From the NCBI RefSeq assembly GCF_000949635.1, contig NZ_BAFN01000001.1, positions 124,001-188,000 of the forward strand: a DNA stretch of 64,000 nt, given 5' to 3'. Both the position numbers and the translations under genes were made by a program. Below are positions 1-64,000 of this stretch, piece after piece. Numbering within the stretch: position 1 is the stretch's first letter; every line of letters begins with the position of its first letter. The notes beneath the pieces were generated by a model that ran no database searches, was not told where the DNA came from, and saw only the letters and a program-made list of their open reading frames with translations. Source of the stretch: Candidatus Brocadia sinica JPN1. Lineage in GTDB: Bacteria > Planctomycetota > Brocadiia > Brocadiales > Brocadiaceae.

Positions 1-85
1 GTTGTTGCCGAGGCGGGAAAGGGAGCTACCCCCCCCCCAGCCAGACTGCAGAAAAAGCAAGAGATCTCTTATCAGTGAAAAAACT
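1..85. other. Window edge, no gene seen
   Basis: This short stretch before the first gene holds a run of ten C residues around 31-40 and otherwise nothing recognisable. It is the downstream flank of the minus-strand gene ending at 86. Confidence 0.4.
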
Positions 86-865
86 TTAACTACTTACATG
101 GTCATGCTGTAATATTCTGTGCCTTACAACAAAAAAGCTTACTATAGAATAAATAAGGATAACAGGTAATAAAATGTCTATCATAGGCGCAATCATTTCT
201 AAGTCATACTCATGGACAAAACCCAGCATATTGGTTAAGAAAAGAGTTCGTATAAAAAAGAACATATAAAGTATGGCCTTCATGTGCTTGTGCACATCAA
301 GATATTTACAATAGGCATAGACAAAAGCCAGAGCAGCTGCGAGTTTCACTATATTATTTAATACAATAAGGACAAATGTCACCCCACCTGCCTCAGATTC
401 TTCCGCAGAAAACACCTCCAATCCTATTGTTAATAGATACTTCGAGAAAAAATACAACCCAAAGCCAAACATAGCCACATAAAATATGTTCCTTGTCCAC
501 AAAATGTAGTCTCTTATCCTCTGAATGGATTCCCGCGACTTATAGTTTACTTCACTGCAACTATACATCATGCCCCTTAAAATATTTTTCATACTCAACG
601 ATGTCATAAACAGGTATGCTGTTACAAAGAGGACAATCGTTACCACATCACCGCACATATCGGGAAAACTTGGTGTATGAAATTCATAATGATGGAAATG
701 AGTGCCAGAATGACTACCAGGTTGTATAAAATCATAAAGTTCGAGAGGTTTAATAATATCTCCCACAATAAATCTGGAAATAATGCCTGAAAAAGTAAGG
801 AAGGCTCCTATTCTGATATTTTTTAATTTATTTTTTTCCTGATCATTGAAATTGACAGCAAGCAT
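86..865 (-). CDS. Unknown multi-pass membrane protein, 259 aa
   Basis: I do not recognise this family. The protein has about six hydrophobic segments (roughly residues 20-38, 73-92, 128-150, 163-185, 196-215 and 226-247) separated by short charged loops. A His-rich loop (HSGTHFHHYEFH, about residues 52-63) lies between the first two segments and could bind a metal, although that is inference. The start is well supported: a near-perfect Shine-Dalgarno (AAAGGAGGTGG) lies about 6 bases upstream of the ATG. The gene stands alone and is divergent from the sugar transporter genes at 1289. Nothing in the neighbourhood assigns a role. Confidence 0.8.
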   Translation of the reverse strand: MLAVNFNDQEKNKLKNIRIGAFLTFSGIISRFIVGDIIKPLELYDFIQPGSHSGTHFHHYEFHTPSFPDMCGDVVTIVLFVTAYLFMTSLSMKNILRGMMYSCSEVNYKSRESIQRIRDYILWTRNIFYVAMFGFGLYFFSKYLLTIGLEVFSAEESEAGGVTFVLIVLNNIVKLAAALAFVYAYCKYLDVHKHMKAILYMFFFIRTLFLTNMLGFVHEYDLEMIAPMIDILLPVILIYSIVSFFVVRHRILQHDHVSS

Positions 866-1288
866 CTATACCACCTCCTTTTTGTCATAGCTAACGCAAA
901 GAATACCTGGTATTTCTTAAAAATTGAGAACCGAAAAATATTGAAACCCTATCTCTATTTGCACAAAACAATACTTTGTATATTCCCGATTCTCGTAATT
1001 TTCTGTCATTACCATTTCAAGTTCACAAATACTAAATAATTTCATATTCCATTCAAAAATATTAATTATATTAAATTATTTATTGTTGATGTATTTTACC
1101 TTTTAAAATTACAAATTGTCAACAATAAAAATTGTAGAATCGTTTCTTTCTCTTATCTCAAGGATATTAACAACACTATTTATAAAATTAATTCATAAAC
1201 GGCCTTTTTTCTGGTTATAATAATCTCTGAGGCATCCCGATGCTCCAGGTGATCTGCACTATTACAACAAAAGGCATGGGATATTTAT
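866..1288. promoter_or_regulatory. AT-rich divergent intergenic region with a 9-bp inverted repeat
   Basis: This is the 423-base gap between two divergent genes and probably holds both promoters. It is very AT-rich. A perfect 9-bp inverted repeat (TATTGTTGA at 1081-1089 and TCAACAATA at 1119-1127) is spaced like a possible operator or a weak hairpin. No clear -35/-10 pair could be assigned with confidence. Confidence 0.35.
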
Positions 1289-2569
1289 ATGGGCGTGAGA
1301 TTACAGAATATAATCTTTCTATCTATGTATACCTTGCTTGGGCTATGGGTTATTTATTCTTTTTTCAGGCCGGGAAAAACAGCTGAGGTCGTTTTCAGTA
1401 TTGGAGCAGGCGTTAACGAAATCAGACTGGTAAAGAATCTTCTGGAGAAATTCGAGGTAAAAAATCCTACCATAAAAGTTAAATTAAATGTCCTCCCTGC
1501 GCCGACGGATCAACAGCACCATTACTATCTTACCACGCTGGGAGCAAAAACCAGCGATATTGATGTGGTGAGAATTGATACGATCTGGATTGCCGAATTT
1601 GCATCAGCGGGCTGGTTAGAACCCCTGGATTCTTACATTAACATTGATCACCGCAAATCTTTCATTCCGGTAACCGGGAAAACCAACGTCTTTCGCAGCA
1701 AACTGTATGCTATTCCCTGGAACGCAAACATTGGCCTCTTATACTATAGAAAAGACCTTTTGGAAAAATACAACCTGAATCCTCCGAAGACGTGGGAAGA
1801 ACTTATTGACTCATGTACAAAAATCTCTGCAAATGAGGCCGTTTTTGGTTATCTCTGGCAGGGAAAGCAATATGAAGGACTGGTCTGTAATTTCATCGAA
1901 TTTATCGGCAGTAACAATGGAGGAATACTCGACGAAAATGGAAGATTGACTGTGAATTCTGTACAAAATAAAATAGCTTTGGACCTTATGCACGATTTCA
2001 TCTGGAAGTATCGGATATCGCCGCCGAACACCCACAGTGAACTTATGGAGGAATCCTCAAGACACCTATTTCAACAAGGTCATGGCCTTTTTTTAAGAAA
2101 TTGGACCTATGTATGGGATTTGTGTCAGGAAGACCCACTATTAAAAGGGAAAATTGGGGTATCTCAGTTACCCGGATTTTCTCAGGGAAATTCTGCAACT
2201 GTGTATGGAGGATGGCACCTTGCTGTCAATGCCGGTTCAAAGAAAAAGGAACAGGCGTGGCAATTGATTGATTTTTTAACTTCACGGAAAGTACAAAAGG
2301 AATTAGCAATGAATTTATCCTGGGCGCCGACAAGACGAGCATTATATAATGACCCGAAACTTATACAGAAATTGCCTTTTCTTTCAACGGTGAAAATGGC
2401 TCTGAAAAACATTCAGGTCAGACCAAATCTTCCCTATTACCAATGGATCAGTGACATCTTACAAAAATACGTTAACAAGGTATTATCTGGTCAAATGAGG
2501 AGTGAAGAGGCATTAAAAACCATCCACAAAGAACTCGAAGGAATCAGAAATGAATTCGCAGAGGACTAA
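1289..2569 (+). CDS. Sugar ABC transporter substrate-binding protein (MalE/family 1 type)
   Basis: This 426-residue protein has the length and motifs of family 1 sugar-binding proteins: an N-terminal hydrophobic segment (about residues 8-26), the lobe motif near residue 90 (DVVRIDTIWIAEFASAGWLEPLD), AIPWNANIGLLYYRKDLL near 150, and GGWHLAVNAGSKKKEQAWQLIDFL near 310. No lipobox cysteine follows the hydrophobic segment, so it is probably held by an uncleaved anchor. The likely ligand is maltose, trehalose or a malto-oligosaccharide, inferred from the enzymes downstream. It overlaps the permease gene by 20 bases, so the two are translationally linked. No ATPase gene is nearby. Confidence 0.85.
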   Translation: MGVRLQNIIFLSMYTLLGLWVIYSFFRPGKTAEVVFSIGAGVNEIRLVKNLLEKFEVKNPTIKVKLNVLPAPTDQQHHYYLTTLGAKTSDIDVVRIDTIWIAEFASAGWLEPLDSYINIDHRKSFIPVTGKTNVFRSKLYAIPWNANIGLLYYRKDLLEKYNLNPPKTWEELIDSCTKISANEAVFGYLWQGKQYEGLVCNFIEFIGSNNGGILDENGRLTVNSVQNKIALDLMHDFIWKYRISPPNTHSELMEESSRHLFQQGHGLFLRNWTYVWDLCQEDPLLKGKIGVSQLPGFSQGNSATVYGGWHLAVNAGSKKKEQAWQLIDFLTSRKVQKELAMNLSWAPTRRALYNDPKLIQKLPFLSTVKMALKNIQVRPNLPYYQWISDILQKYVNKVLSGQMRSEEALKTIHKELEGIRNEFAED

Positions 2570-3419
2570 GCTTCCTTATCTATTTTTACTGCCTGGTGCA
2601 ATGCTGCTAATAGCATTTCATTTTGTTCCATTCATAAACACTCTTACCCTTTCATTCAAAAATTCAAAACTCATTCGATCCGAGGAAACATTTACCGGTT
2701 TTCATAATTATCAGGTAATTTTGACGAATACCCGTTTTTGGTATTCACTCTTTATTACCCTTTCTTTTACCATCGTTTCAATATGTCTGGAAGCTGTTCT
2801 GGGTTTATGTCTGGGACTTATGATGAACCGGCTATCTCCGGGAAACAGTTTTTTCAGAATCTGTATACTTATCCCCTGGACAATCCCGACGGTAGTAACC
2901 GCCAGGATATGGCAATGGATGTTTGACTATAATTTGGGTATCATAAATTATCTTTTAGAATTACTGGGAATAATAAGAATAAACTGGCTCGGGAATCCAT
3001 CTTTGGCCTTCTTTTCCCTTATCATTGCAGATGTCTGGAAGACGGCCCCTTTTGTGGCTATTATTGTTTTAGCAGGTCTTTCTGCCATCCCGCAGGAAAT
3101 ATATAAGGCATCTGTCATTGATGGTACGAATAGCTGGCAGCGATTCCGTTTCATAACTTTACCGTTGCTATTACCAATATTAGGCGTGGCCGTCCTCTTC
3201 AGGACAATAGATGCCCTGAGGATATTCGATCTCGTTTATGTCCTCACAGGCGGTGGACCGGGAGGTTCTACAGAAACCTTATCTGTTTATGCTTACAAAC
3301 TCTTCTTCTACAAGGGTGACTTTGGACAGGGCGCTGCCACATCGGTAATCATCTTGCTCCTGGTAGCGGGATTTGGTTATTTTTATACAAAAAAATCCTT
3401 CGGGGAAAGGATACGATGA
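2550..3419 (+). CDS. Sugar ABC transporter permease (MalF/UgpA type)
   Basis: This is a 289-residue inner-membrane permease with six predicted membrane segments. It carries the cytoplasmic EAA loop (YKASVIDGTNSWQRFRFITLPLL, about residues 190-212) that docks on the ABC ATPase, and the MalF-like ending with TGGGPGGSTE. It starts inside the end of the binding-protein gene and its stop overlaps the TreZ start (ATGA), so the three genes form one operon. A second permease (MalG type) and an ATPase (MalK type), normally needed for a working importer, are absent. Either they are elsewhere or the pair has lost transport function. Confidence 0.88.
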   Translation: MNSQRTKLPYLFLLPGAMLLIAFHFVPFINTLTLSFKNSKLIRSEETFTGFHNYQVILTNTRFWYSLFITLSFTIVSICLEAVLGLCLGLMMNRLSPGNSFFRICILIPWTIPTVVTARIWQWMFDYNLGIINYLLELLGIIRINWLGNPSLAFFSLIIADVWKTAPFVAIIVLAGLSAIPQEIYKASVIDGTNSWQRFRFITLPLLLPILGVAVLFRTIDALRIFDLVYVLTGGGPGGSTETLSVYAYKLFFYKGDFGQGAATSVIILLLVAGFGYFYTKKSFGERIR

Positions 3420-5251
3420 AAATTGGAACAAATTATATCAGGAATGGGCAATATGAATTTGCTGTCTGGGCTCCTTCTCCGGGTACCGTATCGTTAAAAA
3501 TAGTCTCTCCTTATAAGAAGGTTATTCCCATGTGCAGAGTCCATCGGGAATACTGGAAAACAACCATTGACGATTTAGCTCAAAATATCTCTTACTATTA
3601 TCGGCTCGATGACGTGAAAGACAGGCCCGATCCTGCATCCCATTATCAGCCTGAAGGCGTACACGGTCCCTCTCACGTAGTTAATCATTCTTTTAACTGG
3701 GAAGACGATCATTGGAAGGACATCAGTCTCGCCGACATGGTCATATATGAGCTTCACGTTGGAACCTTCACACAAAATGGCACCTTTGATGAAATTATCC
3801 CCCGACTTGATGAATTGAAAAATCTTGGGATAAACGCTTTGGAAATAATGCCGGTTGCCCAATTTCCTGGCGAAAGAAACTGGGGCTACGATGGGGTTCA
3901 TCCCTATGCAGTTCAAAATTCTTACGGAGGTCCAACAGGCTTTAAACGTTTCATAAATGAATGTCATAAAAAAGGCATCGCGATTATCCTTGATGTAGTT
4001 TACAATCACCTCGGGCCGGAAGGCAATTATCTTAGGGACTTTGGACCTTACTTTACGGATAAATATAAAACGCCGTGGGGTGATGCAATAAACTTTGATG
4101 ATACACATTCTCATGAGGTAAGAAACTTTTTTATTGAAAATGCCATTCACTGGTTCAGACATTATCACGTGGATGCCCTCCGCCTTGATGCTATTCATGC
4201 CATATTCGACATGGGGGAGAAACACTTTCTCTCTGAGCTTTCAGAACGGGTTGAAGAATTTTCTCAAAAACAGGGGAGAAAATACCACCTCATTGCTGAA
4301 AGTGATTTAAATGATTCCCGTATTGTCATACCAAGAGAATTCCTGGGATATGGTATTGATGGAATATGGTGCGATGACTTTCATCACTCGCTTCATACCC
4401 TTCTTACTGGTGAAAATCGTGGATATTATCTTGATTTCGGCAAGGTTGCGCACATGGCAAAGTCCATGAAAGAGGGTTTTGTCTATTCAGGGGAGTATTC
4501 CGAGTTTAGAAAGAAAAATCATGGCAATTCTTCAAAAGATGTGCCTGCAAAACAAATGGTGGTTTTTTCACAAAACCACGATCAGATTGGCAACAGAATG
4601 CTTGGTGAAAGGCTCAGTGTTCTTGTATCGTTTGAGGCTCTTAAGCTTGCCTCCGGAATAGTCCTTCTCTCCCCCTATATTCCCCTCCTTTTTATGGGAG
4701 AAGAGTACGGTGAGAACGCCCCATTCCTTTACTTTGTAAGTCATTCTGATTGTGCCCTTATAGAGATGGTACGAGAGGGAAGGAAGAAAGAGTTCGGCGA
4801 GTTCAAATGGCAGGGTGAACCGCCAGACCCACAGGATGCAGAAACATTCCTGAAATCAAAGATAAACTGGAATAAAAGAATGGGAGGCAACCACAAAGTT
4901 TTATTGAACTTTTATAAGAATTTGATAACGTTAAGGAAAACAAACCCTGCCCTTTCATATCCCGACAAAAAGAGTTCCATTGTGGATAGTCTCGAAAGAG
5001 AAAAGATCATAAGTATGAGAAGATGGAATGTCTCTCATGAAGTATTTTTTATTTTCAATTTCAACTGTTCTGAGGTGAAGATCGTCCCTTCGATCATTGA
5101 AGGCAAATGGAATAAAATACTGGATTCCTCAGAAAAAATATGGAATGGCCCAGGTTCATTTCTCCCGGATGAACTAAATTCTGGGGAAGAAATTATCATA
5201 AGGGGACAGAGTTTTGTTCTGTATAATAGAAAAAAACTTTGCGCGGTGTAG
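3416..5251 (+). CDS. treZ: Malto-oligosyltrehalose trehalohydrolase (TreZ, EC 3.2.1.141)
   Basis: TreZ releases trehalose from the end of maltooligosyl-trehalose made by TreY. The 611 residues match the family: an N-terminal E-set/CBM48-like domain (about 1-95) with the FAVWAPSPGTVSLKI motif, then a GH13 barrel. The predicted catalytic residues are visible: nucleophile D258 in ALRLDAIHAI, acid/base E295 in HLIAESDLND and D389 in SQNHDQIGNR. The motif GYDGVHPYAVQNSYGG is typical of TreZ rather than branching enzyme. The start overlaps the permease stop by four bases. TreY lies about 10 kb downstream in the same cluster. Confidence 0.93.
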   Translation: MKIGTNYIRNGQYEFAVWAPSPGTVSLKIVSPYKKVIPMCRVHREYWKTTIDDLAQNISYYYRLDDVKDRPDPASHYQPEGVHGPSHVVNHSFNWEDDHWKDISLADMVIYELHVGTFTQNGTFDEIIPRLDELKNLGINALEIMPVAQFPGERNWGYDGVHPYAVQNSYGGPTGFKRFINECHKKGIAIILDVVYNHLGPEGNYLRDFGPYFTDKYKTPWGDAINFDDTHSHEVRNFFIENAIHWFRHYHVDALRLDAIHAIFDMGEKHFLSELSERVEEFSQKQGRKYHLIAESDLNDSRIVIPREFLGYGIDGIWCDDFHHSLHTLLTGENRGYYLDFGKVAHMAKSMKEGFVYSGEYSEFRKKNHGNSSKDVPAKQMVVFSQNHDQIGNRMLGERLSVLVSFEALKLASGIVLLSPYIPLLFMGEEYGENAPFLYFVSHSDCALIEMVREGRKKEFGEFKWQGEPPDPQDAETFLKSKINWNKRMGGNHKVLLNFYKNLITLRKTNPALSYPDKKSSIVDSLEREKIISMRRWNVSHEVFFIFNFNCSEVKIVPSIIEGKWNKILDSSEKIWNGPGSFLPDELNSGEEIIIRGQSFVLYNRKKLCAV

Positions 5252-5356
5252 CTACAACCTAAACAGGTTGAACCACAAAACTACAAAGAATTGAATCATC
5301 AGGGGTATGAAAGAAGTATGATTTAAATCTTAAATCGGACAAGTCGAAAGTGGAAA

Positions 5357-5860
5357 ATGAAAATTGACGGAAAAAAAAGGGTCGTTATAGAAAATTTACA
5401 GCCGGAGATCGATGGTGGCCGTTTTCCCATTAAAAGAATCGTTGGAGAAAAGGTAGTAGTTACCGCTGATATTTTTGCTGATGGACATGATACCGTTTGG
5501 ACAAATGTTCTGTGTAAAAGGCCGGGCGATAACAAATGGAAAGAGGTTCCTATGAAACTCAGGGAAAATGATCGGTGGGAAGCGGTATTTGTTGTTGAAG
5601 AGACAGGAACGTATCTTTATACGATTGAGGGTGGCGTTGACCATTTCACAACCTGGCGGAGAGACCTCAGAAAGAAATTTGACGCCAACCAGGATATAAG
5701 AGTCGATATACTTGTCGGAATCCAGTACATTACAGATTCATCGCAAAGGGCATCTGCAGATGACAAAAAAACCCTTCTGGCATATATTGACATGCTAAAA
5801 ACGGAAAAAACAGGCAAAAAACGGTATCAATTGCTTTCAGTGAAGAACTCGGCAACCTGA
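5357..5860 (+). CDS. glgE: GlgE maltosyltransferase, N-terminal part (frame-shifted from the next gene)
   Basis: This 167-residue frame encodes the N-terminal beta-sandwich domain (DUF3416) of GlgE, with the characteristic GRFPIKRIVGEKVVVTADIF and WEAVFVVEETGTYLYTIE regions. It stops at 5858-5860, where TGA overlaps the ATG of the next frame. The bases just before 5860, read in the downstream frame, encode FSEELGNLMNEY, which is the expected GlgE continuation. The frame change therefore lies at or near two A6 runs (5805-5810 and 5816-5821). Adding one base would join the two parts into a protein of about 660 residues, the usual GlgE length. It is a sequencing error, a real mutation, or a split/programmed arrangement. 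Confidence 0.85.
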   Translation: MKIDGKKRVVIENLQPEIDGGRFPIKRIVGEKVVVTADIFADGHDTVWTNVLCKRPGDNKWKEVPMKLRENDRWEAVFVVEETGTYLYTIEGGVDHFTTWRRDLRKKFDANQDIRVDILVGIQYITDSSQRASADDKKTLLAYIDMLKTEKTGKKRYQLLSVKNSAT

Positions 5861-7341
5861 TGAATGAATATCGGGACAGAAAGTTTGCTTCGAATTACGG
5901 AAAGGAACTCTCTGTGATCGTAGACAGGAAAAAGGCCATTTTCAGTACATGGTATGAGCGATTCCCCCGGTCATGCTCTCCGGAACCCGGCAAACACGGA
6001 ACTTTTAAGGATTGCGAGGCCATCCTTCCGGAGATAGCGAAAATGGGCTTTGATGTCTTTTACCTCCCACCCATTCATCCGATAGGAAGGACGAACCGGA
6101 AAGGAAAGAATAATTCACCGGTATCCGGTCAAAATGATGTAGGAAGCCCCTGGGCAATAGGATCTCAGGAAGGCGGGCATAAATCCATCCATCCTCACCT
6201 GGGAACGCTGGAGGATTTTGAAAGACTCATAAACAAGACCAGAGATTATGACATAGAAATCGCTCTGGACTTGGCATTCCAGTGTTCGCCTGACCATCCG
6301 TATGTTGCAGAGCATCCTGAGTGGTTCAAATGGCGTCCTGACGGTTCTGTCCAGTATGCTGAAAATCCACCGAAGAAATACGAAGATGCACTTCCCTTCA
6401 ATTTTGAAACAGAACAGTGGCGACAACTGTGGGAGGAATTAAAGAGTGTCGTGGTCTTCTGGGTTGAAAGAGGCGTCCGCATATTCAGGGTTGATAACCC
6501 ACACACGAAGCCGTTTTCTTTCTGGGAGTGGCTGATAAATGAAGTAAAGAGTAAATACCCTGATGTTCTCTTTCTTTCAGAGGCCTTCACAAGACCAAAG
6601 GTTATGTACTATCTTGCAAAACTCGGATTCACGCAATCCTACACCTATTTCACCTGGAGGAATACAAAGCGGGAATTTATCGAATACATTACCGAACTTG
6701 TCCAGACCAACGTGAGGGAATATTTCAGGCCTAACTTCTGGCCCAATACACCCGACATCCTTCCAGAACACCTCCAGTATGGAGGCAGACCTGCATTTAT
6801 GATCAGACTTATTCTCGCCGCAACCTTATCATCCAGCTATGGTATCTTTGGTCCTGACTTTGAACTTTGTGTTAGCGAGGCACTTCCCGGAAAGGAAGAG
6901 TATCTCAATTCAGAAAAATATGAGGTAAAACACTGTGATTGGGATAGGCCAGGAAATCTCAAAGATTTTATTGCTCGGGTGAACCGGGTAAGAAAGGAAA
7001 ACCCTGCCCTTCAGACCACAGGGAATGTGCAATTCTACGAGGCAGACAATGGATATCTTGTCGTTTATGGAAAGACAACGGAAGATTTTTCTAACATACT
7101 CCTTGTTGTGGTAAATCTTGATCCCTATCACAGCCAGTCGGGATGGATAAGAATCCCTATTAACAAATTTGGAATAGATGCAGACCAGCCATACCTCGTT
7201 CATGATCTGTTAAGCGATGGCAAATATATCTGGCATGGAGAAAATAATTATGTGGAATTTAAACCACATAATCTGCCTGCCCATATTTTCAAGGTAAGGA
7301 AGAAATTGAAAAGAGAAACTGATTTTGATTATTTCCTGTAA
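5860..7341 (+). CDS. glgE: GlgE alpha-1,4-glucan:maltose-1-phosphate maltosyltransferase, catalytic part
   Basis: GlgE (EC 2.4.99.16, GH13_3) adds maltosyl units from maltose-1-phosphate to alpha-1,4-glucan. This 493-residue frame holds the barrel, with WYERFPRS, YLPPIHPIGRTNRKGKNN and HPEWFKWRPDGSVQYAENPP, all hallmarks of GlgE. The predicted nucleophile is D212 of this frame (FRVDNPHTKP) and the acid/base is E241 (LFLSEAFTRP). The start at 5860 is only where the downstream frame has its first ATG; the true protein probably begins at 5357 (see the preceding entry). TreS-maltokinase, which makes the maltose-1-phosphate donor, follows 12 bases later. Confidence 0.92.
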   Translation: MNEYRDRKFASNYGKELSVIVDRKKAIFSTWYERFPRSCSPEPGKHGTFKDCEAILPEIAKMGFDVFYLPPIHPIGRTNRKGKNNSPVSGQNDVGSPWAIGSQEGGHKSIHPHLGTLEDFERLINKTRDYDIEIALDLAFQCSPDHPYVAEHPEWFKWRPDGSVQYAENPPKKYEDALPFNFETEQWRQLWEELKSVVVFWVERGVRIFRVDNPHTKPFSFWEWLINEVKSKYPDVLFLSEAFTRPKVMYYLAKLGFTQSYTYFTWRNTKREFIEYITELVQTNVREYFRPNFWPNTPDILPEHLQYGGRPAFMIRLILAATLSSSYGIFGPDFELCVSEALPGKEEYLNSEKYEVKHCDWDRPGNLKDFIARVNRVRKENPALQTTGNVQFYEADNGYLVVYGKTTEDFSNILLVVVNLDPYHSQSGWIRIPINKFGIDADQPYLVHDLLSDGKYIWHGENNYVEFKPHNLPAHIFKVRKKLKRETDFDYFL

Positions 7342-7353
7342 GGAGAATCGATA

Positions 7354-10300
7354 ATGCCCCAAAAAGTGGTTTATACCGAAGACGATCCCTTCTGGTATAA
7401 GGATGCCATCATATACGAGCTTCACGTAAAGGCTTTCTCTGACTTCAATGACGATGGCATAGGGGATTTTAAAGGGCTGACTGATAAGTTAGACTACCTG
7501 GAGCATCTTGGTATAACTGCCATATGGCTCCTGCCCTTTTATCCTTCTCCCCTTAAGGACGATGGATATGATATAGCAAATTATTTTGGCGTCCATCCTG
7601 ATTATGGTTTATTAAGGGATTTCAAGGAATTTGTCAAAGAGTCCCACAAAAGAGGGATACGAGTTATTACAGAACTGGTTTTAAACCATACTTCTGAACG
7701 GCATGTCTGGTTTCAGGGGGCAAGGAAGGCGAAACCAGGCTCTGCATTGAGGAATTTTTACGTTTGGAGCAGTACTTCGGAAAGGTATCAGGATGCCAGG
7801 ATAATATTCAAAGATTTTGAATCGTCAAACTGGACATGGGATCCCGTAGCAAAGTCTCACTACTGGCACCGCTTTTACGCGCATCAGCCCGATCTAAACT
7901 TCGACAACCTCCTTGTGCAAAAGAAGATCCTGAGAGTCATTGATTATTGGCTAGATATGGGCGTTGATGGGTTTCGTTTGGATGCCGTTCCTTATCTCTT
8001 TGAAAGAGAAGGTACAAACTGTGAAAATCTGCCCGAGACCCATGGATTCCTGAAGAAACTCAGGGCACATGTAGACAGCGCATTTAAAAATAAGATGCTT
8101 CTTGCAGAGGCAAACCAATGGCCGGAGGATGCAATAGCCTATTTTGGGAATGGAGACGAATGCCATATGTCCTTCCACTTTCCTTTAATGCCAAGACTAT
8201 TCATGGCAATCTGGATGGAAGACAGATTTCCCATAATTGACATCTTTGAACAAACCCCATCGATACCGGATGCATGTCAATGGGCGCTCTTTCTGAGAAA
8301 CCATGACGAACTTACCCTTGAGATGGTAAGCGATGAAGAAAGGGATTATATGTACAGGGTCTATGCAAGAGACCCCGTTGCAAGGATAAATCTTGGTATC
8401 CGGCGGCGTCTTGCCCCGCTTCTTGGAAACAACAGGAGGAAAATAGAGCTTATGAATGCACTCCTCTTTTCCCTTCCCGGCACCCCCATTATTTACTATG
8501 GAGACGAGATTGGCATGGGAGACAATTACCACCTTGGGGACAGAAATGGTGTAAGAACCCCCATGCAGTGGAATGTGGACAGGAATGCCGGCTTTTCCAG
8601 AGCAAATCCGCAGAAACTCTTTCTTCCTATTATCATGGACCCTGAGTATCACTACGAAGCCGTTAATGTTGAGAATCAGGAAAGGAATCAGGCGTCTCTT
8701 CTCTGGTGGATGCGAAGGGTTATTGCAATGAGGAAGCGTTTTAAGGCATTTGGAAGAGGAAGTATTGAGTTCTTGTTTTCAGACAACCCAAAAGTGCTTG
8801 CATTTATACGCCAGTATCAAAATGAGATCATTCTTACGGTAGTCAACCTTTCAAGATTTTCTCAGGTAGTAAAACTTGATCTTTCACGGTTTTCCGGATA
8901 TTGGCCAGAAGAAGTATTCAGCAGAAATAAATTTCCCAGGATAACGGAAGCGCCTTATACATTTACGATCGGTCGTCATGACTATTATTGGTTTGCCTTA
9001 CAAAAAACAGATGATGGCGTAAGGTTTGGAAAGATACGAACAATTCCGGAATTGAGCGTGAGCGGGAGCTGGGAATTAGTATTTGAGGGAAAAACAAGAG
9101 AAACGCTGGAAAGGGAAATATTGCCTCCTTATATAAAGATGTGCAGATGGTTCGGTGGCAAGGCACAGGAAATGCAAGGGATTAAAATCATCGAAACTAT
9201 TTCACTCAGGGAAGATTCTTGTGTTACGCAACTTCTTCTGATCGAGGTTAGATATATCACGGAGCTATCCGATACATACCTTCTTCCCCTTTCTTTTTCA
9301 TCGGGAGATAAGGCGGAAAATATTGTAATTGAAAATTTTCCGGCAGTAGTTGCGCATCTGAAGACTGAAAGCGCCGAAGGGATTATCTATGATAGTATCT
9401 ATAATGAAGAATTTCGCAAACATCTCCTGAGAATGTTTGCGCGAAAACATACTGTTCATGGTTTCAATGGATATCTTGTCACCTATACGGGAAAGACTTT
9501 TAAAAAGTATAAACTAAAAGAGATTCTGTTGGAAAAATCAGAGGTTCTCAAAACCGAACAGAGCAATTCGTCTTTTCTGTATGGCAAAGAACTCTTTTTA
9601 AAACTGTATAGACGCCTGGACGAAGGAATAAATCCCGATTTAGAAATCGGAAAGTTCCTTACTGAGAATACTTCTTTCTCTCATATCCCTTCATTTGCCG
9701 GGGCAATAGAATATAGAAGGCACAGCGCTGAACCAGTGGTCATCGGTATGCTTCAGGCATTTATTCCTAATCAGGGAGATGCCTGGACATATACCCTTGA
9801 TTGGGTGGGAAGATATCTCGGCAGAGTCCTTGCCAAAAGAACTGAAATTCAGGAAATGCCAACTGCTCCGTCCTCTCTTTTAGAGATTGCTTTTCAGGAA
9901 ATACCTTTGCTTTTTCAGGAATTAATCGGGGGTGTTTACATTGAAATGATAACCCTCCTGGGGAAAAGAACGGCAGAACTTCACTTGTCACTTTCTTCCG
10001 AAACAGAAGATCCCGATTTTAGACCTGAACCATTTTCGGTGCTTTACCAGAGATCCCTTTATCAATCTATGCAACTTCTTACAAAAAAGGTTTTTGCACT
10101 GATAAGAAAAAATGTGAATAATTTACCGGACAATCTAAAAGAGTTAATGAACGAGATACTGAATTTTGAAAAAGAGATCATGAGCCGTTTTAGTGTTCTT
10201 TTCAAGAGGAAGCTGTCTGCTATGAAGATAAGAATCCATGGAGATTATCACCTGGGGCAGGTTCTTCACACGGGAAACGATTTTGTTATCATTGACTTTG

Positions 10301-10683
10301 AAGGAGAACCCGCAAGGACTTTGACCGAAAGAAGACTGAAGAGATCGCCATTAAGAGATGTGGCAAGTATGATACGATCCTTTCACTACGCAGCCCATAC
10401 AGCCCTTCTCAAGCATGCATCCGTTAGACCGGAGGATATTCCGGCACTTGAACCCTGGCTCAATCTCTGGTACAGATATGTTGGGGGCGCCTTTTTAAGG
10501 TCATACCTCAATACAGCAGGAAACGCCCCTTTTATCCCCAGAGACAAGGAGGATCTCAGTGTCATGCTAAGAGCCTATCTTCTGGAAAAGGCGGTTTATG
10601 AGCTCGGATACGAATTAAACAACCGGCCTGAATGGGTGATTATCCCATTAAAGGGGATAAAACATTTGCTGGAGGTCCGATAG
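7354..10683 (+). CDS. treS: Trehalose synthase fused to maltokinase (TreS-Mak)
   Basis: The 1109-residue protein joins two enzymes of the GlgE pathway. Residues about 10-550 are trehalose synthase (GH13_16, EC 5.4.99.16), with GFRLDAVPYLF (nucleophile D210), LLAEANQWPED (E252) and RNHDELTLEM (D318). Residues about 590-1109 are an aminoglycoside-kinase-fold maltokinase (EC 2.7.1.175), with HGDYHLGQVL (catalytic loop, H962) and IIDFEGEP (metal-binding D981). It would isomerise trehalose to maltose and phosphorylate it for GlgE. A good Shine-Dalgarno (AAGGAG) precedes the ATG. Such fusions are known in several phyla. Confidence 0.94.
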   Translation: MPQKVVYTEDDPFWYKDAIIYELHVKAFSDFNDDGIGDFKGLTDKLDYLEHLGITAIWLLPFYPSPLKDDGYDIANYFGVHPDYGLLRDFKEFVKESHKRGIRVITELVLNHTSERHVWFQGARKAKPGSALRNFYVWSSTSERYQDARIIFKDFESSNWTWDPVAKSHYWHRFYAHQPDLNFDNLLVQKKILRVIDYWLDMGVDGFRLDAVPYLFEREGTNCENLPETHGFLKKLRAHVDSAFKNKMLLAEANQWPEDAIAYFGNGDECHMSFHFPLMPRLFMAIWMEDRFPIIDIFEQTPSIPDACQWALFLRNHDELTLEMVSDEERDYMYRVYARDPVARINLGIRRRLAPLLGNNRRKIELMNALLFSLPGTPIIYYGDEIGMGDNYHLGDRNGVRTPMQWNVDRNAGFSRANPQKLFLPIIMDPEYHYEAVNVENQERNQASLLWWMRRVIAMRKRFKAFGRGSIEFLFSDNPKVLAFIRQYQNEIILTVVNLSRFSQVVKLDLSRFSGYWPEEVFSRNKFPRITEAPYTFTIGRHDYYWFALQKTDDGVRFGKIRTIPELSVSGSWELVFEGKTRETLEREILPPYIKMCRWFGGKAQEMQGIKIIETISLREDSCVTQLLLIEVRYITELSDTYLLPLSFSSGDKAENIVIENFPAVVAHLKTESAEGIIYDSIYNEEFRKHLLRMFARKHTVHGFNGYLVTYTGKTFKKYKLKEILLEKSEVLKTEQSNSSFLYGKELFLKLYRRLDEGINPDLEIGKFLTENTSFSHIPSFAGAIEYRRHSAEPVVIGMLQAFIPNQGDAWTYTLDWVGRYLGRVLAKRTEIQEMPTAPSSLLEIAFQEIPLLFQELIGGVYIEMITLLGKRTAELHLSLSSETEDPDFRPEPFSVLYQRSLYQSMQLLTKKVFALIRKNVNNLPDNLKELMNEILNFEKEIMSRFSVLFKRKLSAMKIRIHGDYHLGQVLHTGNDFVIIDFEGEPARTLTERRLKRSPLRDVASMIRSFHYAAHTALLKHASVRPEDIPALEPWLNLWYRYVGGAFLRSYLNTAGNAPFIPRDKEDLSVMLRAYLLEKAVYELGYELNNRPEWVIIPLKGIKHLLEVR

Positions 10684-10691
10684 CATAAATC

Positions 10692-10825
10692 AGGCCTTCG
10701 GCGACTTAAAATATCTAATTTTGCAATAACAGTTCCCCCCCTTCACCCCCGCCAGCGGGGGACAATTAGTTGTCCCCCTCAGTGAGGGGGATTAAGGGGG
10801 AGGAAATTTTTGTTTGAAATTCCTT
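10692..10825. repeat. Dispersed ~133-bp repeat with conserved ends, copy 1
   Basis: It starts with AGGCCTTCGGCGACTT and ends with GTTTGAAATTCCTT. Inside are GC-rich palindromes (CCCGCCAGCGGG-like, and CCCCCTCAGTGAGGGGG). Copies with the same ends and nearly the same length lie at 15007-15140 and 28742-28873. Confidence 0.75.
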
Positions 10826-10911
10826 AGCGTCAAGATAGCTGCAATCCTAGTTACAGGTAAAGAGTAACATCTAAATACGAGAAAGGGGAAAAAACCTTAC
10901 GGTGTAATACT

Positions 10912-13353
10912 ATGGACAGATATATTTGCATACACGGACACTTCTATCAACCACCAAGGGAAAATCCGTGGCTTGAAGCAATTGAAATACAGGACTCTGC
11001 TTTTCCTTACCATGATTGGAATGAGAAGGTCAACGCCGAATGCTACGCCCCGAATTCTGCATCCAGAATTTTGGATGGAGAAAAACGTATCATGGATATT
11101 GTCAGCAATTATGCCAGGATAAGTTTCAACTTTGGCCCTACCCTCCTTTCCTGGATGGAGACATATGCTCCGGATATCTATCAGGCAATACTTGATGCAG
11201 ACAGACAAAGTATGGAATGGCGTTCGGGACATGGTAATGCAATCGCACAGGTTTATAATCATATTATCATGCCCCTTGCCAATACCCGTGATAAACGCAC
11301 TCAAATAATTTGGGGTATAAAGGACTTTGAGCACAGGTTCAAGCGCTCCCCTGAAGGTATCTGGCTTTCAGAAACTGCGGCAGATATTGAAACACTGGAT
11401 ATCATTGCAGAGTGTGGAATAAAATTTACCATACTTGCTCCTCATCAAGCGGCCAGAGTAAGAAAGATTGGCGGTGGAAGGTGGAAGGATGTAAGCGGGA
11501 GGCAAATTGACCCCACACGGGCATATATATGCAAACTGCCATCAGGCCGCATCATAAATATCTTCTTTTTTGATGGTCCAATATCCCTCTCGGTGGCATT
11601 TGAAAAATTGCTGACTCGGGGAGAAGATTTTGTCAATCGGCTGCTGGGTGGTTTTTCCACCACAAGGAAATGGCGCCAGATTCTCAATATCGCAACAGAT
11701 GGAGAGTCCTATGGGCATCATCACAGATTCGGAGATATGGCCCTTTCCTTTGCCCTTAATCATATTGAGTCTCAGGGACTTGCAATGCTGACCAATTATG
11801 GGGAATACCTCGAAAAGCATCCGCCAGCACACGAAGTTGAAATACAGGAAAATACCTCATGGAGCTGTATGCATGGCATAGAACGATGGAAAAGTAACTG
11901 TGGATGCAATTCCGGCAATCATCCGGGATGGACACAGGAATGGCGGGCTCCGCTGCGTGACGCTTTTGACTGGCTGAGAGATCAAATAGCAGTTAAATAT
12001 GAGCAAAAGGCAAAAGAATCTCTTAAAGATCCATGGAAAGCACGGGATGAATATATAACGCTTCTTCTGAACCCCTCGGAAGAAAACACAAACAAATTAT
12101 TTGAAAGGCATGCGGCAAAAATTCTTCGTGAAGATGAAAAAATAGTAATTCTTAAATTACTCGAAATACAAAGACATGCTATGCTGATGTATACAAGCTG
12201 CGGATGGTTTTTTGATGAGCTCTCAGGCCTTGAAACTGTCCAGGTTATTCAATATGCTGGAAGGGCAATTCAACTATCAGAAAATGTTTTTAGCGAGAGC
12301 ATGGAAAGTATGTTTTTAAACAAACTTTCCAAAGCACAAAGCAATTTACCCGAGCATAAAGATGGCACCCACGTTTATGAGAAATTCATCAAACCCGCTA
12401 TGATAGATGCCAAAAAGGTTGGTGCGCACTATGCCATCAGTTCACTCTTTGAGGATTACCCGGAAAAGATTAAGATTTATTCTTACACAGTTATCAAAGA
12501 AGATTATCAAAAGAAGCTGAAGGATACGATAAAACTTGCAATAGGACGCATTCGTATCATATCGGAAACAGTAAGGGAAACTGAGTGTATTGGCTTTTGT
12601 GTTTTACATCTTGGCGATCATGATTTTAATGGAAGTGCACGCACTTTTCCAGATGACGGGGCTTATCGATTAGTGAAGGAGGAGATACTCAATAAATTTG
12701 AAAAGGGCGCTTTCGCAGACATCATAAGGCTTATGGATAAGCATTTTGGCATGCACAGCTATTCGCTAAGAGATCTCTTTAAAGACGAACAGCGTAAAAT
12801 TCTAAACGAAGTCATTGATTTTGCCATGAAAGAGTTCGAAGAAACTTATCGGCATATAAATGAAAACAATCAGATATTAATGGGTTTTTTGCAAGAGATA
12901 GGAATGCCTTTGCCCAAGGGATTCCGTATAGCCGCTGAGTTTACATTGAATTATGACCTGGAAAAGGCATTTACGGAGGAAAAATTAAATATAGAGAAGA
13001 TACAAAACTTAATTAATGAAGTTAAACGATGGAATGTAATGTTGGATTCCACTGACCTTGAATTCGTAATAAGGAAGAAAGTAGAGAACATCATGGAATG
13101 TCTTAATAGGAACCCTTCAGATTTTTCATTAATGGTGGAGATTCAAAGAATAACAACGTTGCTGAAATTGCTTCCCATCGAGATAAATTTTTGGTATATG
13201 CAGAATATCTATTACAAGATGACCAAAACAATTTATAAAGAGTTTTTATTGAAGGCAAAATCAGGCGACGAAAATGCAGTCAGATGGATAGATGTATTCA
13301 AACAGATTGGACCCGACCTGTTCTTTAATACAGCAGTTACACAGGGGGATTAA
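10912..13353 (+). CDS. GH57-family protein with DUF3536 domain
   Basis: The N-terminal half (residues about 1-340) is a glycoside hydrolase family 57 (alpha-amylase/alpha-mannosidase-like) barrel, starting with IHGHFYQPPRENPW and including a candidate nucleophile segment GIWLSETAADIETLDI and ATDGESYGHHH. The C-terminal half matches the DUF3536 arrangement found in proteins near trehalose and glycogen genes. The exact substrate is not known; an alpha-glucan acting role is inferred from the neighbours. At 813 residues it is a normal length. There is no strong Shine-Dalgarno right before the ATG; an AAAGGGG lies too far upstream (about 28 bases). Confidence 0.85.
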   Translation: MDRYICIHGHFYQPPRENPWLEAIEIQDSAFPYHDWNEKVNAECYAPNSASRILDGEKRIMDIVSNYARISFNFGPTLLSWMETYAPDIYQAILDADRQSMEWRSGHGNAIAQVYNHIIMPLANTRDKRTQIIWGIKDFEHRFKRSPEGIWLSETAADIETLDIIAECGIKFTILAPHQAARVRKIGGGRWKDVSGRQIDPTRAYICKLPSGRIINIFFFDGPISLSVAFEKLLTRGEDFVNRLLGGFSTTRKWRQILNIATDGESYGHHHRFGDMALSFALNHIESQGLAMLTNYGEYLEKHPPAHEVEIQENTSWSCMHGIERWKSNCGCNSGNHPGWTQEWRAPLRDAFDWLRDQIAVKYEQKAKESLKDPWKARDEYITLLLNPSEENTNKLFERHAAKILREDEKIVILKLLEIQRHAMLMYTSCGWFFDELSGLETVQVIQYAGRAIQLSENVFSESMESMFLNKLSKAQSNLPEHKDGTHVYEKFIKPAMIDAKKVGAHYAISSLFEDYPEKIKIYSYTVIKEDYQKKLKDTIKLAIGRIRIISETVRETECIGFCVLHLGDHDFNGSARTFPDDGAYRLVKEEILNKFEKGAFADIIRLMDKHFGMHSYSLRDLFKDEQRKILNEVIDFAMKEFEETYRHINENNQILMGFLQEIGMPLPKGFRIAAEFTLNYDLEKAFTEEKLNIEKIQNLINEVKRWNVMLDSTDLEFVIRKKVENIMECLNRNPSDFSLMVEIQRITTLLKLLPIEINFWYMQNIYYKMTKTIYKEFLLKAKSGDENAVRWIDVFKQIGPDLFFNTAVTQGD

Positions 13354-13393
13354 GGTGTTGTCTTTTACGCCAAATTCACCAACGATGTCTGCA

Positions 13394-13443
13394 TGGTGGG
13401 TTGCGCTCGTCCTTCTCAAACTCAGGACAGGCCTAACCCGCCC
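13394..13443. repeat. Intergenic palindromic repeat related to one at 22983
   Basis: This stretch contains a GGTGGGTTGCG arm and a CCTAACCCGCC arm around a GGACAGGC core. A diverged copy of the core and right arm, followed by the same AAAATTAT, occurs at 22983-23014. Confidence 0.5.
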
Positions 13444-13491
13444 CTGTAAAATTATCCTTGAATAAAGATATTTTTTAAAACGAGGAAGAAA

Positions 13492-14991
13492 ATGAATAAA
13501 AGAAGGTGTGGTATACTACTTCATATTACTTCCCTTCCATCACCTTATGGTATTGGGGATTTCGGTGCAGCGGCTTACAAATTTGTGGATTTTCTGGCAG
13601 AAACCAGGCAGTCTTTATGGCAGATACTGCCTTTAAATCCAACATGCTCGGTATATGGGAATAGTCCTTACAGCAGTTATTCAGCCTTTGCCGGAAATCA
13701 TATTATGATCAGCCTTGATTTTCTGGTACAAGATGGCCTTCTTTCAAAATCTGATGTAAAAGGCCATCCAACCTTTCATGAAAGTAGAGTTGATTATGCG
13801 GCTGTTACAACCTATAAAGAACATATCCTTCGTGGAATATATAAAAATATCCGCAATAAGTTAGAGCAAAACTTTGAATTTGAAAATTTTTGCAATGAAA
13901 ATGCTTATTGGATTGATGATTATGCCCTTTTTGTTACTCTGAAGGAATACTTTCGGGGCATTATTTGGAGTGATTGGCCTGAAGATATCAGGAATAAGCA
14001 AGAAGATGCTGTAAGAGATTGGAAGGAAAAGCTGAGGGATAGAATATTGATGGAAAAGTTTTTCCAGTATCTTTTTTTTAAACAGTGGTTTTCTCTCAAA
14101 AAATACTGTAACACAAAAAACATACAAATAATCGGTGATATGCCTATTTATGTAACCTATGATAGCGCCGATGTCTGGGCTAAACCTGAGATTTTTAAAT
14201 TAGATGATACGAAAAAACCCCTGTTTGTCGCCGGAGTTCCTCCCGATTATTTCAGTGCAACCGGACAACTATGGGGAAATCCTGTTTATAAATGGGATAT
14301 TCTCAAAGAAACCGGCTACTCGTGGTGGTTGCGGCGTATAGAATTCAATCTTAAACTCTTTGATATTGTCAGGCTCGATCACTTCAGGGGTTTTGTTTCA
14401 TACTGGGAAATCCCGGCTACTGAGAAGACTGCGGTAAATGGGAAATGGGTAAATGCCCCGGTTCAGGATTTCTTTAACACTTTGTATAAGCATTTCCCGA
14501 GTCTTCCCATTATTGCTGAGGACCTTGGGACCATAACACCTGATGTAAAAGAAATTATGAATACATTTGGAATTCCTGGTATGAAAGTACTTCTCTTTGC
14601 CTTTGGGGACGATTTACCTACGAATCCCTACATCCCACACAACCATACAAAATACTGCATTATTTACACAGGAACTCATGATAACAACACCATTAAAGGT
14701 TGGTTTAAAAAAGATGCAGGTCCGGCAGAGAGAAAAAGAGTCCGCCAATATTTAGGGAGAGATATCACGGAAGATACTATTTACCGGGAATTTATAAGAC
14801 TTGCTATGATGTCTGTTGCAAACATGGTTGTTTTACCAATGCAGGATATACTCGGTCTCGGAGAAGAGTCGCGAATGAACTTCCCGGCAACTTCTGAAAA
14901 TAATTGGGAATGGAGACTCTTGCCAAAGCAAATAACACCTGCCCTGATACAAGAACTATCGGAAGCAACTGTAATATACGGCAGAGGGTGA
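13492..14991 (+). CDS. malQ: 4-alpha-glucanotransferase (MalQ, amylomaltase, EC 2.4.1.25)
   Basis: This is a GH77 amylomaltase of 499 residues, the usual bacterial length. The start motif RRCGILLHITSLPSPYGIGDFG is diagnostic. The predicted catalytic residues are D296 (IVRLDHFRGF), E343 (IIAEDLGTITPDV) and D397 (YTGTHDNNT). The family loop PPDYFSATGQLWGNPVYKW is intact. It would re-size malto-oligosaccharides between TreY/TreZ and GlgE. GAGGAAG six bases before the ATG supports the start. It lies in the cluster between the GH57 protein and TreY, with repeat elements on both sides. Confidence 0.95.
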   Translation: MNKRRCGILLHITSLPSPYGIGDFGAAAYKFVDFLAETRQSLWQILPLNPTCSVYGNSPYSSYSAFAGNHIMISLDFLVQDGLLSKSDVKGHPTFHESRVDYAAVTTYKEHILRGIYKNIRNKLEQNFEFENFCNENAYWIDDYALFVTLKEYFRGIIWSDWPEDIRNKQEDAVRDWKEKLRDRILMEKFFQYLFFKQWFSLKKYCNTKNIQIIGDMPIYVTYDSADVWAKPEIFKLDDTKKPLFVAGVPPDYFSATGQLWGNPVYKWDILKETGYSWWLRRIEFNLKLFDIVRLDHFRGFVSYWEIPATEKTAVNGKWVNAPVQDFFNTLYKHFPSLPIIAEDLGTITPDVKEIMNTFGIPGMKVLLFAFGDDLPTNPYIPHNHTKYCIIYTGTHDNNTIKGWFKKDAGPAERKRVRQYLGRDITEDTIYREFIRLAMMSVANMVVLPMQDILGLGEESRMNFPATSENNWEWRLLPKQITPALIQELSEATVIYGRG

Positions 14992-15006
14992 AATATAAAA
15001 TTCAAT

Positions 15007-15140
15007 AAGACCTTCGGCGACTTTTAAATACAAATTTTTACGACAGTGGGCCACCCTCTTCACCCCGCCAGCGGGAGACAGATGGTTGTCTCCCTCACTG
15101 AGGGGGGATTAAAGGGAGAAGCTTTTGTTTGAAATTCCTT
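15007..15140. repeat. Dispersed ~133-bp repeat with conserved ends, copy 2
   Basis: The same outer ends as copy 1 (ACCTTCGGCGACTT and GTTTGAAATTCCTT) flank an inner CCCGCCAGCGGG palindrome and CTCACTGAG arms. It lies between malQ and treY. Confidence 0.75.
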
Positions 15141-15154
15141 GCACGTTCAATTAG

Positions 15155-15185
15155 ACACTGACAAACTTGTTTGTCCATGCCACCC
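15155..15185. repeat. Degenerate ACAAACTTGTTTGT palindrome
   Basis: The imperfect inverted repeat GACAAAC-TT-GTTTGTC, followed by GCCACCC, resembles the cleaner copies at 28971 and 52508. Confidence 0.45.
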
Positions 15186-15329
15186 AAAATCCGATTAATT
15201 AAATGAAAATTCCTTAACGTTTAAACAACTCATAAAGTGAACAATACATGACCACGGAAACAATATCAGATCCCCGGATACCCGTTTCAGCATACAGGCT
15301 GCAATTCAGTCGTCTGTTTCAATTTTCAG

Positions 15330-18230
15330 ATGCTAAAAAAAATTATTCCGTACCTCTCCGATATAGGTATTAGCGATATGTATGCTTCCCCGTATTTTAA
15401 GGCAAGAGAAGGTAGTCTTCATGGCTATGACATTGTTGACCACAATACCCTGAACTTGGAAGTTGGCACAGAAGAAGAATACCATGGTATGATACAAGAG
15501 TTATGGAAATACGGAATGGGGCAAATCCTTGACATCGTTCCAAACCACATGTGCATTACCAGTAAAGAAAATGCCTGGTGGATGGATGTCCTCGAAAACG
15601 GACCAGGCTCTCTCTACGCAGATTTCTTTGATATTGACTGGGAACCGGTAAAAATCGAGCTGAAAAACAAAGTACTTATCCCTGTTTTAGGCAATCAGTA
15701 TGGACTTGTTCTTGAAAGACAGGAATTGCAACTTGTCTTTGAAAGCGGTGATTTCTTTCTTTATTACCATCAGTATAAATTTCCCATAAGACCAAAGACA
15801 TATAGAGATATTTTACAGCATCGCATACATGAGTTAAAAAATCATCTTCCACCAGAAGACCCGCATCTTAACGAGCTTTTGAGTATTATCACGGCATTAA
15901 ACCATTTACCCTCATATACAGAAAAGGATCCGGAAAAAATTGCAGAACGATACCGGGAAAAAGAAATCATAAAGAAACGATTGTGGAATCTCTACAGTGA
16001 AAATCATGGGATTAAGACATTCATAGATGAAAATGTAAATATATTTAATGGAGTAACAGGTAAGCCCGAAAGCTTTAATTTTCTTGATAATCTCCTTAAT
16101 CAGCAGATCTACAGGCTCTCGCAATGGAGTGTGGCTACCGAGGAAATAAATTACCGGAGATTCTTTGATATCAATGACCTTGCGGCAATCCGGATGGAAA
16201 ACCCGCTGGTTTTCAGGGAAACCCATAAATTGATTTTTAAACTTATCAGAGAAGGCATGGTTACTGGATTGAGGGTTGATCATCCCGATGGACTCTACAA
16301 TCCTTCGGAATACTTCCAGAGGTTGCAGAAAAACTGTTTTCTTTATAAAAGACTTGATCGTCCAGGATATGTTACGGACACTTCCGATAGAGAAGCTGAA
16401 ATATTGAGACAATACAATGAACTGTTGTCAAAAAACTCCCAGAGGAAGGCTTTTTATATCATTGGCGAAAAAATCTTTATCAAAGGGGAAAAGATGCCAG
16501 AAGACTGGCCTGTCTTTGGCACGACCGGATATGTTTTTTTGAACTTCCTAAATGGCATCTTTGTCGAAACAACGAATGCAAAAATATTTGATGATATATA
16601 CGCCAGGTTCATCAGATCAAAGCTGAATTTCCAGAACATTGTGTATGAAAAGAAAAAATTAATTATGGAATTGGTCATGTCGAGTGAAGTTAATACCCTG
16701 GGACACTACCTGAACCAGCTGTCGGAAAAAAACAGACATACAAGGGATTTCACCCTGAACAGCCTTACAAACGCTATAAAGGAAGCCATCGCCTTTTTCC
16801 CGATATATAGAACTTACATAAAACCATCAGAGGTAACTGAAAGGGACCGACGGTATATTGAGATTGCTGTATCAAAGGCAAAAAGAAAAACCCCTGCCAT
16901 GAACGAATCTGTTTTTGATTTTCTCAAAGACGTCCTTTTACTCAAGTATCCGGAAAATTTTAAAGATGCGGACCAAAGGGAATGGCTTGATTTCGTTATG
17001 AAGTTTCAGCAGGTTACAGGACCTGTCACGGCGAAAGGGCTTGAGGATACAACCTTTTATATCTATAACCGTCTTGCTTCTCTCAATGAAGTGGGAGGAA
17101 GCCCGGAAAGATTTGGTACACCCATGGAAACCTTTCATGGGCAGAATATAGAAAGAAGCAAATTCTGGCCTCACACCTTTATTGCCACCTCCACCCATGA
17201 CACAAAACGCAGCGAAGACGTGCGGGCAAGAATTAATGTCCTTTCGGAAATTCCTGACGAATGGAGAGAACATTTAACGCGATGGAGAAGATTAAATAAG
17301 AAAAATGTCGTTATTGTTGAAGGACAGACTGTGCCAGATCCGAATGAAGAATACCTTCTTTACCAAACCCTTATCGGTGCATGGCCCGTTGAACCAATAA
17401 CCGGACCTGAATACGAAATGTTTAAGAAACGGATTGAAGATTACATGGTAAAGGCATTAAGAGAGGCAAAGGTCAACACAAGCTGGATAAATCCCAATGC
17501 GAATTACGAGAATATCCTGATGAGCTTTATCGAGGCCATTTTGAATACTACACGAAGAAATAAATTTCTGAAAGATTTTCAGGCATTTCAAAAGCAGATA
17601 TCCCATTACGGCATATACAACTCCCTCTCGCAAACATTGCTCAAGATAACCTCCCCAGGCATTCCTGAATTTTATCAGGGAACAGAATTGTGGGATTTCA
17701 GCCTCGTTGATCCGGACAACCGCAGACCCGTTGATTATAGTATTAGAATCAAGATGCTGGAGGAACTGAAACGGAGTGAGCAAGAGATGCTTCTATCGGA
17801 GCTTGCGAAGGAATTGACTATCAACAAAGATAATGGAAAGATAAAGCTCTACCTGATCTATAAAGCCCTCAATTACCGAAAAGCGAACAGAGAAATATTT
17901 GAGCGCGGTGACTATTCTCCCCTTGAAGCAATGGGAGAAAAGGCTATGAATGTTTGTTCGTTTGTGAGGCAATTTGGAAATTCCATGGCGCTGGTTGTTG
18001 CCCCCAGATTTTTTACAAGGCTGATACAACAACCTGAAAGGCTGCCCTTTGGCAAGGAAGTATGGAAAGACTCGGTTATTATTGTACCACATGAGGAAAC
18101 GGAGAAAAAATACCGGAACATTTTTACTGGAGAAATTGTTGCTACCGTAAGTTACAAAGATGCAACTATCTTGTATCTATCAGAGATATTTGCCCATTTC
18201 CCTGTGGCTTTGCTTGAAAAAATTATTTAA
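15330..18230 (+). CDS. treY: Malto-oligosyltrehalose synthase (TreY, EC 5.4.99.15), 5' frame change
   Basis: TreY converts the reducing end of a maltodextrin into a trehalose unit. This GH13_26 frame has D317 (GLRVDHPDGLYNP), E380 (YIIGEKIF) and D624 (TSTHDTKRSED) as expected catalytic residues, and ends with PGIPEFYQGTELWDFSLVDPDNRRPVDY, typical of TreY. The ATG at 15330 has no Shine-Dalgarno and would lack the conserved first strand. That strand (PVSAYRLQFSRLFQFSDAKK) is encoded just upstream, from an ATG at 15248 in another frame, and joins this frame at an A8 run (15335-15342). Removing one A gives a protein of about 993 residues from 15248. Confidence 0.92.
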   Translation: MLKKIIPYLSDIGISDMYASPYFKAREGSLHGYDIVDHNTLNLEVGTEEEYHGMIQELWKYGMGQILDIVPNHMCITSKENAWWMDVLENGPGSLYADFFDIDWEPVKIELKNKVLIPVLGNQYGLVLERQELQLVFESGDFFLYYHQYKFPIRPKTYRDILQHRIHELKNHLPPEDPHLNELLSIITALNHLPSYTEKDPEKIAERYREKEIIKKRLWNLYSENHGIKTFIDENVNIFNGVTGKPESFNFLDNLLNQQIYRLSQWSVATEEINYRRFFDINDLAAIRMENPLVFRETHKLIFKLIREGMVTGLRVDHPDGLYNPSEYFQRLQKNCFLYKRLDRPGYVTDTSDREAEILRQYNELLSKNSQRKAFYIIGEKIFIKGEKMPEDWPVFGTTGYVFLNFLNGIFVETTNAKIFDDIYARFIRSKLNFQNIVYEKKKLIMELVMSSEVNTLGHYLNQLSEKNRHTRDFTLNSLTNAIKEAIAFFPIYRTYIKPSEVTERDRRYIEIAVSKAKRKTPAMNESVFDFLKDVLLLKYPENFKDADQREWLDFVMKFQQVTGPVTAKGLEDTTFYIYNRLASLNEVGGSPERFGTPMETFHGQNIERSKFWPHTFIATSTHDTKRSEDVRARINVLSEIPDEWREHLTRWRRLNKKNVVIVEGQTVPDPNEEYLLYQTLIGAWPVEPITGPEYEMFKKRIEDYMVKALREAKVNTSWINPNANYENILMSFIEAILNTTRRNKFLKDFQAFQKQISHYGIYNSLSQTLLKITSPGIPEFYQGTELWDFSLVDPDNRRPVDYSIRIKMLEELKRSEQEMLLSELAKELTINKDNGKIKLYLIYKALNYRKANREIFERGDYSPLEAMGEKAMNVCSFVRQFGNSMALVVAPRFFTRLIQQPERLPFGKEVWKDSVIIVPHEETEKKYRNIFTGEIVATVSYKDATILYLSEIFAHFPVALLEKII

Positions 18231-18231
18231 T

Positions 18232-18438
18232 TTAAAACATTTCTCGTAAAATATCTTCTACAATTTGTACACTATTTATGGAACCACTACCCAACAAAGG
18301 AAATAATTTTTCAGCTAATACTTTATCAAGTTTAGCATCAGATAAATAGAGATGCCATTCAGCAATATCTATATAAATATTCTTTCCAATTTCTGATGTT
18401 AAGGCTTCGATAATTTCTGTTTCATCTAAAAAACTCAT
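18232..18438 (-). CDS. Small DUF3181-like protein, 68 aa
   Basis: The middle of the protein (EIGKNIYIDIAEWHLYLSDAKLDKVLAEKLFPLL) resembles DUF3181, a small family I know mainly from cyanobacteria; that assignment is from memory. Its function is unknown. It is short for the family (about 90-100 residues), with a truncated C-terminus. A Shine-Dalgarno-like AAAGGG lies about 8 bases before the ATG. It is convergent with TreY, with the two stop codons adjacent, and no terminator is visible between them. Confidence 0.6.
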   Translation of the reverse strand: MSFLDETEIIEALTSEIGKNIYIDIAEWHLYLSDAKLDKVLAEKLFPLLGSGSINSVQIVEDILREMF

Positions 18439-18589
18439 AAAAATTCCCTTTACTAGTTGCTTTTGTTGAAAACTAATAATCGCAACTGTTTTATTTTAGC
18501 ACGGGTAGAATAATAAATAAATGTTTTAATTATCATCTTGATATGGCAGTTCACATTTGTTTTATTGAATTTGTCATAATGAAAAAAAT

Positions 18590-21250
18590 ATGAATTGGTA
18601 TCAGCTTCATATAAAAGAAATCATACAAAAACTTGGGACGTCTGAAGAAGGATTGTCTGACAATGAAGTCATCAAGCGGCTTCAGCACTATGGTCTAAAC
18701 AAACTTGCCGAAGAAGAAAAGATTAGCAGGCTGAAAATCCTTCTCCATCAATTCACAAGCCCGCTCATTTATATCCTTCTTGTAGCCGCCGTTGTAACTG
18801 CCCTTCTCAAAGAATACATTGATACCAGTGTAATTATGGCTGTTGTGACCCTTAACGCAATTATTGGCTATATCCAGGAATACAGGGCAGAACAGGGCGT
18901 AAGGGCGCTCAAGAAGATGCTCATACCAAGGGCAAGGGTTTTAAGAAACGGCAAAGAGAAAGAGATACATAGCGAGCAACTGGTGCCAGGCGATGTTGCC
19001 CTCCTTGCATCCGGTACCAAGGTGCCGGCGGACCTGAGGTTGATCAAGACGTATGAATTAAAGATTGAAGAAGCTATGCTTACCGGTGAATCAATCCCTG
19101 CTGAAAAATCCATTGCAATAATACGTGAAGATAATTTGACCCCCGGTGATCAAAAGAATATGGCTTTTATGGGAACCATAGTGGTGAGTGGAAGGGCAAA
19201 AGGTATTGTTGTAGAGACAGGGTCAAAGACTGTACTTGGTAGCATTGCCCAGGAAGTTAAAGAGATAGGAGTTACAAAGGCGCCACTTCAGAAAAAGATA
19301 GATAATTTTGCAAAATATATCGGATTCATTGTTATGGCAGCCTCTGTAGTGCTTTTTAGTATGGGAATAATAATTGGCGAAAGCATACACGACATGTTCA
19401 TGACGGCGGTGGCAGCAGCTGTCGCGGCCATACCTGAGGGACTTCCCATTGTCGTGACCATAGCCATGGCTATGGGTGTGGCCAGGATGGCAAGACAAAA
19501 CGCCATCGTGAGAAAACTTCCGGCTGCAGAAACCCTCGGAAGCACCACTGTTATATGTTCAGACAAGACGGGAACCCTTACGAAAAACGAGATGACTGTC
19601 AGACTAATCTATGATGGAGAGCATATCTATGATGTTGCCGGGAGTGGATATGAACCAAAGGGCGAGATACTCCATGATCAAATGTCTGTTAAAGCAGAGA
19701 AGAAGAAACATCTTCAGGTGCTGCTGATAGGACTTCTCTGCAATGAATCAAATATTTACGAGGAAGATGGTCGGTATAAAGTTAACGGCGACCCCACGGA
19801 AGGTGCCCTTATTGTTTCTGCAATGAAGTCCGGTCTCGTGCCGGAGGAGGAAAAAAAACACTATCCACAGATTGCAATCATACCCTTTGAGTCTGAATGG
19901 GGTTACATGGCAACCCTTCACAGGCACGGAGGGAAAAAACTTATATTTGTGAAAGGTGCACCTGAGAAAGTACTGGATATGTGTGTTGAACCTGTTGCTG
20001 GCAGTTCTAAGAAAAAAGAGATTTTACTTATCGCCAATAATTTTGCTAAAGAAGGTATGCGGGTACTTGCCTTTGCTCACAAGGAAGCACCTCACAACAT
20101 GGAGGAATTTACCCACCATGACGTGGGATCAGGACTGATCTTTGCAGGTTTACAGGGAATGATAGATCCGCCAAGGCCGGAGTCAATAGAGGCAGTAAAT
20201 GGTTGTAAGCGCGCTGGCATCAGAACTATCATGATAACGGGCGACCATGCGGTCACCGCAGTATCAATTGCAAAAAAACTCGGATTGGGTAGTGAGAATC
20301 CTGAGGTAATTACAGGTAAAGAACTTGAAACGATGAGTGATGAAGAACTCTTTCATAAGGTGAAGGATGTTTCTGTGTATGCCCGGGTCTCCCCACACCA
20401 CAAACTGAGGATAGTACAACAACTGAAGAAGCACGGCGAGATTGTCGCTGTAACAGGTGATGGCGTTAATGATGCTCCCGCCCTCAAGGAGGCGCATATC
20501 GGTATCGCTATGGGAAGAGCAGGAACCGATGTGGCAAAGGAGGCATCTGACATGGTTCTTGTAGACGATAATTTTGCAAGTATATTTAATGCTGTCAAAG
20601 AGGGTCGGATACTCTTTGACAATATCCGCAAGGTCGTCTTCTTTCTTATACCAACCGGTATAGCCACCATAATTTCCATTATTGCTACGCTTATCCTTGG
20701 TATACCAATGCCATACGTGCCTACCCAGCTTCTCTGGATAAATATCGTCACGAACGGTTTGCAGGATGTTGCCCTTGCCTTTGAACCGGGAGAAAAAGGG
20801 ATAATAAACAGGCCGCCGAGAGAGCCCGGTGAGGGAATATTGTCCCGTCTTCTGATCGAAAGAACCTTTCTTGTTGCCCTTATAATTAGCGGTGGAGTTG
20901 TTTATAACTTTATCTCAGCTTTAAATGAAGGTGTCTCCATTGAAAAGGCAAGATCTGTTGCCATGACAACGATGGTCTTCTTCCAGTTCTTTCAGGCGTG
21001 GAATTCCCGTTCCGAACGCCGGTCTGTTTTCAGGATTAATCCGTTAAGCAACCCGTTTCTATTTTACAGCATGATAGCTGCCTTTTTTGCCCAGCTTGCA
21101 GTGCTGTACGTACCAACATTTCAATGGGTTTTCAGAACAGAGCCGCTTACAACAAGGGAATGGGTGAATGTGGGAGCAATAACAGTGATAATAGTAATTG
21201 CTGTTGAGATTGACAAATGGATCAGGAGCCGTTGGTTTTTGAAAATATAA
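18590..21250 (+). CDS. Cation-transporting P-type ATPase (type II, probably Ca2+)
   Basis: This is a full-length (886 aa) type II P-ATPase for export of a cation, most likely Ca2+. Visible are the N-terminal cation ATPase domain, the actuator TGES loop (MLTGESIPAEKS), PEGLP in the fourth membrane helix (AAIPEGLPIVVT), the phosphorylation site ICSDKTGTLTKNEMT, the nucleotide-binding KGAPE, and TGDGVNDAPALKEAHIGIAMG. Helix M6 reads NIVTNGLQDVALAFEPG, a bacterial variant of the SERCA TDGxPA motif, so ion specificity is not certain. There is no strong Shine-Dalgarno. The gene stands alone. Confidence 0.93.
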   Translation: MNWYQLHIKEIIQKLGTSEEGLSDNEVIKRLQHYGLNKLAEEEKISRLKILLHQFTSPLIYILLVAAVVTALLKEYIDTSVIMAVVTLNAIIGYIQEYRAEQGVRALKKMLIPRARVLRNGKEKEIHSEQLVPGDVALLASGTKVPADLRLIKTYELKIEEAMLTGESIPAEKSIAIIREDNLTPGDQKNMAFMGTIVVSGRAKGIVVETGSKTVLGSIAQEVKEIGVTKAPLQKKIDNFAKYIGFIVMAASVVLFSMGIIIGESIHDMFMTAVAAAVAAIPEGLPIVVTIAMAMGVARMARQNAIVRKLPAAETLGSTTVICSDKTGTLTKNEMTVRLIYDGEHIYDVAGSGYEPKGEILHDQMSVKAEKKKHLQVLLIGLLCNESNIYEEDGRYKVNGDPTEGALIVSAMKSGLVPEEEKKHYPQIAIIPFESEWGYMATLHRHGGKKLIFVKGAPEKVLDMCVEPVAGSSKKKEILLIANNFAKEGMRVLAFAHKEAPHNMEEFTHHDVGSGLIFAGLQGMIDPPRPESIEAVNGCKRAGIRTIMITGDHAVTAVSIAKKLGLGSENPEVITGKELETMSDEELFHKVKDVSVYARVSPHHKLRIVQQLKKHGEIVAVTGDGVNDAPALKEAHIGIAMGRAGTDVAKEASDMVLVDDNFASIFNAVKEGRILFDNIRKVVFFLIPTGIATIISIIATLILGIPMPYVPTQLLWINIVTNGLQDVALAFEPGEKGIINRPPREPGEGILSRLLIERTFLVALIISGGVVYNFISALNEGVSIEKARSVAMTTMVFFQFFQAWNSRSERRSVFRINPLSNPFLFYSMIAAFFAQLAVLYVPTFQWVFRTEPLTTREWVNVGAITVIIVIAVEIDKWIRSRWFLKI

Positions 21251-21263
21251 AAGGAGCAAAAGC

Positions 21264-21296
21264 AACGAAGCAATCTTAAACAAAGATTGCTTCGTT
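21264..21296. repeat. Perfect 14-bp palindrome after the Ca-ATPase gene
   Basis: AACGAAGCAATCTT and its complement flank a 5-base loop. It resembles the widespread repeat containing GAAGCAATCT and GATTGCTTCGT, followed here by CCTCACAATGACGA. There is no T-run, so it is not a clear Rho-independent terminator. Confidence 0.7.
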
Positions 21297-21325
21297 ATGC
21301 CTCACAATGACGATTGCACTCCAAT

Positions 21326-21490
21326 TCATTTAAATTCAGAGTAATTTACATATGGCTCACATCCCAAAACATTGAATGCCTTTCGGCAGATAGAACCACA
21401 CTTCCCACAATAATAGCGGTGACCATCGTCATCAGTAACCTCCTGGGTCAAAACATAGGCATTATTTGATAAGATTTGACAGTTGAGCAT
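21326..21490 (-). CDS. Small Cys-rich protein matching the ArsM C-terminal domain, 54 aa
   Basis: Residues 17-54 closely match the C-terminal part of the ArsM protein encoded just upstream: TQEVTDDDGHRYY versus QEITDDDGHQYR, then CRKAFNVLGCEPYVN versus CRKTFNILGCEPYAN. Unlike ArsM, it has an added CGKCG pair, giving four closely spaced cysteines that could bind a metal or arsenic. It has its own ATG at 21490, but the Shine-Dalgarno is weak. It is either a remnant of a duplicated arsM or a small stand-alone gene at the end of the ars operon. Confidence 0.55.
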   Translation of the reverse strand: MLNCQILSNNAYVLTQEVTDDDGHRYYCGKCGSICRKAFNVLGCEPYVNYSEFK

Positions 21491-21506
21491 GGCTCTCTGC
21501 AAAGAG

Positions 21507-21641
21507 TCATGCCGGACGTGTTTCAGTTTCTCTAAACAACCATCGATAGAGAATGCCGGTCAGAACTGCACGATCACATCCGCCAAAAACCAACCAGGCA
21601 GTACCAATAAACACGGCTACGGCACGACGAAACAACGTCAT
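21507..21641 (-). CDS. Small membrane peptide, 44 aa, DUF2892-like
   Basis: A strong Shine-Dalgarno (AGGGAGGTG) five bases before the ATG indicates a real translated gene. The product is one hydrophobic segment (TLFRRAVAVFIGTAWLVFGG) followed by CDRAVLTGILYRWLF. It resembles the YgaP/DUF2892 type of small membrane protein, but shortened. It lies between ArsM and the Cys-rich small protein, on the same strand, so it is probably the penultimate gene of the ars operon. Its function is unknown. Confidence 0.5.
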   Translation of the reverse strand: MTLFRRAVAVFIGTAWLVFGGCDRAVLTGILYRWLFRETETRPA

Positions 21642-21776
21642 ATACACCTCCCTTTCTTTATAAATTAACCGGACTTTCAGAGACTCATTATTCACGGGGA
21701 AAAACCTACGTAAAAGCAATTTTGCAAACCCTTCCTGCTTTGAATTTCTGAATATCTAATTATCCTTCATTCTACT

Positions 21777-22928
21777 TCAACAGCAAGTCCCTGGTTTACA
21801 ACCCGGAGAATTGTCTTCATTTGTCATACTGTATTCCTCGTTTTTTGTTTCACGTGGGGATCTGACCAGCATTTCCTTTGTACACGGGAAGGGTTGGGCC
21901 TGTTCTTCAGGGACTTCCTTCACAGGTCTTATGAATTCAAAGTGATTTGCGTATGGCTCGCATCCCAGGATATTGAATGTCTTTCGGCAGACAGATACAC
22001 GCACCCCGCGGCGATACTGATGGCCGTCATCGTCGGTAATCTCCTGAAACGGCCCTTTATACACAACTGCCTCTTTATGGTCCCAGCATGGTCCTTCTTT
22101 CCCCTTGTATGCCAGTACGGTAATGCTTCTGAACTCAATGCCCTGGACCGTTCGCCACGGCTTTTCATCACGTTTGGCAATGGTAATTCCATAAAATCCT
22201 GCATCCTCAAATACCCTAAGAAATTCGTACTCCTGAAGCGCACCTGAGATACATCCACTCCACAGGTCTGGATCCTGCTGAAGCTCCAATGGAACTGATT
22301 CGTCTGATACAATGTCACTGATTGCGGCACGTCCGCCCCGCTTAAGCGCCCGATAAATCTCTTGAAAAAGTATCGGTTTGTCTTTGTGGTTCACCAGATT
22401 TAAGACACAATTACTGATCACAACGTCAATTGACCCATCCGGGATCATAGGAGATGTCTCACTCATTTGTTTTACATATGACTCAAACGCAGTGAGGTCA
22501 GATTCACTTTTTATAGGATTCCTCTTTAACCAATCATCAAGTGTACCTCTATCAACACGCAAATCCTGTATCTTTCCTTTGCGAAACTCGACGTTGGCGT
22601 ATCCCAGGCGTTTAGAGACCTCACTATTTGCCTTGCGGGCAAGCGCAAGCATTTCATCGTTCATGTCGACCCCAATTACCCGTCCGGATGAACCAACCAC
22701 CTGGCTTGCAATAAAACAGATTTTTCCGCCCCCTGAGCCCAAATCCAGGACTGTTTCACCCTCGCGTAAATATTGTGAAGGATCACCACAGCCGTAATCA
22801 CGATCTAATACTTCCTGAGGAATTATTTTTAAATATTTTTGATCATACGTAACAGGGCAGCAAAGTGATTCTTCCCTTTTTGCAGCAGCAGTACTATAAC
22901 GATTCAATACGGCTTGTTCTATCATCAT
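21777..22928 (-). CDS. arsM: Arsenite S-adenosylmethionine methyltransferase (ArsM-like)
   Basis: The 383-residue protein has a Rossmann SAM-binding fold with motif I VLDLGSGGGKICFIA (about 60-74) and VIGVDMNDEMLALAR. Cysteines match the conserved As(III)-binding positions: SLCCP (about 22-24), YGCGD (about 46), SNCVLNLV (about 170) and WSGCISGAL (about 222). The C-terminal extension ends GCKPGTCC, a likely metal-binding tail. It should methylate arsenite, and in the context of ArsS supply dimethylarsenic for arsenosugar synthesis. It lies downstream of ArsS on the same strand, 395 bases away with repeat DNA between. Confidence 0.88.
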   Translation of the reverse strand: MMIEQAVLNRYSTAAAKREESLCCPVTYDQKYLKIIPQEVLDRDYGCGDPSQYLREGETVLDLGSGGGKICFIASQVVGSSGRVIGVDMNDEMLALARKANSEVSKRLGYANVEFRKGKIQDLRVDRGTLDDWLKRNPIKSESDLTAFESYVKQMSETSPMIPDGSIDVVISNCVLNLVNHKDKPILFQEIYRALKRGGRAAISDIVSDESVPLELQQDPDLWSGCISGALQEYEFLRVFEDAGFYGITIAKRDEKPWRTVQGIEFRSITVLAYKGKEGPCWDHKEAVVYKGPFQEITDDDGHQYRRGVRVSVCRKTFNILGCEPYANHFEFIRPVKEVPEEQAQPFPCTKEMLVRSPRETKNEEYSMTNEDNSPGCKPGTCC

Positions 22929-23323
22929 AACTTCGTACCTCTTTCATAATTATAGAGTTTCAATTGGTAGATTTGCTACGCCCTTCGCAAACTCGGGACA
23001 GGCTTAATCCACCCTATTCAAAATTATATGTGACGTGTAGGGTGGATTGAGGCTGATAGGCCGAATCCACCATTTTCATAATGATATCTTCTGTGACAAA
23101 TAAATTACCGAAGTCCTAATTTAATGTTTAAGAAATTTCAAATCAAGAGTTCCTCCCCCTTGATGGGGGAGGTTAGGTGGGGGTGAGAAGAAGAGTGATC
23201 ACCCTCCCCTGGCCCCTCCCATCAAAGGGAGGGGAATGTTTAGTTGCTGAACCTAAATTATCCTCGAATTTATCGAGGAATGGCACAACCTATAGGGTGC
23301 GTATACCATAGAATATTGTAAAT
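22929..23323. repeat. Repeat-filled gap between arsS and arsM
   Basis: The gap contains a copy of the repeat seen at 13394 (22983-23014), a GTAGGGTGGATT arm complementary to AATCCACCCTA, and at about 23135-23250 paired CCTCCCCC/GGGGGAGG-type palindromes preceded by AAATTTCAAA. The last resembles the end of the 133-bp family in reverse. No gene is visible. Confidence 0.6.
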
Positions 23324-24325
23324 TTACGTCTCTATGTTATGAATCAACGAACCTCCGCAACTGCTTCCAGCTCCTGCAGTGCAACCGAAGCAGTGAGCAC
23401 CAGTAACAATTAAACCATGATTAAATTTATCGAAAGACTCAATATGGGATATTGTCCTGCAACGACCTGCGACAGGAATTTCGAGCATCTGATTAAAATC
23501 GCAGTCATAAAGCTGGCCATCCCAACCGACAGAAATGAGCGTCCTGCACATCAGACCGTCTACTGTCTGCGGATTGAATGCGTTGATAAGAAGTGCTCTG
23601 TAACGTTCCATCTGCCCTGTATGCTCGAGATATTCCTTCCATCTTTTAATTGGCATGTTTGTCATTGCATACAAACGATTGAATACAATTCCAAACTTCA
23701 CCCGCAGTTCCTTTTTATACTGCTTTTCTAATTCCTCCTGAGACGGTGGAAGGAAAGCTCCGCCAGGATTATATGCTAAGTCTAATCTCAGTCCGCTCCC
23801 TTTCAGCCCATACCCTAAAGAGTTCAGCTTCCGTAGTGCATCGATACTCTTGTCAAATACACCTCTGCCACGCTGTTTATCCACGTTTTCCCTGGAATAA
23901 CAGGGTAACGATGCAATCACTTCGACGCTATTAGCCCTGAAAAATTCTGCCAAATCTTCCTGACCATTGACAAATAAGACGGTGAGATTGCACCGATCCA
24001 TAACACGGCGCCCCAGAGAACGAGACCGGGTAACCATAGAACGGAATGCAGGATTAAGCTCAGGGGCACCGCCGGTGAAATCTACTGACTCAATTGATGG
24101 TGAATTGGCAAGGAGGTTTAATACCCGATCCGCCGTTTCAGCCGACATTATTTCATTTCTCTCCGGACCCGCATCCACATGACAATGCGTACACGCCTGG
24201 TTGCATAACTTTCCAACGTTTATCTGAAGCGTTTTAAGCTTTGTACGCCTTAGATGGAAGCCGTATTGCCTTAATTTATCTTCAAAATTTATCTTTGAAT
24301 CTTGCAACGTATTAAACCCGCACAT
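23324..24325 (-). CDS. arsS: Arsenosugar biosynthesis radical SAM protein (ArsS-like)
   Basis: The radical SAM signature CNQACTHCHVDAGP (CxxxCxxC, about residues 42-49) and the C-terminal CFGCTAGAGSSCGG (about 313-326) identify the ArsS/DUF3641 family. In many relatives one position of the C-terminal motif is selenocysteine; here all are Cys. ArsS transfers the 5-deoxyadenosyl group to dimethylarsenic in arsenosugar synthesis. The gene begins two bases after the TlpA-like stop, so the two are cotranscribed, with ArsM following. At 333 residues it is full length. Confidence 0.92.
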   Translation of the reverse strand: MCGFNTLQDSKINFEDKLRQYGFHLRRTKLKTLQINVGKLCNQACTHCHVDAGPERNEIMSAETADRVLNLLANSPSIESVDFTGGAPELNPAFRSMVTRSRSLGRRVMDRCNLTVLFVNGQEDLAEFFRANSVEVIASLPCYSRENVDKQRGRGVFDKSIDALRKLNSLGYGLKGSGLRLDLAYNPGGAFLPPSQEELEKQYKKELRVKFGIVFNRLYAMTNMPIKRWKEYLEHTGQMERYRALLINAFNPQTVDGLMCRTLISVGWDGQLYDCDFNQMLEIPVAGRCRTISHIESFDKFNHGLIVTGAHCFGCTAGAGSSCGGSLIHNIET

Positions 24326-24327
24326 TG

Positions 24328-24816
24328 TTATTTTTTCAACAGTTTGCTCAGTTCTGCATCCAAATCTTCTTCCGACAAATAACCAAGATGTTTGTTAACC
24401 ACCTTGCCGTCTTTCCCATAAATAATTGTGGTTGGATAAGCCTGCAGGTCATACGCAGGACCGATATCTCCTCCATCAAGGTAAATTGGATAATTGACAC
24501 CCAATGATTTTATAAAGGGTGGAACTACTTCTTGTCCGTTTTCATCGAAAGCAACACCAATGATCTCAATCCCCTTGCCCTTATATTTTTTGTAAAGGTT
24601 GATAAAACCTGGCATCTCTTTCCTGCACGGTGGACACCATGTTGCCCACAGGTTAAGTACCACCACCTTGCCTTTGTTGCTCTCAAGCAAGCTATTTAAT
24701 TCCGCAAGATTTAACTTTTTCAGTGTACCTTCTGCATAAGAAATTGTTGAAGCCGCAATTAAAATTACAGCAAATAAAAATGTAAAGCATTTGCATTTAA
24801 ATACTTTTTTATTCAT
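24328..24816 (-). CDS. TlpA-like thiol-disulfide oxidoreductase
   Basis: This is an exported thioredoxin-fold protein (162 aa) with a signal peptide (about residues 1-28) and the active site ATWCPPCRKEMP near residue 55. The cis-proline region is visible at YPTTIIYGKDG. I chose the ATG at 24816, not 24882, because AAAGGA lies eight bases upstream and the product then begins with a typical signal peptide. It is two bases from ArsS, so it probably leads the ars operon. It may reduce disulfides in exported cytochromes or handle arsenic-bound thiols; the context does not decide. Confidence 0.9.
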   Translation of the reverse strand: MNKKVFKCKCFTFLFAVILIAASTISYAEGTLKKLNLAELNSLLESNKGKVVVLNLWATWCPPCRKEMPGFINLYKKYKGKGIEIIGVAFDENGQEVVPPFIKSLGVNYPIYLDGGDIGPAYDLQAYPTTIIYGKDGKVVNKHLGYLSEEDLDAELSKLLKK

Positions 24817-24874
24817 GATTCGTTCCTTTCTGTAAAAAAATCCGTGGATATAATTTAAAGTTAGAAGAAATTGG

Positions 24875-24944
24875 TTGGTCAACCGTCTCGGTTGACCAAA
24901 TTAAAAGAAACAAACGGATACAGGACAAGCGAGACGCTTGTCCT
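24875..24944. repeat. Two short palindromes upstream of the TlpA-arsS operon
   Basis: TTGGTCAACC (24875-24884) pairs with GGTTGACCAA (24890-24899). AGGACAAGCG (24922-24931) pairs with CGCTTGTCCT (24935-24944) and is followed by ACCGGC. Both resemble other short palindromes in this window. The rest of 24817-25089 shows no gene. Confidence 0.7.
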
Positions 24945-25089
24945 ACCGGCACCGCATCAAAAACCACATAAATAAAATGAAAATTCTATACAACCAAGGT
25001 ATCAATCACGAAAAGTTCGTTTCTTTCGCAAAAACTTTATCCTTCGCAATATCCCCCAATCTATACTAAAATGTAGTTGTACTCATGCT

Positions 25090-26415
25090 TTATTTACATT
25101 TTTCCCTAAGACTCTTTATTGCCTCAGAAACCATCTTCTCATGCTGTTCGGCTGTTTCTGCCCTCCCATATTTTTCGATTATTTTATCCCATTCGGGTGT
25201 TCCATAATACTGATGACATCCGATACATAGACCTTCTCTTTCGACAAGGTTCCTCTCCTCCTGATTCAATGATCTGTCTTCCGGGAATGGCATATTTTGG
25301 ATTTGTTTTCCACTTCTTACGACCAGTTGGTCCAGCGCATGCGGGAAATCTTCAATTCTTGGGGTTTCCCACCTCCCCGTCTTTGCATCGGGGATATCCC
25401 CATACACCCCCTTTGATAAATCCTGAAACATGGGGCTATCACCCAGGAGCTTTTCAGCGCTCCTTGAATTACTTGTACCATATCCGATGGTCTTGGAGTT
25501 AGTATGACAATCCTCGCAGGTTCTGGCAACCAGACTGATTGAATGAGGGTGCATGGGAGCTAATGTAGGGGAATTATGCCCGGTAGAGGTAATATAATGC
25601 TTATTGAGTGCCTTGACATTTCCCTCCTCATCAACAAAGGTGTAAAAGACCTGACACCCCGGGGCGAGGGGGGAAACCTTCCCTCTCAGATTAATTCCTA
25701 ATATTGGACTCTCCCATCTCATAAATGACCTGTTTTCAAGAGATAGGTCGCCGTCTTCTTTCGTAACCGTTTGCCTGCCCGTTGTGGAGTCTACTTTCTT
25801 GGATGTCGTTATCCAATCAGTACCTTTTACCCTCCTGTCATATTGCATATGACATCCATAACACTGAGGCGCCCACGAGGCATGGCAGGCGTAACACTCC
25901 AGTTTTTCAATATGCCTGTCAATGGTTGACATGGCAACCTTTCCCTGTTTGGTCTTAAATGCATTATGCAAATTTATATCCTTCAGCAAAGGGGTTTCAT
26001 GCTTCTTGCCTGTGTACAGGCTTACGATATAGGCCTTGTTGTCTTCCCTGACCCAGTTGGCCTTCGCATTTCCCCTGGAGGTAAGGAGATATTCCCTTGC
26101 TCCACCCGTATAAACACCCCTGTCCCCATCCAGAGTCACGGGTGTCCCGTATCCCACGGGAAGTTCCCATGGATATTTCTCCGGCGTGCCATGGCAATCA
26201 TAGCAGGTAATCTCTGTTTGATAAACAGTCGCAGGATAGATATTCCCGTCTCCATGGACATCTATTGAGGTATGGCAATCCGCACACTGCATACCCCTTT
26301 CAAAATGCACGTCCTGTCTTACATGCAGATATTCCTTCGTAAAGAGGGATTCCTGGGGGCCTGGCGTGTTCGTCATACGGAGGCGCGTGGCCATCTTCCA
26401 CATAGTCATACTCAA
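25090..26415 (-). CDS. Multiheme cytochrome c, C-terminal half (six CxxCH), frame-shifted
   Basis: The frame carries six heme-binding motifs: CADCH, CYDCH, CYACH, CYGCH, CEDCH and CIGCH. It is the continuation of the gene that begins at 27427. The first 15 or so residues are out-of-frame translation; the real join is near a C5 run (26355-26359), where NTPGPQESLFTKEY picks up after the upstream HARPPG. Joined, the protein would have twelve hemes and about 770 residues. It would sit outside the cytoplasmic membrane as an electron carrier or enzyme; I cannot name its partner. There is no separate ribosome-binding site, supporting a frameshift rather than two genes. Confidence 0.85.
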   Translation of the reverse strand: MSMTMWKMATRLRMTNTPGPQESLFTKEYLHVRQDVHFERGMQCADCHTSIDVHGDGNIYPATVYQTEITCYDCHGTPEKYPWELPVGYGTPVTLDGDRGVYTGGAREYLLTSRGNAKANWVREDNKAYIVSLYTGKKHETPLLKDINLHNAFKTKQGKVAMSTIDRHIEKLECYACHASWAPQCYGCHMQYDRRVKGTDWITTSKKVDSTTGRQTVTKEDGDLSLENRSFMRWESPILGINLRGKVSPLAPGCQVFYTFVDEEGNVKALNKHYITSTGHNSPTLAPMHPHSISLVARTCEDCHTNSKTIGYGTSNSRSAEKLLGDSPMFQDLSKGVYGDIPDAKTGRWETPRIEDFPHALDQLVVRSGKQIQNMPFPEDRSLNQEERNLVEREGLCIGCHQYYGTPEWDKIIEKYGRAETAEQHEKMVSEAIKSLREKCK

Positions 26416-27427
26416 ACATCCCTACAAAGGTGGTGCCTATTCTCCTTCCCCTTGTGTGACAGTGGGTACACTGAGCTGCCGGTATAGCGCTTGTAATCCG
26501 ATGTCTTAAAGGATGGGGACGCGTAGTATTTGCCTTGATATTTGGGTCATCGCCTTCATATTTACCGTCATTCCCGTAGAGCACATGACATGCGGCACAC
26601 CCGGATGCCCGTAAATCTCCCCTTTCATTCCTCCCCTCACCCCATACATGACACCGTGCACACTGTTTCCTGTAAGTATCTGAAAAACCTGCCTTTTCTT
26701 CCGATCCAAATATCTCTACACCATGTTTAAAATCCGGTATCTCTTCAACCTTTTCAAGCCTTCTCAGATAACCCGCGCCAATAGCCTTTTCAACCCATTC
26801 CTTATATTTTTCAGAGCCTACCCTTGGAGTCAGACCATCGGTGTCTATCATATCAAAATTTCCGTATGGGAAAGAACCTTTCGGTATGACCCCGTTCGAC
26901 GAGAGGGTCTTACTGGCAATCCCTGTCATAAGGGAATGGAGTGACATCGACATCCGGTACGTATAATCTATCCCAAGGGTGCCGGAAGGCTCAGATGAAA
27001 TAGTTTGTCCGGACATAAGCTGACCACCCACAGGCTGAATGAGCGGTTTTTCCATCAAAGTAGTTACACTTCCTTTACTATCGTGGCATTTTGCGCAGCC
27101 TTTCCCTTCGTGAAGTACCCACATACTTGATGGGTTTGGAATAAGATCGTTATGGGCTTCTTCCTTTCTACCGGATGCGGGATTTCCTTCGTGACAGATC
27201 GCACATTCGTAACCCTTCCCTTTTCCGTATTTTATTCTGACAAAACCCAGGAGAAATGGTTGCATCCTGTCGTTAATAACATCGATTCCTTCATGACACG
27301 ACAGACATCCTTTTTCTCCTGTGCTTTGTACTGCTGGATTTTCGCGGAAAGAAACACTGGTTTTCCGCAAATCCTCTGTGCCTCCACATCCATCGGCAAT
27401 TCCTGCCAAAAGGGCAGCAATTACCAC
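26300..27427 (-). CDS. Multiheme cytochrome c, N-terminal half (six CxxCH), 5' end abuts an IS
   Basis: Six heme motifs are visible: CLSCH, CAICH, CAKCH, CARCH, CAACH and CTHCH. The N-terminus (VIAALLAGIADGCGG) looks like a signal or lipoprotein sequence, but no good ATG precedes it. The frame stays open (VYGKLFSVVIAALL) into the adjacent transposase gene on the other strand, so the original start and promoter have probably been cut off. The GTG at 27427 is only nominal. The frame ends about 115 bases past the start of the second half. The gene is probably broken twice: at its promoter and by the internal frame change. Confidence 0.82.
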   Translation of the reverse strand: MVIAALLAGIADGCGGTEDLRKTSVSFRENPAVQSTGEKGCLSCHEGIDVINDRMQPFLLGFVRIKYGKGKGYECAICHEGNPASGRKEEAHNDLIPNPSSMWVLHEGKGCAKCHDSKGSVTTLMEKPLIQPVGGQLMSGQTISSEPSGTLGIDYTYRMSMSLHSLMTGIASKTLSSNGVIPKGSFPYGNFDMIDTDGLTPRVGSEKYKEWVEKAIGAGYLRRLEKVEEIPDFKHGVEIFGSEEKAGFSDTYRKQCARCHVWGEGRNERGDLRASGCAACHVLYGNDGKYEGDDPNIKANTTRPHPLRHRITSAIPAAQCTHCHTRGRRIGTTFVGMFEYDYVEDGHAPPYDEHARPPGIPLYEGISACKTGRAF

Positions 27428-27509
27428 AGAAAATAATTTTCCATAAACCCTTACAGAGTTTGAAACTCGGTTTTCTACAGAGCAAGACTGCCGTGATTAT
27501 CTTTTTCAA

Positions 27510-28370
27510 GTGAGATGGCCAAATGGCTTTATATGTCCGCATTGCGGCAGTAAAAAAGCCTGGCCAATTGGCGAAGTATTGTTTCACTGCGCCAATTGTG
27601 ATTACAGAGTGTCTGTCATCGCGGGTACCATATTTCAGGATACGCACAAGTCTTTGACTTTGTGGTTTCGAGCTATCTGGTGGATTACAGGGCAGAAAAA
27701 TGGTGCCAGTGCATTGGGTTTGAAAAGAATGCTCGGACTTGGCAGTTATCGTACAGCATGGGCATGGTTGCATAAATTGCGTCGCGCTATGGTTAGGCCT
27801 GGACGCGAGAAACTGTCTGAAGAAGTAGAAGTCGATGAGACCTACTATGGTGGCGAAAAACCAGGTAAAAGAGGACGAGGTGCAGAGGGGAAAGCGTTGA
27901 TAATTATTGCTGTTGAAGATAAAGGGGTTGGTGTTGGCCGTATCCGTCTCAAACAAGTGCCAGACGCCTCTGCTGATAGTCTTAGTCCGTTTATTCAAGA
28001 AAACATTGAACCTGGCAGCACAATACACACGGATGCATGGCATGGTTATAATCAATTGACTCGTTTGGGGTATAAGCATAATGTTACGAATCAGAGATCG
28101 TCTGTTGGTGAAAATCCATTGCCACTTGTACATCATATAGCATCTCTCCTAAAACGGTGGCTCTTGGGAACCCATCAAGGTGCCATAAGCCACGAACAGT
28201 TGAATTATTACCTTGATGAGTATACGTTTAGATTCAACCGGAGAACCTCGAAGCATCGCGGCAAGCTTTTCTACAGGCTTCTTCAAAATGCAACACAAAT
28301 AGAACCGACAACATTTGATAAAATAGTTAAACATACGAGAGGTCAAAAACCGAAAAGATACAACATATAG
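27510..28370 (+). CDS. IS1595-family (ISXO2-like) transposase, 5' end truncated
   Basis: The N-terminal zinc ribbon (CPHCGSKKAW ... CANCDY, about residues 9-32) and the DDE-type catalytic region (VEVDETYYGG, IHTDAWHGY, EYTFRFNRR) identify an ISXO2-like IS1595 transposase. The nominal start is a GTG at 27510. The frame is open back to 27447 and encodes the conserved leader TEFETRFSTEQDCRDYLFQ, but no start codon is present, so the first few codons and the left IS end are missing at the junction with the cytochrome gene. No terminal inverted repeat pair was found. It is probably an inactive remnant. Confidence 0.88.
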   Translation: MRWPNGFICPHCGSKKAWPIGEVLFHCANCDYRVSVIAGTIFQDTHKSLTLWFRAIWWITGQKNGASALGLKRMLGLGSYRTAWAWLHKLRRAMVRPGREKLSEEVEVDETYYGGEKPGKRGRGAEGKALIIIAVEDKGVGVGRIRLKQVPDASADSLSPFIQENIEPGSTIHTDAWHGYNQLTRLGYKHNVTNQRSSVGENPLPLVHHIASLLKRWLLGTHQGAISHEQLNYYLDEYTFRFNRRTSKHRGKLFYRLLQNATQIEPTTFDKIVKHTRGQKPKRYNI

Positions 28371-28741
28371 TAGCAACATCAGTCAAGTGAATATCCTACT
28401 AATATTATATCCTTCTAATGAATGCTAATGACAAATAATAAATAAGATATATTCCCACAAAATAGAAAATATCTTCAGTACCTTTCATTATTAAGCTGTT
28501 TATCCTTAATCCCCTGGGTAAAATAGAGAATTTCGAAAGAGTCTTACAACTCAAAAGTGCACCATCCGATGTAAATGCCCTGCGCTATGCCCTCCACTTC
28601 CATAGTGTGGAAGACATCAGATTAGCCAGGAAGTAGGCCGGGATAAGGACATCACGGTTCAAATCCAGCTCAAAAACCGTCAAACTAACTGCTCTTGATA
28701 ATTTTTCTATTTCTTCCCGCATACCTTCAATCCATTTAAAT
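28371..28741. pseudogene. Gene-poor gap with a possible coding remnant at 28466-28636
   Basis: A plus-strand frame without a start codon runs 28466-28636 and ends with ENFERVLQLKSAPSDVNALRYALHFHSVEDIRLARK before a stop. Its composition looks protein-like, but I cannot name it. A minus-strand frame at 28585-28779 (64 aa) overlaps it and partly derives from the neighbouring repeat. At most one of these is a genuine remnant. The rest of the gap is AT-rich and featureless. Confidence 0.3.
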
Positions 28742-28873
28742 AAGGCCTTCGGCGACTTTTTATAATAAAAAAAACCCACCCTTGAATCCCCTCCCAGGAG
28801 GGGACTTTTCTACTCCCCTCTCGAGAGGGGTTGGGGGTGTGTAAGGCATTAGCAGAAAGTTTGAAATTCCTTA
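28742..28873. repeat. Dispersed ~133-bp repeat with conserved ends, copy 3
   Basis: The ends AAGGCCTTCGGCGACTT and GTTTGAAATTCCTT match copies 1 and 2, but the inner palindromes differ (CCCCTCCCAGGAGGGG, and CCCCTCTCGAGAGGGG). This shows the ends are conserved while the core can be exchanged. Confidence 0.75.
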
Positions 28874-28970
28874 TCATTTTAAGTTACCTTAGGCAACGAT
28901 TTTTAATTTTATTCATATTTTTATTAAAAACGTCATAATTGTTTTTGAAGATACTATATGCTAAATTAGT

Positions 28971-28994
28971 CACGGACAAACAAGTTTGTCCGTG
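28971..28994. repeat. Perfect 11-bp palindrome CACGGACAAAC
   Basis: CACGGACAAAC and its complement lie around a 2-base loop, followed by CCACCC. The same sequence recurs at 52508-52534 and in degenerate form at 15155-15185. Confidence 0.75.
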
Positions 28995-29021
28995 CCACCC
29001 TTTGTGCTGAAATTCTAAACA

Positions 29022-31490
29022 TCAATTACTAATGGGGGCCGGCAAATTTTTCGTTAATTCAGATGGTTTAAACCCCGCCTCTGTAAGAAGTTCTTTAATC
29101 CCTTCTGGTGAAATATCCTTGTTATAAGAAATTATTTCAAGTAGATGCTTTTCCAAATCGGCTTTAACCTCCGCAACCCCTATCCTCTTTTCCAACGCAG
29201 TCCGAATCGTATCCAGACATCCTTCACAGTGCATATTAGGAATATCAAAAGTTACGACCTGCCTTTCTTTGGCTTTCATTTTCTTTGCAGACAAAAGTCG
29301 ACTACCAAAGGAATTCAGAAGCACAGTACTCACGCTGGCTACCATTGCGATCATAGCCCAGCCAGGGTGAAAGAATCCAGTAGCGGCAGCCGGCACACCA
29401 ATGCCATTGAAGATAAATGCCAGAATGAGATTTTGTTGTGTCTTTTTATATGAGTTGCGACCAATGAGATAAGCATCTAAAACACCGCCCAGACGGTTAC
29501 CAATGAGAATTACATCTGCTGATTCAATGGCAATATCCGTTCCTGCACCGATTGCTATACCGACGTCTGCCTGCATAAGGGCGGGGGCATCGTTAATGCC
29601 ATCACCCACCATGGCTACCCGATACCCCTGTGCTTGCAATTTCCGCACCTGTGTTACCTTCTCATCGGGCATTGCCTCTGCTATTACTTCATCAATACCA
29701 ACTTGCCGTGCCACTGCCTGTGCCGTACGCTGATTGTCCCCTGTAATCATCACCGGCCTTAAACCGATCTCCTTCATCTGGTGAACCGTTTCCAGTGCAT
29801 CCTCCTTTAAAGTATCAGCAACAGTAATGAGACCCAGAAATTCTTTATCAATGGACACCCCAACGACAGTTTTTCCTTGTTCCTCAAACGCTTTGGCCTC
29901 ATTGTATCCTTTGTCCACTTCCACATCTTCTTCTGCAAAATACCGTAAACTACCTACGCAAACTGCTCGGCCGTTCATCATCGCCCGTGCGCCTTTGCCA
30001 GGTACAGCCTGAAACTGGCCAATATCGGTTAAAGTAATATCCAATGTCTGGGCATGATTGACAATTGCTCGGGCCAGTGGGTGTTCTGACGGTTTTTCCG
30101 CAGATGCAGCAATTTGTAATACCTCCCGGTCATCGAATGTTCTAATCGGTATAACATCTACTACCTTCGGTTTCCCTTCGGTAATTGTACCGGTTTTATC
30201 AAGTACAACGACCCTGGTATCCTTTAAAGCCTGAAAGGCCTCACTTGAACGGATAAGGATACCTTTCCTTGCAGCCACACCTCCGCCGTAAATCATTGCC
30301 AGCGGTGTCGCCATCCCCAATGCACATGGATAACCCATAACCAGCACGGCCAGTGCCGCAAAGATACCACGAGTCAAATTCACCTCTCCCGTAACCAACC
30401 AGGCACCTAAGGTCCAGATTGTAATTCCAAGTATAGCACATATTAGGACACCCGGTACGTAATACTTAAGGATCTTATCCACGAGCTGAATGATCCCTGG
30501 CTTTAGAGCGCGTGCCTCTTCAATGTGTCGTGCTACTTGCTGGAGAAAACTCTCTTCACCAACGCGCATTACCTTCACAATCAACGTTCCTGCTTGATTC
30601 AGCGAACCGCCGATCACCTCATTACCCACGCTTTTTTCAACCGGCATGGACTCGCCGGTTACAAGACTCTCATCTACAACAGAGACACCGTCCACCACTT
30701 CCCCGTCAACCGGGATTTGCTCACCCGGACGCACGCGTACGCGGTCGCCCACCTGTACATTTTCAATGGGTACCTCTTCTTCCCTGCCATTGCGAATTAC
30801 TCTCGCTATAGGAGGCTGAAGCGCAAGCAGTTTGCGCACGGCCTGGGAGACACGGGTGCGAACCCTTAACGAAAGGTAACCTGAAAGGATATGGTAAGTC
30901 GTGAGCGAAACAGCGACCTGAAAGAAGTCAGTGATTGGGAAATTTTTCAGAAAGAATCCAGCAAACCCACCAAAGAGACCAGCAAATGCGCCAGATTCCA
31001 GAAGCACATGCTGGTTAAGTATCCTCCTGCGCAAGGAATGAACTGCCATAGTGAAGATATACCAGCCAGGACCAAAAATTGTTGCAAACGCCAATCTCAT
31101 CATTAACCATTTGAACCATGACTGATAGTAGCCTACCCACATGCTGTTCATCAGCAGGGCTGCGGTACCTGTAAATCCGGCAGCAATAATCAACCGCCAC
31201 TTTTCCCGTTGTAGTTCCGCCTCTTCTTCCTCATACGTCCGTGCTTTCTTTGGGTCACGGACAGTATAGCCTAATTGACGCACAGTATTTTTCAATTCTG
31301 TTTCTGTTATCTTTTCAGGATCATACTGAATTAGTACCTCTTCGTGAGCAAGACTGACATTGACATCCTTCACAGCATCTATCCGACGGTAAGCCTTTCT
31401 GATGCTCTCTGCACAGAATGAGCAAGAGATACCACCTACCTTGACCTGTAATTTCTTATTCTGTTTTTCTATTTCAGTCTCGACTAACAT
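29022..31490 (-). CDS. Heavy-metal P1B-type ATPase (copper-like) with HMA domains at both ends
   Basis: This 822-residue membrane pump has an N-terminal HMA domain ([12 protein letters not shown]), six to eight membrane helices, the actuator loop [12 protein letters not shown], phosphorylation site [16 protein letters not shown] motif SEHPLARAI and [10 protein letters not shown]. The helix-6 metal site reads [10 protein letters not shown], where the usual first Cys of CPC is Tyr. Near the C-terminus are FNGIGVP and [12 protein letters not shown], close to the copper (P1B-1) pattern, and then a second HMA domain ([10 protein letters not shown]), an unusual position. I chose the ATG at 31490 over the TTG at 31523. 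It is 16 bases from the SnoaL-like gene. Confidence 0.9.
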
Positions 31491-31506
31491 TTTAATTATA
31501 TAACAC

Positions 31507-32028
31507 TCACTTACTACCGCCAATGCGCTGAATCAACTCGTTTGAGGGCAAGCTGGGGTCAAGGAGCTTGCGGGCAGTCTCAACGCCTGAGACGGGCAGG
31601 TTGTCGCCCTTGATGAGATCCAGTTGAACGAGCAGGGAGGCCTGATCCCAGTAAATGTGTTCGCTGGCGATCTTACCATCTTTGAATTCGACAATAGCCA
31701 CCACGGCCAGTTCGACGTGTTTGCCGGTTGGCAGTATGCCGGGCAGGATCCACGCCATCTCAACCGAGTGGGTAAATTTGTGAACGAGTTCATCCACGAT
31801 CCGGTCATGCCCAACGGTGCGCGAGACAAGGATGATCTCATTATCGGCAGGCAACGTCGGGATAAAGTAGTTGCCGTAGAATTGGCGGACCCCTTCACGC
31901 CCCACCCCACCGGCCATCACCGGGATGTTATTAATGTAAGGTTCGTCTGTCATGGTTGCAAGTGCGGCATCGACGTTCTTTGCCTCAAACTCGGAGGCCG
32001 TGTGCCTTTCCCACATCTCGACCATCAC
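31507..32028 (-). pseudogene. SnoaL/NTF2-like domain protein, cut off from its signal peptide by a stop
   Basis: The 173-residue frame has the NTF2-like (SnoaL) cone fold pattern: a helix with EFEAKNVDAALATMTDEPYINNIP, then alternating strands ending HIYWDQASLLVQLDLI. Such proteins bind or isomerise small molecules; the substrate is unknown. Upstream in the same frame, after a single TAA at 32059-32061, is a lipoprotein signal peptide (32160-32062). The original protein was therefore probably an exported lipoprotein of about 217 residues. The current start (GTG-ATG at 32028) would give a cytoplasmic fragment. Confidence 0.7.
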
Positions 32029-32058
32029 TTGCTGGGCGGACGTAAGGCCTGCCTCTTT

Positions 32059-32160
32059 TTATGCGTTCGTCCTTTGCTTCTCCTTGCTTTTTGAATTGCA
32101 ACCGGTAAATACCAAGGTTGATGCAGTAATAGCGGCTAGAATTGTGAGAATTTTGATCAT
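32059..32160 (-). pseudogene. Lipoprotein signal peptide of the SnoaL-like gene, before the in-frame stop
   Basis: An ATG at 32160 begins a 33-residue frame with a hydrophobic core and a lipobox (LVFTGC, Cys at residue 21), then a charged linker and TAA. Reading through the TAA continues in the same frame with KEAGLTSAQQVMVEMWERH, directly into the SnoaL domain. One base change (for example from CAA, GAA or AAA) explains the break. Confidence 0.65.
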
Positions 32161-32215
32161 TGCTTCTATTCTCTCAGGCTTTTCAAGAATACCTAGAGCG
32201 GGCTATACCGCAAAC

Positions 32216-32352
32216 AAATTAACCACCCCTTTATCCTCTCCTTCGCAAGGAGGTGATGAAAAGGGAGGTAAAAGATAATAATTTTTCCTTGTTCCTCCCT
32301 CGCAAGGAGGGGACTTCGTCGTGAGCTCAGCCGAACGATAAAGGGGAGGTAA
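32216..32352. repeat. Two palindromic repeat units (CTCCTTCGCAAGGAG type)
   Basis: Each unit has inverted CTCCTTCGCAAGGAG or CCTCGCAAGGAGG arms between ACCCCTTTATC and AAAGGGGAGGTAAAA-type flanks. The second contains GGAGGGGACTTCGTCGTGA (starting near 32307), which also occurs near 34652. Confidence 0.7.
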
Positions 32353-32418
32353 AAAACTTGTTTAAAAAAGAAATTTTTATAGGGTAAACATTCATGCTGG
32401 CTTCTGCTTCATCTGCTT

Positions 32419-32778
32419 TTACTTTTTCTCTCCCTTCCATTCTCTTTCGAATTCCCGGAGGAGTTTGAACTGTACGGGTTCGTTCGTATTCACATCATGT
32501 TTTTGGTCTGACTCCCAACGCGGTGCCTCTTTGCTCACTTCTGCAATAAATTTCGAGGCAGATACACCATGGGTAGCAATTTTGTAACAGACTGCCATCG
32601 TCATGTCCCTCCCTATACCCCTCAAGCAATGCTGAAAAACACGGCCCTGCGAATTTTTTACGGTATCCAGCATCATCCGTATTTGTGTCATGGTAGGTGC
32701 CCGTTCGTCTGCCCATGGAATATGGACGTATTCCAATCCCAGACTCTCCACCAAATTTTTTTCATGTTCATTGGGCAC
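32419..32778 (-). pseudogene. Dual-specificity/tyrosine phosphatase-like domain (C-terminal part)
   Basis: The frame carries the Cys-phosphatase loop HCLRGIGRD (HCx5R) after VKNSQGRVFQ, and a preceding WADE segment that could hold the general-acid Asp. The nominal start is a GTG inside the end of the upstream frame. That upstream frame ends in YLAGAQ, which is exactly the motif that normally precedes this fold (Y-x-S/G-A-Q-P). The two are most likely one lipoprotein phosphatase of about 280 residues, broken by a frame change near 32770-32778. Its substrate is unknown. Confidence 0.65.
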
Positions 32779-33253
32779 CCGCCAGGTATTTCTCGTCTAT
32801 CACATGGATATTGTGGAAATCACGGCAGCGGAGGATGTCGTCCTCTGTTTCAATCAAGCTGTACGGATTCTTCTGTCTTGCCCGGGCATCAATGAGTTCC
32901 ATGAGTTTGCATCTGAGCTCATTCAGGCAATCGACGGACTGGACCAGTAGGCCGTCTGCTTCAAACGCATCTGACACGGTAAAGTAACTCTCGATGTTAA
33001 GTTCAGTCTCGTGTTTAATGCCCGCGCCATCCGTGCGAAGCGTGTTGAGTAGTCCTGAAATTTCTTTTTTGACATCCATAGGTCGCTGACGCGGCGATTC
33101 TCCACGCCGCTCGTCATCGCTCAGGGCAATGTTAAATTTGAGAGAATCCTCACCGGCTCTAAAAATATTGCGATTAGAACTTGACTTTTGCATTGTTTGA
33201 CAGCCAGAAAAGATCAAGACTGCAAGAATTATCTGAGTTTTTAGGTATTTCAT
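32768..33253 (-). pseudogene. Lipoprotein N-terminal part of a phosphatase-like gene
   Basis: The frame begins with a lipoprotein signal (LAVLIFSGCQTM, Cys at residue 18), then about 120 residues of a mixed helical region rich in charged residues, ending in FHNIHVIDEKYLAGAQ and TGA. The ending leads naturally into the phosphatase domain in the next frame (32419-32778). The first 130 residues match nothing I recognise. The ATG follows a Shine-Dalgarno-like AGGAGGTTAG. Confidence 0.65.
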
Positions 33254-33304
33254 CTAACCTCCTAACCTTGCAAACAGTTAAGCTAAGTTAAATTAGGGCG
33301 TTTT

Positions 33305-34315
33305 TCAATTGGCATTTTTAATTGCCAAATCCTTAAAGAGGAATTTGTACTGTACGCTGGAAAAAGGTTTTCCATCAACTTCCACGTATGGATAGATGAA
33401 ATAGTTCAGCGGTTTGCCATTTTGCGGTGGGTTTAGGACAATGTCACGCCCAATGGTAAACTGCACTCGATTTTCGTCATGCGCACCAAAGAAATATTCT
33501 CTTCTTGCCGGATCCTTATAAGCTTCTGAAACATCTACAGGCACCCATCCGTATCCTTTCAGATAAAATTCAGCCCAGCAATGATAACCGGCGATTTCCC
33601 CCTGACCACGCTCTGCCGGGAGAGGAAACCCGATTGCGAATTTTGCTGGAATACCAACTGCCCTGCAAAATCCGATAAATACAGCGTGAAAATCGGTGCA
33701 ATTCCCGCGTCTGACATCGCACGCATAGCAAATATCACCCCGCCCCCAGCCAGTACCACTCTTATCGTAAGTCAGGCTGGCAATGGTGTAATCATTGATA
33801 GCGCGTGCCTTCTCTAGATTACTAGTTTTGCCCCGAGTGACATCCTCCGCAAGTATTTTGATGCGGTCATCGATAGGCACGAGTCGATCCGGTTGAAGCC
33901 ACCGTTGCATCATCGGATCGAAATCATTTCGGATCCGAATGTGCATCTGATCAAAATCTCGTCGAATGTATTCACGGCGTTTCACCCTGAATTTCATCTC
34001 GACCTTTATTGAGCGGCATGCGGGATTTGCGACAGTGAGGTAAAGGATATAATTTCCATACTTACCGTCTTTATTGATACTCGCGGGACAGGGTGCAGAA
34101 ATACGCAAGGGAGTAATTTTTTGATTCGCATCGTTCTTTGGATATGGCAACCATATTGATATTTGTTTGGTACCCTCAGGGATGTCATCGACCCTTGCAA
34201 TGTAGGTGAATTCTAATATTCGTATCTTAGGAGCATTCGTGGCCTCAGACACCTCCAGGAAAAATATGCAAAAAATTATAAGGCAAGCAACGGCGCAGGC
34301 AATTCTGGGCTTCAT
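33305..34315 (-). CDS. Exported transglutaminase-like superfamily protein
   Basis: The protein (336 aa from 34315) starts with a signal peptide (CAVACLIIFCIFFLEVSEA). Residues about 35-150 form an Ig-like N-terminal domain (IWLPYPKNDANQ). The transglutaminase-like core has the Cys-His-Asp triad: RRGNCTDFHAVFIGFCRAVGIPA, then GYHCWAEFYLKGYGWVPVDVSEA. Such proteins act as proteases or cross-linking enzymes in the periplasm; the substrate is not known. I chose 34315 instead of 34438 because the longer frame has no signal peptide at its start. A 14-bp palindrome lies upstream. Confidence 0.85.
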   Translation of the reverse strand: MKPRIACAVACLIIFCIFFLEVSEATNAPKIRILEFTYIARVDDIPEGTKQISIWLPYPKNDANQKITPLRISAPCPASINKDGKYGNYILYLTVANPACRSIKVEMKFRVKRREYIRRDFDQMHIRIRNDFDPMMQRWLQPDRLVPIDDRIKILAEDVTRGKTSNLEKARAINDYTIASLTYDKSGTGWGRGDICYACDVRRGNCTDFHAVFIGFCRAVGIPAKFAIGFPLPAERGQGEIAGYHCWAEFYLKGYGWVPVDVSEAYKDPARREYFFGAHDENRVQFTIGRDIVLNPPQNGKPLNYFIYPYVEVDGKPFSSVQYKFLFKDLAIKNAN

Positions 34316-34394
34316 ATGTTGTTTCCTTAAAAATTCAAATAGTATATACCCAAGACTACCGAACCTGTACAAAAAGTTATTTCTGTATAAAACC

Positions 34395-34423
34395 TGTAGA
34401 GCGAAGAGACTCTTCGCTCTACA
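34395..34423. repeat. Perfect 14-bp palindrome (TGTAGAGCGAAGAG)
   Basis: TGTAGAGCGAAGAG, a single A, and the exact complement. It lies upstream of the transglutaminase-like gene. It could be a REP-like repeat or a transcript hairpin. Confidence 0.7.
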
Positions 34424-34765
34424 TATAGATTTTTGCATAGTCTTTACCGCCCAGGCTATAGTATGTCAGCCCTTTGGGCTTTATCTCATTATGGTAAAAA
34501 TCTCTACCCATAATTCAATGACATTACCTATCAAGGGAGGGAAAGTTCCATCGCCCCTTGTGGTGGAAGGTCTGGGTGAGGGGTATTTTCGTGTCAATAT
34601 TCGAACAGTAACTGCCATTGGCTTTAAAGCTTTATGACATCATGAAAGATGAGGGCGAAGGAGGGGACTTCGTCGTGAACTCAGTAGAACGACGAAGGGG
34701 GTGTTCTCCCACAGGTTATTTGTCATATTGGCTATGACTACACAACCCAGTTTAACTCCCATTTA
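34424..34765. repeat. Repeat-bearing gap between the transglutaminase-like and secreted-protein genes
   Basis: At about 34535-34575 there is a CAAGGGAGGGAAAG ... CCCCTTGTGG unit, and at about 34652-34700 a copy of the GGAGGGGACTTCGTCGTGA element also present near 32307. No gene is visible. Confidence 0.55.
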
Positions 34766-35314
34766 TTAAGGATATCCGGGATGCTCCCTCTTCGTAGGTT
34801 CGGGATATTCCTTTTCAATTAGGATAGCCTTCTTCTCCCAGAGGTCTTTCTTCTTATTATAGTTCCAGGTATAATTCTCTTTGCCATTCATCTTATGAAC
34901 GGCAATGCTCGCTTTATCAACCCTCAAATTATCCTTATTGGTCCCCTGCACAAAGAAGTCCAGGTCGTACGTATTACCGTCTTTCCCTTTAAAGTCTGCA
35001 CAGACAAAATATTCATCCGTCTTTGTTGGAGAGAGCTTGTCCTTATGCACCTTGTCAAGCATCAACCCTAAATATTTTTCTGTGTTCTTATCAAGATACT
35101 TGAAAACACCCTCTGTGGAATTTTTCCGAATGTATTCTTCAGCAAATTTTGCCACATCCTCCTTGGTTATACGCGGTTTTTCCTCCTCTTTGTACGGTAT
35201 CACTTGTCCCGGATGCTCTCTTTCGGAAAAAGCAGATGAAGCGCTCAATCCTAACATAAACAACAAGACTGTAACTGTTGCCAAACTTTTTCTCGGAATT
35301 AGGAATAAATTCAT
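34766..35314 (-). CDS. Secreted protein, paralogue of the next gene upstream (182 aa)
   Basis: I do not recognise the family. After a signal peptide (residues about 1-30, ending SASSAFS) comes a domain shared with the neighbour at 35548: KFAEEYIRKNSTEGVFKYLDKNTEKYLGLMLDKVHKDKLSPTKTDEYFVCADFKGKDGNTYDLDFFVQG. The tail ends in TKREHPGYP. The ATG at 35314 is supported by AAAGGAGAC eight bases upstream; the longer frame to 35485 has no such site. It is the second gene after the riboswitch and may be cotranscribed. Confidence 0.85.
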   Translation of the reverse strand: MNLFLIPRKSLATVTVLLFMLGLSASSAFSEREHPGQVIPYKEEEKPRITKEDVAKFAEEYIRKNSTEGVFKYLDKNTEKYLGLMLDKVHKDKLSPTKTDEYFVCADFKGKDGNTYDLDFFVQGTNKDNLRVDKASIAVHKMNGKENYTWNYNKKKDLWEKKAILIEKEYPEPTKREHPGYP

Positions 35315-35547
35315 AATTGGGTCTCCTTTATCAAAAGGTAAACGAATCCGTAGCAGCAGTAGCTTGAAAAGGTAAAACTGCCAATTGCCATATAAAGTCA
35401 CTGGCATGAAAGATACAAAAGTGACATCAATTTCTCCATTGAACCACCCCCTTTCCTGAAAATATTGCTCTGGGAAAAGCCACAAAGATACTGATTCAGC
35501 ATGTTTTCAGTCAGCATCAACAGCTCTACTGGTGATACTGACTATTA

Positions 35548-36117
35548 TTAAGGGTAGTCAGGCTTCGGATGTTCAGGATGCTCCGGTCGTTTCTTTTCGG
35601 TTTTGACGGTCTTCTTCTCCCAGATACCTTTCTTTTCATTGTAGTTCCATGAGTAATTCTCTTTGCCATTTACCTTGTGGATGGCAATGCCCTTTTTATC
35701 AATATTTAAATAACTCTTGCTTTTCCCCTGCACAAAAAAGTCAAGGTCGTATGTATGACCGTCCCTCCCCTTGAAATCGGCACAGATAAAATATTCATCC
35801 TTCTTTATCTGCGAGAGCCGTTCACGATGCACCTTGTCAAACTTTAACTCCAGATCTTTTTTCGTTTTTTTATCATAGTGTCTGAAGATGCCATCCCTGG
35901 AATTTTTCTGAATGTATTCCTCGGCAAATTTCGCCACATCATCGAGGGTTACCATCGAATTTTCTTTTTCTTTGAGTCTTACCATTTGCTCAGGATGATC
36001 TGCAGATGCAGTATATGAAGTGGTTGTTTCCAAAGAAATTAATGCGATTCCAAGATACATCATCAATACGGCCGCTGCGGGGGTCAAGCCTTTCTTCAGT
36101 ATTCTGAATAAGTACAT
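35548..36117 (-). CDS. Secreted protein under a GEMM riboswitch (189 aa)
   Basis: This is a paralogue of the gene at 34766, sharing the EEYIQKNS, DEYFICADFKGRDGHTYDLDFFVQG and NGKENYSWNYNEKKGIWEKK blocks. The N-terminus is a signal peptide (about residues 1-35). The C-terminus is Lys/Pro/His-rich (EHPEHPKPDYP). It has one Cys in the CADFKG motif. The start at 36117 follows GAAAGGAG. Directly upstream is a GEMM-I aptamer and its terminator, so expression is expected to respond to c-di-GMP or a related dinucleotide. Function is unknown; such riboswitches often control surface, matrix or electron-transfer proteins. Confidence 0.88.
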   Translation of the reverse strand: MYLFRILKKGLTPAAAVLMMYLGIALISLETTTSYTASADHPEQMVRLKEKENSMVTLDDVAKFAEEYIQKNSRDGIFRHYDKKTKKDLELKFDKVHRERLSQIKKDEYFICADFKGRDGHTYDLDFFVQGKSKSYLNIDKKGIAIHKVNGKENYSWNYNEKKGIWEKKTVKTEKKRPEHPEHPKPDYP

Positions 36118-36140
36118 TGTTAGTTCTCCTTTCATGAAAA

Positions 36141-36192
36141 CAAAAAAGCCTTACTGCAAAGATATTCATTCAAACATCTTCGGCAGTAAGGC
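36141..36192 (-). terminator. Rho-independent terminator overlapping the GEMM aptamer
   Basis: On the minus strand a perfect 10-bp stem (GCCTTACTGC with GCAGTAAGGC) is followed by six T residues. Its 5' arm lies inside the last conserved segment of the GEMM aptamer, so folding of the aptamer and of the terminator should exclude each other. This predicts that ligand binding lets transcription continue (an ON switch). Confidence 0.85.
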
Positions 36193-36276
36193 TATCTTTC
36201 ATAAAGCCGTTTAAACGGCTCGACAAGACCCTTTACTTTGCGTCCCCTGATCGCCCAGGGTTTGCCTTTGTCGTAA
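36182..36276 (-). promoter_or_regulatory. GEMM-I (cyclic di-GMP type) riboswitch aptamer
   Basis: Read on the minus strand, the region has the GEMM-I core in order: GGCAAACC, a CCTGG/TCAGG stem capped by a GCGA tetraloop (GNRA), then GGGACGCAAAG, AGGGTCT, a GCCGTTTAAACGGC second-stem hairpin, and GATAGCC before the terminator. These are the most conserved parts of the class-I c-di-GMP riboswitch and its cGAMP-binding variants. I could not decide the ligand from the J1/2 base alone. It precedes the secreted-protein gene by about 65 bases. Confidence 0.9.
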
Positions 36277-36505
36277 TGTTTTTCATCATCAAAATTTTAC
36301 TATCTATTATCTATTATCTATAGTATTTTTATGCCTTTTATTTCAAGAAAAAATAAAATATTTACCAGTCATGAAGCTGGCAAAACTCAAACAGGCAAAG
36401 TAGTTTGACACCTCTAGCATATTATGATATTATCAAAAAACGCATTTTCTAGTTAAGAGATTTGTAATTACTTTAATAATTCATAAAAAATGGAGAGAAT
36501 TTACA

Positions 36506-37462
36506 TTGGCAAAGGAAAAACTGGTTATCGTGGGTTCCAGGGGCAGTAAACTTGCGCTCATCCAAACAAATTGGGTTATATCAGAGCTTAAAAGGTTAAA
36601 TCCTGGATTTGAATTTCAGATCGAAAAAATTTCGACAAAGGGTGACAAGATTACCGATGCCCCCTTGTCCCGTTTAGGGGGAATTGGTTTATTTACCAAG
36701 GAACTGGAAACGGCTTTAATGAAAGGAAAGATAGACATTGCCGTTCACAGCGCCAAAGATGTGCCAACAGAGCTGCACGAGGGGTTAATGATCGGCGCCA
36801 CACCCAAGCGCGAGGACCCCCATGATGCCCTTATTAGTAACAACAATGCCAATTTAGAAAAGCTGCCCGATAATGCGCGTATTGGCACAAGCAGCCTTCG
36901 CAGAAAGGCACAATTACTTGCTTTTCGGCCCGATTTCAAAATTTTAGACCTGCGTGGCAATTTGGATACACGGCTTAAAAAACTTGAAACCGATGATCTG
37001 GATGCCATAGTCGTTGCCTATGCCGGATTACGAAGGATCGGTTATGCCGGCCCCATCAGCCAGATCATACCGTTTGATATTATGTTACCCGCTGTGGGAC
37101 AAGGTTCACTCTGTATCGAAATTCGTAACAATGATGCCCGGATTTATCAAATCGTTTCCAGCATTGATGATACACAGACCAGAATTGCAGTAGAAGCAGA
37201 ACGAGCTCTCTTAGCAAGACTTCAAGGTGGTTGTCAGGTGCCCATTGGAGCATATGCACAGACACAAAGTAACGAAGTGTTTCTGGAAGCGATCATTTGC
37301 ACCGTTGACGGCGACCATGCCATACGGGATAGCCACAGTGGCCCCACCAGTCAAGCAGCAAAAATAGGAGATGAACTTGCCCTGAGGATGCTGGAAAACG
37401 GTGGCAAGAGAATTCTCCATGAGATTCGCCAGGAATTTCAAGGACGCATTGACCATATTTAA
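36506..37462 (+). CDS. hemC: Hydroxymethylbilane synthase (porphobilinogen deaminase, EC 2.5.1.61)
   Basis: HemC polymerises four porphobilinogens to hydroxymethylbilane for heme synthesis. The 318 residues match the family from end to end: VGSRGSKLALIQTN at the start, STKGDKI, HSAKDVPTELHEGL, GTSSLRRKAQL, LDLRGNLDTRL, and the dipyrromethane-cofactor Cys in GGCQVPIGAYA. The start is a TTG at 36506 after GGAGAG; no earlier in-frame start fits. It is transcribed away from the riboswitch-controlled gene and converges on the cytochrome operon across a bidirectional terminator. The proximity to multiheme cytochromes fits a heme-demanding lifestyle. Confidence 0.97.
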   Translation: MAKEKLVIVGSRGSKLALIQTNWVISELKRLNPGFEFQIEKISTKGDKITDAPLSRLGGIGLFTKELETALMKGKIDIAVHSAKDVPTELHEGLMIGATPKREDPHDALISNNNANLEKLPDNARIGTSSLRRKAQLLAFRPDFKILDLRGNLDTRLKKLETDDLDAIVVAYAGLRRIGYAGPISQIIPFDIMLPAVGQGSLCIEIRNNDARIYQIVSSIDDTQTRIAVEAERALLARLQGGCQVPIGAYAQTQSNEVFLEAIICTVDGDHAIRDSHSGPTSQAAKIGDELALRMLENGGKRILHEIRQEFQGRIDHI

Positions 37463-37540
37463 AATTATTGTATTAATCTTTTCAACCAAAGTAAACGAAT
37501 CATCACCCGATAAGCTTATTCTTGCGATGCTATAAAACAA

Positions 37541-37571
37541 AAAGCCCATGATGAATAACATCATGGGCTTT
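37541..37571. terminator. Bidirectional Rho-independent terminator
   Basis: GCCCATGATG and its complement surround the loop AATAA, with A-rich bases before and TTT after (AAAGCCCATGATG ... CATCATGGGCTTT). It sits between convergent hemC and the octaheme cytochrome gene and can stop transcription from both. Confidence 0.85.
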
Positions 37572-37614
37572 CTTGTTTTCAATCCAGCTTAACTTTTATA
37601 CAAGCTGAAATCCA

Positions 37615-39225
37615 CTATTTTGTCAGAGAAACTTTCTCTATACGTCCTTCCCTGCGCAACCTGGCTGCTTCTGATTGAATCTTGGTAAACTCCATCATCA
37701 TAGGAGCCTGACCCCACCACCAGGAAACATCCTGTTGGACGTGGGCAGTTCCTTTGTAACCTTGGAGTTTATACCAGAACCATAATCTGTTGTACATATT
37801 CTCAATATTTGATGGATTATCCTGCTGTTGCAAGAACATGCCATAAACACCCAGGATGGGTCCCACTACGGGGAACTTACCCTTCAAGGTCTTGAAGGCG
37901 TTATAAATCGGCTCACCAAGGAATGCCGGACTAAGCTGCTTCTCAATCCCATCACTTAACGGGTAAGGATCCCTGTCTGCAGCACTGGGATGGAGGTATC
38001 CATCTGCAATCAAGTCCTCAACAACCTTCTGTGCCTGATCTGCCAGCTTGTGCGCCTGGAACATAAATTCATCCAGTGATTTCAAATAGGTGTCGGCAAA
38101 CCGATCACTGTGGCACTTCGCACAAACCTCTAGCCAATATGACCTCTTGGCAATATTTTCTTCCGAGTAGATATCAATCTTATCGGCAATAATCTTGATT
38201 CCATAAGGATAATCCTTCAACGAAGAAGTATATTCCAGGTTCTTTGGTGGTACCGTACCCATACGCCAAATACCCTTCATTACCGGATTGTGAATAAACC
38301 GGCCATGCTTTTCGTACATGTGGCAGAATTGGCATGTTGGGGTGCGATAGTCCTTGCCTGGCCTTACCTCAGACAATGGTCTTGTGAAATCAAAATGTTC
38401 TTCCTCCTTGTGGTAAATCACACCATGCTTCGATTCGCCATACGATTCAGCATCCGGATGGTCAGGTCCCATATGACAGGTAATACAGGCCTCTGGCTGT
38501 CTTCCTTCTGCGGCGCTGAACTTATGTCTGGTATGACACACATCGCATTTTTCCGCGCCTGAATGGCATAAATCACACCCATGCTGTCCGTATAAGTAGC
38601 CCCTTCGTGCAGCCTCGGCATACCAAGGCACTATGGTATTTGCCTCCCACGACTGGATGTGATTGGGACGGCCCACCTCTCTCTCGCGTAAGAAATCATC
38701 AAACTGAGGTCTGTGACATTCACCGCATACCTCTCCGGTTGGCATCCTGATCTGTTTCTTTTTTGTATCGGCATGGCAATCGAAACAGTGTACCTCATCT
38801 AAAATCCTGCCCGTGCGCTTCTCGATTTCAGCGGTTTTGCTCGATAGATAAGCGCTGCTTTTGGGATTTTTATGCCCGGAACTTCTCCAGTCTCTTACAA
38901 CGCCAGGGGTCGCTTCCTCATGGCATGTTACACACAAATCCCTTCTTTCTTTTTCAATAAAGATCGAATGGTCAAGATTTTTCATGGGTTCATAGTGTCT
39001 GTTGGGTTGCCAGTACATATCAAGCATCTGTGGCTTGAAATAGTCTTTAAACGGCCCTGAACCCTCGCTAAGCCCAACGTTATCTTTATAAACCGCCCTG
39101 TACCAATCAGGCGTTCCCTCATACAAATCTGGCGGTGTTTCCTTCTTGGGTGGTTGTTCAGCTGCCCACACCGCAGAAGTAAACAGCATCGCAGATAAAC
39201 ACAAGCCTATTCCTAGTTTTTTCAT
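37615..39225 (-). CDS. Octaheme hydroxylamine-oxidoreductase-like cytochrome c
   Basis: A signal peptide (about residues 1-22, ending AVWA) is followed by eight CxxCH motifs: CVTCH, CFDCH, CGECH, CDLCH, CDVCH, CITCH, CQFCH and CAKCH. The size (536 aa) and the C-terminal helical region with WFWYKLQGYKGTAH fit the HAO family of anammox bacteria. Members either oxidise hydroxylamine/hydrazine (Tyr-crosslinked heme) or lack the crosslink and reduce nitrite to NO. From the adjacent diheme gene I favour the nitrite-reducing HAOr type, but cannot prove it. The ATG at 39225 is preferred to 39240 because GGAGGTG precedes it. Confidence 0.93.
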   Translation of the reverse strand: MKKLGIGLCLSAMLFTSAVWAAEQPPKKETPPDLYEGTPDWYRAVYKDNVGLSEGSGPFKDYFKPQMLDMYWQPNRHYEPMKNLDHSIFIEKERRDLCVTCHEEATPGVVRDWRSSGHKNPKSSAYLSSKTAEIEKRTGRILDEVHCFDCHADTKKKQIRMPTGEVCGECHRPQFDDFLREREVGRPNHIQSWEANTIVPWYAEAARRGYLYGQHGCDLCHSGAEKCDVCHTRHKFSAAEGRQPEACITCHMGPDHPDAESYGESKHGVIYHKEEEHFDFTRPLSEVRPGKDYRTPTCQFCHMYEKHGRFIHNPVMKGIWRMGTVPPKNLEYTSSLKDYPYGIKIIADKIDIYSEENIAKRSYWLEVCAKCHSDRFADTYLKSLDEFMFQAHKLADQAQKVVEDLIADGYLHPSAADRDPYPLSDGIEKQLSPAFLGEPIYNAFKTLKGKFPVVGPILGVYGMFLQQQDNPSNIENMYNRLWFWYKLQGYKGTAHVQQDVSWWWGQAPMMMEFTKIQSEAARLRREGRIEKVSLTK

Positions 39226-39263
39226 TTCATTCACCTCCATAGGTATTAGAACATATTCAGATG

Positions 39264-40052
39264 CTATTTATGGGTATTTTCTTCTGGTTTAATGAGTGAC
39301 ATTACATAATACGTCAAACACCATCTTTCTTCGTCGGTAAGCTCCTTCGCAAACGATGGCATGGGAGTGCCGTTCAATCCCGTGGTAAATCTGAGGTAAA
39401 CATCCTGAGGTGAATTACCTCCCTTAAATTTCCCTGTAGTAAAATCAAAGGGTTTTATAGGAAATCCAAAATCATCTTCCTGTTCAGCAGCGCTGGGACC
39501 ATCTCCGCGTCCTTCGATGCCATGACACTTCCAGCATTCCAATTTTTCTTCGTAAATTTTTTTCCCCTCTGCAATGCATTTTTCCGTAGGTCTAACCCGC
39601 AAACCAACCTCGACGGGTGGGTCAGGTTTCCTGAACTCAAATGCCTCAGAAAAACTCTTCAGGACGGGAATCACCGATAAACGTTGTTCTTCCGTCAAAA
39701 TATCCCATGGTATCATGGTAGAATTTGGTACCCCAAAGGAAATCGTCCGGTAAATATCTTCGTCCGTAGGAAGTGAACCACTCGGAGTCGTTCTAAATTT
39801 ATAAGCACCTCTCGTAAAATCACGTGGCTTGGGGAGCATCGACCGTGCAAGTGGTCCATTTCCATTACCTTCCTCTCCGTGACAGGGGCTACAATATTTT
39901 TTATAAGTATCCTTACCCAAATCTGTAACCTCTGTTGGTATTTTAAATTCGGCTTTAGCATTCATTGGCGCTATACCTAACATCATGGCTATGCCCGCTA
40001 CCGCCGTTGCACTCCATAAGCCAACCCTATCCAATAAGACCTTAGGTTTCAT
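39264..40052 (-). CDS. Exported diheme cytochrome c, likely partner of the octaheme protein
   Basis: The 262-residue protein has a signal peptide (ending NAKAEF) and two c-type heme domains: YCSPCHGEEGNGNGP near residue 50 and ECWKCHGIEGRGDGP near residue 173. Each is followed by a Met-bearing ligand segment: TMIPW, then GTPMPSFAKELTDEERW. It is an electron carrier in the periplasm or anammoxosome. The ATG at 40052 is supported by AAAGGAGGAAGG. It lies 38 bases upstream of the octaheme gene on the same strand. In Kuenenia, a diheme/octaheme pair of this sort forms the HAOr complex. Confidence 0.92.
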   Translation of the reverse strand: MKPKVLLDRVGLWSATAVAGIAMMLGIAPMNAKAEFKIPTEVTDLGKDTYKKYCSPCHGEEGNGNGPLARSMLPKPRDFTRGAYKFRTTPSGSLPTDEDIYRTISFGVPNSTMIPWDILTEEQRLSVIPVLKSFSEAFEFRKPDPPVEVGLRVRPTEKCIAEGKKIYEEKLECWKCHGIEGRGDGPSAAEQEDDFGFPIKPFDFTTGKFKGGNSPQDVYLRFTTGLNGTPMPSFAKELTDEERWCLTYYVMSLIKPEENTHK

Positions 40053-40131
40053 ATTCAGCCTTCCTCCTTTCCGATTGCAGTTATATAAACCCAACTATTT
40101 TGTCTAGCCAGTACATGTTTTTGTTTTTTTT

Positions 40132-40869
40132 CTAATTCTGCGAATAAACAAATTCTATGGTAGTAATTTCTTTCGGGTGAACCGTTACCTCCTTTTCTAA
40201 GTTTCCTAACTCTTCATGCCATACCTGGAATTTATACGTTCCCGGCGGGATATCACAAATTTCAAAATATCCGTTTCTGTCTGTCATATCAAAATAGGGA
40301 TTATCAAAGACAACAATCCATGCATACGTATTTTTGTGAAGATCGCATGTCAGCTTAATAATTTCGGAATAATCAAATTTTTTTGATATTCTTTGTTTGT
40401 AAGTGGTGCCAAGGTTAAATGGCTGATTCTTCATTGACCGGGTATGAATATTATGCATCACCTCATCACCATTTAAGATGTCAATCGTGGTTCCTGTCAA
40501 AATCGCAAGTACGCGAGGGATAAAAATATTATTTTGCTGATCCATTATCGGATGGATTGCAGGTATTATCTTTTTTTTACCGTGTGTGATATCTTTCAGA
40601 GAAACTACGGCGTTTTTAAGCCCATTATTGATTTTACTGAAGACAAGTTTTTCAGTTGTGGTTTTAGAGGCCTCTGATATTTCCCAATCACGATGGAGAT
40701 TTAATCCCGGCGTCGCTAAGTCGCCCATGTATTTCACATTGCCAATAACAGTACCACCGTCTGAAACCTCTATCTCGGTATAATCATTCTCCGCTAATAT
40801 ACCCGTTGAAGATATGAGATTCCAACCAATGAACCCAAATAAGGCGCTAAGAAAAAATAACTGCTTCAT
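40132..40869 (-). CDS. Exported cupredoxin-like protein with a carboxypeptidase-regulatory domain
   Basis: A signal peptide (about residues 1-27, ending GILA) is followed by a cupredoxin-like domain with possible type-1 copper ligands: HNIHTRS, then LTCDLHKNTYAW (Cys and His spaced as in plastocyanins). The end (NGYFEICDIPPGTYKFQVWHEELG) is a carboxypeptidase-regulatory-like beta-sandwich. It is probably a periplasmic redox or copper-binding protein. The ATG at 40869 begins the signal peptide; there is no strong Shine-Dalgarno. It is 79 bases upstream of the diheme gene and may be part of the same transcript. Confidence 0.8.
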   Translation of the reverse strand: MKQLFFLSALFGFIGWNLISSTGILAENDYTEIEVSDGGTVIGNVKYMGDLATPGLNLHRDWEISEASKTTTEKLVFSKINNGLKNAVVSLKDITHGKKKIIPAIHPIMDQQNNIFIPRVLAILTGTTIDILNGDEVMHNIHTRSMKNQPFNLGTTYKQRISKKFDYSEIIKLTCDLHKNTYAWIVVFDNPYFDMTDRNGYFEICDIPPGTYKFQVWHEELGNLEKEVTVHPKEITTIEFVYSQN

Positions 40870-41122
40870 AAATTTAACAGAGTTTTTTAAGCAAAATAAT
40901 AACGACCACAAACAATTGACAAAAACCGTTCCCACACCTCGCAAAAATACAAAAAAAACAAAATATCTTCTAAGTACTCCATTTCAGTTACACTTAAATA
41001 TTTATACGTTCATGCACTTTTCAGGGATATTATTCTCAGCACGATTTCACAAATGAAATAACGCTTTCACAATATAATATTGTTTACCAAAACATAAGCT
41101 CCGTACTCATGAAGAGATATAT

Positions 41123-43273
41123 TTATTGATCAAGAGTCCGTCCTAATGGATTATCCGTTACTGCAAATGTCCCCTTATCAACATTCTTACCATCTACAAA
41201 TACCAGGTAACTATATTTTCCATAGTGTGGGATCTTGTATCCTACGCTTTTAATCGCATCCGGACCTAGCCCCATAAACACGGCGACACCTTTTTTTCTG
41301 TTCTTAACATTTTTAGAAGTCACAAGCAGGGCATTCCCTTTATCTTTGTACGTTACTTTATTTACCCCAAATGATCCTGCTTCAAGGGAAAAATCCTTTG
41401 ATAAATTTTCGACAAACATCTTCGTGAGTTTGTTCTCTGCTGGCCCTCCCAGAACAAACAGGCTTTTTTGACTTAATTCCTTTTCTGTAACCTCCGTGTC
41501 TGCCCTTACGGCCGTTTTTTTATCTGCCAGGGATTCTGCAAGCTTTTTGTACGATTCTTGTGAAGCACCTTCTCCACCCGTCGGATACACAACGACCTTA
41601 TTCTCGTCTCCCAATACCAAATCTATCGTAGGAGGAATTTCTTCCGTATGGAGACGCCGAAACACATCACATTGAGGATCTATGATAATATACCTGGGTT
41701 GAGATTTTGTCCGGAGGGAAATGTGATCAGACTGTCCTTTTACTTCTGCAATGGTATGAAAATTTCCTTCGTCAAGTCCCAGACGAACTGACAAGAAGAG
41801 ATGGTATGGCTTGCCTTTTTGGATGACCTCTACCTTTGTCAGCCAACCATCGATGACCTTCTCCACCTCTGTTTTACCCAATTCAAGAAAGGGCGCACCT
41901 TCCCAATTAATCCACTGTTCAAAGAACCAGGATAAATCCATCTTGCCGGTATCTTCAAACACATACTGGATATCTTTCCAACTTGCCTGCTGCCAAATCA
42001 TTTCTTTATAAAATCTCCTGAGCGATTTATAAAACAACTCATCTCCAACCATCCGCCTGAGCATGTGGAATACCATCGCCGTCTTCCCATACCCAATAGC
42101 CCTGGTTGCCTGGTCCCTTCTGCCAATAAATTTTTTTAAAGGGAAATCATTCTCTCCCGTTACGTAATTGGTGTACTTTCTACAAATGTCCTTGCGATAC
42201 TCCTCGGCTGAGGCACTATCCTTAAGTTCTTTATAATAATAGTCTGCCATATAAGTAGTCAACCCTTCGCACCAGTTCCCCTGAGATTCATCCACGAAGA
42301 CCGAATTTCCCCACCAGTTATGTAAGATCTCATGGCCCAGAGAAGTATCTACAATAAACGGCATTTTTACTACGGTATTTCCCAGCAGGGTAAACGAAGG
42401 CATGCCATATCCCGTCTGAAAGAAATTTTCTACAATGGCAAACTTTCCGTATGGATAGTCCCCCAGGAGTTTTTGATACATATCCAGATAGCGCTTTGTA
42501 GCGTTTATATACGTTTCTACCAAGCCTTGCTCTTCGGGGAAAAAATAAGCGTAAATATCGATACCCTTATGGTTGATGCTTGTCACTTTATATTTCCCGG
42601 CAACAAGGTCACATCCCTCTGACACATTCCTTTCTTCCCACGTGGTATAAGTCTTACCATCAATCGATTTCCTGCTTACCAGCGTACCTTGCGTTACTGC
42701 CTCATGTCCTTCAGGCGTAATAGCAGTCACCCGAAAAGCCGCCAAAGAGCCGGGGATATCCGGATACCACGTACATGCAGGGCTCAGGTAAACCCCTGCC
42801 TCATCAATAATACCGGTCGTTTCACCAACGTCCTCCAACTCTAACGAGGCCGGCTTTTCAAAAAGGCATCCTTCGTATGCAATATCCAAAATCAAGCCGT
42901 CTGCTTGCCTCAAATCCGATGGTATTGTAATCTCCAGACACTGTACATTCCCGGCAACACCCTTTTGGATAAGACTGTCTATATCGAAACCCCTGGTTCG
43001 TACCTTAAAATCCAATTTTCTATCTAACGAACCCACGGACAGGATTTGAAATGCCCCGTTGATAAGACACGAAACCTTTTCCGTATCCTTACATTGCACC
43101 TGCATATGATCAACGGCCTTTAACTTATGCTCTTTCAGAAAAAGTTCAATCTCCAGATTGTGGCTTTGAATCTTATTTTCGCGAACTTCTTTGGCACACA
43201 AGGTAGACATCGTCATAATTAATAAAACACACATAAAAGTTAAAATACATTTACTTTTCACTGTAGTTAACAT
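41123..43273 (-). CDS. M1-family (aminopeptidase N-like) metallopeptidase, exported
   Basis: A signal peptide (about residues 1-28) is followed by a gluzincin fold with the zinc motif HEILH (residues 314-318) and, 18 residues on, the third ligand Glu in CEGLTTY (336). The N-terminal domain resembles M1 peptidase sandwich domains (ACTWYPDIPGSLAAFRVT). After the catalytic domain comes an additional C-terminal region of about 190 residues (DENKVVVYPTGGEG ... VLGGPAENKLT) of unknown role. The ATG at 43273 follows AAAGGAG. Substrate and product are unknown. It heads away from the small genes at 43482. Confidence 0.85.
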   Translation of the reverse strand: MLTTVKSKCILTFMCVLLIMTMSTLCAKEVRENKIQSHNLEIELFLKEHKLKAVDHMQVQCKDTEKVSCLINGAFQILSVGSLDRKLDFKVRTRGFDIDSLIQKGVAGNVQCLEITIPSDLRQADGLILDIAYEGCLFEKPASLELEDVGETTGIIDEAGVYLSPACTWYPDIPGSLAAFRVTAITPEGHEAVTQGTLVSRKSIDGKTYTTWEERNVSEGCDLVAGKYKVTSINHKGIDIYAYFFPEEQGLVETYINATKRYLDMYQKLLGDYPYGKFAIVENFFQTGYGMPSFTLLGNTVVKMPFIVDTSLGHEILHNWWGNSVFVDESQGNWCEGLTTYMADYYYKELKDSASAEEYRKDICRKYTNYVTGENDFPLKKFIGRRDQATRAIGYGKTAMVFHMLRRMVGDELFYKSLRRFYKEMIWQQASWKDIQYVFEDTGKMDLSWFFEQWINWEGAPFLELGKTEVEKVIDGWLTKVEVIQKGKPYHLFLSVRLGLDEGNFHTIAEVKGQSDHISLRTKSQPRYIIIDPQCDVFRRLHTEEIPPTIDLVLGDENKVVVYPTGGEGASQESYKKLAESLADKKTAVRADTEVTEKELSQKSLFVLGGPAENKLTKMFVENLSKDFSLEAGSFGVNKVTYKDKGNALLVTSKNVKNRKKGVAVFMGLGPDAIKSVGYKIPHYGKYSYLVFVDGKNVDKGTFAVTDNPLGRTLDQ

Positions 43274-43481
43274 ACCCAACTCCTTTAAAAACATTCAAAC
43301 ATTCGTTATATCTTTTACCATTGATTTTGATATTCATCCATGTTATTAAATTACCAGTTTTTGTAAAGGCAAAAATATTAGAGATGCAGAATCTTTCTGT
43401 ATTTCTAGTTGATTGCAGAATTATTTTTATATAATAAATAGTTAAGCACCACAAACTATCATCTCGAAGGAGATAACTCAA

Positions 43482-43943
43482 ATGACACATGAATCCATAG
43501 CAGCATATGCCTCATGTTTATTATCGATAATCGGTATAATAATTAGCGTTTGGGCGATACGCAAAGCAGAAAACTCAAATACAATTACAAATGAATTACA
43601 AAAAAATATGTTTAAGAAAGACAAGGTTATTGATTTGGCTATGGCATGGAACGGCATTAATGCCATCGATCCGGAAAACTTAATAACTCCTGATGTTGTT
43701 AAAGCGGTCAATGCTTTGGAATTAACTGCATCTCTTTGGAATCATGATGTTGTAGCAAAGGAAATATTACATCAAAGTTATTGGCAGTCATTTAGAGATT
43801 TATACGATGTATTGTACCATTGTAACAAAATACCACCTGGACTAAAAAAAACATGTAGGGATTATATTACGAAAGAAATATCTAAGGCCTATGAGGAAAT
43901 TAAACGATATGATCTTAATCAAGTCGCTCAGACAACAATGTAA
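43482..43943 (+). CDS. Unknown protein with one N-terminal membrane segment, 153 aa
   Basis: I do not recognise this protein. Residues about 8-26 (YASCLLSIIGIIISVWAIR) form a single membrane anchor. The rest is helical: a stretch with NALELTASLWNHDVVAKEIL and another with KTCRDYITKEISKAYEEIKRY. It resembles DUF4760-like small membrane proteins, but that is a weak impression. The start is well supported by GAAGGAGATAACTCAA before the ATG. A second small gene follows 14 bases later. The pair lies at the start of the accessory region. Confidence 0.75.
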   Translation: MTHESIAAYASCLLSIIGIIISVWAIRKAENSNTITNELQKNMFKKDKVIDLAMAWNGINAIDPENLITPDVVKAVNALELTASLWNHDVVAKEILHQSYWQSFRDLYDVLYHCNKIPPGLKKTCRDYITKEISKAYEEIKRYDLNQVAQTTM

Positions 43944-43957
43944 GGAGGAATAAAACA

Positions 43958-44173
43958 ATGAAAATATCGGAAGTTATACAGAAAATCCAAGAGGCTACAA
44001 CAGCTATAAAGATATATAGAACGGGAAATATTGAAAAATCAGCCGGATTTTATGAGAAGCCAAAAGAAGAACAGGCCGTAAAAGAAGCCGCTGCTCAATT
44101 AATGTTAGAGGCAAAAATGCTTGGACCATCTGGGTCTGTATGTCCAAGATGTGGAGGTAGTGGTCGAGCATGA
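43958..44173 (+). CDS. Unknown small protein with a C-terminal CxxC(GGSGR) motif, 71 aa
   Basis: The 71-residue product is helical and charged, ending in CPRCGGSGRA, which matches one CxxCxGxG repeat of DnaJ-type zinc fingers but stands alone here. AAGGAGGAATAAAACA before the ATG gives a good ribosome-binding site. It follows 43482 by 14 bases and is probably cotranscribed. No function is proposed. Confidence 0.7.
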   Translation: MKISEVIQKIQEATTAIKIYRTGNIEKSAGFYEKPKEEQAVKEAAAQLMLEAKMLGPSGSVCPRCGGSGRA

Positions 44174-44441
44174 AATATAGAGACTAACAACAGGTGCAGT
44201 GAACGGCCTGACGGTCACCGATGATTACTAAACGTTAGGCAGCAAGGTAGGGTAGGCACTGCCTACCAAAAATTCAGCAATCGTGGTGGGTTCTGCGTAA
44301 AGGATTAGATCGAAATGGTTTTGACAAATAATCGGTAATTGGGGGTGGTGTACGTACGACATCCTACGTTAAATATCAGGTGTCCACCACTTTGGAACCG
44401 CGGGATTGATTATGGCGGGCAATGCCCGCCCTACATAAAAA
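44174..44441. repeat. REP-containing gap before the decayed transposase
   Basis: It carries REP palindromes: GGTAGGCA-C-TGCCTACC at 44251-44267 and GGCGGGCA-A-TGCCCGCC at 44414-44430. No gene is visible. Confidence 0.75.
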
Positions 44442-44843
44442 TTACGTGGATGGGTGCTGCTGCCTGACCATATCCATTGCATATGGACTCTTCCGGAAAA
44501 TGGCGGTGATTATTCCAAACGCTGGGGCATGATTAAGGCAGGATTTTCAAAAAGGGCAAAAAACCTGTTTCATCGTAACGAATAGATGACCGATTCAAAA
44601 CGGAAATACCGCGAAGCAACGATCTGGCAACGGCGTTTTTGGGAACACATGATTCGTGATGAGGATGATTTTAGAAGACACATGGATTATCTGCATTTTA
44701 ACCCGGTAAAGCATGGATTGGTAAAACGTGTCAAGGACTGGCCGTATTCGACGTTTCACCGGTTTGTGAAAAATGGGTTTTATCCGCCAGATTGGGGTGG
44801 AGATGAAATGGATGCGATAACCGATGCGGATTTTGGAGAATGA
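44442..44843 (+). pseudogene. REP-associated tyrosine transposase (RAYT), N-truncated with an in-frame stop
   Basis: The frame starts after a REP palindrome and reads [19 protein letters not shown] (HUH motif HIH), then [11 protein letters not shown], a TAG at 44583-44585, and in the same frame MTDSKRKYREATIWQRRFWEHMIRDEDDFRRHMDYLHFNPVKHGLV. The HUH motif and the WQRRFWEH/YLHFNPVKHGL block are typical of RAYT proteins, which cut at REP sequences. The first 60 or so residues are missing and the TAG cuts it in two, so it is inactive. The REPs remain around it. Confidence 0.8.
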
Positions 44844-44849
44844 TATTTT

Positions 44850-44866
44850 GGCAGGCAATGCCTGCC
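44850..44866. repeat. REP palindrome after the RAYT remnant
   Basis: GGCAGGCA-A-TGCCTGCC, followed by CTAC. It is the same form as the two upstream REPs (consensus GGYRGGCANTGCCYRCC). Confidence 0.8.
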
Positions 44867-44987
44867 CTACCTGACTGCGTATAGACGTATGGGCGAGAAT
44901 AGAATGAATTATCCCTAGGCTAAAGCCCAGTGTTTTCTGGCCGATTTTATAAAGCAAAGTGCATTTTGCAAATTTATAAAAGAATCG

Positions 44988-45383
44988 TTACGTCCCTTTC
45001 TCCTTCCAGGGCTCCGAATGCGACTGTATCCATTGGGTAATCTCCTCAACTGATTTTTCTCCACGGGCAATCGACCAGAAAAAAGGTTCAATTTCCTCAG
45101 AAGGAATCAAGCGATAGCCATTCATTCTGAGGCATACATCAGCAGACACTAAAGCTACTCGCTTATTTCCATCGACGAAAGGATGAAAGGCTATGATGGA
45201 ATGGATTAGAGCTGCTACTTTGCTCCATAAGTCAGGAAATAGCTCCTGTCCTTGAAAAGAAGTAAAAGGTCTTGCTAATGATGAGTCTAATCCGCCTAAA
45301 TTAATAACTCCATGCACGCCGCCTGTTTCATCAACAATCATTTCATGAATGACGAACAATTCCTCTAAAGATACCCAGTTCAC
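44988..45383 (-). CDS. doc: Doc-like Fic-family toxin (death on curing)
   Basis: This 131-residue protein has the Doc variant of the Fic motif, HPFVDGNKRVAL (about residues 66-77), and the short Doc-type length. Doc toxins are kinases that phosphorylate EF-Tu to stop translation. The protein starts four bases inside the end of the antitoxin gene upstream (overlap), the usual arrangement. The end of the gene lies close to the RAYT remnant. Its activity in this organism is not known, but the motif is complete. Confidence 0.92.
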   Translation of the reverse strand: MNWVSLEELFVIHEMIVDETGGVHGVINLGGLDSSLARPFTSFQGQELFPDLWSKVAALIHSIIAFHPFVDGNKRVALVSADVCLRMNGYRLIPSEEIEPFFWSIARGEKSVEEITQWIQSHSEPWKEKGT

Positions 45384-45604
45384 TTTGCAAGCCCTTTTAG
45401 AGTTTTACGATGTTCTTCAATGGATATTTTGGTAAGTTTTTCAATGCGTGCTAGACGCTCTTTATCCAGCGGAGGAGGTATCAAAAGAATATCTCCGCCC
45501 ACTTCAATCACTTCGTAACTATCCCACTGAGAACTTTCTTTAAAAGAGTCGGGCATTGTTATTGATTGATCTTTTTCCCTTTTTGCTATTCCGAGATATT
45601 TCAT
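45380..45604 (-). CDS. Antitoxin of the Doc module (AbrB/Phd-like)
   Basis: The 74-residue protein precedes the Doc toxin with a four-base overlap. The N-terminal half (SITMPDSFKESSQWDSYEVIEVGGDILLIPP) resembles an AbrB-type swapped-hairpin DNA-binding domain, and the C-terminal half is helical (ARIEKLTKISIEEHRKTLKGL), as in antitoxins that cover the toxin. Sequence similarity to a named family is weak. GGGAGGTATGAGCC before the ATG is a good ribosome-binding site. It probably represses the operon. Confidence 0.8.
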   Translation of the reverse strand: MKYLGIAKREKDQSITMPDSFKESSQWDSYEVIEVGGDILLIPPPLDKERLARIEKLTKISIEEHRKTLKGLAK

Positions 45605-45761
45605 GGCTCATACCTCCCTTGAAATTAAGGTTTTCGTGCACAAAAAACTCCATCCCATATGTTAGTGAAACACTTATCCTAACCATGGGCGAACTGACCC
45701 CTGTGTGATTTTACGTGAGCTTTTTTAATCCTTTTATTTGCAGCCTCACTGCAATGTGTTA

Positions 45762-45854
45762 TTATTCTTCTTCTTTGCTTTTTATCATGCCGATCTCTTT
45801 CATGGCCTGCCTTATATGTTTCTCTCTGACAATAATTAGTTTGTCCTCTTTCTT
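45762..45854 (-). pseudogene. Possible C-terminal gene remnant at the IS66 left edge
   Basis: Just outside the left IS66 end, one minus-strand frame reads KKEDKLIIVREKHIRQAMKEIGMIKSKEEE and then two stop codons. It looks like the tail of a gene interrupted by the IS. The frame on the other side of the IS (47574 onward) does not obviously match it. The rest of 45605-45855 shows no gene. Confidence 0.3.
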
Positions 45855-45855
45855 C

Positions 45856-47573
45856 GTAACTATTCAGCGTATATTCGCTCATAATTGCTATGAGCGAACA
45901 AAATCAGGCAATTCGCCATGAAATAGCATCTTTAATGCCTGTCTCAAATTTACCCCTTGTTTTCGACAAGTTGAGAGGTAGCTGCGAATGCGGCAAAAAA
46001 TCCTGGCTCCCTCCAAAGAACGAAAGCAGCCCGATATTTTCTGCTGAACCTTTGTCATCCTGATGTCGTTTTCAGCCAAATTATTCGTAAAAGGGACGTT
46101 TTTATTGTCCATAAACCTCAGGACATCATCCTCATACTTTCGTAATCGTTCCAGAAGATTTCTGGCTTTTGTCCTTTTCACTCGCCCCCTTTTCCCCTTA
46201 CGGTTTGTTTCATCAGGGGGAGGGCTTTCGGCTTCTGCGTTTTGCAATATCACCCGGTACCTGTGCCGATATTTTTCAGACTCATCGGCGCCCAACATTC
46301 CTCCGGCATCGCATGTTGCACGATTTATCTCTTCAAGCAAGGCCTTCATCTCTTTCGCCCACTGCTGCTTATTGTCCTCTTCCCACACACCCTCTAATTC
46401 TCTCAGGTGGTGCGCATTACAGAGCGCGTGCGTACAGGGATAGGTGTAATACGCCTTCAAATGGTCGTGACAAAGAATCCCACGAAATTGGGGCAATATT
46501 CCTATGCTATCTATTGCCTCTGTCCCTCTCCCTTCGTGAGGATAAAAACATGTCCACTGCCTATTGGATGCGCTATGCAACCAATATCTATCCCCGTTCT
46601 TGTTAATACTCGTTTCATCCACATGCAACACCTCTGACTTGGTGAGTTCTGCTTTGCTTTTCTCCTCAAAGATTTCCAGATATTCGTAGGCTTCCTGATT
46701 AAAATTGTACAAGGAACCTTCACTCACCGGCATCGACATCTGCTCTTCAAAATACTCCTGAATCCTCTTGTAGGGTATCAGTTGATACTGTGACATATAT
46801 ACTGCATGCGCCTTCAAATCCGCCCCATACTGCGCCGCCTTTGTTATTCCTTCAGGAAAGGGCGCGATAAATCGGTTCCCCTCCGCGTCCTCAACTATCT
46901 CTGCACGATACTCTGTTACCTCCCGTGAAATCTTCATATCAAACACCTGGCGCGCTTCGTAACCCACCACCGTATATTCCCCACGCGGCAACTTCCTTTG
47001 GTCTACTTTTATCACTTCCACCTTATCAGGGTTCTCAACCCTTTTCAGCGTCACCCCCTCACGACCCTTTTGTCCACCCGCCTTCCTCTCGCCCTTCGCC
47101 TTGCTTTCTCTCTTGCGATTCGGATCACTTGAGGGAGGCTTACTGCTGTTGCGACTGTTACGGTTTAAACGACCAACCAGCAGCGTTATTACTACTACCA
47201 ATAACTCTACCATGGACCTCATGGCTGGCGACAGCACTTTCTCTTCAGAAAGAAGCTTCTCTACTTTTTGGAGCGTTACCTCTATGTCTATATTGTCTAT
47301 CGTCAATGAATCCGCCTGTATGATGAGCCACCCATTTATTTACTGCGGCTATTATATCACAGGCTTTTTCATCCTTTTTATTGGCGCTATAAGACACGAC
47401 AAAAGCACGAATTCCTCTTACCAACACCAAGTCTGTCCATGTCTGTGCTCTCTCCTCATATAGGCTGTACTAACCACCTCTACAGGCCATATATGCCACA
47501 AACTAATCCAAACGACTCTCTGTCCCGGATATCCTGTCAAACATATTTTAAAATATTTTCACTGAATAGTTAC
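45856..47573 (-). mobile_element. IS66-family insertion sequence (1718 bp)
   Basis: A perfect 12-bp terminal inverted repeat, GTAACTATTCAG (45856-45867) and CTGAATAGTTAC (47562-47573), flanks one transposase gene. The outer GTAA is typical of IS66 ends. No 8-bp target duplication is visible (flanks CTTTCTTC and CCAAAATT), so the element may have been rearranged after insertion. Helper genes tnpA and tnpB are absent, as in the single-gene IS66 subgroup. Confidence 0.88.
45888..47306 (-). CDS. IS66-family transposase
   Basis: The 472-residue protein has the N-terminal SSKPPSSDPNRKRESKAKGERKAGGQKGREG region, LHVDETSINKNGDRYWLHSASNRQWTCFYPHEGRG (first Asp), ILCHDHLKAYYTYPCTHALCNAHHLREL and NNLAENDIRMTKVQQKISGCFRS, all IS66 signatures. 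It is complete, and the catalytic Asp and Glu residues are present. It fills most of the IS between the inverted repeats. Transposition could still be possible. Confidence 0.94.
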   Translation of the reverse strand: MTIDNIDIEVTLQKVEKLLSEEKVLSPAMRSMVELLVVVITLLVGRLNRNSRNSSKPPSSDPNRKRESKAKGERKAGGQKGREGVTLKRVENPDKVEVIKVDQRKLPRGEYTVVGYEARQVFDMKISREVTEYRAEIVEDAEGNRFIAPFPEGITKAAQYGADLKAHAVYMSQYQLIPYKRIQEYFEEQMSMPVSEGSLYNFNQEAYEYLEIFEEKSKAELTKSEVLHVDETSINKNGDRYWLHSASNRQWTCFYPHEGRGTEAIDSIGILPQFRGILCHDHLKAYYTYPCTHALCNAHHLRELEGVWEEDNKQQWAKEMKALLEEINRATCDAGGMLGADESEKYRHRYRVILQNAEAESPPPDETNRKGKRGRVKRTKARNLLERLRKYEDDVLRFMDNKNVPFTNNLAENDIRMTKVQQKISGCFRSLEGARIFCRIRSYLSTCRKQGVNLRQALKMLFHGELPDFVRS

Positions 47574-47703
47574 CCAAAATTTATATAAGCGTTGTGTAAA
47601 TTGATCAATAGCCATATTTATGAGAATTTCACGCTTCGCAATCTCTTCCTCAGGCATAACAAGAGGTCTCCGCGCTAGCCGGTGTGGAAATGGTGAAAAT
47701 ATC
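47574..47703 (-). pseudogene. Possible N-terminal gene remnant at the IS66 right edge
   Basis: A minus-strand frame from about 47703 reads FPHRLARRPLVMPEEEIAKREILINMAIDQFTQRLYKFW up to the IS66 edge. The part just before the IS looks protein-like, but there is no good Shine-Dalgarno for an ATG. It might be the upstream half of an interrupted gene. Confidence is low. Confidence 0.25.
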
Positions 47704-47736
47704 CATGTCTTATCAAAAGAAACCATAGGTGGTTCT

Positions 47737-47910
47737 TTAATATAATGGTTGGTGCACCAAAAACTCGTAAAATAGAAACCCGTGACTGGGTTTATCATGT
47801 CCTTCATGGAAGGCTTTTAGTACTTTATTTATTTCATTGTTAGCTCCCATGAGACCCACAAACATTAGCTGAATTAGTTCAGAAATATCAACTTTAATAT
47901 CCTTGTCCAT
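47737..47910 (-). CDS. Unknown small protein, 57 aa
   Basis: This short gene begins with an ATG at 47910 after GGAGGGTAAAAG, a good ribosome-binding site. The product starts MDKDIKVDISELIQLMFVGLMGANNE, a likely amphipathic helix, and ends in FYEFLVHQPLY. It matches nothing I recognise. It is near the IS66 right flank and upstream of the possible remnant. Being short, it is easily missed. Confidence 0.5.
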   Translation of the reverse strand: MDKDIKVDISELIQLMFVGLMGANNEINKVLKAFHEGHDKPSHGFLFYEFLVHQPLY

Positions 47911-48286
47911 CTTTTACCCTCCAATGCTATGGTTTACTTATATAATTTACTATGATACTCTTTTTTGCAAAAAGAGGAAAGAATTTTGCAATTTGCATTT
48001 TGATATTTTCATTTACTCGATTATCCTGAACCGGACAGGAACAGGTTTGAGCAGATAAAAAAGATTGTAACGGTTTAGTTTTTTGAAAAAGGAAAAGACA
48101 TATCTATGGCCATCCTCAAGAGGGTAAGGAACCCACCCCTGGCCCCTCCAAGGAGGGGAATTGAAAAAGTCCCCTCCTTGGAGGGGATAAAGGGGTGAGT
48201 AAAATAAGTAAGGCTATTTTTACTTTTTAATACCTCGGCTGATACTTTTTCAAAAAGCTAAATTGTTACAAAAGATTTTTAAGGTA
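47911..48286. repeat. Gap with a palindromic repeat at about 48110-48200
   Basis: A CCCCTCCAAGGAGGGG palindrome is followed by another CCCCTCCTTGGAGGGG, ending AAAGGGGTGAG. The left part is AT-rich with nothing recognisable. Confidence 0.6.
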
Positions 48287-50185
48287 TCATAGAGGTAAGG
48301 CCTTGCCTAACCTGAGAAAAATGAGTTTAAATTCAGGATTGTCTATTTTAAGGCAGTGTTTGACGGCCTCAACATAGACTTCTTTTTGGTACTGGTATTT
48401 TTCTGCCTTTGCTGGCAGGTCGGTCATCGTAACGTGATCCGTCTTATAATCGGCGATGATGATACGGTTGTCTATCTTATACAGGACATCAATGATACCC
48501 CTCATGATCTGCCCATCCCAATTAACGAGGACAGGCACCTCTCGCCCAAGGATCTGTGCGGTCTGTAGTTCTTTATATGCCTCTGAACCAATGAAGACGG
48601 AAAGTATCTTTTCTACCTCTGCTTTTATAAATTCCACGTCCTGAAGTTGTAGAGTATCGAAGGGTATTCCCTGGTGTTTTATAACCACCCCTTTATACCC
48701 TCCTTCAGAAGGAGGGGAAATACTATCCTCTCGATATGCAAGATCTTCTCTTTGAAATTGGGCAGATGACTCTCCTTTGATTATTCCAAGGTTAATGGTC
48801 CATTTTATTGCTGATTCGACTGATTTCTGAAGTTCCTGAGAAGTCCCATGGAAATCCCATCCCTCCAATACACGGTGGCAGATGGAACCGATCAATGCGG
48901 CATGTTTTGGATGTGATTGTTCAATATCATGTCGGATTCTTTGGGATTTTATAACCTTCCCTTTATCCCCCCCTTCTGAAGGAGGGCATAAAGGGGAGGT
49001 AGAATTAGAAGCCTTCCTCGTTCCTCCTTCGTAAGGAGTGGAGAAAGAGTAGTTTTCCATTCGATGTTGTTCAAATTCATCTGGATGAAAATGAGGAATC
49101 CCTTCTGTTCTACCCGATGCTATGGGTATGCCTTTTTTCATTGCTTCTTCAAGTGCTATCGTCGTTGGAGAGACAAAGAGGGGTTTCCTGCTTGCCTCAA
49201 CCATTGCAGCCTCTCTTTTTTTCCACAGTTCGACAAAGGTTGTCCAGTCGACATCCAAGGTCTTCGCTTTTGGGGCTTTTTGGGGACGGTGTGTCCCATC
49301 AAATCTAAAATGTTCTACAAAGACCTCCGCATTTTCTAAAAGAAACTTTCCTTGGGAAGCACCTCTCGCTCTGACCCTCTCCCGCAAGGGGAGAGGGGAT
49401 TTTTCTGCACCTGTTCTATCTTCCTCACTTGTTTTGTTCCCCTCATCTGTCTTATTTTCCTCGTATGTCTTATTTTCCTCCTTTGACGTAGATTCTCCGT
49501 TATTTCCCCTCCCTTGCTTGTCCAGAGCGAAGTCAAAGGAATGGAAGGGGTTAGGGGCGGGTGATACATTTTCATCTTCCTTTGTGTAACCATGATTCGT
49601 GAATGTTTCATCGCCAAGCTCAATGCCTGTGGCAGCCCTCACTGATTTTGTAATCAGCCCCATGTAAGATTTATCATCGTCCTTAAAGGAACCTGTAAGG
49701 ATCAATCGTTCCTTTGCCCTGGTCATAGCCACATACAGGACACGTTTCTCTTCCTCCCATGAACGCTCGTTCAATTTCTTTTCAATCACGATACTTTGAA
49801 GATTTCTTATCTTTTGATTCCCCCTACCAATCGCAATGCCTGTCGTGGACGTAGACCAATCAAATACCGCTGAGTCCAGTACTTCTTTATCATTCCTTAC
49901 TTCACCGTGCAGATTGCCCAGGATGACGACGGGAAATTCAAGACCCTTCGATTTATGGATGGACAAGATTTTCACAACATCCAGTGTCTCATCCGAGAGG
50001 GGACTCTCACCTTCTTCTTTTGCCTCCTTTATGCGTGCCTTGATGCGGTCTATAAAGTTTTTGAGTGAAATACCCTCTGACTGCTCCATATCACAAGCCA
50101 TCTGGTAAAGTTTCCAGAGGTTGGCCAACTTCTGTTCACCATGCCAGGCACATGCCGTAATCTCTGCAATATGGGTATTGTCCAT
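48287..50185 (-). CDS. addA: AddA-like helicase-nuclease, C-terminal part (frame-shifted)
   Basis: This frame holds UvrD/AddA motif V (DVVKILSIHKSKGLEFPVVILGN), motif VI (RVLYVAMTRAKERLILTGSF) and a C-terminal PD-(D/E)XK nuclease (MRGIIDVLYKIDNRIIIADYKTD, then YQYQKEVY). It unwinds and degrades DNA ends in recombinational repair. The frame is open upstream of its first ATG and encodes FYSFLRKTHARAGILPVSQLIAEI, continuing the N-terminal frame across a G8-A-G7 tract at 50299-50314. Four palindromic repeat insertions (near 48681, 48951, 49374 and 49506) and a tandem repeat (49411-49491) are translated within it. Joined length is about 1395 aa. Confidence 0.9.
   Translation of the reverse strand: MDNTHIAEITACAWHGEQKLANLWKLYQMACDMEQSEGISLKNFIDRIKARIKEAKEEGESPLSDETLDVVKILSIHKSKGLEFPVVILGNLHGEVRNDKEVLDSAVFDWSTSTTGIAIGRGNQKIRNLQSIVIEKKLNERSWEEEKRVLYVAMTRAKERLILTGSFKDDDKSYMGLITKSVRAATGIELGDETFTNHGYTKEDENVSPAPNPFHSFDFALDKQGRGNNGESTSKEENKTYEENKTDEGNKTSEEDRTGAEKSPLPLRERVRARGASQGKFLLENAEVFVEHFRFDGTHRPQKAPKAKTLDVDWTTFVELWKKREAAMVEASRKPLFVSPTTIALEEAMKKGIPIASGRTEGIPHFHPDEFEQHRMENYSFSTPYEGGTRKASNSTSPLCPPSEGGDKGKVIKSQRIRHDIEQSHPKHAALIGSICHRVLEGWDFHGTSQELQKSVESAIKWTINLGIIKGESSAQFQREDLAYREDSISPPSEGGYKGVVIKHQGIPFDTLQLQDVEFIKAEVEKILSVFIGSEAYKELQTAQILGREVPVLVNWDGQIMRGIIDVLYKIDNRIIIADYKTDHVTMTDLPAKAEKYQYQKEVYVEAVKHCLKIDNPEFKLIFLRLGKALPL
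48681..48721. repeat. Palindromic repeat inside addA (1)
   Basis: CCTCCTTCAGAAGGAGG with an ACCCCTTTAT flank; translated as SPPSEGGYKGVVIK on the minus strand. Confidence 0.65.
48951..49048. repeat. Palindromic repeats inside addA (2)
   Basis: Adjacent units with CCTTCTGAAGG and CTCCTTCGTAAGGAG cores; translated as LCPPSEGGDKGKVIK and STPYEGGTRKASN. Confidence 0.65.
49374..49398. repeat. Palindromic repeat inside addA (3)
   Basis: CCCTCTCCCGCAAGGGGAGAGG; translated as SPLPLRERVRARG. Confidence 0.65.
49411..49491. repeat. In-frame tandem repeat in addA
   Basis: Imperfect 15-18-base units encode EENKTYEENKTDEGNKTSEEDRT. They lie between two of the palindromic insertions and look like a variable linker. 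Confidence 0.6.
49506..49566. repeat. Repeat inside addA (4)
   Basis: CCCCTCCCTTGCTTGTCC ... GGAAGGGGTTAGGGGCGGG; translated as SPAPNPFHSFDFALDKQGRGN, a composition unlike the rest of the helicase. Confidence 0.5.
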
Positions 50186-50262
50186 AATCTCTGCGATGAG
50201 TTGTGAAACGGGAAGTATGCCTGCACGGGCGTGGGTTTTTCTTAAAAAACTATAGAAGGTTT

Positions 50263-52473
50263 CTATAATTTTTTTAAAATCTGTGGATAGGTTTTTAACC
50301 CCCCCTCCCCCCCCTTCGCAAGGGGGGATTTAGGAGGGGTATTTTTATCCTTTGTTGTGAGCTCATGGATCATGGTGACTTCACTTGAAACGTCATTGCC
50401 GTAATCTAATAAGTGGTTCATTCGAAGTTCATATATCTCGCGGTCTGTGAAGCCCACCATAGGAGAACGCAGTACACCCACCAGGGCAATCGTATCATGG
50501 GGATTCTCGATGGCACGCAGGAGGTTTATGAAATCGAGGATTTCCTGGGTGGTATAGAAGTATTTTTCACCCTCCACGATATAGGGGATACCATACCTTT
50601 TGAGAGCCTCAACATAGGGTCTCACCTGGGTAAATGCCCGTAAAAGCAAGACCACATCCTTGTACTTAAGCTTGCGAATTCCATTTTCGGCTAATTTATC
50701 TTCAATGACCTCGTCATTCACGTGCTTTGTTATCCATCTGGCAATCCATTCTGCCTCTGCTTCCCTTGCCTCATCTGCCTTTAGCTCTTCTCCTTCTTTA
50801 TCAGAGACCAGGATAATCTCAACCTTCTGGGTTGGGCGACTCTTTGGCCTATTTGCGTGAATAGGAATATACCGTGGTTGGAATCCCGGCTGTTCTACCA
50901 TGATCCTTCCGTCAAATAGCTGGTTTACAACCTCGATGATACAAGAATGACTCCTGAAATTTTCCTGTAACTTTAAAGTCTCATCCTGTCCACACACCTG
51001 CTGTACCACTTGTTCATAAGCCTCAATATCCGCCCTGCGGAAGGCATAGATGGACTGTTTGGGATCACCCACAATAAAGAGCTTTCCTGGCTCAAGGGTT
51101 ACCTTTCTGGCATCTTTGCTGTAATGTTCCAATGCTTCGGAGAGAAAAAGGACGATCTCATACTGGACGGGGTCTGTGTCCTGGAACTCATCCACGAGTA
51201 TCGCTCTCAACTCTTTCTTGAGTTTCTCACGAATATAACGATACTCTTTATTTTGCAGTAAATCCCTGGTAATGGTAAGAAGTCCGTCAAAAGAGACGTA
51301 TCCCTGTGATAGATACGTTTGCCGAAATGCCTTGGCAAAAGGAAGTATGAGATTTATTGTGGTTGCAATAAAGGCATCATCAACGGTCTTTAATTTCTTT
51401 ATCAGGGTATAACACTCTTTTACCAGTTTTCGTGCAATCTCAAATCCATCATCTGTCCAACCAGTCTTTGCCGTAGAAGCTTCTTTATCGAAATCATATT
51501 CTACTGTATTTAAATATCTGAGACCCTGTTTTTTTATTGCATCGAGAATATTCGCTAATTCATGTAATTGTGAAAGCAGATTGTTCTTCGGCTTTTCACA
51601 GCAAGAGGCAATTTCATTGATTTTGTTAATTAATGGATCTACCAAGGATTGGATATTCGGTGGATGTAACAATGCTGCATCCCCTTCCCTCAACCCTTTC
51701 ATACCAAAGGAAGTGAGTGCATATGGCGCCCGGTTACCAGATGCCCTCTCCCCTGATGGGGAAAGGTTGCGGTGGGGGAGATCTATTACAGATTTACTGC
51801 CCACATCAACCGTAAGAAAATTCAAGGGAATAGTAAATCCTGATAACCGTTTGGCAAATTCCTTGAGTGGCTCTAAGTCTAATCGCCTGAGTACACTCTT
51901 CCAGATATCTGCGTTAGGCGAAGTAAGGGTAAGCTCTGCATCCAGCCACCTTGTCCATTCTTCGTCAAAAAGTTCATCGAAGACATCCCCTTCATCCACT
52001 GCAAATCCAGGAATTACTCCTGATTCTATGGGATAGAGGCGCAGGACATAGGCTGCAAAACCGTGAATGGTTCCGATAAGGGCCTTGTCCATGTCTTCCA
52101 GGGACTTCCTTGCGCGGCGCTCTATTTCATGATATGTCGTCTGATAGACATCCCGGATGTGTGCAAGAAACTTTTCTACGTTTGCATGCTCTTCTTGTGA
52201 GGCATTCCCGTTGATAACGGCTACGATCTTTTCTAACTCCCCCATCAGCCTGACCTTCATATCACCGGCGGCCTTCTCCGTAAAGGTCATGGCTACAATT
52301 CTGAGGATGGGACTTTCTTCTTCTTGAAATCTTTTATGGCCAAGCAGCAGATGCAACATTCGATTCACCAGAAGCGTGGTCTTACCCGTTCCTGCGCCAG
52401 CCGTCACGACAATGTTTCTATCGAGTTCGGATACGGCAAGTTCTCTTATGTCATTGTCGACGGGTTTTGGCAT
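50263..52473 (-). CDS. addA: AddA-like UvrD-family helicase, N-terminal part
   Basis: Superfamily 1 helicase motifs are in order: Walker A VVTAGAGTGKTTLLVNR (about residues 22-38), AMTFTEKAAGDMKVRL, VDEFQDTDPVQYEI (motif II), FIVGDPKQSIYAFRRADI (III) and QENFRSHSCIIEVVN (IV). The frame ends in the repeat-encoded tail PPKSPLAKGGEGGLKTYPQ before a stop at 50263. The continuation is in another frame (48287-50185). A further repeat insertion near 51741 is translated as HRNLSPSGERASGNRAPYALTS. No addB gene is in the window. It could also be called a generic UvrD-type nuclease-helicase. Confidence 0.92.
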   Translation of the reverse strand: MPKPVDNDIRELAVSELDRNIVVTAGAGTGKTTLLVNRMLHLLLGHKRFQEEESPILRIVAMTFTEKAAGDMKVRLMGELEKIVAVINGNASQEEHANVEKFLAHIRDVYQTTYHEIERRARKSLEDMDKALIGTIHGFAAYVLRLYPIESGVIPGFAVDEGDVFDELFDEEWTRWLDAELTLTSPNADIWKSVLRRLDLEPLKEFAKRLSGFTIPLNFLTVDVGSKSVIDLPHRNLSPSGERASGNRAPYALTSFGMKGLREGDAALLHPPNIQSLVDPLINKINEIASCCEKPKNNLLSQLHELANILDAIKKQGLRYLNTVEYDFDKEASTAKTGWTDDGFEIARKLVKECYTLIKKLKTVDDAFIATTINLILPFAKAFRQTYLSQGYVSFDGLLTITRDLLQNKEYRYIREKLKKELRAILVDEFQDTDPVQYEIVLFLSEALEHYSKDARKVTLEPGKLFIVGDPKQSIYAFRRADIEAYEQVVQQVCGQDETLKLQENFRSHSCIIEVVNQLFDGRIMVEQPGFQPRYIPIHANRPKSRPTQKVEIILVSDKEGEELKADEAREAEAEWIARWITKHVNDEVIEDKLAENGIRKLKYKDVVLLLRAFTQVRPYVEALKRYGIPYIVEGEKYFYTTQEILDFINLLRAIENPHDTIALVGVLRSPMVGFTDREIYELRMNHLLDYGNDVSSEVTMIHELTTKDKNTPPKSPLAKGGEGGLKTYPQILKKL
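50297..50345. repeat. Palindromic repeat at the addA frame break
   Basis: CCCCTTCGCAAGGGGGG with long C/G runs (C7 and C8), within which the reading frame changes. Confidence 0.7.
51741..51783. repeat. Palindromic repeat inside addA (5)
   Basis: CCCTCTCCCCTGATGGGGAAAGG with a GGTGGGGGAG flank; translated within HRNLSPSGERASGNRAPY. Confidence 0.6.
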
Positions 52474-52507
52474 GACTATTTGAACGGCTCTTCATATTAG
52501 AATTTAA

Positions 52508-52534
52508 ACACGGACAAACTCCGTTTGTCCGTGT
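52508..52534. repeat. Perfect 12-bp palindrome ACACGGACAAAC
   Basis: ACACGGACAAAC-TCC-GTTTGTCCGTGT. It is the same family as 28971-28994 and lies just upstream of addA. Confidence 0.75.
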
Positions 52535-52631
52535 CACTCTAAAAACCGCATGAATAAAAACGAAAATTCCTATAACATGAAACCAACAGAAAAGATATGG
52601 GAAATGAGGTTTGGGTAAAGGACAAAGGATC

Positions 52632-53285
52632 TTACCGTTTCGGCAAAATTTGTTCTGTAATAATTTTACGGATCGAGGATGCTTTTTTCTTGCCGATTCC
52701 TTTTATACCGGAGAGTTCATACTCATGGGCATTGACAACCTTCTCTATGCTTCCAAAATATTCTAACATCCTTTTTGCTATTCCTGGTCCTATGCCAGGC
52801 AATCCTTGAAGAAAGTATAATTTCTGTGTTTGAATGCACTTGGATTTTCTTCCCATCCTCTTCAAGATTTCATCATGATATTTACCATCCTGCCTCCCTG
52901 CCAGAGTCAATATTTCAGCAGTACCGCAGGAAGATCTTGAAAATATCAAGGGAATCTGCCAGGAAACAGACAAAGAAACAAGCGCCCCTTTGATTGCCTG
53001 TGGATCAATCTCATAACCTGTATGGAACAAATCAGTACCCTCTATAATCATAAATTGTACAGCTGCGTGTCTTTTTAATCGAGCTGCCTGGGAAAACAAC
53101 CGTCCATCAATAAGAGATAGAATAAAATCCTTTGTTGTCTTTCGTTCAACAGCAATATGTTTGTTAATGAGATAATCGCCAATGGATAATTTTTTTACGT
53201 CTATAGCAAAATTTTCTTGCTCCCGTAAAATCTCAACAATTCCAGAATCTTTTTCACGATAATCGATTTCTATAACGATATTCAT
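52632..53285 (-). CDS. ERCC4-type nuclease with C-terminal HhH domain (XPF/Mus81-like)
   Basis: The 217-residue protein has the ERCC4 nuclease motif VERKTTKDF (ERKxxxDF, about residues 47-54) after IEIDYREKDSG, and a tandem helix-hairpin-helix domain (LQGLPGIGPGIAKRMLEYFGS, then LSGIKGIGKKKASSIRK). This is the same domain order as the nuclease part of archaeal and eukaryotic XPF/Mus81, which cut branched DNA. Such proteins are uncommon in bacteria. Its role here is inferred to be in repair. It is on the same strand as addA, about 158 bases upstream of it. Confidence 0.93.
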   Translation of the reverse strand: MNIVIEIDYREKDSGIVEILREQENFAIDVKKLSIGDYLINKHIAVERKTTKDFILSLIDGRLFSQAARLKRHAAVQFMIIEGTDLFHTGYEIDPQAIKGALVSLSVSWQIPLIFSRSSCGTAEILTLAGRQDGKYHDEILKRMGRKSKCIQTQKLYFLQGLPGIGPGIAKRMLEYFGSIEKVVNAHEYELSGIKGIGKKKASSIRKIITEQILPKR

Positions 53286-53314
53286 GATAAAAATTGTGTA
53301 TTTTTTTTAAATTT

Positions 53315-53491
53315 TTATCGGTTTATATTGCCGCCATGCATTTCTGGTTGAACAGTTTCTGGCTGATCTCCTTCACATGAAATCCTGTTTCTCTTTCTCC
53401 CAAAGACAAAGCACATCAAAATAAAACCTAACAGGATGGCACAGAATACGATATATGCACAAATCAATAACTTTCCATAGAATCCACCCAT
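53315..53491 (-). CDS. Small membrane protein at the end of the bat operon, 58 aa
   Basis: The product has one membrane segment (LLICAYIVFCAILLGFILMCFVF, about residues 8-30) and a short polar tail with RKRNRISCEGDQ. The ATG at 53491 is preceded by GGAG and lies ten bases after the BatE stop, so it is probably the last gene of the operon. It is not a recognised family. Confidence 0.65.
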   Translation of the reverse strand: MGGFYGKLLICAYIVFCAILLGFILMCFVFGRKRNRISCEGDQPETVQPEMHGGNINR

Positions 53492-53500
53492 TTCATACTC

Positions 53501-54409
53501 CTAAATCACTTCCACATACTTTTTTTGCAACCATCCCCTGCGAACTTCCTTGCTTACCTTTTCTTCGGTACCCGTTTTTGATGCGGCATCCTGTTTCACA
53601 CCTATATTTACATACACCCTATACCATTCGTCTTTTACATCTTCAATAACACACTCCGCACCGTTATGTATTTCAAACTTTGTTTCATACTCTTCTCCCG
53701 GTCCGTATCGTACTTCGCACTTTGTAGCAATAATCACTCCACGATTCACACCCTGTTCTAAATAGACTTTGATACCGAGTGATACTACCACAACAAATAA
53801 GCCAGCAGAAAAACCTATTATTATTTTTCTAAACCATGTATATTTAAGGGTGATTAAAAAGAAAAGTAGTGTCATCAGTATTCCATAAAGGAAAATGGCT
53901 ATTATCGCTAATTCGTTCTGGTTCAAAAAGAAAAACCAAAAGAATATCCTTCGGACTGCAATGGGAATTTCGTTTGATAATTCTTTATCTTCGGTAGAGC
54001 CCTTCGCCAGTCTCAGGTTTGCATTCAGGTCCGCATTTCTCGGCATAAGCTGCCCGGCCCTCCGATAGTTCAGGATTGCCTTCCCTAATTCTCCCTGACG
54101 ATAATACGTGTTTCCCAGATTATAATATATTTGACCGTTTTTGAACCCACCTGCCAGGATCGCCTCGTAATGTGAGGCCGCTTCTTTCAGCTTCTGGTCT
54201 GCCTCCTGAATATTTTTTGCTGCAATAAACTTTGCTGCCAGCTGATATTTTTCATTTGCGTCAGTAAATAATTTTACAGCAACATCCCTCGATATTTCGG
54301 ATTTCGGATTTCGGATTTCAGATTTCGGTAATCCGCAGTTTGCAATCTGTACGCTACAAAGGGAAAAGAAAAGTATAAAGAAAAAAGGGACAAAGAAACG
54401 TATTTTCAT
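53501..54409 (-). CDS. batE: BatE-like TPR/SH3 protein
   Basis: A signal peptide (residues about 1-26) is followed by TPR repeats (YYNLGNTYYRQGELGKAILNYRRAGQLMP, about 105-135), two membrane segments (about 160-215) and a C-terminal SH3-like domain (CEVRYGPGEEYETKFEIHNGAECVIEDVKDEWYRVY). This is the BatE layout. A short segment GLPKSEIRNPKSEIS near residue 30 is encoded by a tandem repeat of ATTTCGG (54293-54328) and looks like an insertion. The start overlaps the BatD stop by one base. It acts in the Bat complex at the inner membrane; mechanism not known. Confidence 0.9.
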   Translation of the reverse strand: MKIRFFVPFFFILFFSLCSVQIANCGLPKSEIRNPKSEISRDVAVKLFTDANEKYQLAAKFIAAKNIQEADQKLKEAASHYEAILAGGFKNGQIYYNLGNTYYRQGELGKAILNYRRAGQLMPRNADLNANLRLAKGSTEDKELSNEIPIAVRRIFFWFFFLNQNELAIIAIFLYGILMTLLFFLITLKYTWFRKIIIGFSAGLFVVVVSLGIKVYLEQGVNRGVIIATKCEVRYGPGEEYETKFEIHNGAECVIEDVKDEWYRVYVNIGVKQDAASKTGTEEKVSKEVRRGWLQKKYVEVI

Positions 54410-56268
54410 TACAGTTGTCTCTCCAGTTTTGCGATGAGTTCCTCGGCAAGCTTTAAAGAATGCTCCATTTCATCCCTGGACCCTCCGTCTCTTGAAAAAC
54501 GCCGATGATCAAAATCAGTCATGCAGCGGCAAATTTCTTCTGTGATATCGTCTCTAACTCCCCGCTGTTTTAATAAGGCATCTACTTTATCCTCCGTAAC
54601 GCTCGCCAGAGGGATATTTAATTTATCTGCCAGATAATCGGACATTGACTTGGAAAGGTGTGAATAAAACTCCGTTGGAAGATTCTGGTGAAATATCGTT
54701 TGCGCCCCTTTCAATCTTTTTTTTGCAGCTGCATGTGCCCGTTTATTTCTGGCATAACCAATATCTGTTTGCAATCGCACTTTCTTTTTCGTTATAAAAA
54801 AAGAGGTTATGACAATAATCATGGGGATAGAAAGGCACGCAGCGATAAATGGGTTTTCATAGACCAGACTTCCCTGATCCCGCAACGAAGACAGATTTGT
54901 CATGATCGGGAGAATATCGTGGGTTAATATTTGAGGTTGGTGCTTAACCGGCCGTAATTTATCAGGAGAAAAAGTCAACTGAATAGGCACCTCTTGTTCC
55001 TCCGCTTCGACAACAATGGGAAAAGGTTCTTTCGTAATTGTTTTATATTGCCCGGCGCGCGGATCAAAAAAGCTAAACACTATTGCCGGTGTGAATTTCA
55101 GATCTGCCTTTTGGGGTTCTATGACCTTGTTAAACACCTTTCGTCCACGAATCAATTCTTCCCGATTGGTAATTTGCGTGTTAGACTCGGCAGGATACAG
55201 CTTAAAATCGTCCTCACGATTCAACACCAATACGGGTTCATTGATTGTTTGAATGTTTCCTTCCCCATATACTGACATAGAAAGGGTAATTGGGTCACCA
55301 ACCTTTACCTGCTGTGCCTTTGTTGAGACTTCCATATGGTAAGTACCTACTGCACCTTTAAAGTACATGGGTTTACCCTGTTCCGGCAATGATTTAATCC
55401 TTAAGGTGATCGACCCCGTTGTTCTCTCAATAGGATATCTCTTCTGTTCCCTGCCAAAGAAATCATCGAAAAATGTATCCCCAAAAAAATTATCAGAAGG
55501 TGCATCCCGGCGCTCCCTCCGATGTTGAACAATTAAATTGCACTTTAATTTAGCAGGCGATATAGTGAGTTCTCCGGACACCATCGGGAAAAGTGCCATG
55601 CGCAGTTCTAGGACATTGTATATGATTCCGTCCCGAATTTCTTCGTACTGCCTTTGGTCACCAAGTTTTTCCTCCATAAAATTTTTTACGGCTGGCGCTG
55701 CATAATCTATATCAGCAACTGGTAATCCTTTTTGAAAATAGAATTTAAAGGAGAGCACAACCTGTTCGTATAAATATGCCTCGGTCTTGTCAGTGCTGAG
55801 TTCTACAAAGACGAGCTTTTCAAGGTCAGGAGACTGTGAACCTGATGAGCGAGGTGCATCAGCAACTTCCACCTTTATTGGATGAGAAGAATACACCTTT
55901 CCCTTGTATTCCACTGAAGAGGCGCCTATTGTAAATTTACCTGTTGCCGTAGGTTGCAACACATAGGTATAGCCTTTATTTACAGAAACATCACCATTAA
56001 TAATTCTCGTTTGTGCAGATATTTGCGGGCCAAACAACAAGGTAAACCCATCAATGCTTGGAAATGAAGGGGGCAAGGTATCCTGAGTGCCATGAATGGT
56101 CAATGTTAACTTTAATTGTTCGTCTAACGTTAAGACATTTTGATCGACCGTCGCCGTTAGACGAATATCCTCGGCGAATGTCTTTCCGATGCATCCAAGG
56201 ATTATAATGACAGAAATCAAAACACTAAAATATTTGTAATATATCTCTTCAAATGATTTGTATCTCAT
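54409..56268 (-). CDS. batD: BatD, oxygen-tolerance-type membrane protein
   Basis: The 619-residue protein begins with a signal peptide, then repeated beta-rich domains (DIRLTATVDQNVLTLDEQLKLTLTI and YVLQPTATGKFTIGASSVEYKGKVYSS are typical BatD/DUF11-like strands). A membrane segment lies near residues 480-500 (PFIAACLSIPMIIVITSFFI), and a cytoplasmic helical tail follows. The name comes from the Bacteroides aerotolerance operon. The role is probably in envelope stress handling or complex assembly. It overlaps BatE by one base and follows BatC by 32 bases. Confidence 0.93.
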   Translation of the reverse strand: MRYKSFEEIYYKYFSVLISVIIILGCIGKTFAEDIRLTATVDQNVLTLDEQLKLTLTIHGTQDTLPPSFPSIDGFTLLFGPQISAQTRIINGDVSVNKGYTYVLQPTATGKFTIGASSVEYKGKVYSSHPIKVEVADAPRSSGSQSPDLEKLVFVELSTDKTEAYLYEQVVLSFKFYFQKGLPVADIDYAAPAVKNFMEEKLGDQRQYEEIRDGIIYNVLELRMALFPMVSGELTISPAKLKCNLIVQHRRERRDAPSDNFFGDTFFDDFFGREQKRYPIERTTGSITLRIKSLPEQGKPMYFKGAVGTYHMEVSTKAQQVKVGDPITLSMSVYGEGNIQTINEPVLVLNREDDFKLYPAESNTQITNREELIRGRKVFNKVIEPQKADLKFTPAIVFSFFDPRAGQYKTITKEPFPIVVEAEEQEVPIQLTFSPDKLRPVKHQPQILTHDILPIMTNLSSLRDQGSLVYENPFIAACLSIPMIIVITSFFITKKKVRLQTDIGYARNKRAHAAAKKRLKGAQTIFHQNLPTEFYSHLSKSMSDYLADKLNIPLASVTEDKVDALLKQRGVRDDITEEICRCMTDFDHRRFSRDGGSRDEMEHSLKLAEELIAKLERQL

Positions 56269-56300
56269 TTCTTAACCTCTGCCCCAACCTTCTAAAATAA

Positions 56301-57173
56301 TCACCAATCCTTTTCAACAGATCTATGTTGTAAATGCTGTGCATCCCTTTTCATAAGTCGTGTCTCTTTCTCCGCGTGATTCAATGCCTCCAGAAGCCGA
56401 TCCGCCTCCTCTTTCGTCATTTGTTTTTGGTCCTGAGATTGCGGCTGTTGTTGCTCTGAACGCTGGTCTTTTTGCTTATCCTTATCAGATTGATCCTGGT
56501 TATTCTCTTTTTTATCCTTATTTTCTTTCCGGGTACTTTCTGGCCTGGGATCTTGTTTATCTTTCTGTGATTCCTGGTTTTGTTCTTCCCCGCTCTTATT
56601 GTCATCGGATTGCCGTTGCTCGTTTTTATCCTGTTCTTCTTCCTGCTGCCGGTCTTTTTGATCCTGACCCTGCTGCTTTTGTTCATTTTCCTGCATCTTT
56701 CGCTCAACGTACTCATAGTTATATTTGGCATCATTTTTCAGTATATCGAGTTCGCTACCAACCTTGTGTTCAATTTCATCGATAAAATCCACTGTTTTCT
56801 TATAACACTCCAGAGCCTCTTTCATCTGACCCTGCCGGTACAGGGTATTGCCCATATTAAAACTCGATTTTGCCTTCATTTCAAGATCCCCGGTTCTTAT
56901 TACCTTCTCAAACAGTTGAGCGGCTTCATGGTATTTACTCCTCTTGTATTGAGCATTGGCTATGTTAAAGTCTAACTGGATGGTGTTGGGTGAATCCACC
57001 TGCGCATTTACGTATTTATCCAATGCCTCGTCATACTTACTCTCGTTATAAAGGCTGTTTCCCTCCCTTACCTTGTCAGCAAGAGGGTCTATCCATCCTA
57101 GAGATACCCATCCAAATAGTACCACTACGAAAAATAATAATTTGCAATGCTTCATTTTATTTGAGGAATTCAC
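56301..57173 (-). CDS. batC: BatC, TPR protein with a Gln/Glu/Lys-rich tail
   Basis: After a signal-like N-terminus come TPR motifs (GNSLYNESKYDEALDKYVNAQ, ANAQYKRSKYHEAAQLFEKV, GNTLYRQGQMKEALECYKKT), then about 100 residues of low-complexity sequence rich in Gln, Asp, Glu and Lys, and a short ordered end (AEKETRLMKRDAQHLQHRSVEKDW). This is the classic BatC layout. It overlaps BatB by four bases. It probably scaffolds the Bat complex in the periplasm or at the membrane. Confidence 0.92.
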   Translation of the reverse strand: MNSSNKMKHCKLLFFVVVLFGWVSLGWIDPLADKVREGNSLYNESKYDEALDKYVNAQVDSPNTIQLDFNIANAQYKRSKYHEAAQLFEKVIRTGDLEMKAKSSFNMGNTLYRQGQMKEALECYKKTVDFIDEIEHKVGSELDILKNDAKYNYEYVERKMQENEQKQQGQDQKDRQQEEEQDKNEQRQSDDNKSGEEQNQESQKDKQDPRPESTRKENKDKKENNQDQSDKDKQKDQRSEQQQPQSQDQKQMTKEEADRLLEALNHAEKETRLMKRDAQHLQHRSVEKDW

Positions 57174-58177
57174 GGAATTACTTTTTTTCGATCTGACAAA
57201 AAACTCTCTAAGGTAATAAGCACAATCGCAATAAAAAGAGGAATCTGATAGCGATTCACATATCTTTTCACGCGCTGCGTTTTGTAGACAGACTCTTCTA
57301 TCTTCGCGATACTATCCTTGTAAATCTTTTCTAAACCCCATTCTGTACCGTAAGCAGGAGTATACAGTCCGCCCGTCTCCAAAGCGATTTTATTTAACGT
57401 AATTTCGTCTAATCTTGATTTAATAACCTGCCCCTGTCTATCTTTTAGCAATCTTTCCTGACCACTCTCATCCTTCATCCTGATGTAGGAACCATCCTTC
57501 TTTCCTACACCTACTGTATAGATAACGATACCCTGCTCTTTGGCCTTTGCGGCTGCTTTTAATGGATCATCTTCGTGATTCTCACCATCGGTAATCAATA
57601 TGATAGCCTTGTGATTTTTTGAATTCGCCTCAAAGGTTGAAATCCCCTTTCTTATTGCCTCTGCCAGGGCAGTGCCTCCCTGTGGAATGATATTCGTATT
57701 TATGTCATCCAAAAAGAGACGAAAGGCGCCGTAATCAGAGGTCAATGGACAATAAGTAAATGCCGTACCTGCAAATACAACAAGACCAACACGATCTCCT
57801 TCCAATACATGAAGTAAATCTTCAACCTCCCTTTTTGCCACTTCTAATCGGTTTGGTTTTACATCGTCAGCCAGCATACTTCGTGAGGTATCCACCGCAA
57901 TCGCAATATCAATCCCCTTCTTTTCAATTTCTTCCCAGTGGTAACCCCACTTGGGCTCTATAAGGGTAAATATCAGAAAAAGTATGCCAACAATCATTAA
58001 GGCAGCCTTGAGCCACTGTCTTTTCCAACTAACGAAAAGCCCGACTTTTTGTAGTAATTCTCTGTTTGCAAATGTATTCAGGTCATTCATCTTCTTTCTG
58101 AAGACGAGAAAATACCCGAGAATTACTATTGGAATAACAGGAAGTAAATACAGGTAATTAAGATTTCCGTACTTCAT
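57170..58177 (-). CDS. batB: BatB, von Willebrand factor A membrane protein
   Basis: Two N-terminal membrane segments are followed by a VWA domain with the MIDAS motif DTSRS (AIAVDTSRSMLADDV), GGTALAEA and ILITDGENHEDD, then a C-terminal membrane segment (FIAIVLITLESFL). It is paired with BatA (58293), as in other Bat operons. The four-base overlap with BatC supports coupled translation. VWA/MIDAS proteins of this type act in metal-dependent protein contacts. Confidence 0.95.
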   Translation of the reverse strand: MKYGNLNYLYLLPVIPIVILGYFLVFRKKMNDLNTFANRELLQKVGLFVSWKRQWLKAALMIVGILFLIFTLIEPKWGYHWEEIEKKGIDIAIAVDTSRSMLADDVKPNRLEVAKREVEDLLHVLEGDRVGLVVFAGTAFTYCPLTSDYGAFRLFLDDINTNIIPQGGTALAEAIRKGISTFEANSKNHKAIILITDGENHEDDPLKAAAKAKEQGIVIYTVGVGKKDGSYIRMKDESGQERLLKDRQGQVIKSRLDEITLNKIALETGGLYTPAYGTEWGLEKIYKDSIAKIEESVYKTQRVKRYVNRYQIPLFIAIVLITLESFLSDRKKVIP

Positions 58178-58292
58178 AATTATACTATTTGGACACAGAT
58201 GAACGCAGATTATAAAGATGAAATAAATTATTATCGTCTGACTGGACGCCCACGACGAAGTCTGAGTATATCTGCTAAGATCCGCTTCCTAT

Positions 58293-59288
58293 TTAAGGTA
58301 TCTTCCTGAATTTTGTTTTGGTCATACCTAACTCAAATAACAACAACCCAAAGGCAGGCAGCAGAAAATAATGAAACAATTCATGATATTCTGTATACTG
58401 AGTTACCTCAGACTCTGTTTTTTCAAGTTTATCTATTTGACTATAAATTTCTTTCAGTGATTCAGTATCAGTTGCCCGGTAATATCTTCCGTCCGTAATC
58501 TTTGCAACTTCTCTGAGGGCATCATCGTCAATATCAATCTTTACCTGCTTCATTACCGTATTCCCAAACAGGTCAACCGCCGGAAACGGAGCCAAGCCTT
58601 TTGTTCCGGCGCCTATTGTATAAATCCTTATCCCGAATGTCCTTGCTATTTCCGCTGCCGTAAAGGGGTCTATCTCACCTGCATTATTTCTTCCGTCTGT
58701 CAGAAGGATAATTACCTTGCTCTTTGCCTTTGTATTTTTGAGTCTGTCCACAGATGAACCAATGCCAGAGCCTATAGCTGTGCCATCTTCAACCATTCCA
58801 ATCTCCGCCTTTTCCAGAAGCTGTAATAGCATCCCATAATCAAGTGTCATTGGACACTGCGTATATGCCCGTCCGGCAAAAACAACCAGACCGATACGGT
58901 CGTTTGTGCGCTTCTGGATAAATTCTTTCACTACTTGTTTAATAACATAAAGCCGGTTATGCCTTCTGCCCCCGATTTCGAAGTCCTCTGCCAGCATACT
59001 TCCCGAAACATCCACCGCAAGGACAATATCTATCCCCTCAGTCGTTACCTTTGTCTGTTCATTTCCGTACTGAGGCCGTGCCAGGGCAATTACCAGGAGC
59101 ACAATAGCAGCAGATCGAAGGATAATCAATACGTATCTGTACCGTTGCCAGAATGAGGGTTTTAATTTTTTCACCGTATCAAGAGAGGAGAAGAGTACTT
59201 GACTTGTCCCTCTGCGATGAAAAGACCAATACACTAAAGGTGGAATAACAACAAGTAATAACAGTAATAAAGGGTCATGAAAGATCAT
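58293..59288 (-). CDS. batA: BatA, von Willebrand factor A membrane protein
   Basis: This is a 331-residue VWA protein with the MIDAS motif DVSGS (VLAVDVSGSMLAEDF, about residues 90-104), DGTAIGSGIGSSVDRL and ILLTDGRNNAGE, two N-terminal membrane segments and one at the C-terminus. It shares the layout and many residues of BatB. A 115-base gap, with no clear terminator, separates it from BatB. Confidence 0.95.
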   Translation of the reverse strand: MIFHDPLLLLLLVVIPPLVYWSFHRRGTSQVLFSSLDTVKKLKPSFWQRYRYVLIILRSAAIVLLVIALARPQYGNEQTKVTTEGIDIVLAVDVSGSMLAEDFEIGGRRHNRLYVIKQVVKEFIQKRTNDRIGLVVFAGRAYTQCPMTLDYGMLLQLLEKAEIGMVEDGTAIGSGIGSSVDRLKNTKAKSKVIILLTDGRNNAGEIDPFTAAEIARTFGIRIYTIGAGTKGLAPFPAVDLFGNTVMKQVKIDIDDDALREVAKITDGRYYRATDTESLKEIYSQIDKLEKTESEVTQYTEYHELFHYFLLPAFGLLLFELGMTKTKFRKIP

Positions 59289-59391
59289 TGAAGCCTTTGT
59301 CTGAATCCTGGCAAAACAGGTTTAATAAATTCTCAATTTCAAATCCCAAAGAGATTCCAATTGATCAAGATCAAGATTGAAAAATGAAGTA

Positions 59392-59913
59392 CTAAGGATA
59401 TGGCACGGCCGACAGATGTATCTGTCCCCCCTTTGCAATCATATCCCAGATATCTGTTTCAGGAATCTCCTTCTCTAGAAAAACATTCACCACGGCCTGG
59501 AGTGCAACGTTGTTTGTCTTAAGAAGTTCTTCTACTCCTGTTATCGCGGTAAAATATTTGTTTATAATCGTTTCTCCCTGTTTATATATGTGAGCCCCTG
59601 CGAGCTCCTTTTTGCTGCCCATATCTACCTCATATTCCATGGAAATGCCCTTATCCACATAACTGAGCTTTAAGCTTACACCGGCGGTTTCTATATCCAA
59701 AAAGTAAATTTTATGTTTTCTTGAAAGGATTTCTTTGATCTCCGGGGTACCATAAATACCCCACAATGTTTGCACATTGTGTTTAAGCCTTGTAATCTCT
59801 TCATCAGAAATCTTACGTATTTGCGCTCTTGATGGCTTTGCAACCGTCTTATTTCCAAAACCTTTTTCATGACTTAAATATTCGTCCAAAAATTTTTCAG
59901 GCGCTTTTACCAT
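59392..59913 (-). CDS. Unknown protein in the bat operon, 173 aa
   Basis: I do not recognise this protein. It is soluble-looking with mixed helices and strands (RKISDEEITRLKHNVQTLWGIYGTPEIKEILSRKHKIYFLDIETAGVSLKLSYVDKGI) and no membrane segment in the chosen form. I chose the ATG at 59913 because AAAAGGG lies about eight bases before it; a longer frame to 60012 would add a hydrophobic N-terminus. It sits between BatA and the DUF4381-like gene. Confidence 0.75.
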   Translation of the reverse strand: MVKAPEKFLDEYLSHEKGFGNKTVAKPSRAQIRKISDEEITRLKHNVQTLWGIYGTPEIKEILSRKHKIYFLDIETAGVSLKLSYVDKGISMEYEVDMGSKKELAGAHIYKQGETIINKYFTAITGVEELLKTNNVALQAVVNVFLEKEIPETDIWDMIAKGGQIHLSAVPYP

Positions 59914-60027
59914 ATTTTTTACCCTTTTAAAAAGGTTTACAATAAACAGAATGATTAATAATTCCAAATAACATCTTATAAAAAGAGCAAAACATCTCAA
60001 GATTCCCTCCAATAAATTTTCATTTAT

Positions 60028-61041
60028 TTAATGAGCAACCACCTCCTTTTCTTCAAAACGTTCTCTCGTTTCATCAATGAATCGTTTTGCTGCGTCATAG
60101 GTTTCTTGAATTTCCGACCTGGATGGCCCGTATCTTGCGTATTTCACCATATCACAACGTTCAAGGAATTCCTGGATCAATCGCTTGTGGGTATCGTCTA
60201 ATTTATTTGTATGCGCCATCTCATCGAGAAATTCCTCGGTTGTCCGTTCCGGCGCCAATAAACCGAACCTTTTTTCTATATAATGCCGCACAATATCTGT
60301 CAGGCGATAATAATACTCCTTGATTAACCCTTTTGATATCAGATCCTCTTTCAATAAATTTTCTAGTAATTCATAGGCAACCTCATGTGGGGCTCTTACT
60401 ATAAATTCCTGTGACTGTTTTTTATAACCGTTTTTGCGTTTATTGATTAACCAGTAAATAACAGCTGATAACGAGAGCGCTGCAAGCCCTGCAAATATCC
60501 ATGTAACTAACCGCCTGAAATTTGTAGGCACATTCATGGGGGGAAAGATATCCTTTATATCAGCCGCAGTTTCTCCTTCTTTTAACACCCCCCTGACATC
60601 AATAGTTATTTCATTGGTAACAACTTCACCCGTACCTCGACTGCTCTTGTATCTTATTTTCAACGATGGGATCGTTTGTCGTCCGATTTCGTATGAACTC
60701 AGTACGTAGTTTTGCTCGACAGTAAAATACCCGTCTTTTTCTCGTTTGTCTCCAGCAATGCCGCCTGTCTCTTTTACCGTAAATGCACCAAGTTGTTGAT
60801 TAATTTTGGGAAATTCCACCGTGAGATCATTCCGATACTTCACATGAATTCCAAATTTTATCTTATCGCCAATCGTTATCTCATTTCTGTCTGTATATGC
60901 CGTTGCTTCTATCGAGACTGCATCTCCCGTATCCTTTGTTTCTATGGCAAAAATGGTATCCTTGAATGACATCAGTGTATAAACAACCAATGTGAAAATC
61001 AATAGTGTATTTAGGAGCAGATTATACCTTTTTATAACCAT
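60028..61041 (-). CDS. BatD/DUF4381-like membrane protein in the bat operon
   Basis: A signal peptide (residues about 1-32) is followed by a beta-sandwich (VSIEATAYTDRNEITIGDKIKFGIHVKY, as in BatD), a membrane segment near 185-205 (LVTWIFAGLAALSLSAVIYWLI) and a cytoplasmic helical domain (LIKEYYYRLTDIVRHYIEKRFGLLAPERTTEEFLDEM) typical of DUF4381. Such proteins take the place of a second BatD-like partner in DUF58/MoxR operons. It lies between the DUF58 protein and the unknown protein at 59392. Confidence 0.85.
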   Translation of the reverse strand: MVIKRYNLLLNTLLIFTLVVYTLMSFKDTIFAIETKDTGDAVSIEATAYTDRNEITIGDKIKFGIHVKYRNDLTVEFPKINQQLGAFTVKETGGIAGDKREKDGYFTVEQNYVLSSYEIGRQTIPSLKIRYKSSRGTGEVVTNEITIDVRGVLKEGETAADIKDIFPPMNVPTNFRRLVTWIFAGLAALSLSAVIYWLINKRKNGYKKQSQEFIVRAPHEVAYELLENLLKEDLISKGLIKEYYYRLTDIVRHYIEKRFGLLAPERTTEEFLDEMAHTNKLDDTHKRLIQEFLERCDMVKYARYGPSRSEIQETYDAAKRFIDETRERFEEKEVVAH

Positions 61042-61163
61042 TTTTCAACCCAACCATACGAATCCAAAGCCAACAATATATTAAGATTTATGATTTTAAA
61101 TCACAAACCGTACATGGTAAATCTGAAATGATATTATCTTGTTAGATATTCCATCAATAGTAG

Positions 61164-62039
61164 TTAATATCTCTTTTCCCTTATCCTGAAAAAACGGATA
61201 ACGGGTTCCACATAATTTTTGCCGGTGCTGATTACAATTTCGTCAACACCCATTGACCGGAACAATTTTGACCTTTCCTGTTTTTGTCTGGCGTTTAAAG
61301 CACTAAATTCTTTTCTGGCAAGAGGGTTTGCCGTATCGACTAAGAGTATCTCTCCGGACTCTGCATCTTTTAATTCGATAAAACCCACGTTTGGTAATTC
61401 CTGTTCCCTTGGGTCTACAACCGTGATCGCAATCACATCGTGCTTCTTGTTTGCAATGCGTAATGCATGTACATAATCATGTGCTATAAAATCGGATACA
61501 ATAAATGATATCGTACGACGGGCGGCTATCTTGTTCATATACTCTAGGGCAACGGAAATATTTGTCCCTTTTCCGGAAGGCACTGAGCACAGGAGTTCCC
61601 GGATAACCCGCAGCACATGTTTTGCTCCTTTTTTCGGGGGAATAAATTTTTCAATTTTATCCGTAAACATGATCATGCCGACCTTGTCATTATTCTTTAT
61701 GGCAGAAAATGCCAGGAGCGCGCAGATTTCCGTGGCTATTTCATTTTTCAACTGCTTTATTGATCCAAAGTTTCCGGAAGCGCTTACATCTACAAGAAGC
61801 ATTACCGTTAACTCTCGTTCTTCCACAAAACGTTTAATAAAAGGACGACCCATGCGTGCCGTTACATTCCAGTCAATCGTTCGAATTTCATCACCTGGCT
61901 GATATTCACGCACTTCTCCGAATTCCATACCCCTTCCTTTAAAAACGCTGTGATACTCACCAATAAACGACTCATTGACAAGACGACGGGTGTGGATCTC
62001 TACCTGCCGGATCTTTTTTAATATATCTTTTGAGATCAT
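61164..62039 (-). CDS. DUF58 domain protein (VWA-like)
   Basis: The 291-residue protein has the DUF58 core motif GRGMEFGEVREYQPGDEIRTIDWNVTARMGRPFIKRFVEERELTVMLLVDVSASGNFG, with a DVSAS MIDAS site, and no membrane segment. It is the partner of the MoxR ATPase encoded just upstream, with which it works on an unknown client. The 88-base gap to MoxR carries a GGTTTAAACGGTTTAAACC-like palindromic stretch at about 62080-62102. Confidence 0.94.
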   Translation of the reverse strand: MISKDILKKIRQVEIHTRRLVNESFIGEYHSVFKGRGMEFGEVREYQPGDEIRTIDWNVTARMGRPFIKRFVEERELTVMLLVDVSASGNFGSIKQLKNEIATEICALLAFSAIKNNDKVGMIMFTDKIEKFIPPKKGAKHVLRVIRELLCSVPSGKGTNISVALEYMNKIAARRTISFIVSDFIAHDYVHALRIANKKHDVIAITVVDPREQELPNVGFIELKDAESGEILLVDTANPLARKEFSALNARQKQERSKLFRSMGVDEIVISTGKNYVEPVIRFFRIREKRY

Positions 62040-62127
62040 AAATATCTCTCTAACGTGTCACTTGATTCAGGCAAAAAAACGGTTTAAACGGTTTAAACCG
62101 TTCAAACGGCTTAATCTGAAAATTCAA

Positions 62128-63117
62128 TTACGGCACCTCTACCGTATCAAATATTTTTTGCACAATATTTTCAGCACGTATCTCCTCAGCCTCGGCCTCA
62201 TAGGTTGTAATGATCCTGTGGCGAAGCACATCCATACCTATTGACTTTACATCATGAGGAGTTACAAAGCCCCTTCCCTTTATAAAGGCATGCGCCTTGG
62301 CGGCTAGTGTAAGATAAATTGTTGCACGCGGAGATGCGCCGTATTCTATGAATTCATCCAGGTTAAGGTTATACGCTTTCGGATCCCTCGAGGCAAATAC
62401 AATATCAATAATGTAATCCTTGATTTTATCGTCGAGGTAAATCTCGTCGACCAAGGAACGCAAACGCAGGATATCCGCAGGAGAGATCACCGGATTTACA
62501 CGAAAATCCTTTTTTGTTAATGCCATGCGTTCCATAATCTCACGCTCTTCCTTCTTGTCAGGATACGTAATGTTTAATTTTAACATAAAACGATCTACCT
62601 GTGCTTCGGGTAACGGATACGTTCCCTCATGCTCAATTGGATTTTGCGTAGCCAATACAAGAAACGGGTCTTCCAGTTTAAATGTCTGATCCCCAATGGT
62701 AACCTGTCTGTCCTGCATTGCTTCCAGGAGCGCGCTCTGCACCTTTGCAGGGGCGCGATTAATCTCATCCGCAAGGACGATATTGGTGAAGATAGGTCCT
62801 TTCCGTACCGTAAAATCACCATTTTTGGGATTATAAATAAGGGTGCCGATGAGATCGGCAGGAAGTAAATCGGGCGTAAATTGTATCCGTTGAAAGCTGG
62901 CCTGCATAGTTTTGGCAAGTGTCATGACCGACATTGTTTTTGCTAATCCAGGCACACCTTCTAATAATACATGCCCATTGGAAAGGATACCTATTAAAAG
63001 TCTTTCCATCAAATATTTCTGGCCCACAATCACCTTGCCAACCTCATACATCAGGGTATTCACAAAATCACTTTCCTGTTTTACCCTTTCTGTAATCTTT
63101 TTAACATCAGATTCCAT
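62128..63117 (-). CDS. moxR: MoxR-family AAA+ ATPase
   Basis: The 329-residue protein has Walker A GVPGLAKT (about residues 54-61), Walker B VLADEINRAP, sensor 1 LATQNPIEHEGTYPLPEAQVDRF and the C-terminal arginine region. MoxR AAA+ proteins act as chaperones, often for metal insertion or complex assembly with VWA proteins. It is the first gene of the bat/DUF58 operon, so its upstream region (63118 onward) probably carries the operon promoter. Confidence 0.97.
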   Translation of the reverse strand: MESDVKKITERVKQESDFVNTLMYEVGKVIVGQKYLMERLLIGILSNGHVLLEGVPGLAKTMSVMTLAKTMQASFQRIQFTPDLLPADLIGTLIYNPKNGDFTVRKGPIFTNIVLADEINRAPAKVQSALLEAMQDRQVTIGDQTFKLEDPFLVLATQNPIEHEGTYPLPEAQVDRFMLKLNITYPDKKEEREIMERMALTKKDFRVNPVISPADILRLRSLVDEIYLDDKIKDYIIDIVFASRDPKAYNLNLDEFIEYGASPRATIYLTLAAKAHAFIKGRGFVTPHDVKSIGMDVLRHRIITTYEAEAEEIRAENIVQKIFDTVEVP

Positions 63118-63553
63118 CTACCCCTCCACCGCAAAATTGTTGATTGTTTAGAAATGAAAATCAAAATATACTGTAACTAAACAGATGACGCCACTAAATT
63201 TGTTCCTTTTTATAACCATAACATTATAGATTTCTCAGGGCTGACGATAGAAAGAAGGTATTATACCAAATTTATCTGATTTAAAACAGGTATTTCAAAA
63301 TCCATCCTAGGAAGGAAAGTGCTTGACACATGAGGAAATAGATGCTACGATTCAAGTTTAAAGTACCATTTTAGAGTATGCTTAAATAGATAGCATACAT
63401 GGAGATATTCATAATTATGCTATATAGTAAAGAATTTATTGTCGCTAAAATTTCTCGCAAACCAGATAAAATTCTTCATGGGGTTCTGCGCCCTTGGTTT
63501 AAAAAAATCACAAATTAAGGTTATTTTGGAAATAAACGGATAGCAAGGATACG
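63118..63553. other. Divergent intergenic region between moxR and mobB
   Basis: The 436-base AT-rich gap probably carries promoters for both directions, but no clear pair could be assigned. One frame without a ribosome-binding site (63399-63518, 39 codons) is probably chance. Nothing else was recognised. Confidence 0.4.
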
Positions 63554-64000
63554 TTGCCAAAAAATATACCTGTCGTTTCGATCATTGGTAAACAGAATAT
63601 AGGGAAAACCACACTTATTGGGCTTATTATTCCTTTGCTGAAACGAAAGGGGCATAGGGTTGGCACTATCAAGTACAATATCCCTTCATTTGAAATCGAT
63701 TACGAAGGAAAGGATACCTACAGGCACTATCAGGCAGGCGCTGATGTAGTTTCCATATCTTCGCCCCAAAAACTGGCAACGATAAAAAGGGTCGACCGAA
63801 AGCCTCCGTCAATAAAAGATATCATAGAAACTTATTATCGGGACGTTGATATCGTCCTTGTTGAAGGCTATAAGAGTTGGCGGTATCCTTATATTGAAAT
63901 CCAAAATAACCATCAACAAATGAAATCTGCAAACAAAAAATACAAAAACCATCTGAAAATTACAGGCACTGTCAAGACAGATTCGCATATACCGATTTTT
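63554..64000 (+). CDS. mobB: MobB-like GTP-binding protein (molybdopterin-guanine dinucleotide), partial
   Basis: The open frame runs to the window end (149 codons). The start is probably TTG at 63554 after AAGGAT. It begins VVSIIGKQNIGKTTLIGLIIPLL (P-loop GKQNIGKTT), then GTIKYNIPSFEIDYEGKDTYRHYQAGADVV and IVLVEGYKSW, all typical of MobB, which helps attach GMP to the molybdenum cofactor. A His/Asp pair (FEIDYEGKDTYRH) is the usual family motif. The C-terminus is outside the window. Confidence 0.93.
   Translation, partial: MPKNIPVVSIIGKQNIGKTTLIGLIIPLLKRKGHRVGTIKYNIPSFEIDYEGKDTYRHYQAGADVVSISSPQKLATIKRVDRKPPSIKDIIETYYRDVDIVLVEGYKSWRYPYIEIQNNHQQMKSANKKYKNHLKITGTVKTDSHIPIF

Follow-up and report, generated by a model that had tools for sequence, protein, structure and literature searches.

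A predicted class I c-di-GMP riboswitch with a terminator that begins inside the aptamer, one of about 58 in the genome of Candidatus Brocadia sinica

A 64,000-nucleotide stretch of the Candidatus Brocadia sinica genome, referred to here as the window, contains a gene leader that was originally predicted to be a GEMM-I riboswitch sharing a strand with its terminator. The locus raises the question of which ligand this RNA senses, in which direction it would switch, and how widely such leaders are used in the genome. Our analysis indicates that the window leader is very probably a class I c-di-GMP riboswitch that acts as a transcriptional ON switch, and one of about 58 in the genome. Its features and the neighboring genes are listed in Table 1.

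Table 1. Coordinates of the riboswitch, the terminator and the adjacent genes, numbered from the first letter of the window
Feature	Position	Strand	Remarks
Outer P1, 5' strand AACAU	36276..36280	-	Pairs with AUGUU 36177..36173; read from sequence
GEMM-I aptamer, P1 core to P1 core	36178..36275	-	RF03167 64.7 bits; RF01051 63.2 bits
G20 equivalent, ligand contact	36266	-	Invariant in 47/47 copies
P2 hairpin	36245..36260	-	GCGA tetraloop 36254..36251
A47 equivalent, ligand contact	36239	-	G in RF03167 consensus
P3 variable tip with GCCGUUUAAACGGC palindrome	36197..36226	-	
C92 equivalent, ligand contact	36183	-	
Intrinsic terminator hairpin, 20 bp	36147..36193	-	-28.7 kcal/mol
Terminator 5' arm	36193..36173	-	Common to P3/P1; AGCCUUACUGCCGAAGAU...
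Terminator 3' arm	36166..36147	-	
Terminator U tract	36142..36147	-	Read from sequence
Shine-Dalgarno sequence AAAGGAG	36126..36132	-	Read from sequence
Controlled gene, 189 aa, N-terminal hydrophobic segment	35548..36117	-	
Second gene, paralog 54% identical to the controlled protein	34766..35485	-	

The Rfam search (cmscan) located a GEMM-I (c-di-GMP-I) aptamer at 36275..36178 on the minus strand; the original prediction had been silent on the strand. RF03167 (c-di-GMP-I-GGC) is the best-scoring model, with 64.7 bits (E 5.2e-13) compared to a gathering score of 59, and the match spans model positions 1-80, its full length. The parent family RF01051 (c-di-GMP-I, GEMM-I) gives 63.2 bits at the same site, where the cut-off is 35. 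The covariance-model check proposed with the prediction therefore returns a significant match. No other match was reported by cmscan in the whole window. The predicted GCGA tetraloop is present as well and caps P2. The element had been placed correctly, but its extent is larger than the predicted end at 36276, since P1 has outer pairs as far as 36280. The riboswitch class is a known one, to which the window element adds a new member.

The aptamer helices are preserved among the copies in this genome. Across the aligned copies 90.2% of the aptamer pairs are formed, the score is above those of all slid controls, and 10 aptamer pairs have changes on both sides, compared to 2.6 in shuffles. Compensatory changes at the conserved pairs of the three helices P1, P2 and P3 are what is expected of RF01051. 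These changes are located mainly in P2, in which six of six pairs have both-side changes, and in the outer P1, and P3 is mostly invariant. The outer P1 is paired in about 75% of cells with compensatory changes in part, in copies that are paralogous. Part of P3 is missing from the unconstrained best fold of the aptamer region. The window RNA shares with RF01051 the core motifs, the P1/P2/P3 layout, the GNRA tetraloop of P2 and the residues A18, G20, A47 and C92. Unlike that family, it has an extra outer P1 helix and a long variable P3 tip, and in this genome it is amplified to 57-58 copies.

The original prediction that the 5' arm of the terminator overlaps the final aptamer segment is borne out. 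This arm is the 3' strand of the aptamer helices P3 and P1, and the terminator has a z score of -9.35 compared to dinucleotide shuffles, none of which (0/200) folds as well. In the 47 copies 95.6% of the terminator cells are paired; the covariation taken alone is weak because the arms hardly vary. Since the strand is shared, the terminator fold and the aptamer fold are mutually exclusive. A terminator 5' arm within the aptamer is characteristic of terminator-type ON riboswitches: an aptamer locked by its ligand excludes the terminator, and read-through is therefore predicted. The best fold of the full leader without ligand includes the terminator, which is the expected OFF state. Of the ligand-dependent antitermination claimed originally, the mutually exclusive terminator and antiterminator are supported, whereas the ON direction, which follows from the modeled folds, stays a prediction. 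A clear sigma-70 promoter was not found directly upstream of the window leader.

We propose that c-di-GMP would lock P1, P2 and P3 while the leader is transcribed. The strand at 36193..36173 would then be unavailable as the terminator 5' arm, and RNA polymerase would continue into the gene at 36117..35548. With no ligand the terminator would form, and the transcript would end near 36142.

The controlled gene is preceded by a Shine-Dalgarno sequence in front of the ATG at 36117, and the likely product is therefore the 189-residue protein. The first ATG, at 36135, is a less likely start. The protein looks exported from its N-terminal residues. No Pfam or NCBIfam match was found for it, and its predicted structure has a pLDDT of 66.5 (two-sequence alignment) with a best PDB match at E 0.24. 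The listed start of the second gene is probably too far upstream. Five genomes of the genus have the riboswitch 131-153 nt ahead of the gene. In the closest orthologs of the same genus (G006, G008, G011 and G012) the GEMM-I core lies 139-153 nt upstream, and in a genome of another genus (G021) an RF03167 match at 6501-6605 is found just ahead of the ortholog at 6793. The Jettenia homologs of the gene are without an upstream riboswitch. On the other side of the leader, 37615-39240 (minus strand) encodes a multihaem cytochrome with an octahaem hydroxylamine-oxidoreductase-like domain, which adjoins cytochrome c genes.

The window leader belongs to an extensive set. The Brocadia genome (4.08 Mb) contains 58 RF03167 matches and 57 RF01051 matches, 55 of the latter above the RF01051 cut-off. 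Genomes of the same genus contain 22-58 GEMM-I copies and other genomes of the family 1-28. Most other sampled planctomycetes have 0-2, and counts up to 11 are found in a few from the same order; this phylum-wide count stopped at 14 per genome and is applied to genomes with few copies. In the Desulfuromonadia, the class of Geobacter, the maximum is 24 copies among the 38 genomes sampled; Geobacter uraniireducens has about 30. The 58 copies are the largest count met among the sampled genomes, in a search over part of the bacteria. Terminator and aptamer overlap in 55 of the 58 leaders, usually by about 21 nt, with the terminator beginning inside the aptamer, and L117 has a similar architecture with an incomplete match. 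Two copies, L061 (G000:C1:4031779) and L065 (10558), belong to a second type, in which P3 is short and no terminator overlaps the aptamer; this type is probably a translational platform. All copies sampled from G018 and G019 are of this type, and it is also present in G022, G024 and G004. Both L061 and L065 precede genes for very large proteins with lectin domains.

At its tip P3 varies freely. The inserts there can be grouped into GTTTAAAC palindromes, the class to which the window copy belongs; TTTTCCTGC hairpins; a small hairpin, UACAnGGAnGUA; and, in Jettenia, genome-specific inverted repeats, with AGAGACGCAT..ATGCGTCTCT in G016 and G017 (L288, L289, L296 and L362-L365). The GTTTAAAC palindromes are also found free-standing, with six in the window compared to 1.4 expected (for example at 62082-62098), and they occur in the P3 inserts of about 20 GEMM-I copies, as if genome repeats landed in P3 or were captured there.

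The small P3 hairpin contains the motif ACAnGGAnGU, which equals the CsrA SELEX consensus RUACARGGAUGU, where ACA and GGA are fully conserved (PMC7652899). The leaders may therefore be composite, with CsrA sites in P3 adding a second layer of control; the window copy, which has no such site, would respond to c-di-GMP alone. CsrA could block translation of the read-through RNA, or it could be titrated by terminated leaders. We regard this reading as possible, though somewhat improbable. A precedent for it, and for this hypothesis only, is the E. coli moaA leader, in which the aptamer of a Moco riboswitch is also bound by CsrA (PMC7652899). That leader has a different aptamer at a single locus and translational control, whereas the Brocadia CsrA sites are candidates.

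Several observations are consistent with CsrA binding. The genome has 18 exact TACARGGANGTA sites, compared to four for the reversed control, and 13 of the 18 are located by coordinates within GEMM-I P3 inserts. The relaxed motif is present in 20 of 51 inserts of this genome compared to 0.14 in shuffles, and its columns are conserved while the flanks are not. About 40% of the sampled Brocadia copies carry ACAnGGAnGU. The relaxed motif is found in 33 of 81 inserts from four Brocadia genomes and in 2 of 28 from Jettenia (p = 8e-4, Fisher test); the copies are paralogs, and their common ancestry inflates both these counts and the p-value. In the genus, csrA was found in each of the 11 genomes, and one copy adjoins fliW here; it was found in none of three Jettenia genomes. 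Among GEMM-I copies of other bacteria the motif is found in 1 of 125, in Jettenia and within a different hairpin.

Other observations weigh against it. Shared descent of the paralogs affects every one of the counts, and more than half of the copies, the window copy included, are without the motif. Genome G022 contains csrA and has the motif in 0 of 10 copies, whereas in Jettenia, which lacks csrA, the copy L299 carries a good motif. Covariation in the stem of the GGA hairpin was rejected as support, being good only on rows chosen for pairing; on unselected rows one outer pair reaches p = 0.04, and the outer stem is hardly above chance. These leaders may be under dual control by c-di-GMP and CsrA.

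The large number of copies could alternatively be due to repeat-like spread, such that many copies no longer switch and the terminator is a constitutive terminator or an attenuator. The aptamer and terminator are indeed nearly identical at dozens of loci, exact duplicates are present at some, the P3 tips contain palindromic repeats, and a few copies (L113, L114 and L116) are degenerate. However, the residues contacting the ligand are invariant while pairs in P2 and P1 change in a compensatory manner, and the position in front of orthologs is kept between species. Repeat-like spread with loss of switching is therefore very improbable, and a set of c-di-GMP switches is the reading we prefer.

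Residues at the ligand contacts indicate which dinucleotide would be sensed. They are numbered as in the Vibrio cholerae Vc2 RNA, with the equivalences assigned by hand. The equivalents of A18, G20, A47 and C92 are invariant in 47 of 47 aligned copies of this genome, and the G20, A47 and C92 found in all of them are the contacts expected of RF01051. This is the ordinary c-di-GMP signature, and c-di-GMP is the ligand we predict. RF03167, which shares AAAGGCAAACC and details of P3 with the window RNA, has a consensus G at model position 37, equivalent to Vc2 position 47, whereas the window RNA and all 47 aligned copies have A. We take the 'GGC' in c-di-GMP-I-GGC to denote positions 20, 47 and 92; because position 47 is A, this sub-label of Rfam was rejected for the window RNA and is probably not apt. 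GEMM-I aptamers with A at position 20 prefer cGAMP, and the GEMM-Ib riboswitches of Geobacter, which carry this A, have the same fold and many copies per genome. That the window aptamer senses 3',3'-cGAMP in the same way is nevertheless highly unlikely: all 47 copies retain G at position 20 and have the canonical A47 and C92.

What would c-di-GMP control through these leaders? We defined the targets as the first genes after the leaders, assigned approximately by the longest nearby reading frame. They include laminin-G/lectin, RCC1, SBBP/DUF7948, PKD, beta-helix and RHS proteins; peptidoglycan amidases, an ABC-2 exporter and a UTP-glucose-1-phosphate uridylyltransferase; and two sigma-54 activators, a caspase-domain protein, and radical SAM and PqqD proteins. 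Directly behind L071 is an operon for an extracellular contractile injection system (G000:C1:1910326-1927185; L402:1327-18186) with sheath, gp19-type tube, T4 baseplate, Pvc16_N, AAA, eCIS_core, CIS_tube and Baseplate_J components. A PAS-GGDEF diguanylate cyclase (L116:1685-5086) is located behind a degenerate aptamer and a strong terminator (leader at G000:C1:2104850), which suggests past or altered feedback on c-di-GMP synthesis.

The original prediction also described signalling to secreted proteins. This fits the window gene, whose product has an N-terminal hydrophobic segment, and the 17 GGDEF matches in the genome, but as a description of the regulon it is too narrow. A crude test for a hydrophobic N-terminus, with uncertain start codons, showed no excess of exported products among the targets (27 of 50 downstream ORFs compared to 20 of 42 genes of the window), and several of the targets are plainly cytoplasmic. 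To call the element 'direct evidence' of cyclic dinucleotide signalling was an overstatement, ligand binding here being a prediction.

The element itself is a textbook riboswitch. Its interest lies outside the predicted interval, in how large the regulon is and what it contains, and in the possible CsrA sites. A search of the literature, with most subscription journals outside it, found no earlier report of a regulon of about 58 leaders. An extended model appears doubtful to us: in about 40% of the 58 or so leaders P3 would have acquired a CsrA-binding hairpin, the leader would integrate both inputs, and terminated leaders would titrate CsrA. If the CsrA motif is functional, these leaders would be the first riboswitch family known to us that is present in many copies and has a protein site built in.

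Hydrazine synthase alpha has two equal-score matches in the genome, at G000:C1:674830-675144 and 2801105-2801419; the organism is therefore an anammox bacterium, and the pair suggests that this locus is duplicated. Granules and biofilms are the forms in which anammox bacteria live, and the control of their aggregation is both a biological and an applied question. Acting together, the roughly 58 leaders would let c-di-GMP switch surface, injection and regulatory genes throughout the genome. The unusually large set of copies suggests that c-di-GMP controls much of the surface and aggregation machinery. The predicted ON switches provide a list of candidate targets for anammox aggregation, among them the extracellular contractile injection system, adhesin-like and lectin-like proteins, polysaccharide genes and sigma-54 regulators.
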